Below, piece by piece: positions 1 to 24,614 of a stretch of DNA of 24,614 nt. The notes below the pieces were generated by a model. That model was not told the DNA's origin. It was given only the letters and a program-made list of their open reading frames with translations, and made no database searches. Each line of letters begins with the position of its first letter. The stretch's first letter is position 1. The stretch comes from a virus, in IMG/VR virus record IMGVR_UViG_3300032053_000493, positions 1-24,614 of that record. One strand, given 5' to 3'. Both the position numbers and the translations under genes were made by a program.

Positions 1-151
1 CTTGTGCATCTTTGTTTATTTGTTTGACATCATCTGGATGTAATGAATATTGGGTTCCATGTTCCACTATTGTGTCACACTCTGGTGTCTCTTCTGAGAC
101 AACTCTAACAACCCATTCTCCACTAATTGTTTTATGTATTTTACCTTTCAT
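1..151 (-). CDS. Small conserved-type phage protein (partial, runs off left edge)
   Basis: An open minus-strand frame begins with ATG at 151-149 and stays open for 50 codons to the window edge, so the C-terminus is missing. The start is preceded by an A-rich leader typical of Bacteroidota genes. The visible part looks like a small beta-rich protein: it opens MKGKIHK and contains a GTQYSLHPDDV segment. I cannot assign a function. It is the last gene of the leftward module visible here and lies downstream of a pair of 20-bp repeats that could control it. The plus-strand frame over the same bases is a shadow. Confidence 0.7.
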   Translation of the reverse strand, partial: MKGKIHKTISGEWVVRVVSEETPECDTIVEHGTQYSLHPDDVKQINKDAQ

Positions 152-179
152 AATTTGTTGTTTATTTTCTACATTCCTT

Positions 180-240
180 TGTATAATGTGTATTATATTA
201 CACTTTTTCCTTTGAATTTATGTATAATGCATATTATAAT
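180..240. repeat. Pair of 20-bp direct repeats, operator-like or recombination-site-like
   Basis: Two copies sit at 180-199 (TGTATAATGTGTATTATATT) and 221-240 (TGTATAATGCATATTATAAT). They match at 17 of 20 positions and are 41 bp apart, about four helical turns. Each is close to a palindrome. They lie 30-90 bp upstream of the minus-strand start at 151, where operators would be expected. The core also resembles a XerCD/dif-type core, but AT-rich palindromes can look like that by chance. Confidence 0.5.
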
Positions 241-260
241 GTGTCATTAAAGGGAACTGC

Positions 261-452
261 TCAAGTATTAACCTGTTCCTCTAATAACAAGTTATTACAT
301 TTATTACAATACTGTGGATCAAGGTGTTTTTCTCTAAGAGCAAAGTCTAGTTCTTCTTGTGTAAAGTCTTTATCAGTTTTTATAATCACCCTACATTTGC
401 TACAAAGTAATGCAAGGTTTCCACCATTAAATTTAATTATTGCTTTTTCCAT
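261..452 (-). CDS. Small zinc-ribbon protein
   Basis: This 63-residue protein has two Cys pairs, CSKC near residues 17-20 and CNKC near residues 49-52, the usual layout of a four-cysteine zinc ribbon. Such small zinc-ribbon proteins are common in phages and often bind nucleic acid or act as adaptors; the specific role is unknown. Its ATG shares one base with the TAA of the upstream HNH gene (TAATG at 454-450), so the two are translationally coupled. Together with the zinc pairs in the HNH protein, this makes a small cluster of metal-binding proteins at the end of the transcript. Confidence 0.75.
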   Translation of the reverse strand: MEKAIIKFNGGNLALLCSKCRVIIKTDKDFTQEELDFALREKHLDPQYCNKCNNLLLEEQVNT

Positions 453-838
453 TAGTCTAATCTTGATTGTGAAAACCCTAGTTCTTTAGCTTTTTCAGGG
501 TTAATTTCTATCCAACTATGACACGGTCTACATACAGCAAGCCATGTATTCATATTAAGATAGTTATCTCCTGTTCTACCTGCTTTATGATGTACATCTG
601 TAGCTACACCTGTGCAGCTGACAAGTTTTGCTTGACAACTGGTGTGTACAGCTAAGAATGCTAGTCTTTTTTTAGAATACTCATCCATAGCCACCTGCCT
701 CTTTACAGAGACAGGAGCTATAGATTTAGGCTTTTCTATTTTGTACCAGCATTCTTTACAATACTTATCTTTCTTGTCAGACTTCCATATGTGTTTTAGA
801 CTTTGACATCCCTGGCACATTTTTAGTTTCACTTGCAT
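452..838 (-). CDS. HNH-type endonuclease with N-terminal zinc ribbon
   Basis: The 128-residue protein has an N-terminal four-cysteine ribbon (C8-x2-C11 and C27-x2-C30) followed by an HNH-like core. The core has C68 and C75, the D81-V-H-H84 catalytic-type motif, and C103-x2-C106 followed by H107, then the EINPEKAKELGFS tail I associate with HNH proteins of Bacteroidota phages. The family nicks or cleaves DNA using one metal ion. Nothing here shows whether it is a free-standing homing-type nuclease or a packaging or replication nuclease. Its start overlaps the upstream gene by 62 bp; the overlap is needed to include the first Cys pair, which supports this start. Confidence 0.8.
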   Translation of the reverse strand: MQVKLKMCQGCQSLKHIWKSDKKDKYCKECWYKIEKPKSIAPVSVKRQVAMDEYSKKRLAFLAVHTSCQAKLVSCTGVATDVHHKAGRTGDNYLNMNTWLAVCRPCHSWIEINPEKAKELGFSQSRLD

Positions 839-1025
839 CTGTTTTCTTTTTTCTGATTATTAATCCGTCTTTAACAGATTTACCTAATATACTAACAGGT
901 TGTCTAATAGTATCTAATTCTAAGGGTCCATCTTTCAATAATTCTGCTAGAAGAAGTCTGTCTAGATCATCTTCAGGTGATAGTATTAGTTGTACAGTTC
1001 CATTTGTAACGAATATGTGTTCCAT
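777..1025 (-). CDS. Small acidic/leucine-rich phage protein, unknown function
   Basis: This 82-residue protein opens MEHIFVTNGTVQLIL and contains a PEDDLDRLLLAELL helix-like segment, then a basic tail (IIRKKK). It resembles small conserved phage proteins in which a beta-strand start is followed by an acidic helix, but I cannot name a function. It starts 10 bases after the stop of the 172-residue gene upstream. It overlaps the HNH gene by 62 bp, so its last 20 residues and the HNH zinc-ribbon start are encoded by the same bases in different frames. Confidence 0.65.
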   Translation of the reverse strand: MEHIFVTNGTVQLILSPEDDLDRLLLAELLKDGPLELDTIRQPVSILGKSVKDGLIIRKKKTDASETKNVPGMSKSKTHMEV

Positions 1026-1035
1026 ATTGAGTTTT

Positions 1036-1554
1036 TTAGGTAAGTTGATAAAAATTAGCAGGTAAGATGTTAAATTCTATTAGCTTGTTAGCTATTGCTT
1101 GTCTAGATATACCTAAATCTTTAAAAGGTATAGTAACATCTAGATTATCATCATAACCTTTAACTTTCACCATCTGTTTTGTAATAGGGGATTTAGGAAA
1201 TAGTTTAGTAAACAAACCGTCAATTTTTTCATTAATGATTTCTTGTTTCCAACGGTTTAAAATTCTATGGGCTTTTGTATAAGTCATACTGATGTAGTGT
1301 TTCTTAGATTTAGACATAGTATTTATTTCTTCTTTTGTACAGGCTAGAAAGCCATACACAATTTTTGAATAAAGTTCTTCTTGAACAGGTGTAAAACGAG
1401 TAACTTTTTTAATGTTTTGATACTTAGAAGTACCATTTAACTGAATTTTTTTAATATCAGTGGCATATGTAGTAAACATATGTTTGTTAGAATCTCCATA
1501 GGATATAACTACACCTCTGGAGTTAGCACTGATTGTTTTGTCAGAATTGATCAT
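1036..1554 (-). CDS. Conserved-type phage protein, unknown function
   Basis: The 172-residue protein has no signal peptide or membrane segment. Its middle (about residues 50-110) is basic and helical, with KAHRILNRWKQEI and a serine/lysine stretch. Near residues 148-160 a short GISRQAIANKLIEF segment looks like the recognition part of a helix-turn-helix. That suggests nucleic-acid binding, but it is an inference from one segment. It is the first gene after an intrinsic terminator (1598-1622) and is followed closely by the genes ending with HNH and zinc-ribbon proteins, so these four probably form one transcript. Confidence 0.7.
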   Translation of the reverse strand: MINSDKTISANSRGVVISYGDSNKHMFTTYATDIKKIQLNGTSKYQNIKKVTRFTPVQEELYSKIVYGFLACTKEEINTMSKSKKHYISMTYTKAHRILNRWKQEIINEKIDGLFTKLFPKSPITKQMVKVKGYDDNLDVTIPFKDLGISRQAIANKLIEFNILPANFYQLT

Positions 1555-1597
1555 GGGATTATCATTTTAGGTTAAAAATACAAAATTTCTATATAAT

Positions 1598-1622
1598 AAA
1601 AAAACCCAGAAATTAATCTGGG
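1598..1622 (-). terminator. Rho-independent terminator after the 157-residue gene
   Basis: On the minus strand a CCCAGA/TCTGGG stem of 6 bp (1605-1610 with 1617-1622) encloses a 6-nt loop and is followed directly by seven T residues (complement of 1598-1604). It lies 24 bp beyond the stop of the gene at 1646-2119. Confidence 0.85.
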
Positions 1623-1645
1623 CTTTACTACTTTTTTAGTCTATA

Positions 1646-2119
1646 TTACAAATTAACAAGACCTTTTTTGTTTACACTAAGACCAGTCATAGCCTTTTGT
1701 GCAGTCTGAACTTCTCTTATTTCTTCTGCATTGTCATGCGTAATAAGTTCATCAAAAGCATTGTCATTAGTAGTATAGAACGATTGTCTATAAATAGGTT
1801 GGTCATCTATTCTACAGATAACACCTGTGTCTCCAGCAATCTTCAGATCTCTATCTGGGTTTACTGGGTTAAACGGAGTCAAAGACTCTGTTATCACAAT
1901 TTTACCTGCTAGTTCTTGACCTTCTCTGAAAGCAACTTCAGATAAATCCTCCACTTTACCTTTAATTAAAGCAGATCTTCTTACATTTCTTAACCAACCG
2001 TCATTGTTAATTTGGACAGCTGTTTGTTCTACACGAACATATCCATACTCTGGATTGTTTGTAGACACGCCAATAATGTTACCGTTCTTGTCGGCAACTA
2101 CTCTTACTCTGTTACTCAT
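1646..2119 (-). CDS. Conserved-type soluble phage protein; possible ssDNA-binding protein
   Basis: This 157-residue protein is flanked by intrinsic terminators on both sides, so it is expressed as its own unit, which fits a protein needed in large amounts. Its leader (AACAAAAACCAAAAAAC before ATG) is A-rich and close to leaders of other well-expressed genes here. The sequence begins with short beta strands (RVRVVADKNGNIIGV). A GWLRNVRRSALIKG segment and a long strand (ELAGKIVITESLTPFNP) follow, then DRDLKIAGDTG and a conserved-looking QPIYRQSFY. The strand pattern and aromatic content would fit an OB-fold ssDNA-binding protein, a core function of crAss-like phages, but this is inference. Confidence 0.75.
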   Translation of the reverse strand: MSNRVRVVADKNGNIIGVSTNNPEYGYVRVEQTAVQINNDGWLRNVRRSALIKGKVEDLSEVAFREGQELAGKIVITESLTPFNPVNPDRDLKIAGDTGVICRIDDQPIYRQSFYTTNDNAFDELITHDNAEEIREVQTAQKAMTGLSVNKKGLVNL

Positions 2120-2142
2120 GTTTTTTGGTTTTTGTTATTAAT

Positions 2143-2169
2143 AAAAATCCCCTGGTAGAAACCTAGGGG
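2143..2169 (-). terminator. Rho-independent terminator after the 83-residue gene
   Basis: On the minus strand CCCCT-A-GGT pairs with ACC-AGGGG (one bulged A, 4-nt loop; 2149-2169), followed by ATTTTT. It sits between the stop at 2198 and the start at 2119 and separates those two genes. Confidence 0.85.
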
Positions 2170-2197
2170 AGAAATGAAACGTACACATTGAGAGAAA

Positions 2198-2449
2198 TTA
2201 TTCTTCTTTGTTAAAATCTATATCTAAATCAGTTAGTTTATCTATTTCAGGAATATCTGTTATATCAGGAACTATAAACTCTTCATCTATTACACTACTT
2301 GGTTTAGTTAGTATGGATCCATGCCACGGATTTTCCACTACATCCCCATAATTGTAAGCTACAAGATATTCTAGCTCTTCATCAGACATTTCTACAAATT
2401 GCTCTGTACTTATTTCTATTACTTTCCCATTTGGAAGTTGGTAAAGCAT
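2198..2449 (-). CDS. Small acidic phage protein with LPNGKVIE...DEELEYL motif
   Basis: The 83-residue acidic protein opens MLYQLPNGKVIEIS, followed by MSDEELEYLVAYNYGD and then a proline/aspartate-rich tail (residues 50-83). I recognise this N-terminal pattern as a small family frequent in Bacteroidota and crAss-like phages. Its function is not known to me. No signal peptide, Cys pair or membrane segment is visible. It is followed by a strong terminator. The 84-bp gap upstream carries a 19-bp motif (2521-2539) that recurs near 22774. Confidence 0.75.
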   Translation of the reverse strand: MLYQLPNGKVIEISTEQFVEMSDEELEYLVAYNYGDVVENPWHGSILTKPSSVIDEEFIVPDITDIPEIDKLTDLDIDFNKEE

Positions 2450-2520
2450 TTCTTCATAGTTTAATATGCTTATAAAAATAAGAATATTATTTTATAAATC
2501 AATGAGTTACATACTAAATA

Positions 2521-2539
2521 ACGGATAATAGAGCTATAA
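2521..2539 (-). promoter_or_regulatory. 19-bp motif shared with 22774-22792
   Basis: The minus strand reads TTATAGCTCTATTATCCGT. The plus strand at 22774-22792 is identical except for one base. The motif here overlaps the TAG stop of the upstream gene and lies 72 bp before the next start (2449). The other copy follows the portal stop and lies 92 bp before the next start. A promoter or processing site used by both modules is possible; the role is unknown. Confidence 0.35.
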
Positions 2540-2749
2540 CTTATCTAAATCACCATCTGAACCAGCTTTTTTACCCTTTGGTTTAGAAGTTTTTGTTTCT
2601 CTCATCTTCTTTTTCCAATAAGCATTAGTAGTATTAATATGCTCCTGCTTTTCTGCAAGTTTAACACTACAATCATTTAGTGATTCTTTAAGTTGTTTAA
2701 TTTCTTCCTCTAAAGCTTTTTTACTTGTAAATATATCTTTCCAATTCAT
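2534..2749 (-). CDS. Small coiled-coil protein
   Basis: I place the start at ATG 2749-2747 (MNWKDIF), giving 71 residues. It lies one base after the TAA of the upstream gene (2753-2751), whereas the longer frame starting at 2797 would overlap that gene by 47 bp. Residues 10-45 form a heptad-like helix rich in K/E/L (EEEIKQLKESL), so a coiled coil is likely. The tail (about residues 48-71) is very basic, then acidic (KTSKPKGKKAGSDGD), and looks disordered. It could be a small oligomeric binding protein; no function can be named. Confidence 0.7.
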   Translation of the reverse strand: MNWKDIFTSKKALEEEIKQLKESLNDCSVKLAEKQEHINTTNAYWKKKMRETKTSKPKGKKAGSDGDLDKL

Positions 2750-2750
2750 A

Positions 2751-3293
2751 TTAAATATTTTTAAATTTTGTGAATAATCCACTAAATCTACCACCAACTG
2801 CTACTCCTTCTGTTAAATCTTCCTTTTCCAGTTCTATATCATCTATAAAATCTCCATCTTTAGTAACTTTTTTACCTTTTCTTATAATATTATACATAAG
2901 TGTTTCAGAACTATCTTTGGTTTCTATGGTTACTATTATCACTTCTTTTTTAATGGGTATAGCTTTCCAATTCTTTAAATCTTCTTCATTAGTATCTTTA
3001 CCCACCACTCTCATCCAAGCTTCTGCAGCCCATGCTATACTATGCACTTTAAACTTCTTTTTTAGTTGTTTAAATACGTTTGGTAATACATCATCTACAA
3101 ACTCATCTTTACTATCTTCTGACTTCATAAACTCTTCTGGTATCATTATATGTATAATAGATGGTTTGTTAGAATCATTTTTCTGGTCTCCAAACACTGT
3201 AATATGAGGATTAATCCCACCAGATTCAGCTATAGTTGAGACTAGATATTCTATATAGTTTTCTTTTAAATTATTATGATCTTCTTCTGTCAT
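2751..3293 (-). CDS. Conserved-type acidic phage protein, unknown function
   Basis: The 180-residue soluble protein has mixed alpha/beta character. An N-terminal helix (residues 1-25) is followed by a strand pair (IIHIMIP) near residues 46-52 and an acidic helix. A KVHSIAWAAEAWMR segment comes near residues 80-95, then strands (VIIVTIET) and an acidic, glycine-containing C-terminus (GVAVGGRFSGLF). There is no recognisable catalytic motif or signal peptide. It starts 3 bases after the stop of the gene at 3296-3679 and is followed with one base of spacing by the coiled-coil gene, so it belongs to a tightly packed operon. Confidence 0.7.
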   Translation of the reverse strand: MTEEDHNNLKENYIEYLVSTIAESGGINPHITVFGDQKNDSNKPSIIHIMIPEEFMKSEDSKDEFVDDVLPNVFKQLKKKFKVHSIAWAAEAWMRVVGKDTNEEDLKNWKAIPIKKEVIIVTIETKDSSETLMYNIIRKGKKVTKDGDFIDDIELEKEDLTEGVAVGGRFSGLFTKFKNI

Positions 3294-3295
3294 CT

Positions 3296-3679
3296 TTAAT
3301 AGTTTTTAATAAACGTTACTAAATTATCATATTGCTCTATACAGAAATCTATTACATAATCCATATATGTAGGTTCATATATATATTCCCCATCAGAAAC
3401 ACCACCATTTGTTATAAGAGGTGACTGAAAACATATAAAGACTATAATAAACTCTATACCAAGAGTTAAAGAAACTAATTTAAGAGTTTCCATAAAATTA
3501 TCATACACCTTAAAATGTTTAGGCATTAAATCATCCCCCATTAGCCCACACCATATAATCTTAAGTTTACTCATTGATTGTTCATCATCACTGTAATTAA
3601 ACTTCTTAGGTGGAAACTGTTCTAAAGGTAAAAGTTTTCTGTATATTTCTTTAACTTCAGGTTTTTGTAATTTAGCCAT
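3296..3679 (-). CDS. Conserved-type phage protein, unknown function
   Basis: The 127-residue protein begins MAKLQKPEVKEIYRKLLP. A central LKIIWCGLMGDDLMPKHFKVYDNF segment (written here only as a landmark: residues about 39-63) is followed by a hydrophobic stretch near residues 69-84 (VSLTLGIEFIIVF). The hydrophobic stretch is short for a membrane span and could be a buried helix or strand. The C-terminal third is aromatic and acidic. Its ATG lies one base after the stop of the gene at 3681-4028, indicating operon expression. Function unknown. Confidence 0.65.
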   Translation of the reverse strand: MAKLQKPEVKEIYRKLLPLEQFPPKKFNYSDDEQSMSKLKIIWCGLMGDDLMPKHFKVYDNFMETLKLVSLTLGIEFIIVFICFQSPLITNGGVSDGEYIYEPTYMDYVIDFCIEQYDNLVTFIKNY

Positions 3680-3680
3680 G

Positions 3681-4028
3681 TTATTGTTTTTTAGATATAA
3701 ACAATTTTAATGTACCATCTACATAAGCCAACTCTATTACAAGATTGTTTCCTATGTAAAAAGATTCATCACCGTCTATTACTTCTATGTTAGTCATATT
3801 TTCTAATAGAGTCTTAACAATAGGTGGTTTAGGAAATGAACTCTTAGATATTCTTACACAATAGAGTTTAAGTTCTACAATATAACAGAGAGAATAATCT
3901 ACAGGATACTCTTGATGAATATCAAATAAATGCATGTCTTCCTGTTGTTCAGGATGTATAAGAAAAGCTCTGTCTTGTCCATTTTGTGTTACTAACCATT
4001 CACGGTTATATTTTAGTGTCCCTAGCAT
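3681..4028 (-). CDS. Phage protein of unknown function
   Basis: This 115-residue protein is predicted to be mostly beta strands (WLVTQNGQDRAFLIHP; LCYIVELKLYCVRI; NNLVIELAYVDGTLKLFI). It has no signal peptide, no Cys pair and no catalytic motif that I recognise. The start codon overlaps the end of the small membrane-protein frame at 4006-4113 by 23 bp, which suggests translational coupling with that gene and the lipoprotein before it. The next gene follows after one base. Confidence 0.65.
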   Translation of the reverse strand: MLGTLKYNREWLVTQNGQDRAFLIHPEQQEDMHLFDIHQEYPVDYSLCYIVELKLYCVRISKSSFPKPPIVKTLLENMTNIEVIDGDESFYIGNNLVIELAYVDGTLKLFISKKQ

Positions 4029-4113
4029 ATTCTTTATTTAATTGTTTTAATGCTAATATAGCAAATACCACTGATAGTGTTGCACTAATAGCTGATAGAT
4101 ATAATAATATCAT
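4006..4113 (-). CDS. Tiny single-span membrane protein
   Basis: I identified this 35-residue frame by eye. It starts at ATG 4113-4111, four bases after the stop of the lipoprotein gene at 4118-4252, and ends inside the start of the next gene. The first 22 residues (MILLYLSAISATLSVVFAIL) form one hydrophobic span, followed by a charged tail (KQLNKEYARDTK). The spacing and hydrophobic pattern support a real gene. Small membrane proteins beside small lipoproteins occur in phage lysis and envelope-modifying cassettes, but no function is shown. Confidence 0.55.
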   Translation of the reverse strand: MILLYLSAISATLSVVFAILALKQLNKEYARDTKI

Positions 4114-4117
4114 AGTT

Positions 4118-4252
4118 TTAATTTTTATGGTTATAACGCCAATCACTATATTTCATAGCTTTATTTATTTCTCTCTTGGTGGGTGTCTTACAAATTGTTC
4201 TACGAGAAGAACAACTTGTAAGCACCACAAGCACTATAAGGACCATCCTCAT
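4118..4252 (-). CDS. Tiny lipoprotein (44 residues)
   Basis: The start ATG (4252-4250) overlaps the TGA of the upstream gene in an ATGA arrangement, which strongly supports translation. The first 13 residues are hydrophobic after MRM and end in the lipobox L-T-S-C14, so the mature protein would be a 31-residue basic lipopeptide anchored by Cys14. Mature features include a second Cys (C21), a lysine-rich segment and an aromatic end (YSDWRYNHKN). A lipoprotein this short resembles Rz1-type outer-membrane spanins in size, but there is no proline-rich region. The role is therefore open. Confidence 0.65.
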   Translation of the reverse strand: MRMVLIVLVVLTSCSSRRTICKTPTKREINKAMKYSDWRYNHKN

Positions 4253-4581
4253 ATGCTTTTAACATGTGTGGTTTCGAGAATATCTCCTTTATAAAGTCCC
4301 ATTATTTCTTGTGAGTTTATAAAACTAAGCATGGCAAATAGTTCAGCCATCTCAGCATAATCCATTTCTTTACTAAACTTTGGATTAACTATAAAACCAT
4401 CACCATCATCAGTGACAGTCATAATCTTTTCTCCTCTTCTGTTTTCGTTCCAGTAATGGTTCCTACTATAGTACATAGTGTACACTATACCTGCATCTGT
4501 GATTTCTAATGTTACATCATAATCATGACTATATCCATCTTCACCTGCTGTATCTACAATTTGAAATGTTCTTTTGCTCAT
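4249..4581 (-). CDS. Conserved-type phage protein, unknown function
   Basis: The 110-residue acidic protein is beta-rich in its first half (FQIVDTAGEDGYSHDYDVTLEI; then a second sheet with aromatic residues YTMYYSRNHYW), and helical at the end (AEMAELFAMLSFIN). No signal peptide or catalytic motif is visible. It begins 20 bp after the stop of the gene at 4602-4910 and ends overlapping the lipoprotein start, so it is in the same operon. I do not recognise the family by name. Confidence 0.65.
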   Translation of the reverse strand: MSKRTFQIVDTAGEDGYSHDYDVTLEITDAGIVYTMYYSRNHYWNENRRGEKIMTVTDDGDGFIVNPKFSKEMDYAEMAELFAMLSFINSQEIMGLYKGDILETTHVKSI

Positions 4582-4601
4582 ATTTTAATTTTTTAAATAG
4601 T

Positions 4602-4910
4602 TTAAACTGTTTCTAATTCTGTTTGTTTCAGTAATTCATCCATACTAAAATCAGTGTCGTTGCAATCTTTTATAAGCTCTATAAGCTTTAATAAATTCTC
4701 TTCTGTAAAAGCAAACCTGTTTGCTAAAAAATATTCATATGGATGACAAGACTCATCTAATTCTATTTCTGCTAAATGGAAAGCTAATTGTTTCTGTGGT
4801 AATACAGTGACAGTAAATATCACTGTATATGGCTCACCTTTTTTAACCCATTTGTTAGCAGGGATTTCCTTGGGTCTGTTCTTGTCATTAATACATATAC
4901 ATTCTACCAT
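4602..4910 (-). CDS. Conserved small phage protein with CICINDKNRPKEIP start
   Basis: This 102-residue protein begins MVECICINDKNRPKEIPANKW, then VKKGEPYTVIFTVTV, a pattern I associate with a small family widespread in Bacteroidota phages. The N-terminal half reads like a small beta domain (an SH3-like reading is possible). The C-terminal half is helical and acidic, with a FTEENLLKLIELI helix. The function is unknown to me. It is the first gene after a 229-nt spacer rich in long inverted repeats, whose last closing stem ends about 17 nt before the ATG. Confidence 0.75.
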   Translation of the reverse strand: MVECICINDKNRPKEIPANKWVKKGEPYTVIFTVTVLPQKQLAFHLAEIELDESCHPYEYFLANRFAFTEENLLKLIELIKDCNDTDFSMDELLKQTELETV

Positions 4911-5139
4911 GATGTAAATTTAGTATATCTGGGGGACATAATTTCTAATTTAGAGATTCCGTTGACCACCTAGTTACTGAGGTTGTTTCTAGAAAACAGA
5001 CCGTTCACTGTACGTACTTGGGTCTCACTTCTATACTCTTATGGCTCCCCAGATCATACTATTATTAGTGTTAGTTCCCTCTGAACAATAGACAATTAAC
5101 TTAGTTTGATTAATGGTTTTAAAATTCAACTAACACCAA
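4911..5139 (-). ncRNA. Structured spacer: two large closed stem structures
   Basis: No gene is seen here. A 12-bp stem (5065-5076 with 5128-5139, one G-U pair on the transcribed strand) encloses 51 nt. Next to it, an 8-bp stem (ATCTGGGG 4927-4934 with CCCCAGAT 5047-5054) encloses 112 nt. Inside the second lie AGACC/GGTCT (4998-5002 with 5021-5025) and ACCT/AGGT (4968-4971 with 4980-4983), giving a multibranched layout. Transcribed leftward, it would be the 3' region of the winged-helix gene and the leader of the gene at 4602-4910. Riboregulator, processing signal or independent RNA cannot be told apart. Confidence 0.5.
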
Positions 5140-5421
5140 TTATTTTAATAATATTGTTCTATAAGACTGACCAGGTCCTCTTCTTTCACGGCTTATTACA
5201 CCCTTCTTAAAAAGTTGGTCAAGTATTCTTTTAACAGTGGAATGTCCTACATCACACTCTGCTGATATTCTATTTATACTAACATGTAATTCATTGTTTA
5301 CATCTGCATAAGTACATAAATAGGCATATAGTGCTTTTTGTCCAAAGTTAAAAGAAGGATCTGTTATAACGTCTTTGTTAACTATGCCATAGGCATTTTT
5401 AATACGTGAATTTTGTTTCAT
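5140..5421 (-). CDS. Helix-turn-helix / winged-helix DNA-binding regulator
   Basis: The 93-residue protein has the pattern of the HTH_36-like domain found in phage regulators and replication initiators. YGIVNKDVITDPSFNFGQKALY (landmark: residues 11-32) is followed by a short linker, then S49-INRISAECDVGHSTVKRIL (helix-turn-helix about residues 48-68) and a basic wing (GVISRERRGPGQSYRTI). It likely binds DNA as a transcriptional regulator of the early module. The ATG at 5421 lies two bases after a 24-bp dyad, and a Bacteroidota-type -7 box is just upstream, which suggests autoregulation. Confidence 0.8.
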   Translation of the reverse strand: MKQNSRIKNAYGIVNKDVITDPSFNFGQKALYAYLCTYADVNNELHVSINRISAECDVGHSTVKRILDQLFKKGVISRERRGPGQSYRTILLK

Positions 5422-5422
5422 C

Positions 5423-5446
5423 TGTTGTTTTGTATACTGTACAACA
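5423..5446. promoter_or_regulatory. 24-bp dyad operator candidate in front of the HTH gene
   Basis: The layout is TGTTGT-N3-GTATAC-N3-ACAACA: perfect 6-bp outer arms, a palindromic 6-bp centre and equal 3-bp spacers. It fills the short gap between the stop at 5455 and the HTH start at 5421, overlapping the probable transcription start. It is a strong candidate binding site for the HTH protein itself. Confidence 0.6.
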
Positions 5447-5452
5447 AATATA
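5445..5452 (-). promoter_or_regulatory. Bacteroidota-type -7 promoter element (TATATTTG)
   Basis: The minus strand reads TATATTTG, which fits the TAnnTTTG -7 consensus of Bacteroides promoters. No convincing -33 TTG is visible at the expected distance. It abuts the dyad at 5423-5446 and would drive the HTH gene with a very short leader. Confidence 0.45.
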
Positions 5453-5454
5453 AA

Positions 5455-5946
5455 CTATTCTGATATGGTATAAACCATTTCCATATACTTGTCAAAATTG
5501 TAATTACTCTTTTTAACTAGAGTAATTCTTTTCATGATTTCATGTGTATGTAGTTTTTCTGTTTTTACATCATCAGAAAAGTCTTTTAGTTGACCTAACA
5601 TCTCTAAGATTTTCATCTTAGTTTTTAATTCCCTATCTATATTCTTATCATTAATAACTCTATAGTGTTTATAAGCTGCTTCAGCTAGCTCATGAAAGTT
5701 ATGAAACTGTAATAGTAACAGATCATACTCTTTCTCTGTAGCTAATCCAATAGCTTTCTCTAATATCCCTGTAACTGTTTTAAGTTGTACAGGAGCATCA
5801 TCTAAATCATCATATAGCTCTTCTACTACAAGAGCATTACTAAATGTACAAAAAAATATTTTCTCTCGTACACCATCTCTAATGTCATCCTCTAAGCATA
5901 ATGCTTTATGGATGTTTTCTTCTTCATGCTTAAATTTTTGAAGCAT
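5455..5946 (-). CDS. All-helical phage protein, unknown function
   Basis: I choose ATG 5946-5944 (MLQKFKHEEENIHKAL), giving 163 residues. The open frame extends to 6039, but its upstream part lies over inverted repeats and reads unlike a protein start, while 5946 has an AT-rich Bacteroidota-type leader. The protein is almost wholly helical and acidic, with a landmark FFCTFSNALVVEELYDDLDD near residues 32-51 and an amphipathic helix near EKEYDLLLLQFHNFHELAEAAYK. No signal peptide, zinc site or catalytic motif is seen. It could be a small helical-bundle binding protein. Confidence 0.7.
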   Translation of the reverse strand: MLQKFKHEEENIHKALCLEDDIRDGVREKIFFCTFSNALVVEELYDDLDDAPVQLKTVTGILEKAIGLATEKEYDLLLLQFHNFHELAEAAYKHYRVINDKNIDRELKTKMKILEMLGQLKDFSDDVKTEKLHTHEIMKRITLVKKSNYNFDKYMEMVYTISE

Positions 5947-6299
5947 AATTAATAGTTTTAAATGTGTATAAAAATACAGAGCTTCACCCACTCTGCGTGT
6001 ATCACTACTAGTCATTGCAGCAGCTCTAAGGCTCCACATATGGTAGGTTCAGGACGATGTCCTATCATGACAAGGGGGTTTTGATTACTAACCACTACAG
6101 ATTATGTTCATCCCTGATTAGCCTAGATTCTTGTCTAGACACACGTTCATGATTGATCAGTATTCTGAGTTAAATTGGTTAGGGTAAGAACGTACCCCTT
6201 AACGTGTATTCTTTTTATAACAATAACAGTTTTATTAGCTAATGCCCTTACGTGTTATGATTAAGAATACATCACTAGCTTACGCTAGCCTCACCTATT
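5947..6299 (-). ncRNA. Structured non-coding spacer with hairpin chain
   Basis: No gene fits here. Hairpins include CTAGC-TTAC-GCTAG (6275-6288), TGTATTCTT paired with AAGAATACA (6205-6213 with 6263-6271), GGGTA/TACCC (6182-6197), CTAGA/TCTAG (6123-6138), AGGAC-GAT-GTCCT (6051-6063) and CAGAG/CTCTG (5977-5995). The last, on the minus strand, is followed by TATTTTTAT and could be a weak attenuator before the gene at 5946. Two related strings, CCCCTTAACGTGT and GCCCTTACGTGT, lie in the arms of the 9-bp stem region. Function unknown. Confidence 0.45.
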
Positions 6300-6386
6300 T
6301 TAGAACTTGATGTTTAGAAACATCTGTCCGTTTTCATTCGTAATATTCCAATTATTTACAGGGATTTTAAATTCCCCTTTTGACAT
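6300..6386 (-). CDS. Very small protein (28 residues)
   Basis: The frame begins at ATG 6386-6384 after an AT-rich leader and ends with TAA at 6302-6300. It reads MSKGEFKIPVNNWN, then ENGQMFLNIKF: a lysine/asparagine-rich beta-hairpin-like peptide with a composition like neighbouring genes and unlike the adjacent non-coding spacer. It starts 12 bp after the stop of the gene at 6399-6617. Function unknown; conservation in related phages would decide if it is real. Confidence 0.5.
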   Translation of the reverse strand: MSKGEFKIPVNNWNITNENGQMFLNIKF

Positions 6387-6398
6387 CTTAGCAATAAA

Positions 6399-6617
6399 TT
6401 AAAATTTATTTATTACTTCATACAGTTTACAAGCTTGGATGTAATCCTGAGCCCAAACTCTAATGTCTTTAATAATCCACATAGACAAGCCTGAGTTTAG
6501 GTTTATCTCATCTGGTGGTGGATGTAATTGATTATCTGCAGATGTATAACCAGCAGAGTCAAACACTGGACCTTCATCGTTCATTTGGTCTATAACCAAG
6601 TCTTTCATCTTTCCCAT
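6399..6617 (-). CDS. Small phage protein, unknown function
   Basis: The 72-residue protein starts at ATG 6617; an internal ATG four codons in (MKDLVIDQMNDEG) is an alternative. The first half is acidic and proline-rich and looks flexible (HPPPDEIN near residues 32-39). The second half is a helix with aromatic residues (WIIKDIRVWAQDYIQ). No domain is recognised. It follows a 220-nt hairpin-rich spacer and precedes the 28-residue gene by 12 bp. Confidence 0.65.
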   Translation of the reverse strand: MGKMKDLVIDQMNDEGPVFDSAGYTSADNQLHPPPDEINLNSGLSMWIIKDIRVWAQDYIQACKLYEVINKF

Positions 6618-6837
6618 ATAATAGGTTTTAAAATGTTATTAAAAATACACCCTAATTTATGCAGCTTACAGGTGCGTGGTTGTCCCTCATCTAGTTCTTC
6701 ACAGGTAGAGGTTAGCAATAGGTTGTATGTAAAGTTACCATCTTAGTATAACCTTGTTATACGAGCAAACCTATACAGTTGTTACACTGTTTCTTATCGT
6801 GTAAGGCACACTAGGCAGTAACTACTTGCCACGTATC
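6618..6837 (-). ncRNA. Structured non-coding spacer
   Basis: No gene is seen. A 7-bp stem (ATAGGTT 6718-6724 with AACCTAT 6768-6774) encloses a perfect 7-bp hairpin with a 3-nt loop (GTATAAC-CTT-GTTATAC, 6746-6762). Further hairpins are GTGT/ACAC (6799-6802 with 6808-6811) and GGCA/TGCC (6814-6817 with 6827-6830). On the transcribed minus strand this is the leader of the gene at 6399-6617. It has the same nested-stem style as the other spacers of this module. Confidence 0.4.
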
Positions 6838-7062
6838 TTAAGTACCGTCATAGCAATCAGCTTCATTTTCCATCTCTCTAATACACTCTTCATTAAAGTT
6901 TTGTGTTATACCATCATTAAACAGTACATTCACTCTAACATCTTGTAAGAGCAATTCATAATAGTTTAAAATGGTTGCTACAGATGCAAACGGTAACACT
7001 TTACCATCCATAAGATTAGTAAAACGTTTTATTGTGTCTCTTTGTGCTTGTTCTTTAGTCAT
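6838..7062 (-). CDS. Small phage protein, unknown function
   Basis: The 74-residue protein starts at ATG 7062 with an A-rich leader. An N-terminal helix (MTKEQAQRDTIKRFTNLMD) is followed by a second hydrophobic helix (VATILNYYELLLQDVRVNVLF) and an acidic end with one Cys (EADCYDG). There is no membrane span or named motif. It lies 22 bp downstream of a 6-bp GAGCCC/GGGCTC hairpin. Confidence 0.65.
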   Translation of the reverse strand: MTKEQAQRDTIKRFTNLMDGKVLPFASVATILNYYELLLQDVRVNVLFNDGITQNFNEECIREMENEADCYDGT

Positions 7063-7084
7063 GTTTTTAAAGTTTAATGTAAAT

Positions 7085-7116
7085 GAGCCCCTACACTTAT
7101 AAAAGTTTCAGGGCTC
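7085..7116 (-). repeat. GAGCCC/GGGCTC hairpin between two genes
   Basis: GAGCCC (7085-7090) pairs with GGGCTC (7111-7116). The 20-nt loop contains a further ACTT/AAGT pairing. On the minus strand no T-run follows, so it is not a standard terminator. It lies after the lipoprotein stop (7136) and before the start at 7062. The GAGCCC arms recur at 7331-7407 and 9703-9724. Confidence 0.5.
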
Positions 7117-7135
7117 CATCATACACCTTATAAGT

Positions 7136-7297
7136 TTATGGTGAGTTAATTTTTCTCACCATCTTTTTCCAGGTTTGTTTAGGATGTCCATGTCCACAGC
7201 CATATTTATTACCTGAACAGCTAGACATTAAGAATAAAACCATACTACCCAGTGTAATGATGATCAATCCTGCTTTAATAATTGTATACTTGTTCAT
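7136..7297 (-). CDS. Tiny lipoprotein with Cys/His-rich mature part (53 residues)
   Basis: The ATG at 7297-7295 follows an AT-rich leader. A lysine-containing start (MNKYTIIK) precedes a hydrophobic stretch and the lipobox M-S-S-C27, so lipidation at Cys27 is likely. The mature part is only 27 residues: SGNKYGCGHGHPKQTWKK (landmark), with C34, H36 and H38, then a basic end. The C-x-H-x-H cluster could bind a metal ion. I recall similar CGHGHP...TWKKMV tails in small Bacteroidota proteins, but the function is unknown. It sits between the barrel-like gene and small cytosolic genes. Confidence 0.7.
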   Translation of the reverse strand: MNKYTIIKAGLIIITLGSMVLFLMSSCSGNKYGCGHGHPKQTWKKMVRKINSP

Positions 7298-7330
7298 ATT
7301 AATAATTTTAAATGTACGATGTTGTTTTAT

Positions 7331-7407
7331 AGTGAGCCCACCAGTGAGCTCTAAACAATACCATTATACTATAGTTGTAATGTTTAGAGCCCATCAGTGG
7401 GCTCACT
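7331..7407. repeat. Long inverted repeat with 27-bp arms
   Basis: Arms at 7331-7357 and 7381-7407 pair over 11 bp (AGTGAGCCCAC/GTGGGCTCACT) and again over 10 bp (GCTCTAAACA/TGTTTAGAGC), with a small internal mismatch and a 23-nt loop. Each arm can also fold on itself through GAGCCC...GGGCTC-type pairing, so two alternative folds exist. It begins 3 bp after the stop of the barrel-like gene on the transcribed strand. No T-run follows, so mRNA 3'-end protection or processing is more likely than simple termination. Confidence 0.75.
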
Positions 7408-7410
7408 AGA

Positions 7411-7872
7411 TTATAACGTGTAACTAAATACTAATGCCATTGTAGACAACGGTGCCTTTGTACCAGATAGATAATATCTAGCATCTACACTGATGTGTCC
7501 TTTCTGATATCCTAAATATGGGCTATATCCAAACTGTGTGTCACCATATGATTTCTTGGTTGGGATGGTGATACCAGCTCCAGCACCAAAATACCATTGG
7601 TCAGTAACACTATACTTCAAACCAGCTAATACTGGTATCTGACATGTAACAGCATCAGATGTTATTCTGATGTAGCCTGTATTACCTGTAACAGACATCT
7701 TCTTGGATATCTTCTTAGACGCTTCTAGCATTGTGCTACCAGCACTAATGGTTGTGGTGGTGACATTAGCTGGTAAGCTAGTTACAATCCCCATCTTGTA
7801 GGAAAACTTTGATTTCTGAGCATAAGCTATGCTTGTTAAAGCTAATGCTGTAATGATGATGATCTTTTTCAT
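7411..7872 (-). CDS. Secreted outer-membrane beta-barrel-like protein
   Basis: This 153-residue protein opens with a clear Sec signal peptide (MKKIIIITALALTSIAYA, cleavage expected between A18 and Q19). The mature part alternates polar and hydrophobic residues in strands separated by glycine-rich turns (WYFGAGAGITIP; FGYSPYLGYQ; ISVDARYYLSG). It ends LVFSYTL, with aromatic residues in the terminal strand as in outer-membrane proteins. The size fits a small 8-strand barrel. Phage-encoded outer-membrane proteins in other systems can mask receptors or change envelope permeability; here that is inference. It leads an envelope-type gene group with 7136-7297, 7881-8213 and 8298-8519. Confidence 0.75.
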   Translation of the reverse strand: MKKIIIITALALTSIAYAQKSKFSYKMGIVTSLPANVTTTTISAGSTMLEASKKISKKMSVTGNTGYIRITSDAVTCQIPVLAGLKYSVTDQWYFGAGAGITIPTKKSYGDTQFGYSPYLGYQKGHISVDARYYLSGTKAPLSTMALVFSYTL

Positions 7873-7880
7873 GTTTATTT

Positions 7881-8213
7881 TTATTGGTTATCTAAATTAA
7901 TTAAACTATCTAATGCTCCTTGTAATTTAACAGTGCCTACTAATCTACTGTAATCATAGACAACAATAGAGTCATCTACTATGATAAATTGGTATGCTAT
8001 GTTAGACATTGAGATGTTAGACATAATAGAGTCAGCTACTTTTTCTTCTACAGAATCTTTAGTAGCAATAGCTACCTTTATAGAGTCCTTTACAAACTGT
8101 TCTCTTTGTTTAGCAGCTCTATGCTTAGTGGCAGCATATACCATACTTACTGCTACGCCTATTAACAGCACTGTTGTCATTAGTACATTAAAGGTTGTTT
8201 CTTTAATTTTCAT
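7881..8213 (-). CDS. Single-span membrane protein with extracytoplasmic domain
   Basis: The 110-residue protein has an N-terminal hydrophobic span (about residues 9-27, VLMTTVLLIGVAVSMVYA) after a short basic start. A charged helix follows (residues 29-65, KHRAAKQREQFVKDSIK) that could be a coiled coil, then a small beta-rich end (YQFIIVDDSIVVYDY). This N-in topology with a helical periplasmic region recalls inner-membrane spanins, but the evidence is only architectural. The stop lies 8 bp before the signal-peptide gene start (7872), consistent with co-expression. Confidence 0.65.
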   Translation of the reverse strand: MKIKETTFNVLMTTVLLIGVAVSMVYAATKHRAAKQREQFVKDSIKVAIATKDSVEEKVADSIMSNISMSNIAYQFIIVDDSIVVYDYSRLVGTVKLQGALDSLINLDNQ

Positions 8214-8297
8214 TTTAAATGTCTTTTAGATTGATGATGTAATAAAAAGTGTTTTTGCCTTTCAGCTCTGAGGTTGACACTAAACCTTCCTACTATC

Positions 8298-8519
8298 TTA
8301 TAGAAACTCTTGAAAATATTCTTGGTTATGCATATAGTATTCTCTTGTAGGAAATAATGCTAACCACCAGCCAAAGAACATAGTGTATCCCATAAACCAC
8401 GTGTGGTCAGCTAATATGTCACGGTAGCTGTCACTCCATAGCATACCTATAGAAGATAAGATTAGAAACATACCCATAAACGTTGCTGTGTATATCAGCA
8501 TTAGAATTAAACTTTTCAT
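8298..8519 (-). CDS. Small two-span membrane protein (holin-like size)
   Basis: The 73-residue protein has two hydrophobic spans, about residues 4-27 (ILMLIYTATFMGMFLILSSI) and about residues 41-58 (WFMGYTMFFGWWLALF), joined by a short acidic loop (SDSYRDILADH). It ends with a polar tail (TREYYMHNQEYFQEF). Size and hairpin topology are compatible with a class II holin, but many phage membrane proteins look similar and no endolysin gene is visible beside it. It starts 3 bp after the stop of the gene at 8523-8660. Confidence 0.65.
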   Translation of the reverse strand: MKSLILMLIYTATFMGMFLILSSIGMLWSDSYRDILADHTWFMGYTMFFGWWLALFPTREYYMHNQEYFQEFL

Positions 8520-8522
8520 TTG

Positions 8523-8660
8523 TTAATAGCCCAATAGTTCTAACTGATGGGCCTCAGCTTTAATGGTTATAAAATTGTTAGTCACACTAAACTCATATAT
8601 AAAGTGTGCAATGTCTTTAAAGAGATAGAACTCTTTAATTGTAAGTGTTACCTGTTTCAT
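8523..8660 (-). CDS. Small phage protein (45 residues)
   Basis: I found this frame by eye: ATG 8660-8658, TAA 8525-8523. It reads MKQVTLTIKEFYLF, then a helix, and ends with TIKAEAHQLELLGY, the compact beta-alpha-beta look of small Bacteroidota phage proteins that I have seen ending in A-x-x-LE-LGY. The downstream gene starts 3 bp later, supporting co-translation. Function unknown. It directly follows the large hairpin-rich spacer. Confidence 0.65.
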   Translation of the reverse strand: MKQVTLTIKEFYLFKDIAHFIYEFSVTNNFITIKAEAHQLELLGY

Positions 8661-9169
8661 GTTAATGAATTTTTATAGGTGATGAATATGAATACAGAAA
8701 AGTAAAGCAGTTTACTAGTAGTCTTGCTTAGGACTGGCACAGTTTAGTACCATAAGAAGGTTGGGACTTACATCTCTAAAGTCAGTAAAGAGAAGGCCAC
8801 GTGTTGAGTTGTTTGTTACATAAAGGTTAGCCACTTAACGTATGGCTTGGGTCATCTAGTGTGTCCCTTACGGCTTTGTTTGTTTATCTTAAGCTAATAG
8901 CATTGTTGTTCTCCTTATGCTTAAAGTCTACTCTCTCTATGAAATTTGAGATTTGGAAGAGGAAGGACATACCTGTTGGGTATGATTAGGCTGTCTACTA
9001 TATAGCTCAATATATACAGTAAGTGGACTACACCACTATATGACTAACCTTTTATCTCCTTCTGCACGAGCAGAATTGGTATGTGCACTACCAATAATTT
9101 ATATAACAAACAGGTGCTCTAGATGTCTTAGTAGGGCCTCAGTCCCATACCTGTTTATTACAATCTTCT
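8661..9169 (-). ncRNA. 509-nt non-coding hairpin array
   Basis: No gene is supported. Perfect inverted repeats run almost end to end: AAACAGGT/ACCTGTTT (9108-9115 with 9149-9156, enclosing a GGG/CCC hairpin), ATTGGTA/TACCAAT (9075-9095), TTCTGC-ACGA-GCAGAA (9060-9075), AGTGG/CCACT (9022-9037), CATACC/GGTATG (8968-8984), AGCCA/TGGCT (8829-8847), GACTT/AAGTC (8765-8783) and AGTAAA-GCAG-TTTACT (8701-8716). No tRNA T-loop or anticodon arm is recognisable. On the minus strand it would be the 3' region of 9170-9532 and the leader of 8523-8660, or a separate RNA. Confidence 0.5.
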
Positions 9170-9532
9170 TTAATCTCCAAGATATTTCATTTCTTGCTCT
9201 TGGTCTGCTAATGTAGCTAAATCAGCACCCCATTGTTCTAATGCTGGTATTGTAGGATATTTATGAAAGTCCCAATGTTCTGACCCATCATATTCGTGTC
9301 TATCAAACCATACACCATTTTCACACCATATAGTACCATATAAATGTTGTGTACCATAACCTGAATCATAGTCAAAATCTAGGTTTTTAATAAAAATATC
9401 ATACTCTTCTGGTGTATACCCTGGTTTAAGATTAAACATAGTGCCACTATTCCAATCATAAGAGAGAGTAATTGTAGAACATAAAAGTTTATTGCTTTTT
9501 GTAGCATTTAAGAATTCTAATTTTGCATTCAT
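9170..9532 (-). CDS. Conserved-type acidic phage protein, unknown function
   Basis: The 120-residue protein is acidic and rich in Tyr, Trp and Asp. Its landmark DFDYDSGYGTQHLYGTIWC is followed by a WFDRHEYDGSEHW segment (residues about 50-85), which I associate with a recurrent small protein family in Bacteroidota phages. No signal peptide is present. A role cannot be given. It starts at ATG 9532 after a spacer with a 9-bp closing stem, and ends at the edge of the hairpin array at 8661-9169. Confidence 0.7.
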   Translation of the reverse strand: MNAKLEFLNATKSNKLLCSTITLSYDWNSGTMFNLKPGYTPEEYDIFIKNLDFDYDSGYGTQHLYGTIWCENGVWFDRHEYDGSEHWDFHKYPTIPALEQWGADLATLADQEQEMKYLGD

Positions 9533-9696
9533 AATATAATTGTTTAATGTGTGAAATAAATAATTGTACCCTCTGCACTCAGTTGTAATAGCATATTTAG
9601 CACTTGGCCATTTATGCTATCCAGAAAACATACTACACGTAGCATTGGTTAACTGTTACAACTGCTCACCCTTGGGAAGATAGATTGTGGTGCATT
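9533..9696 (-). ncRNA. Structured leader with 9-bp closing stem
   Basis: There is no gene in this spacer. CAGTTGTAA (9580-9588) pairs perfectly with TTACAACTG (9656-9664), and inside it ATGCTA (9614-9619) pairs with TAGCAT (9640-9645). It lies between the terminator of the gene at 9728-10003 and the start at 9532, so it would be the leader of the latter or a free RNA. Confidence 0.45.
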
Positions 9697-9724
9697 AAAC
9701 AAAAGAGCCCTGTTACAGGCTCTT
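9697..9724 (-). terminator. Rho-independent terminator after the 91-residue gene
   Basis: AAGAGCC (9703-9709) pairs with GGCTCTT (9718-9724), giving a 7-bp stem. On the minus strand it is followed by TTTTGTTT. It begins 3 bp after the stop at 9728. Confidence 0.8.
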
Positions 9725-9727
9725 ATA

Positions 9728-10003
9728 TCAGTGCATTATATGATAGGCATCTTCTAATCTTTTATAAAGAGGTCCTAACAATACACCTTCTTCATTATAG
9801 ACTAAGAGGCTAAGAACATCAGCATCTAGTTTAGTACCACCTAACATCTCCATGTTAATATGGTCTATCTTATGACTACCTACATAGAAGCTAATACTCC
9901 AAGAATATCCATTATCTCTTTCTATCACTTTTAATTCTGGATCTTCTGTTGTGGTTAATGTAGGAGCCCACCATCCTGTGTGTATAAAGTCTTTGTGTGA
10001 CAT
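9728..10003 (-). CDS. Small phage protein, unknown function
   Basis: The 91-residue protein begins MSHKDFIHTGWWAPTL and has alternating strands (YSWSISFYVGSHKIDHINMEM as a landmark near residues 33-53) with a short C-terminal helix (LYKRLEDAYHIM). It is soluble, with no motif I can name. It lies between two intrinsic terminators (10048-10087 upstream, 9697-9724 downstream), so it forms a single-gene transcript or depends on readthrough. Confidence 0.65.
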   Translation of the reverse strand: MSHKDFIHTGWWAPTLTTTEDPELKVIERDNGYSWSISFYVGSHKIDHINMEMLGGTKLDADVLSLLVYNEEGVLLGPLYKRLEDAYHIMH

Positions 10004-10047
10004 AAGTAAACATTATCTTTTATAGAGGACAAACTCTTCTGTGTGTG

Positions 10048-10087
10048 AAAAAAAGGGTTGGCCTCTCTATTACTAGATTAGCCAACC
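10048..10087 (-). terminator. Strong rho-independent terminator after the 101-residue gene
   Basis: GGTTGGC (10056-10062) pairs perfectly with GCCAACC (10081-10087) around an 18-nt loop. On the minus strand the stem is followed by seven T residues (10048-10054). It begins 8 bp after the stop at 10096. Confidence 0.9.
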
Positions 10088-10095
10088 TTAAATAC

Positions 10096-10401
10096 TTAAC
10101 TCCAACTACTACTAGTGTAATACTTCTGTAAGTAAGATATAACACTATCAATCATTGGATACTCTTCCTTCCAAAGTTCTGAATTCTTGTAATACTCTCT
10201 AACAGAGTTCTCCCCATCTTCCAACTGTAAACCACAAGCTAACTGAAATCCTATAGTGTCGTACCAGTTAAACACTTCTCCACCCCACCATTTAGAATGA
10301 TGAGTGCAGTTGAATACATCCTGACATATAAGTTCATCAACTTGAACTAATGCCACTGTTTCTTTTGTTTGCTTATTAAGCAATTGAAAATTTACTGCCA
10401 T
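10096..10401 (-). CDS. Phage protein of unknown function
   Basis: The 101-residue protein starts MAVNFQLLNKQTKETVALVQVDELIC. A tryptophan- and His/Cys-containing middle (CTHHSKWWGGEVFNWYD, residues about 32-48) and a C-terminal helix before a serine-rich end follow. C32, H34 and H35 might form part of a metal site, but no full motif is present. It is the first gene downstream of the large hairpin spacer at 10402-11033 and is followed by a strong terminator. Confidence 0.65.
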   Translation of the reverse strand: MAVNFQLLNKQTKETVALVQVDELICQDVFNCTHHSKWWGGEVFNWYDTIGFQLACGLQLEDGENSVREYYKNSELWKEEYPMIDSVISYLQKYYTSSSWS

Positions 10402-11033
10402 AACATTGTTGTCTATTATAAGGAAGACATGTCCTTTTAAAGTTTAGGACTCAGGGATGCAGACCACATCCCTGATAGTAATAGTTTTTAGTTAAAATAA
10501 CTGAACTAGAATAACAACGCCTAATTGTTAACAGTGTCTCCACACCATATAGCCCAGCATGTTAGATAGGTTTACCACAAACCTAAGAGAGGTATAGACA
10601 TGTGGTTTATATGTCTATATACAACATTTGCATGCTGTAATACATTGTATGTTACCATACTTTAAAGTCTCTTACTAGAACTGTATCATCTTTCTAATAA
10701 GTAGACTGCTTGGTTTTATAGTCTGCACTAACTTGTCATTAAACACCCTATCAAAGTGTTCTATATACTGTAAGGAAGATTGATAGTCTCCTTTACAGAA
10801 CAACATAGTAGCCCCACAAGCTTGTAAGAGTTTATACATCTCTCAAGAATTATAGCTATCTGATCCGAGCCCAAAATGTATAACAGGCTGATTTCTAACA
10901 GTTTAGAAAAGGAAAGATGTGTGTCTGCCACTGTTAAGCATACACACATCTGTGCTGGAAGTAATGGCTGAAGCGTAACCTGCAGTAGATCTGTTGTAGA
11001 TAAGCTGCAGGTACGCACTTGTGGCCCCCTGAA
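10402..11033 (-). ncRNA. 632-nt hairpin array / candidate large structured RNA
   Basis: The spacer is nearly tiled by inverted repeats: a 12-bp bulged stem (10973-11016), AGATGTGTGT/ACACACATCT (10915-10951), TTTCTAA/TTAGAAA (10892-10909), ACAAGCTTGT (10816-10825), CTGTA-AGGA/TCCT-T-TACAG (10768-10798), AACAC/GTGTT (10742-10760), AGACT/AGTCT (10703-10724), CTTACTAGAA/TTCTAATAAG (10671-10701), GTATG/CATAC (10647-10660), ATAGACAT/ATGTCTAT (10594-10618), TAGGTTT/AAACCTA (10567-10585), GTGT/ACAC (10534-10545), TAACAA/TTGTTA (10512-10530), CAGGGATG/CATCCCTG (10452-10474) and GTCCT/AGGAC (10431-10450). No tRNA or known RNA family is recognised. The one open frame inside (10761-11018) is crossed by these repeats and looks spurious. 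Confidence 0.55.
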
Positions 11034-11303
11034 TTAATCAGGGGTGCACCACATTAGGTCCATTGGTTTGTCTTCCTGGTCTAATACCGCTACCTTGGTA
11101 AGAGATACAGGTAATGACTCACCACGTACACACCCTAATGCGTTAGCATTTTCTAGAGCAAAGAATCCGAATTTCACGTTTTCTACTTGTACGCTTAATT
11201 GTACATCTTGACCCTTAATCTTTACAGTTTTCTTGGTCAAGTTCTTGTCGCTTACTACGACACCATTGCCACTCTCGGTGACTTTTACAAAAAATGCTGG
11301 CAT
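11034..11303 (-). CDS. Small, probably highly expressed phage protein
   Basis: I choose ATG 11303-11301 (MPAFFVKVTESGNGVVV), giving 89 residues. The longer frame from 11381 would read through a hairpin-forming leader. The protein is beta-rich (TVKIKGQDVQLSVQVENVKFGFF landmark near residues 28-50) and acidic at the end (LDQEDKPMDLMW). It uses more C-ending codons (ACC, AAC, GTC, AGC, GAC, TTC) than other leftward genes, resembling the capsid gene. That suggests high expression. It is the first gene of the leftward module next to the divergent control region. Function unknown; an abundant nucleic-acid-binding or structural role is possible. Confidence 0.75.
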   Translation of the reverse strand: MPAFFVKVTESGNGVVVSDKNLTKKTVKIKGQDVQLSVQVENVKFGFFALENANALGCVRGESLPVSLTKVAVLDQEDKPMDLMWCTPD

Positions 11304-11474
11304 GTTTAAAGTTTTAGGTTTTGCCAATACGGGGGTAATCCCGGCTACTTTTAAGTGGGGGAGCAGATGGGTAGTAGGCAACCACCCTGTGTAACACGTT
11401 ACATTTTTTTAGGGTAGAAAAATTTTTTTATAAAACCAGAGAATTTTAGTATATTATATTATAAACTAGTAAAC
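11304..11474. promoter_or_regulatory. Divergent control region between the two modules
   Basis: Leftward transcription starts toward 11303 and rightward toward 11475. The leftward leader can form GGGTGGT/ACTACCC on the minus strand (7 bp with one G-U) and a CGGG/CCCG hairpin. A dyad TGTAAC-AC-GTTACA lies at 11390-11403. The rightward side is very AT-rich with AGTATATTATATTATA just before the ATG. No clear TAnnTTTG box is present, so a phage-encoded polymerase or another promoter type may be used. Confidence 0.5.
11390..11403. promoter_or_regulatory. Dyad operator candidate TGTAACACGTTACA
   Basis: A perfect 6-bp inverted repeat with a 2-bp centre lies in the divergent control region, about 70 bp from the rightward start and 87 bp from the leftward start. 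It could be a repressor site or an RNA hairpin in the leftward leader. Confidence 0.4.
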
Positions 11475-11912
11475 ATGAAAACATTCTATGTAAAGAAAGG
11501 AAAGGGAGCTAGACCAGTAGTGGGAGCTTCTGTATTAGAAAAGAAACCTAAAGTGGGGTCTTATATTAATTTTAATGTTCCCACTGATGTTAAGATTGCA
11601 ATGACTGCACAAGGTCAGTTATCTGGAGAGTTTGTTCCAGAAATGAACACTTTAATAAATGCAGATAATATGTACATGTATGTATACGATAACTACAGTG
11701 GAAATACAGGAGCCACTTATTTTGATTTTGGTACAGCTGTTCCTCCGCTTAATAGTGATCACACTATAGGTGAATTATTAAATGCTCTTAATACTAGACT
11801 AGGTGGGATGGGTTATGTAGTGTTAGAAAATGGTGTATTTTATTTAACTAAGAATGGTATAAATGGTGGTGAAATAAATGGTGCATATATAGGTGCAAAT
11901 AATTGGTGTTAA
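11475..11912 (+). CDS. Single-gene unit protein of unknown function, possibly virion or exported
   Basis: This 145-residue protein begins MKTFYVKKGKGARPVVG. It is rich in Gly, Asn, Thr and Tyr and has no charged helices, as in beta-structured phage decoration or fibre-type proteins (YVYDNYSGNTGATYFDFG near residues 64-81; NGINGGEINGAYIGANN at the end). No signal peptide is clear. It has its own AT-rich promoter region and a strong terminator 30 bp after the stop, so it is expressed independently of both modules. The family is not recognised. Confidence 0.7.
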   Translation: MKTFYVKKGKGARPVVGASVLEKKPKVGSYINFNVPTDVKIAMTAQGQLSGEFVPEMNTLINADNMYMYVYDNYSGNTGATYFDFGTAVPPLNSDHTIGELLNALNTRLGGMGYVVLENGVFYLTKNGINGGEINGAYIGANNWC

Positions 11913-11941
11913 ACAATCCCTATGAAATATAAACCACTAAG

Positions 11942-11969
11942 CCCTTAGATAAAACTCTAAGGGTTTTTT
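11942..11969 (+). terminator. Strong rho-independent terminator after the 145-residue gene
   Basis: CCCTTAG (11942-11948) pairs perfectly with CTAAGGG (11957-11963), an 8-nt loop between, followed at once by six T residues. Confidence 0.95.
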
Positions 11970-12022
11970 GTTTGTACACACTATGTGAATAAGTTGTATA
12001 GTTTAGAATAAGATTAATATAT

Positions 12023-12030
12023 TAAATTTG
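12023..12030 (+). promoter_or_regulatory. Bacteroidota-type -7 element (TAAATTTG) before the late module
   Basis: TAAATTTG fits the TAnnTTTG consensus and lies 31 bp before the ATG at 12062, after the terminator of the previous gene. A TTG at the ideal -33 distance is missing (the nearest is 26 bp upstream of the box). An AGTATATTATAG string also lies next to the start. Confidence 0.4.
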
Positions 12031-12061
12031 GTAAGTTTAAACATTTAAAGTATATTATAGT

Positions 12062-12298
12062 ATGAACCAGCAAACAATCAAGCACCTTACAACAGATGAA
12101 GGGGAAAGACTACTCTCCCATTATAGAATTACAACTAACAAGTATGGACAGGAAATAGCTGTTCCTGTAGTGGATGTACAAGATGGTATAGCATATAGAA
12201 TGATGGCTTATCAAATGATTAAAGCAACCAATAGTTCTAAATACATCAATTATACAGAATATCATAGATCTCGTAAAACCCCTAAAACCATTATATAA
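12062..12298 (+). CDS. Small phage protein, first gene of the rightward module
   Basis: The 78-residue protein begins MNQQTIKHLTTDEGERLL. It has a short strand pair (EIAVPVVDVQDGIAYRM) and a basic C-terminal tail (YHRSRKTPKT), with no motif that I can name. It lies directly after a probable promoter and one base before the next gene (TAA then T-ATG), so it opens the long late operon. Function unknown. Confidence 0.7.
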   Translation: MNQQTIKHLTTDEGERLLSHYRITTNKYGQEIAVPVVDVQDGIAYRMMAYQMIKATNSSKYINYTEYHRSRKTPKTII

Positions 12299-12299
12299 T

Positions 12300-12605
12300 A
12301 TGATACACGAATGTAAAGTACAATGCCACACTATGGATTCTAAATCATTAGAAGATTTAGGTATAGATGATTATGGTAAATGGCTACCATTTATATTTGA
12401 TATGGAAATGGTGGAAGCAGCCAAGCTCAGCTCAGACGAGCTAGATTCTCCTACATACAACTGCACCACTATATTTACAAAGAGTGGGGATACGTATATT
12501 ATAGATACATTACCAGAAGAGTTCTTCAAGAAGTTTATAGAATATAACAATATTTTAATGGCTGATGAAGGGGACATTGATCCAGATAATGATTTAGAAT
12601 TGTAA
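12300..12605 (+). CDS. Acidic small phage protein
   Basis: The 101-residue protein could start at 12300 or at an internal ATG at 12333 (MDSKSLEDLGIDDYG). The upstream ATG fits the one-base spacing from the previous gene. The sequence is acidic, with aromatic segments (WLPFIFDMEMVEAA) and a strand-turn-strand (TTIFTKSGDTYIIDT), ending in an Asp/Glu tail. No catalytic or binding motif is seen. It is 20 bp ahead of the conserved 114-residue gene. Confidence 0.7.
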   Translation: MIHECKVQCHTMDSKSLEDLGIDDYGKWLPFIFDMEMVEAAKLSSDELDSPTYNCTTIFTKSGDTYIIDTLPEEFFKKFIEYNNILMADEGDIDPDNDLEL

Positions 12606-12624
12606 CCAATAAAAACCAATTAAT

Positions 12625-12969
12625 ATGTCAGAAGAGTTAAAACCAAATGAACAAGAACAAAAGGCTCCTTCTAAAGAAGAAGTGGTAGCATTTTTAAGAG
12701 AACAGATTGAAGTGAAATCAGTGCAGCTAGAACTGCAAGAGTTAAACACTAAGCTTGCTACGTACAGAGCAGATGAACTTAAAGCTCTTAGCTTTATAGC
12801 TCAGCTCACTAATCCTCAGCCACCAGCTAGTGCCCAGCCTCATGTTATTACACAGGAAGACTTAGATAATAATCCTGAAATAGCTGAGCAAGGATTTAAA
12901 GTGGGAGATGAGGTGATGGTGGAAAAACAAGAACCTTCTAAACCTAGAGGTTTAAAAAAAGATAAATAA
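12625..12969 (+). CDS. Conserved crAss-like helical protein
   Basis: The 114-residue protein has a charged N-terminus, then a long helix (EEVVAFLREQIEVKSVQLEL... to about residue 68) with a repeated LQELNTKLA-type pattern likely to form a coiled coil. A Pro/Ala/Gln linker (PPASAQP) and a C-terminal KVGDEVMVEK strand pair with a basic tail follow. I recognise the EVVAFLREQIEVK helix as typical of a gene that precedes the IHF-like gene in crAss-like phages; its function is not established to my knowledge. Its TAA overlaps the next ATG (TAATG at 12967-12971). The leader AATAAAAACCAATTAAT is A-rich. Confidence 0.75.
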   Translation: MSEELKPNEQEQKAPSKEEVVAFLREQIEVKSVQLELQELNTKLATYRADELKALSFIAQLTNPQPPASAQPHVITQEDLDNNPEIAEQGFKVGDEVMVEKQEPSKPRGLKKDK

Positions 12970-13340
12970 TGGCTTTAGTAAACCAAATAGATAAGCGTGT
13001 AAGATTAGACAAGTTTGATATTGTAAAGTATCAGATACTAACCCATTGTTATTTAAACAAGATATCAGTAAGTGAGGCAGATTTAAACTGTCTCACTTAT
13101 TTAGCTTTAGAGGGTGATCAAGAACTTACAACATTCTGTAACAAAGCATATGGTCAACATATATTTAGTTCTATACAGAGTGTGCGTAACTGTCTCACCA
13201 AAGCTGAGAAAAAACATCTAATTAAAAAGGAAGGAAAAAACCGTAAGAAGATATTCATCCATCCAGATTTAAAAGTGTTTTCTAAAGGAAGTATACTTTT
13301 AGATTATAAATTTTTAAGTGTTGCGACCCAAGAAGTCTAA
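12969..13340 (+). CDS. Winged-helix-like DNA-binding protein
   Basis: The 123-residue protein has a helical first half (FDIVKYQILTHCYLNKISVSEADL). The segment FSSIQSVRNCLTKAEKKHLIKKEGKNRKKIFIHPDL (landmark, residues about 59-94) reads as a helix-turn-helix followed by a basic wing ending in IHPDL, common in phage replication or transcription winged-helix proteins. It sits directly before the IHF-like gene and overlaps it by 23 bp. A DNA-binding function is likely; the target is unknown. Confidence 0.65.
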   Translation: MALVNQIDKRVRLDKFDIVKYQILTHCYLNKISVSEADLNCLTYLALEGDQELTTFCNKAYGQHIFSSIQSVRNCLTKAEKKHLIKKEGKNRKKIFIHPDLKVFSKGSILLDYKFLSVATQEV

Positions 13341-13746
13341 AGAGTTTATACCACTAATAGCAGAGAAGCTAGATGTCTCTACAGAATTAGCAGAGGATGT
13401 TATTCTCTATTATTGGAGAGAAATACGTAAAAGCCTATCTAGCTTATCTCACAGCAGAATACATGTCACGAATCTTGGAGATTTTGTGACAAAACATTGG
13501 AAGATAGATGAGAAGGTGGAGATATTAGAAAGGTGGGAAGAAAGCAATAGGCTTAAAGGATTGCAACAAATAACTGCAAGGTTTAAAACAGCAGAGACAT
13601 TGTTTGATCTTAAGAACTTAAAGAAGATTATACAAGAAGAAAACCAACGTAAAGATTTTATTAAACTACATAAAAATGAGTCTAAAGGAAAACCTAATAA
13701 AGATTTGGAAGAGCAAGGGTCAGATACTGGAGGGGGTGAAGAATAG
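13318..13746 (+). CDS. IHF/HU-like DNA-bending protein
   Basis: The 142-residue protein uses a GTG start (13318), with TTG as the next codon. Residues 8-45 give the helical dimerisation part (FIPLIAEKLDVSTELAEDVILYYW...), and R47-IHVTNLGDF56 is the strand-turn motif typical of HU/IHF family members before the DNA-binding arm. HU/IHF proteins bend DNA; copies encoded by crAss-like phages are conserved near the nuclease and packaging genes. The acidic C-terminal extension (EEQGSDTGGGEE) is unusual for HU and is encoded in the 71-bp overlap with the next gene. The exact subunit type cannot be told from this sequence. Confidence 0.75.
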   Translation: MLRPKKSKEFIPLIAEKLDVSTELAEDVILYYWREIRKSLSSLSHSRIHVTNLGDFVTKHWKIDEKVEILERWEESNRLKGLQQITARFKTAETLFDLKNLKKIIQEENQRKDFIKLHKNESKGKPNKDLEEQGSDTGGGEE

Positions 13747-14005
13747 TGTATTTAAGAAAGAGCATATAGAAGATATAGCAAAAGAAAGAATGAATGTTTG
13801 TCATGCTTGTCAGTTGTACACTACAGACGATGCAGGATGTATGATACCTGGAACACATCCATGTTGTGACCAAAGACAAGGAGGGTGTGGATGTAGCCTA
13901 TCACTAAAGATAAGAAGTTTGTCTAGTGAATGTCCATTAGGTAAATGGAAAGCTGAGCTGACACAGGAAGAGGAAGACGCAATAAACCAAAAATTAAACA
14001 TATGA
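13676..14005 (+). CDS. Cys-rich zinc-binding protein with CPLGKW end motif
   Basis: The 109-residue protein starts within the IHF-like gene. Its N-terminal helix (LEGVKNSVFKKEHIEDIA) precedes eight cysteines: C42, C45, C55, C63, C64, C71, C73 and C86, with the last in CPLGKW. The spacing can bind two zinc ions. This family is recurrent in Bacteroidota and crAss-like phages, but its function is unproven. The overlap of 71 bp is kept because the helix before the first Cys is typical of the family. Its TGA overlaps the next ATG (ATGA). Confidence 0.75.
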   Translation: MSLKENLIKIWKSKGQILEGVKNSVFKKEHIEDIAKERMNVCHACQLYTTDDAGCMIPGTHPCCDQRQGGCGCSLSLKIRSLSSECPLGKWKAELTQEEEDAINQKLNI

Positions 14006-14838
14006 CACTTTTAAAATTTACACCACACAATCACAAGTATACAAGTATTAAGGAAGAGGAAAAAAAGGATTGGCTTAGTGTAACAAGTTTAATTTCTAAT
14101 TTTAAACAACCATTTGATGCAGATAAGATAGCAGAAAGATCAGCTAAGAGTAAGAAGAGTAAATGGTTTGGTATGACACCAGAAGAAATTAAAGCAGCAT
14201 GGAAGTCTGAAGCTGATAGAGCTACAACACTAGGAACATGGTATCATAACCAACGTGAGGCTGATATATGTGAGATAGAAAATATGGAAAGACATGGGTT
14301 CACTATTCCTATATTTAAACCAATAGAGAAAGATGGTATTAAATATTCACCAGAGCAGAAACTAAAAGACGGTGTATATCCAGAGCATATGGTGTATCTC
14401 CGTTCTGCAGGTATATGTGGCCAGTCTGATTTAGTGGAAGTGGTGGATGGTGTTGTACATATAACAGATTATAAAACAAATAAAGAAATTAAAGTTGAAG
14501 GTTATACTAACTGGGAAGGTATATCTCAAAAAATGTCTGGTCCAGTTAGCCACTTGGATGACTGTCATCTTAATCACTATGCTCTGCAGCTTAGTATGTA
14601 TCTATATATTATCCTTAAACATAATCCTAAGCTTAGTGCAGGGGTTCTTACAATTCATCACATATTGTTTGAAGAGGCAGGACGGGATAGGTTTGACAAT
14701 CCTATATCTGCTCGTGATATTAATGGTAATCCTATTGTTACAGATATAGTGCAGTATGATCTACCCTATCTTAAGCAAGAAGCTATAACTGTAATACATT
14801 GGCTGGAAGATAACAGACATAAAATAAAAGCAAAATAA
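14002..14838 (+). CDS. PD-(D/E)XK nuclease (RecB/Cas4-like)
   Basis: The 278-residue protein has the signature order of a PD-(D/E)XK nuclease of the RecB/Cas4 type. H82 lies in a GTWYHNQRE helix, G140-Q-S-D143-L is the first acidic motif, D156-Y-K158 the catalytic DxK, and Q196-LSM-Y200 the conserved helix. These coordinate metal and cleave DNA. No iron-sulphur cysteine cluster of Cas4 is evident. crAss-like phages carry such a gene next to PhoH and the IHF-like protein, probably for replication or processing of packaged DNA. The start overlaps the previous stop (ATGA), and the end overlaps the PhoH-like start (TAATG). Confidence 0.85.
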   Translation: MTLLKFTPHNHKYTSIKEEEKKDWLSVTSLISNFKQPFDADKIAERSAKSKKSKWFGMTPEEIKAAWKSEADRATTLGTWYHNQREADICEIENMERHGFTIPIFKPIEKDGIKYSPEQKLKDGVYPEHMVYLRSAGICGQSDLVEVVDGVVHITDYKTNKEIKVEGYTNWEGISQKMSGPVSHLDDCHLNHYALQLSMYLYIILKHNPKLSAGVLTIHHILFEEAGRDRFDNPISARDINGNPIVTDIVQYDLPYLKQEAITVIHWLEDNRHKIKAK

Positions 14839-15491
14839 TGGAGAAAGAAAAAAAAATCCTTAAGAATGATATTAAATATAATATACAGCTTAATGATGAG
14901 CAGAAGGAAGCTAAAAGACTCATCCGTGATAATCAGATTGTTGTTATCACTGGTAGAGCTGGGTGTGGTAAGAGTTTGGTGTCTGCACAATCCGCATTAG
15001 ATTTTATATTTAAAAAAGAGTATGATAAGATATTAATAACTAGAGCAGCTGTGGAAGTGGGGCATTCTTTAGGATTTTTACCTGGTAGTTTAGATGATAA
15101 GTTTAACCCTTATCTTGAAGCATTCCAGGAAAACTTAATTAAGTGCTATGACAAAGTTAAAATTGATAACCTTATTAATGATAAGAAAGTTATTGCTCTA
15201 CCTGTTCAGTTTATTAGGGGCAAGACTGTTGATGATGTATTGGTGGTGGAGGAAGCTCAGAATCTTACAAAAGCTGAGATGTTGGCTATTCTCACCCGAC
15301 TTGGGAAATCAGGAAGAATAATTATTAATGGAGATAATGAACAAAAAGATATTAAAGATGGATATAATGGTTTATCTTATATTATAGAACTGTCTAAAAA
15401 GATACCAGAGATTAAATGGATAAAACTTAAACACAATCATAGATCAGATTTAGTAGGTAAAATATTAGAACATGAATACTCAGGAAAATAA
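14838..15491 (+). CDS. PhoH-like P-loop ATPase
   Basis: The 217-residue protein has Walker A G39-RAGCGKS46 and Walker B V134-LVVEEAQN, with FIRGKT near residues 125-130 and a D166-containing strand (IIINGDNEQ). These, together with the EEAQN-type Walker B, are typical of the PhoH family of ATPases, often fused to or paired with RNA or DNA helicase functions. In crAss-like phages a PhoH/helicase-like ATPase sits in this position. The length matches a stand-alone PhoH domain. It may work with the nuclease it overlaps by one base. ATP use is likely; the nucleic-acid substrate is not shown. Confidence 0.85.
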   Translation: MEKEKKILKNDIKYNIQLNDEQKEAKRLIRDNQIVVITGRAGCGKSLVSAQSALDFIFKKEYDKILITRAAVEVGHSLGFLPGSLDDKFNPYLEAFQENLIKCYDKVKIDNLINDKKVIALPVQFIRGKTVDDVLVVEEAQNLTKAEMLAILTRLGKSGRIIINGDNEQKDIKDGYNGLSYIIELSKKIPEIKWIKLKHNHRSDLVGKILEHEYSGK

Positions 15492-15705
15492 CATTCCAAC
15501 ATTAGATGAACTTCTCACTGACTTTGAAGATGGTAAGTTAGAACTAGGAAGTTCAGCTCGTAAATATTATATGACAGAAGCTCATAAATATAAAAACATA
15601 GTGAGCTGGATACATGATCATGAAATTAAAAACCAGTTGCTTTTAAGAAGTATGGGTAAGAGATCTAGTAGAGATTTGTTAAGACAAACAAAAGAAAAAT
15701 TATAG
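15472..15705 (+). CDS. Small phage protein overlapping PhoH-like gene
   Basis: The 77-residue protein starts inside the PhoH-like gene (20-bp overlap). It is mostly helical: an acidic N-terminal half (IPTLDELLTDFEDGKLELG) and a basic C-terminal half (KRSSRDLLRQTKEK). No motif is recognised. The arrangement, an early overlap and a stop (TAG) that shares its G with the next GTG start, suggests coupled translation. Function unknown. Confidence 0.6.
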   Translation: MNTQENNIPTLDELLTDFEDGKLELGSSARKYYMTEAHKYKNIVSWIHDHEIKNQLLLRSMGKRSSRDLLRQTKEKL

Positions 15706-15899
15706 TGTTAGAATTTAAAAACCCTATACCAGTGATTGTAGAAAATGAAAAAGAGGGATATGCTATATACGTAACAAATGGTGGAACATTTGAAAATGAT
15801 ATTTGGTGTGTTGTTTTATGTCGTGAAGGATTAGTAAGACATTACAGAAGTGATCAAATAAAAATACACCATAACGAAACATTAGGTTTAAAAAAATGA
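15705..15899 (+). CDS. Small beta-rich phage protein
   Basis: The 64-residue protein uses a GTG start overlapping the preceding TAG. It has alternating strands (PIPVIVENEKEGYAIYVTNGG; DIWCVVLCREG) and a C-terminal H-rich end (KIHHNET), consistent with a small beta-barrel (SH3-like) fold. The use of GTG and the one-base overlap point to translational coupling. Its TGA overlaps the next start (ATGA at 15896-15899). Function unknown. Confidence 0.6.
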   Translation: MLEFKNPIPVIVENEKEGYAIYVTNGGTFENDIWCVVLCREGLVRHYRSDQIKIHHNETLGLKK

Positions 15900-16105
15900 A
15901 CCAAGACTTAAAAATAGGAGATAGACTTTTAATAATTAATAATAAATTAGGTGACAGAACTTTTGGTACAATAAACGTAGGAGAGATAATTATAATAACA
16001 GGATTTCCAGAAAATAAAAAATTTTTATACCATCATGGTTCACTTGCTTTACAAATAATTGATGGTATATACATAAAACTAAATGACGATGATAAGACTA
16101 TTTGA
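15896..16105 (+). CDS. Small phage protein, SH3-like strand pattern
   Basis: The 69-residue protein has short strands separated by turns (KIGDRLLIINNKLGD; INVGEIIIITGFPENKKFLYHH; LALQIIDGIYIKL), suggesting a small beta-barrel. It starts at an ATGA overlap with the preceding gene and overlaps the following conserved gene by 23 bp. It resembles its upstream neighbour in size and pattern, but I see no clear sequence similarity between them. Function unknown. Confidence 0.6.
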   Translation: MNQDLKIGDRLLIINNKLGDRTFGTINVGEIIIITGFPENKKFLYHHGSLALQIIDGIYIKLNDDDKTI

Positions 16106-16601
16106 TATAAGTAATGGTAAGGTGATACCTTCAGAACATTGTCACACTCTTAAATTTCTTAAGGATGTTATGGATGAATATCCAGATGAACATCTTAAAG
16201 TGTACACTTATTTATTTTATATGACTTGTCCCAATCCAGATATGAATCCTTTCTTTGATATTCCTGAAACAGATAAAGAAGAAATTATTGTTAAGGAGGT
16301 GGATGGAGAGTTTAGTGTAGAAGATGAAACTATTATATATGCTTTAAAGATGTGTGAGAAGATGTATCAAACTCCTACATATAGAGCATATCAAGGTATA
16401 AAAATATTCTTAGATAATATGGCTAAGAGTATGGCTACAGAATCTCTTACATTTGGTAGAGATGGTTCTTCTGCAGCTCTTCTTAGAATGGCTGAGAAGT
16501 ATGATGCTGTTAGACAATCTTTCAAAGGTGTGTATAGAGACCTTATGGAAGAACAACAATCTTCTGTGCGTGGTGGGCAGAATTTGGCTTACGATCAATA
16601 A
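16083..16601 (+). CDS. Conserved crAss-like protein upstream of terminase (unknown function)
   Basis: The 172-residue protein has an N-terminal beta-alpha start (MIRLFDISNGKVIPSEHCHTL) and several helices, including DETIIYALKMCEKMYQTPTYRAY (landmark near residues 80-102). A polar C-terminal half with GRDGSSAALLRMAEKYDAVRQSF (landmark) and a glutamine/glycine end follows. I recognise the class as one conserved among crAss-like phages near TerL. A small-terminase-like or head-completion role would fit the location, but no motif proves it. The start is ATG 16083, with ATG 16089 as an equally good alternative. Confidence 0.75.
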   Translation: MTMIRLFDISNGKVIPSEHCHTLKFLKDVMDEYPDEHLKVYTYLFYMTCPNPDMNPFFDIPETDKEEIIVKEVDGEFSVEDETIIYALKMCEKMYQTPTYRAYQGIKIFLDNMAKSMATESLTFGRDGSSAALLRMAEKYDAVRQSFKGVYRDLMEEQQSSVRGGQNLAYDQ

Positions 16602-16622
16602 TTTAAAACCCCTTATAAAACA

Positions 16623-17678
16623 ATGAAAAAGATTTTATTTATTCTTAAAGAAAAAGAAGATTACGGTGTTGACATTAACACTGGACAAGTAAATTTTGCT
16701 ACAGGACTTCTTAATTCTACACAGTATGTAGTAGATATGCTAAACAAAAATAACATAGAAGCTAAACTAGTTATTGTAAAAGATAATAATAGTATAGACA
16801 AAGAAGTGACAGAATATCAACCAACAGATGTTGTTATTGAAGCCATCTGGGTAGTACCTAGTAAGTTTGATGTTTTAAGTAGACTACATCCTAATGTTAA
16901 ATGGTATATTCATTTACATAGTGATCTTCCGTTTATTGCAAATGAAGGCACTGCTTTAGAATGGATAGCTGCTTACATTAGTAAACCTAATATAATAGTT
17001 ATTGCAAACTCTAAAAGATTATTTAGAGAACTTATATTTGTGTTAAGGCATAAAGAAAATATTGAAAATGACATAGTGGATGAAAACTTAGTGTACCTTC
17101 CAAACTACTATCCTGTTACCACTCTTCCTAAAAAAGATTATTCTTATAAAGGAGATGAAATTAATATAGGATGCTTTGGTGCAATTAGACCATTAAAGAA
17201 CCAACTTATTCAAGCTGTAGCTTCTGTAATGTTTGCAGAGAAGGTAGGAAAAAAAGTTGTGTTTCATATTAATAGTTCAAGAGTAGAACAAAGAGGGGAA
17301 GCTGTTCTTAGAAATATTCAAAACTTCTTTGAAGAACTAAAACATAAAGGACACAAACTTGTAGAACATGGTTGGTATACAAGAGATGAGTTTGTTAGTC
17401 TTTGCAGTACTATGGATATGGGAATGCAATGTTCTTTCTCTGAAACATTTAATATAGTGTGTGCTGATTTAGTAAGTCAAGGTATACCAACAATAGGCAC
17501 TTCAGAAATACAATGGTTAAGCCCTGTATTTTATGCTGATCCTAACGATACCTTAGATATTACAGATAAGCTTTACAAAACTTACAAAACAGGAAAGAAA
17601 AATTCAGAAGCTAATTTTAAAGGGTTATTACAACATTCTAAAAAAGCAGAATCTATTTGGGTGGAGTATTTTTCTTAA
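16623..17678 (+). CDS. GT-B-fold glycosyltransferase (family GT4-like)
   Basis: The 351-residue protein has the two-domain look of a GT-B retaining glycosyltransferase. The N-terminal domain includes a WYIHLHSDLPF segment (residues 94-104). The C-terminal nucleotide-sugar-binding domain includes G186-AIRPLKNQ194, a strand with VFHINS, E248-HGWY and S273-ETFNIV279 followed by SQGIPT, the usual E-x7-E-type area of GT4 enzymes. It would transfer a sugar from a nucleotide-sugar to an unknown acceptor. Its place between a TerL-adjacent conserved gene and TerL suggests modification of phage proteins or DNA, or of the host surface, but the target is not shown. TerL starts 18 bp after its stop. Confidence 0.8.
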   Translation: MKKILFILKEKEDYGVDINTGQVNFATGLLNSTQYVVDMLNKNNIEAKLVIVKDNNSIDKEVTEYQPTDVVIEAIWVVPSKFDVLSRLHPNVKWYIHLHSDLPFIANEGTALEWIAAYISKPNIIVIANSKRLFRELIFVLRHKENIENDIVDENLVYLPNYYPVTTLPKKDYSYKGDEINIGCFGAIRPLKNQLIQAVASVMFAEKVGKKVVFHINSSRVEQRGEAVLRNIQNFFEELKHKGHKLVEHGWYTRDEFVSLCSTMDMGMQCSFSETFNIVCADLVSQGIPTIGTSEIQWLSPVFYADPNDTLDITDKLYKTYKTGKKNSEANFKGLLQHSKKAESIWVEYFS

Positions 17679-17696
17679 TAATAAAATAAAACATTA

Positions 17697-19901
17697 TTGA
17701 ATCAGAATAATTTCATAGAAGTTTCTACATACGAGAATGGTCTTTGGACTATCACCGAGTTTCAAACAAGGGAAGAGTTCAGAGACTTTCTATTATTTAT
17801 ATTTAAAGAACCAGGAGAGTATGAGTTTGATGAATCTTCTTTAATGTTTAATGCTGAAGCTAGAAAGTTTCAGAAGCAAAAGTTTTATTGTTCTGCTCCT
17901 ATAAAAACTAAAGACTTTATAACTTATTGGGATGACCAAAAAGCTAAGTGTAGAAGTGGAGTGATAATTAAAAATAATGGCAAGACATGGTATCTCTCTA
18001 GAGACTATTACATGTGGCTTAACTTTCTTCCCATCTATGATAAAGAAGAAAAACGTTTTGACTTTGCTAAGGTGAGAGATGCACAATATCACATGGCTCT
18101 ATATGAACACTTAGCTGAACTACACTATAAGCATGCTGTTATTTTAAAAAAACGTCAGATAGCCAGTTCTTATTTTCATATGGCTAAGTTTATTAACCAA
18201 TGGTATTTTGAAGAAGGAGCCGTATTAAAGATAGGAGCTAGTCTAAAAGATTATATAAATGAGAAGGGGTCATGGAAGTTTCTTAATGAATATAAGAACT
18301 TCTTAAATGAACACACTGCATGGTATAGACCAGCTGAACCAGATAAGGTGGGAGCATGGCAACAGCAGATTAAAGTGAGGATTAACAATAGGGATACATA
18401 CAAAGGATTAAAGGGTACTATTAACTCTTATTCATTTGAGAAAGATCCCACCAATGGTGTGGGTGGACCTGTCACCTACTTCTTTCATGAGGAAGCAGGT
18501 ATTGCTCCTAAGATGAATGACACTTATGGTTTCATGAAGCCAGCTCTTAAATCAGGTCATATTATCACAGGGCAGTTTATAGCTGCTGGATCAGTGGGTG
18601 ATCTAGATCAATGTGAACCTTTAAAAGAATACATTTTACAGCCAGAAGAAAATGGTTTCTATGGAGTGCCTTCTACATTAATAGATAAGGATGGTACAGT
18701 GGGGATTACAGGATTATTTATTCCAGAACAATGGAGCATGCCTCCATATATAGACAACTATGGTAATTCTAAAGTGGAAGAAGCTTTAGATGCTCTTGAT
18801 TTAGAGTTTGAGAAAGCTAAAAAGAATATGGATCCAGCTGCCTATCAGCTAACCATATCTCAGCATCCCCGTACAATAGAAGAAGCTTTTGCTACACGTA
18901 AGGTGAGTGTGTTTCCGAGTCATTTGGTTTCCAAACAGATGCAACGAATAGCTGAGAAAGAATATCCAGTGGAATATTTAGAGCTTAGTAGAAATGCTGA
19001 GGGTAAGATAATAGACACCCCTTCTAGAAAAATTCCTATCACTGAGTTTCCCATATCTAAGAAAACAGAAGATAAAGAAGGTGTTATATGTATTTATGAA
19101 CGTCCTCATAAAGATCCTACATTTGGAATGTATTATGGCTCTGTGGATCCAGTAGGGGAGGGGAAGACCACTACATCAGAATCATTATGTTCTATATACA
19201 TATATAAAAACCCAGTGGAGATTATACAAGATGATGGAGATGGAAAGGTGAAGAACACTATAGAACGTGATGCTATAGTGGCTAGCTGGTGTGGTAGGTT
19301 TGATGATATTAATAAAACCCATGAGAGATTAGAACTTCTTATAGAATGGTATAATGCATGGACTATAGTGGAGAATAACGTAGCTTTGTTTATACAGTAT
19401 ATGATATCTAGAAAGAGACAAAAATATCTAGTACCTAAAGATATGATATTGTTTCTTAAGGACATAGGAGCAAACAGAAATGTATTCCAACAGTATGGGT
19501 GGAAGAATGTAGGGGTGATATTTAAAGGTACTATTCTAAGCTATGGTATAGAATTTCTACAAGAAGAGCTTGACACTGAAACTTTACCAGATGGCACTAT
19601 AGTTAAAACTATATATGGAGTGCAGCGTATACCTGATATTATGTTACTTAAAGAAATGCAAGCATATAGAGATGGGCTAAACGTGGATAGACTTGTAGCC
19701 TTTTGTTCTCTTATAGCATTTGCTAAAGTGCAACAATCTAATAGAGGATTGGCTAAACGTATAGAAGTTAAGAAGGATAATTTGGCTAACTCCCAAAAAT
19801 TTAGTAAATTAAACTATAGTCCTTTTAGGCATATTGGTGGTTCTACCAAAAATAATGGTCTGTTAAGACCTTCTCGTAACGCATTTAAAAACATGAGATA
19901 A
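17697..19901 (+). CDS. terL: Large terminase subunit (TerL)
   Basis: This 734-residue protein is the ATPase-nuclease that packages DNA through the portal. The ATPase half has a degenerate Walker A (K151-KRQIASSY159), Walker B T260-YFFHEEAG267 with an HEE triplet, and a coupling motif A296-AGSVGD302. The nuclease half has D484 in GSVDPVGEGK, E559 in VENN and D664 in NVDRLVAF, fitting the three acidic residues of the RNase-H fold. I use the TTG start at 17697 because no in-frame ATG gives the same N-terminus and the frame opens there; an ATG 50 residues in would cut the domain. The missing GKT/GKS Walker A is a feature of crAss-like TerL. Confidence 0.92.
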   Translation: MNQNNFIEVSTYENGLWTITEFQTREEFRDFLLFIFKEPGEYEFDESSLMFNAEARKFQKQKFYCSAPIKTKDFITYWDDQKAKCRSGVIIKNNGKTWYLSRDYYMWLNFLPIYDKEEKRFDFAKVRDAQYHMALYEHLAELHYKHAVILKKRQIASSYFHMAKFINQWYFEEGAVLKIGASLKDYINEKGSWKFLNEYKNFLNEHTAWYRPAEPDKVGAWQQQIKVRINNRDTYKGLKGTINSYSFEKDPTNGVGGPVTYFFHEEAGIAPKMNDTYGFMKPALKSGHIITGQFIAAGSVGDLDQCEPLKEYILQPEENGFYGVPSTLIDKDGTVGITGLFIPEQWSMPPYIDNYGNSKVEEALDALDLEFEKAKKNMDPAAYQLTISQHPRTIEEAFATRKVSVFPSHLVSKQMQRIAEKEYPVEYLELSRNAEGKIIDTPSRKIPITEFPISKKTEDKEGVICIYERPHKDPTFGMYYGSVDPVGEGKTTTSESLCSIYIYKNPVEIIQDDGDGKVKNTIERDAIVASWCGRFDDINKTHERLELLIEWYNAWTIVENNVALFIQYMISRKRQKYLVPKDMILFLKDIGANRNVFQQYGWKNVGVIFKGTILSYGIEFLQEELDTETLPDGTIVKTIYGVQRIPDIMLLKEMQAYRDGLNVDRLVAFCSLIAFAKVQQSNRGLAKRIEVKKDNLANSQKFSKLNYSPFRHIGGSTKNNGLLRPSRNAFKNMR

Positions 19902-20020
19902 TGACACAAACAATTACAATTTCAGACTTAAATGCTGGTACATATGTGTGTATTAATACAACAGGACCAGCTGATGTAACCTATGTTATATCTGAAAATA
20001 TCACACTAACTAATTCATAA
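19901..20020 (+). CDS. 39-residue ORF between terL and portal
   Basis: The ATG shares one base with the TerL stop (TAATG at 19899-19903), and the TAA at 20018-20020 is followed by two bases and the portal ATG (20023). It reads MTQTITISDLNAGTYVCINT, then threonine/valine-rich strands (ADVTYVISENITLTNS), typical of a small beta-structured piece. The fit between two essential genes suggests it is translated. It could be a tiny structural or decoration peptide; family unknown. Confidence 0.6.
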   Translation: MTQTITISDLNAGTYVCINTTGPADVTYVISENITLTNS

Positions 20021-20022
20021 TC

Positions 20023-22773
20023 ATGCAGATATATAACGCCCTACAACTTAAGAAAGGAGCTAAGGTGGAGTACAATAAGATGGGTACTCTTATTCAGCCT
20101 TTTCAGTTTGTATCAGAAAAAGAAAAAGATGAAGAGTGGAGAGCATGGAATCTTGACTGGTTAGAGTTTCAGGGTATGAAACAGCTCAGACGTAATGCTA
20201 GACGTTTAATGAAAAACTATAAACTAGCTAAAGGTATTATAGATAAGCAAGATTACATTGTAGAAGAAGATAATGAAATGGCTGATCTTATAGACACTCT
20301 CACTAAAGAAGATGTATCTGCATTTGAACTTAAGTTCTACCCTATTATTCCTAATGTAATTAATGTTCTTACCAATGAGTTTTCTAAACGTAGCTCTAAA
20401 ATTATGTTTAGAGCTATTGATGATATTTCATATAATGAAATGTTGGAAGAGAAACGTTCAATGATTGAAGAAGTTTTATTAGGGGAAGCTAAGCAAAAAC
20501 AACTTATAAAAATGCTAGAGATGGGCATGGATCCTGGTAGTGAAGAAGCTCAGCAGGAAATGAGTCCTGATAAACTTAAAAGTCTTCCTGAAATAGAACA
20601 GTTTTTTAAGAAAGACTATAGGTCTATGATTGAAGAGTGGGCTACACATCAGATGAAAGTGGATGAAGAAAGGTTTAAAATGCAAGAGTTAGAAGAACGT
20701 GCGTTTAGAGATATGCTTATTACAGATAGAGAGTTCTGGCATTTTGATATGAAAGAAGATGATTATGAAATGGAATTATGGAATCCTCTTCTTACATTTT
20801 ACCATAAAAGTCCTGATGTACGTTATGTATCTCAAGGTAACTGGGTTGGTAAACTAGATATGATGTCTATATCAGATGTTATAGATAAGTTTGGTTGGAT
20901 GATGACACAAGATCAGTTAGAAGCTTTAGAAGCTATTTATCCAGCTAGATCTGCAGGTTATGCTATACAAGGATACCAAAATGATGGTACATACTATGAC
21001 CCTACAAGATCTCACGAGTGGAATACACAAATGCCTTCTTTGGCTTATAGACAGTTTACTAGTCTTTATGATGCTGGATCTCAGTTTGGAGATATTGTAC
21101 AGTGGATACTATCAGACTCTGAAGACTTACAAGACTTTGGTAAGTCTTATATGCTTAGAGTTTCTACAATCTATTGGAAAAGTCAAAGAAAAGTGGGCCA
21201 TCTCACTAAGATTAATAATAATGGTGAAGTTATACAAGATATTATTTCTGAAGAATATAAAATAACAGATAAACCAGAATATAATACAGCAGTTTATAAA
21301 ATGAAAACTAAAGACAATTTAGTTTTTGGTGAGCATATAGATTGGATATGGATTAATGAAGTTTGGGGTGGTATTAAGATTGGTCCTAACAGACCTGCAT
21401 TCTGGGGGATGAATAATCCAGGTGGTATCAATCCTATATATTTAGGACTTAATGGAGGCAGACCAGGACGTGTTCCTTTTCAGTTTAAAGGAGATGCCAC
21501 TATATATGGTTGTAAACTTCCTGTAGAAGGAGCTGTGTTTGGAGATAGAAATACTAGATCAGTAAGTCTTGTTGATATTATGAAACCTTTTCAGATTGGT
21601 TATAATATAGTAAATAATCAAATAGCTGATATCTTAGTAGATGAACTTGGTACTGTTATTATGCTTGATCAGAATGCTCTACCACGTCACTCTTTGGGAG
21701 AAGACTGGGGGAAGAACAATCTATCTAAGGCTTATGTAGCTATGAAGAACTTTCAGATGCTACCATTAGATACGTCTATAACTAACACTGAGAATGCTCT
21801 TAACTTTCAACACTATCAGGTTTTAAACTTAGAACAAACTCAACGTTTACTATCTAGAATACAATTAGCTAACTATTTTAAGAATGAAGCTTTTGCTGTA
21901 ATAGGACTTAATCAGCAACGTATGGGTGCTCAGATAGCTCAACAACAAACTGCCACAGCTGTAGAACAAGCTATGAATGCTTCTTATGCACAAACAGAAC
22001 AATACTTTATACAACATAGTGATAACCTTATGCCTAGGGTACATCAGATGAGAACTGACTTAGCTCAGTATTATCATTCTAAGAAACCTAGTATACGTCT
22101 TCAGTATATTACAGGAACAGATGAAAAGGTTAACTTTCAAATGAATGGTGCAGATTTTCTTATGAGAGATCTTAATATATTTTGCACTACTAAAACTAAC
22201 TCTCGTAATATAATGGAGCAGCTTAAACAACTAGCTATTAGTAATAATACAATGGGTGCTTCTATATATGATTTAGGAAATGTTATTAAATCTGAATCTA
22301 TAGCTGAACTTACTGGTGTTCTTAAATCAGCTGAAGAAAAAGTACAGGCTCAGAAACAAGCTGAAATGCAGCAGCAGCAGCAAATGCAACAAGAACAGAT
22401 ACAAGCTCAGCAGCAGCAGTTACAAACAAAAATGCAGTTTGATGCTGAGGAAGCTGAAAAAAATAGACAAGTACAGGTTACTATTGCTGAAATTAGAGCT
22501 GCTGGTATGGGAGCTATGACTGATATTAATAAAAATCAGCAGTCTGATTACCAAGATGCTATGGTTAAAATTCAGAAAGAACAGAATTATCAAGAAACTA
22601 TGAACTTTAAACGTGAGCAGGAAGTTGGTAAAAATAATCAGGCTACAGAAAAACATAATATAGAAAGAGAGAAATTACAAACGCAAAAAGAAATAGCTGA
22701 TAGACAGCTTCAAATTGCTAGAGAAAACAAAAATAAGTATGATGTTAAGAGTTCTTCTGAAAAGAAAAAATAA
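20023..22773 (+). CDS. Portal protein
   Basis: At 916 residues this fits the unusually large portal of crAss-like phages. It follows TerL and precedes the head protein. The body (about residues 1-760) is mixed alpha/beta with many aromatic residues, for instance FWHFDMKEDDYEMELWNP (landmark near residues 237-253) and a GRPGRVPFQFKG segment near 480. The last part (about residues 765-916) is a long, charged, glutamine-rich coiled coil, with a Q-run near 781-803. In the capsid this dodecameric ring would be the DNA channel and terminase docking site. I identify it by position, size and pattern. The glutamine-rich tail might be internal (cargo-facing) in the head. Confidence 0.85.
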   Translation: MQIYNALQLKKGAKVEYNKMGTLIQPFQFVSEKEKDEEWRAWNLDWLEFQGMKQLRRNARRLMKNYKLAKGIIDKQDYIVEEDNEMADLIDTLTKEDVSAFELKFYPIIPNVINVLTNEFSKRSSKIMFRAIDDISYNEMLEEKRSMIEEVLLGEAKQKQLIKMLEMGMDPGSEEAQQEMSPDKLKSLPEIEQFFKKDYRSMIEEWATHQMKVDEERFKMQELEERAFRDMLITDREFWHFDMKEDDYEMELWNPLLTFYHKSPDVRYVSQGNWVGKLDMMSISDVIDKFGWMMTQDQLEALEAIYPARSAGYAIQGYQNDGTYYDPTRSHEWNTQMPSLAYRQFTSLYDAGSQFGDIVQWILSDSEDLQDFGKSYMLRVSTIYWKSQRKVGHLTKINNNGEVIQDIISEEYKITDKPEYNTAVYKMKTKDNLVFGEHIDWIWINEVWGGIKIGPNRPAFWGMNNPGGINPIYLGLNGGRPGRVPFQFKGDATIYGCKLPVEGAVFGDRNTRSVSLVDIMKPFQIGYNIVNNQIADILVDELGTVIMLDQNALPRHSLGEDWGKNNLSKAYVAMKNFQMLPLDTSITNTENALNFQHYQVLNLEQTQRLLSRIQLANYFKNEAFAVIGLNQQRMGAQIAQQQTATAVEQAMNASYAQTEQYFIQHSDNLMPRVHQMRTDLAQYYHSKKPSIRLQYITGTDEKVNFQMNGADFLMRDLNIFCTTKTNSRNIMEQLKQLAISNNTMGASIYDLGNVIKSESIAELTGVLKSAEEKVQAQKQAEMQQQQQMQQEQIQAQQQQLQTKMQFDAEEAEKNRQVQVTIAEIRAAGMGAMTDINKNQQSDYQDAMVKIQKEQNYQETMNFKREQEVGKNNQATEKHNIEREKLQTQKEIADRQLQIARENKNKYDVKSSSEKKK

Positions 22774-22792
22774 TTATAGCTCTATAATCCGT
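22774..22792 (+). promoter_or_regulatory. 19-bp motif shared with 2521-2539, before the head gene
   Basis: TTATAGCTCTATAATCCGT follows the portal stop (22773) in the 111-bp gap to the next gene. It differs by one base from the minus-strand motif at 2521-2539. A weaker copy (15 of 19) is on the plus strand at 10850-10868. The rest of the gap is AT-rich and includes TTAGTATATTTTTACTG, close to the sequence in front of 11475. A promoter or processing site is a guess. Confidence 0.35.
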
Positions 22793-22884
22793 AGGTTCGG
22801 TATTTCAAAGAAATAATTTTAAATTTTTATAGTTTAAATTAGTATATTTTTACTGTAGAGATAATAACAAAAAACCAAATATTT

Positions 22885-24144
22885 ATGATTGACAATCAAA
22901 CATCTGTACAACAGGTAGATCTTGACATTGATAGTTTATTTTCTGGAGCTCCTGGAGCAGAAAGTGTAGTGACTCCAACAGCTGGTTCTGAACCAACAGA
23001 AATTAAACCAAACATTTTTAGTAAGAAGACAGCTGATCTTTCTTTTTTAGATGCTGATGGTTCTGAGAAAGTGGGAGAAGAAAAAGAAAAAAATGTTTCA
23101 CGTGAAACAGCAAAAGAAGTTCTTAGTGATATTTTAGATGAAGGGGTGGCTCCAGAATCTTTTGATGATGAGCCAAAAGGAAAAGGTGGTAGACCAAAGA
23201 CTGAAAAGTCTGGATTGGTAGAGTTTTTAAAAAAACGGATAGAGTCTAAAGAGATGTTTGCGTTTGATGATTATGATGAAAATAAACAATCATTAGATGA
23301 GTATCTTGGTAATCTTGGAGAAAAAGATGTAGAAGAACTTTGGCAAGCTAATGTTTCTAATTTAAAACAAGAAGTAGCTGCTAACACTCCAGCTGAGTTT
23401 TTTGAAAGTTTACCTGAAGAACTTCAATATGCTGCTAAGTATGTAGCAGATGGAGGACAAGATCTTAAAGGTTTGTTTCAAGTTTTAGCTCAAGTGGAAC
23501 AAGTTAAAGGAATGGATCCTAAAGATGAAAATGATCAGGAAGGTATTGTAAGACAATATTTACAAGCCACTAACTTTGGATCAGCTGATGAGATTGAAGA
23601 AGAAGTAACTACATGGAAAGATCTTGGCACTCTTGAAAAGAAAGCTAAACAATTTAAACCTAAACTTGATCAGATGCATGAACAAATTGTTCAGTCTCAG
23701 TTACAAGAACAAGAATATAGGAAACAACAACAAGAACAAGCTGCTGATGCATATGTCCAGAATGTTTTTGAAGCTCTTAGACCTGCGGAAATTAATGGAC
23801 TGAAGTTAGATAAGAAAACTCAAGCTCAGTTGTATAGTGGACTGGTTCAACCACAGTACCCTTCTATATCAGGTAAACCTACTAATTTGTTAGGACACCT
23901 TTTAGAGAAGTATCAGTTTGTAGAACCTAACTACTCATTGATTGCAGAGGCTCTTTGGTTACTGTCAGATCCAGACTCTTATAGAGGAGAGTTAAAAAAA
24001 CAAGGTAAGAATGCAGCTGTAGAGCAAACTGTTAGACAATTAAAAACAGAACAGTCTCGTAAGAATGCTTCCACCTATGAAGAAGAAGATGATCAACCAA
24101 GGTCTAGAAAAATAGCAAGACCACAAAATATTTTTAAAAGATAA
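22885..24144 (+). CDS. Acidic head protein (scaffold-type), carries an internal parS sequence
   Basis: The 419-residue protein sits between portal and major capsid, the place of the conserved crAss-like head protein of this order (commonly proposed to be scaffold-like). It is strongly acidic at the start, has a Gly/Lys-rich GGRPKTEK segment near residue 100, a helical region with LQYAAKYVADGGQDLK (near 180-195), a Q/E coiled coil near 265-290 and a basic, serine-rich tail ending PQNIFKR. This fits an internal scaffold with acidic and helical parts; no protease site is seen. The leader (ATAATAACAAAAAACCAAAT before ATTT-ATG) is A-rich. Confidence 0.8.
   Translation: MIDNQTSVQQVDLDIDSLFSGAPGAESVVTPTAGSEPTEIKPNIFSKKTADLSFLDADGSEKVGEEKEKNVSRETAKEVLSDILDEGVAPESFDDEPKGKGGRPKTEKSGLVEFLKKRIESKEMFAFDDYDENKQSLDEYLGNLGEKDVEELWQANVSNLKQEVAANTPAEFFESLPEELQYAAKYVADGGQDLKGLFQVLAQVEQVKGMDPKDENDQEGIVRQYLQATNFGSADEIEEEVTTWKDLGTLEKKAKQFKPKLDQMHEQIVQSQLQEQEYRKQQQEQAADAYVQNVFEALRPAEINGLKLDKKTQAQLYSGLVQPQYPSISGKPTNLLGHLLEKYQFVEPNYSLIAEALWLLSDPDSYRGELKKQGKNAAVEQTVRQLKTEQSRKNASTYEEEDDQPRSRKIARPQNIFKR
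23094..23109. promoter_or_regulatory. parS: Canonical parS site (ParB-binding palindrome)
   Basis: TGTTTCACGTGAAACA is a perfect 16-bp palindrome and equals the canonical consensus TGTTNCACGTGAAACA of bacterial chromosomal parS. It lies inside the head gene and encodes N-V-S-R-E-T. ParB proteins bind this sequence and spread on DNA. No ParA or ParB gene is visible in this window, so any use would require host ParB or a gene elsewhere. Identity to the consensus is seen; function here is inferred. Confidence 0.75.
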
Positions 24145-24174
24145 TTTATTATTAACCCTTAAATTTTAAGCCCT

Positions 24175-24614
24175 ATGGCAACCCCAGTTTTAAACAATGG
24201 TATATTCCTGCGTGATAACCACTATCAAACAAGTTCACACGTAGACTCTTACCACCTTTCTAACCTGCTTAAATCAGCAGAACCTACGGATTTAGGTCCA
24301 GTAGATCTGTGGGCTATGGCACAAAAAGTAGAAATGCCTTTGTACCAAATGTCTAGTTTTGGTGGTAAGAACGTTATCATGGTAGATAACGCCCGTGGAG
24401 AGTACAAATGGCAGATTCCTGTAGCTCAGGATCTTCCTTATTTCTTAGAAGATATTGAGTCAGGCAATGCTACAAAAGGTATTGACGGACAGACTTTTAA
24501 GATTAAAATTAACAAACGTTATTTTGGTCATGGTGATATCATCACTTATGACAAGTACAATGGTGTGGAAATGTACATTACTGCTGATGATGTAATCCCA
24601 GCTGGTGATGGTTT
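24175..24614 (+). CDS. Major capsid protein (partial, runs off right edge)
   Basis: The ATG at 24175 opens 146 codons to the window end with no stop. The N-terminal sequence (MATPVLNNGIFLRDNHYQTS; then a LSNLLKSAEPTDLGPVDLWA landmark) matches the pattern I know for crAss-like HK97-fold capsid proteins. The order terL, portal, head protein, then this gene also matches. Its codons end in C far more often (AAC, TAC, GAC, ATC, GCC) than in TerL or portal, as expected for the most abundant virion protein. The leader is AT-rich and includes a CTTAAA-T-TTTAAG dyad at 24158-24170. The C-terminus lies outside the window. Confidence 0.88.
   Translation, partial: MATPVLNNGIFLRDNHYQTSSHVDSYHLSNLLKSAEPTDLGPVDLWAMAQKVEMPLYQMSSFGGKNVIMVDNARGEYKWQIPVAQDLPYFLEDIESGNATKGIDGQTFKIKINKRYFGHGDIITYDKYNGVEMYITADDVIPAGDG

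Follow-up and report, generated by a model that had tools for sequence, protein, structure and literature searches.

A Hatchet self-cleaving ribozyme (RF02678) lies within a 632-nt non-coding gap on the minus strand of a 24.6-kb virus record, analysed here over its whole stretch of 24,614 nt (the window). We conclude that the gap probably encodes a phage non-coding RNA of ~405 nt (U10846 to ~10442, minus strand) with the Hatchet as its first domain, cut by its own ribozyme. Our computational comparison establishes the Hatchet identity, a conserved architecture with two kissing contacts and a 3′ motif, and a fixed position in crAss-like host phages. The gap separates a gene ending at 11034 from one starting at 10401, and the structured RNA sits on the minus arm just past the divergent start of both gene blocks (~11.4 kb), opposite the terminase (17697–19901, plus strand; PHROG family 6681) and portal (20023–22773, plus strand; PHROG family 6547). 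Matches to the window's terminase in an annotated phage collection are chiefly Crassvirales, plus phages of Flavobacterium and Cellulophaga and a small number of others.

Table 1 Features in and around the structured gap of the window.
Feature	Position	Strand	Basis or detail
Small upstream gene, 90 aa counted from ATG	11034..11306	-	ORF list
3′ untranslated stretch of upstream gene, 3–4 hairpins	10867..11033	-	Fold z -3.2
Conserved 17-mer GGATCAGATAGCTATAA abutting the cleavage site	10850..10866	-	Sequence comparison
Hatchet self-cleaving ribozyme (RF02678)	10708..10849	-	Rfam cmscan
P5, long helix immediately 3′ of the ribozyme: AGUC/GACU with 10-bp stem, closed by ACUUUAA	10662..10707	-	
GUAA-tetraloop hairpin, GUAUG-GUAA-CAUAC	10647..10660	-	Sequence comparison
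K1 hairpin, loop ACCAC, kisses K2 loop	10593..10619	-	Loop permutation, descriptor scan
K2 hairpin, loop GUGGU	10567..10585	-	Loop permutation, descriptor scan, sequence comparison
Three-way junction	10501..10557	-	Outer helix J, 10550–10557 with 10501–10508
Junction arm B	10531–10548	-	
Junction arm C, loop UAGGC	10512–10530	-	
Terminal hairpin T, CAGGGAUG-UGGUCUG-CAUCCCUG	10452..10474	-	Loop pairs with arm C loop
3′ tail AGUCCUAAAC, family consensus GUCCUCA	10442..10451	-	
Downstream gene, 101 aa, start ~41 nt past the tail	10096..10401	-	ORF list

The ribozyme matches the Rfam model over its full length (model positions 1–133; 66.3 bits against a gathering score of 51, E 9e-12) and is the only Rfam match across the whole window. 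It fills about one fifth of a region in which an earlier sequence-only reading had recognised no known RNA signature; that reading had also seen no tRNA, and indeed the gap holds no tRNA or tmRNA match, nor does any other Rfam family match there. The window shares with known Hatchets the core sequence, helices P1–P4 and the C|U cleavage site. Its P1 (10822–10846, UGAGAG/CUCUUA) has 6 bp, where 3 or 6 bp are expected, and the conserved P1–P2 linker (ACAA) and P2–P3 bulge (GUGGGGC / GUGCAGAC) are present in the alignment. Because the biochemically mapped Hatchet cuts between C and U at the base of P1 (Li et al. 2015, PMC4604424), cleavage in the window is predicted between C10847 and U10846. About 90% of the Hatchet class carry a P0 hairpin, reported to be dispensable, a few nucleotides 5′ of the cleavage site, whereas in the window a typical P0 is not obvious there and the conserved 17-mer takes the place; the nearest hairpin on that side (10868–10890) lies ~21 nt upstream, with the 17-mer in between.

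The gap as a whole folds well beyond shuffled controls (minus strand -192.3 kcal/mol, shuffled mean -149.5, z -6.0, equalled by none of 20 shuffles). The plus strand scores alike (z -6.2), as expected of DNA rich in inverted repeats, so folding does not give the strand of the RNA; we assign it to the minus strand because the Hatchet match lies there. For its parts, z is -4.3 (conserved 3′ part alone), -3.8 (Hatchet-to-tail unit) and -3.2 (upstream 187 nt); a neighbouring coding stretch gives -1.0. All five stems named in the sequence-only reading are present, at 10915–10951, 10671–10701 (P5), 10594–10618 (K1), 10452–10474 (T) and 10973–11016, and most of its hairpins belong to the conserved minus-strand RNA. 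Its assumption of a single 632-nt RNA is probably wrong. The inferred cleavage site divides the gap into ~187 nt upstream and ~405 nt downstream, followed by a leader of ~40 nt to the next gene, and only the ~405-nt part, from the cleavage site to 10442, belongs to a wider family. The upstream part (10847–11033), which holds a 10-bp and the 12-bp stem, is unconserved apart from the 17-mer, and blastn of this stretch against the relatives found no similarity past it. The sole open reading frame in the gap (10761–11018, 85 aa, GTG start) lies partly over the ribozyme, and the relatives have no homologue of it.

Beyond the known ribozyme, the window adds ~265 nt of conserved 3′ domain, comprising P5, the K1–K2 pair, the three-way junction, T and the tail; the Rfam model extends as far as the 3′ strand of P2, and only P0–P4 are described by Li et al. 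2015 (PMC4604424). The shared extension begins exactly at the end of the Rfam model and is found on the Hatchets of at least 44 viral contigs. A P5 helix and an ACUUUAA-like motif, differing in sequence, follow the ribozyme in nearly all loci, and in gut crAss phages the P5 stretch forms a conserved island (85–94% identity between genera) amid surroundings that are not conserved. The GUAA-tetraloop hairpin is common only to the window and locus L002 (GUGUG-GUAA-CACAC) among the loci inspected. Full structural alignment by MAFFT did not match up the clades correctly, so we anchored the stems manually. The three-way junction arrangement is repeated in 19 other divergent loci, and across the 20 loci the hand-anchored stems vary widely yet stay paired, a count biased by the choice of stems for their pairing. 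Run unsupervised on the 13 sequences of the lake clade, RNAalifold recovered K1, K2, B and C; both partners had changed in 14 of the 32 pairs.

Less biased are a loop permutation test and a descriptor scan. When partners were permuted 2000 times between loci for each of ten loop pairs, K1 with K2 and C with T each gave 0/2000 and the other eight pairs were unremarkable, in a statistic that retains some relatedness among the loci. The K1/K2 loops change together, from ACCAC/GUGGU in the window to UUCCAC/GUGGAA in the lakes, CUCAC/GUGAG in L013 and L035 and GUCACA/UGUGAC in L014, and one position of the contact is seen as A-U, U-A, C-G and G-C in different clades. The window's own C–T contact is weak (UAGGC with GUCUG, partly G-U). 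A K1–K2 descriptor, drawn up after the pattern was seen, found 39 unique matches in 1.44 Mb, 26 of them following a same-strand Hatchet at a distance of 130–300 nt; shuffled DNA gave 12 matches in 1.40 Mb. The T hairpin and tail follow 40 of 48 non-redundant Hatchet loci, as against 0/48 on the opposite strand. A covariance model of the lake clade did not find the window significantly, its best match outside the clade falling in the right slot of L012 (E 0.1), and it returned nothing significant in Hatchet-free crAss genomes; the K1–K2–junction fold of the window therefore rests on the descriptor and loop-pairing tests. Gut-type members have a shorter body of P5, T and tail, down to 185 nt from Hatchet core to tail, and the K1–K2 domain or the tail is missing in several Hatchet loci (gut type I, L032, L044, L055). 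Taken with its occurrence in dozens of phages, the conserved architecture, covarying kissing loops and conserved 3′ end bear out the earlier suggestion of a large structured phage RNA.

The examples of Li et al. 2015 (PMC4604424) are solely metagenomic, without a fully sequenced genome. Our Hatchet-core pattern identified 44 viral stretches, further scans another 20 and a genome collection one more real contig, and the Hatchet exceeded the Rfam cut-off in all 33 contigs tested. CrAss-type TerL and portal genes occur in 30 of these 33, the other three being fragments of 15–23 kb; every Hatchet contig long enough for a terminase is crAss-like. In the window and in 29 of 29 contigs computed, the Hatchet is divergent from TerL and lies 3.5–17.7 kb upstream of it, and a 30th contig (G017) fits this geometry if circular. 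Hatchets occur in 9 of 24 named phages, all Suoliviridae (Uncouvirinae, Loutivirinae, Boorivirinae and Bearivirinae), a count in which weak members could have been missed because the search filters were stricter. The same Rfam search found none in three of three Oafivirinae, in some other Suoliviridae (cr118_1 and the Azobacteroides phage), in the Steigviridae tested (including the cultured crAss001, DAC15 and phi14:2) or in one Crevaviridae genome, and p-crAssphage (Intestiviridae) likewise gave none. Most Hatchet-bearing named Suoliviridae genomes carry no annotation at the RNA site; in cr1_1 (NC_055873) and cr55_1 (NC_055869), the annotation places a homing endonuclease over the Hatchet, where a mobile element may have inserted into the RNA. 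Genome-collection matches in Streptomyces, Leptolyngbya, Prevotella and a Clostridiales MAG lacked a Hatchet context and were dropped as chance. One 100-kb contig in a Sphaerochaeta MAG (MSGT01000071.1; L070, L073) has a crAss-type terminase and portal, in-frame TAG and three Hatchets, and is apparently a misbinned phage.

The RNA persists across members although the flanking genes are mostly non-homologous. The window's upstream gene could not be placed confidently in any Pfam or PHROG family, no relatives were reached by searching with its protein, and blastn of the window's own region against the named phages gave no match; its downstream gene is not homologous to the downstream genes of most other members. 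We favour a self-acting non-coding RNA because the architecture and 3′ end are conserved and the flanking genes mostly unrelated.

Early and middle genes of Crassvirales are transcribed by the virion RNA polymerase (review PMC10136315). In the model we propose, an early-arm transcript would start near the divergent promoter region at ~11.4 kb, enter the small upstream gene, with which the gap would be cotranscribed, and continue through the gap, where the Hatchet would cut at C10847|U10846 in vivo. The upstream mRNA would keep a hairpin-rich 3′ end, and the non-coding RNA would gain a 5′-OH end and be released as a discrete RNA. The remainder would fold into P5, the K1–K2 kissing pair and the three-way junction with arm C kissing T, down to the GUCCU(C)A-like tail, which we take as the 3′ end. 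So compact a body could keep the RNA stable for a role early in infection, which we infer to be played in trans. Re-joining of the cut ends by phage enzymes of the families tested is unlikely: a TROVE protein as partner (crAss001 has one) is absent from all Hatchet phages tested, and neither an RNA ligase nor an RtcB family, either of which might re-ligate or circularise the RNA, was found in them.

Because no recognisable terminator was found after the window's tail and the next gene starts only ~41 nt on (20–60 nt in several other members), the RNA could instead be a leader acting in cis. The Hatchet would then separate the upstream mRNA from the downstream operon with no free RNA, and the structured 3′ part would serve the downstream genes as their 5′ untranslated region, guarding a 5′-OH end or tuning translation. 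We judge this unlikely on balance, while giving it real weight: the downstream genes are mostly unrelated between members, the next feature may be a tRNA-Leu (cr4_1) or lie ~450 nt away (L007), and a hairpin followed by a near-invariant tail fits a 3′ end better.

A further reading concerns the 5′ end in the window's clade. The 17-mer, a possible promoter, abuts the cleavage site, so the RNA may also have a start of its own there. The 17-mer occupies the same place in L002, L004 (one mismatch), L005 and L021, and it includes a TATAAT-like sequence; L008 instead has it ahead of a gene start. If GGATnAGATnGCTATAa drives a start at or just before the Hatchet, the mature RNA would be as we propose, yet not released from a gene transcript, and cleavage would merely trim its 5′ end. 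We know of no phage promoter consensus for this clade, and chance accounted for most matches when viral sequences were scanned for the 17-mer. Many other members have a P0 hairpin at this place, and in L018 ~30 nt separate the end of the upstream gene from the Hatchet core. We hold a promoter of its own to be distinctly unlikely as the source of the RNA.

An aid to DNA packaging or assembly, as for the pRNA of phi29, which also works through kissing loops, would suit the fixed geometry relative to TerL and portal, but is very improbable for an RNA on the opposite, early arm, 3.5–17.7 kb off, and absent as a Hatchet from 15 of 24 crAss-type or related genomes, a loss that packaging could hardly tolerate. 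That the gap holds only chance hairpins or low complexity is scarcely credible: AT-rich phage DNA does form many hairpins and the unconserved 5′ flank folds well too, so that such an origin is possible for 10867–11033, but for 10442–10849 it is already refuted by the Rfam match, fold z, loop permutation, descriptor scan and T-plus-tail counts.

Whether the self-processed RNA of the window typifies Hatchets as a class is a closer call, falling slightly short of even: they may be the domain that processes the 5′ end in a family of non-coding RNAs peculiar to one branch of crAss-like phages, with window-type members adding a 3′ domain that has two kissing contacts and acts in trans early in infection. 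Hatchet ribozymes were reportedly described in 2015 from anonymous metagenome contigs. The ribozyme itself, including its P0 hairpin, is already known, and there appears to be no earlier description of its phage setting or large 3′ domain; the literature covered, mostly other than subscription papers and the original 2015 description, contains no report of Hatchets in Crassvirales or of the 3′ domain. An orphan ribozyme class thereby gains a home in crAss-like phages, and viruses that rank among the most abundant in the human gut acquire an undescribed structured RNA. With the class tied to a defined branch of Crassvirales, to a fixed place where the early arm begins and to a conserved partner structure on its 3′ side, the natural role of Hatchets becomes testable.

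ROOL and GOLLD, to which the sequence-only reading had likened the region, are large phage non-coding RNAs, rich in hairpins and pseudoknots and often near tRNA genes, that form homo-oligomeric nanocages (Kretsch et al. 2025, PMC12286853). The likeness holds as a loose analogy, in that the RNA is a large, hairpin-rich phage RNA with pseudoknots, and some gut relatives lie near tRNA-Leu; it does not extend to sequence, as neither family matched at the Rfam gathering cut-off, nor within the region at E up to 10. Unlike them, the RNA is smaller, carries a ribozyme and was found here only in crAss-like phages. The HDV-like theta ribozymes of gut phages are likewise self-cleaving and found in phages of Bacteroidota, where a role in processing tRNA transcripts is proposed (PMC10879173). 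They belong to another ribozyme class and cut at tRNA 3′ ends, and whereas a phage RNA ligase is reported to be enriched with theta (PMC10879173), the Pfam RNA_ligase model finds none in Hatchet phages.

Some gut crAss phages carry two or three Hatchets per genome (cr115_1, L107; cr53_1, L108; cr4_1, L109; and the MAG contig of L070/L073), with tandem pairs ~100 nt apart in cr53_1, cr4_1 and the MAG contig. A tRNA-Leu lies close to the Hatchets in cr115_1, cr53_1 and cr4_1, and cr115_1 also has a tmRNA and RAGATH-9. Downstream of the first gut Hatchet, in L131–L134, a strongly conserved stretch ~150–330 nt 3′ of the ribozyme, AGTATATTTATATGTGAATA... to AAATCTTCCAGTTT.TACCTATGA, is possibly a further structured RNA. 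In the window, a second gap of 650 nt on the same arm (8520–9169, minus strand; fold z -4.0, no Rfam match) could hold a second structured RNA, and an ORF of ~45 codons at its 3′ end resembles one that precedes the Hatchet in L005 and L021. Finally, a near-palindrome, GGAT(T/A)ATAGAGCTATAA, occurs in the window at 2523–2539 (plus strand) and, directly behind the portal gene, at 22774–22790 (minus strand); similar sites, one or two copies per genome, are present in G001–G004 and G030, and may mark a transcription boundary.
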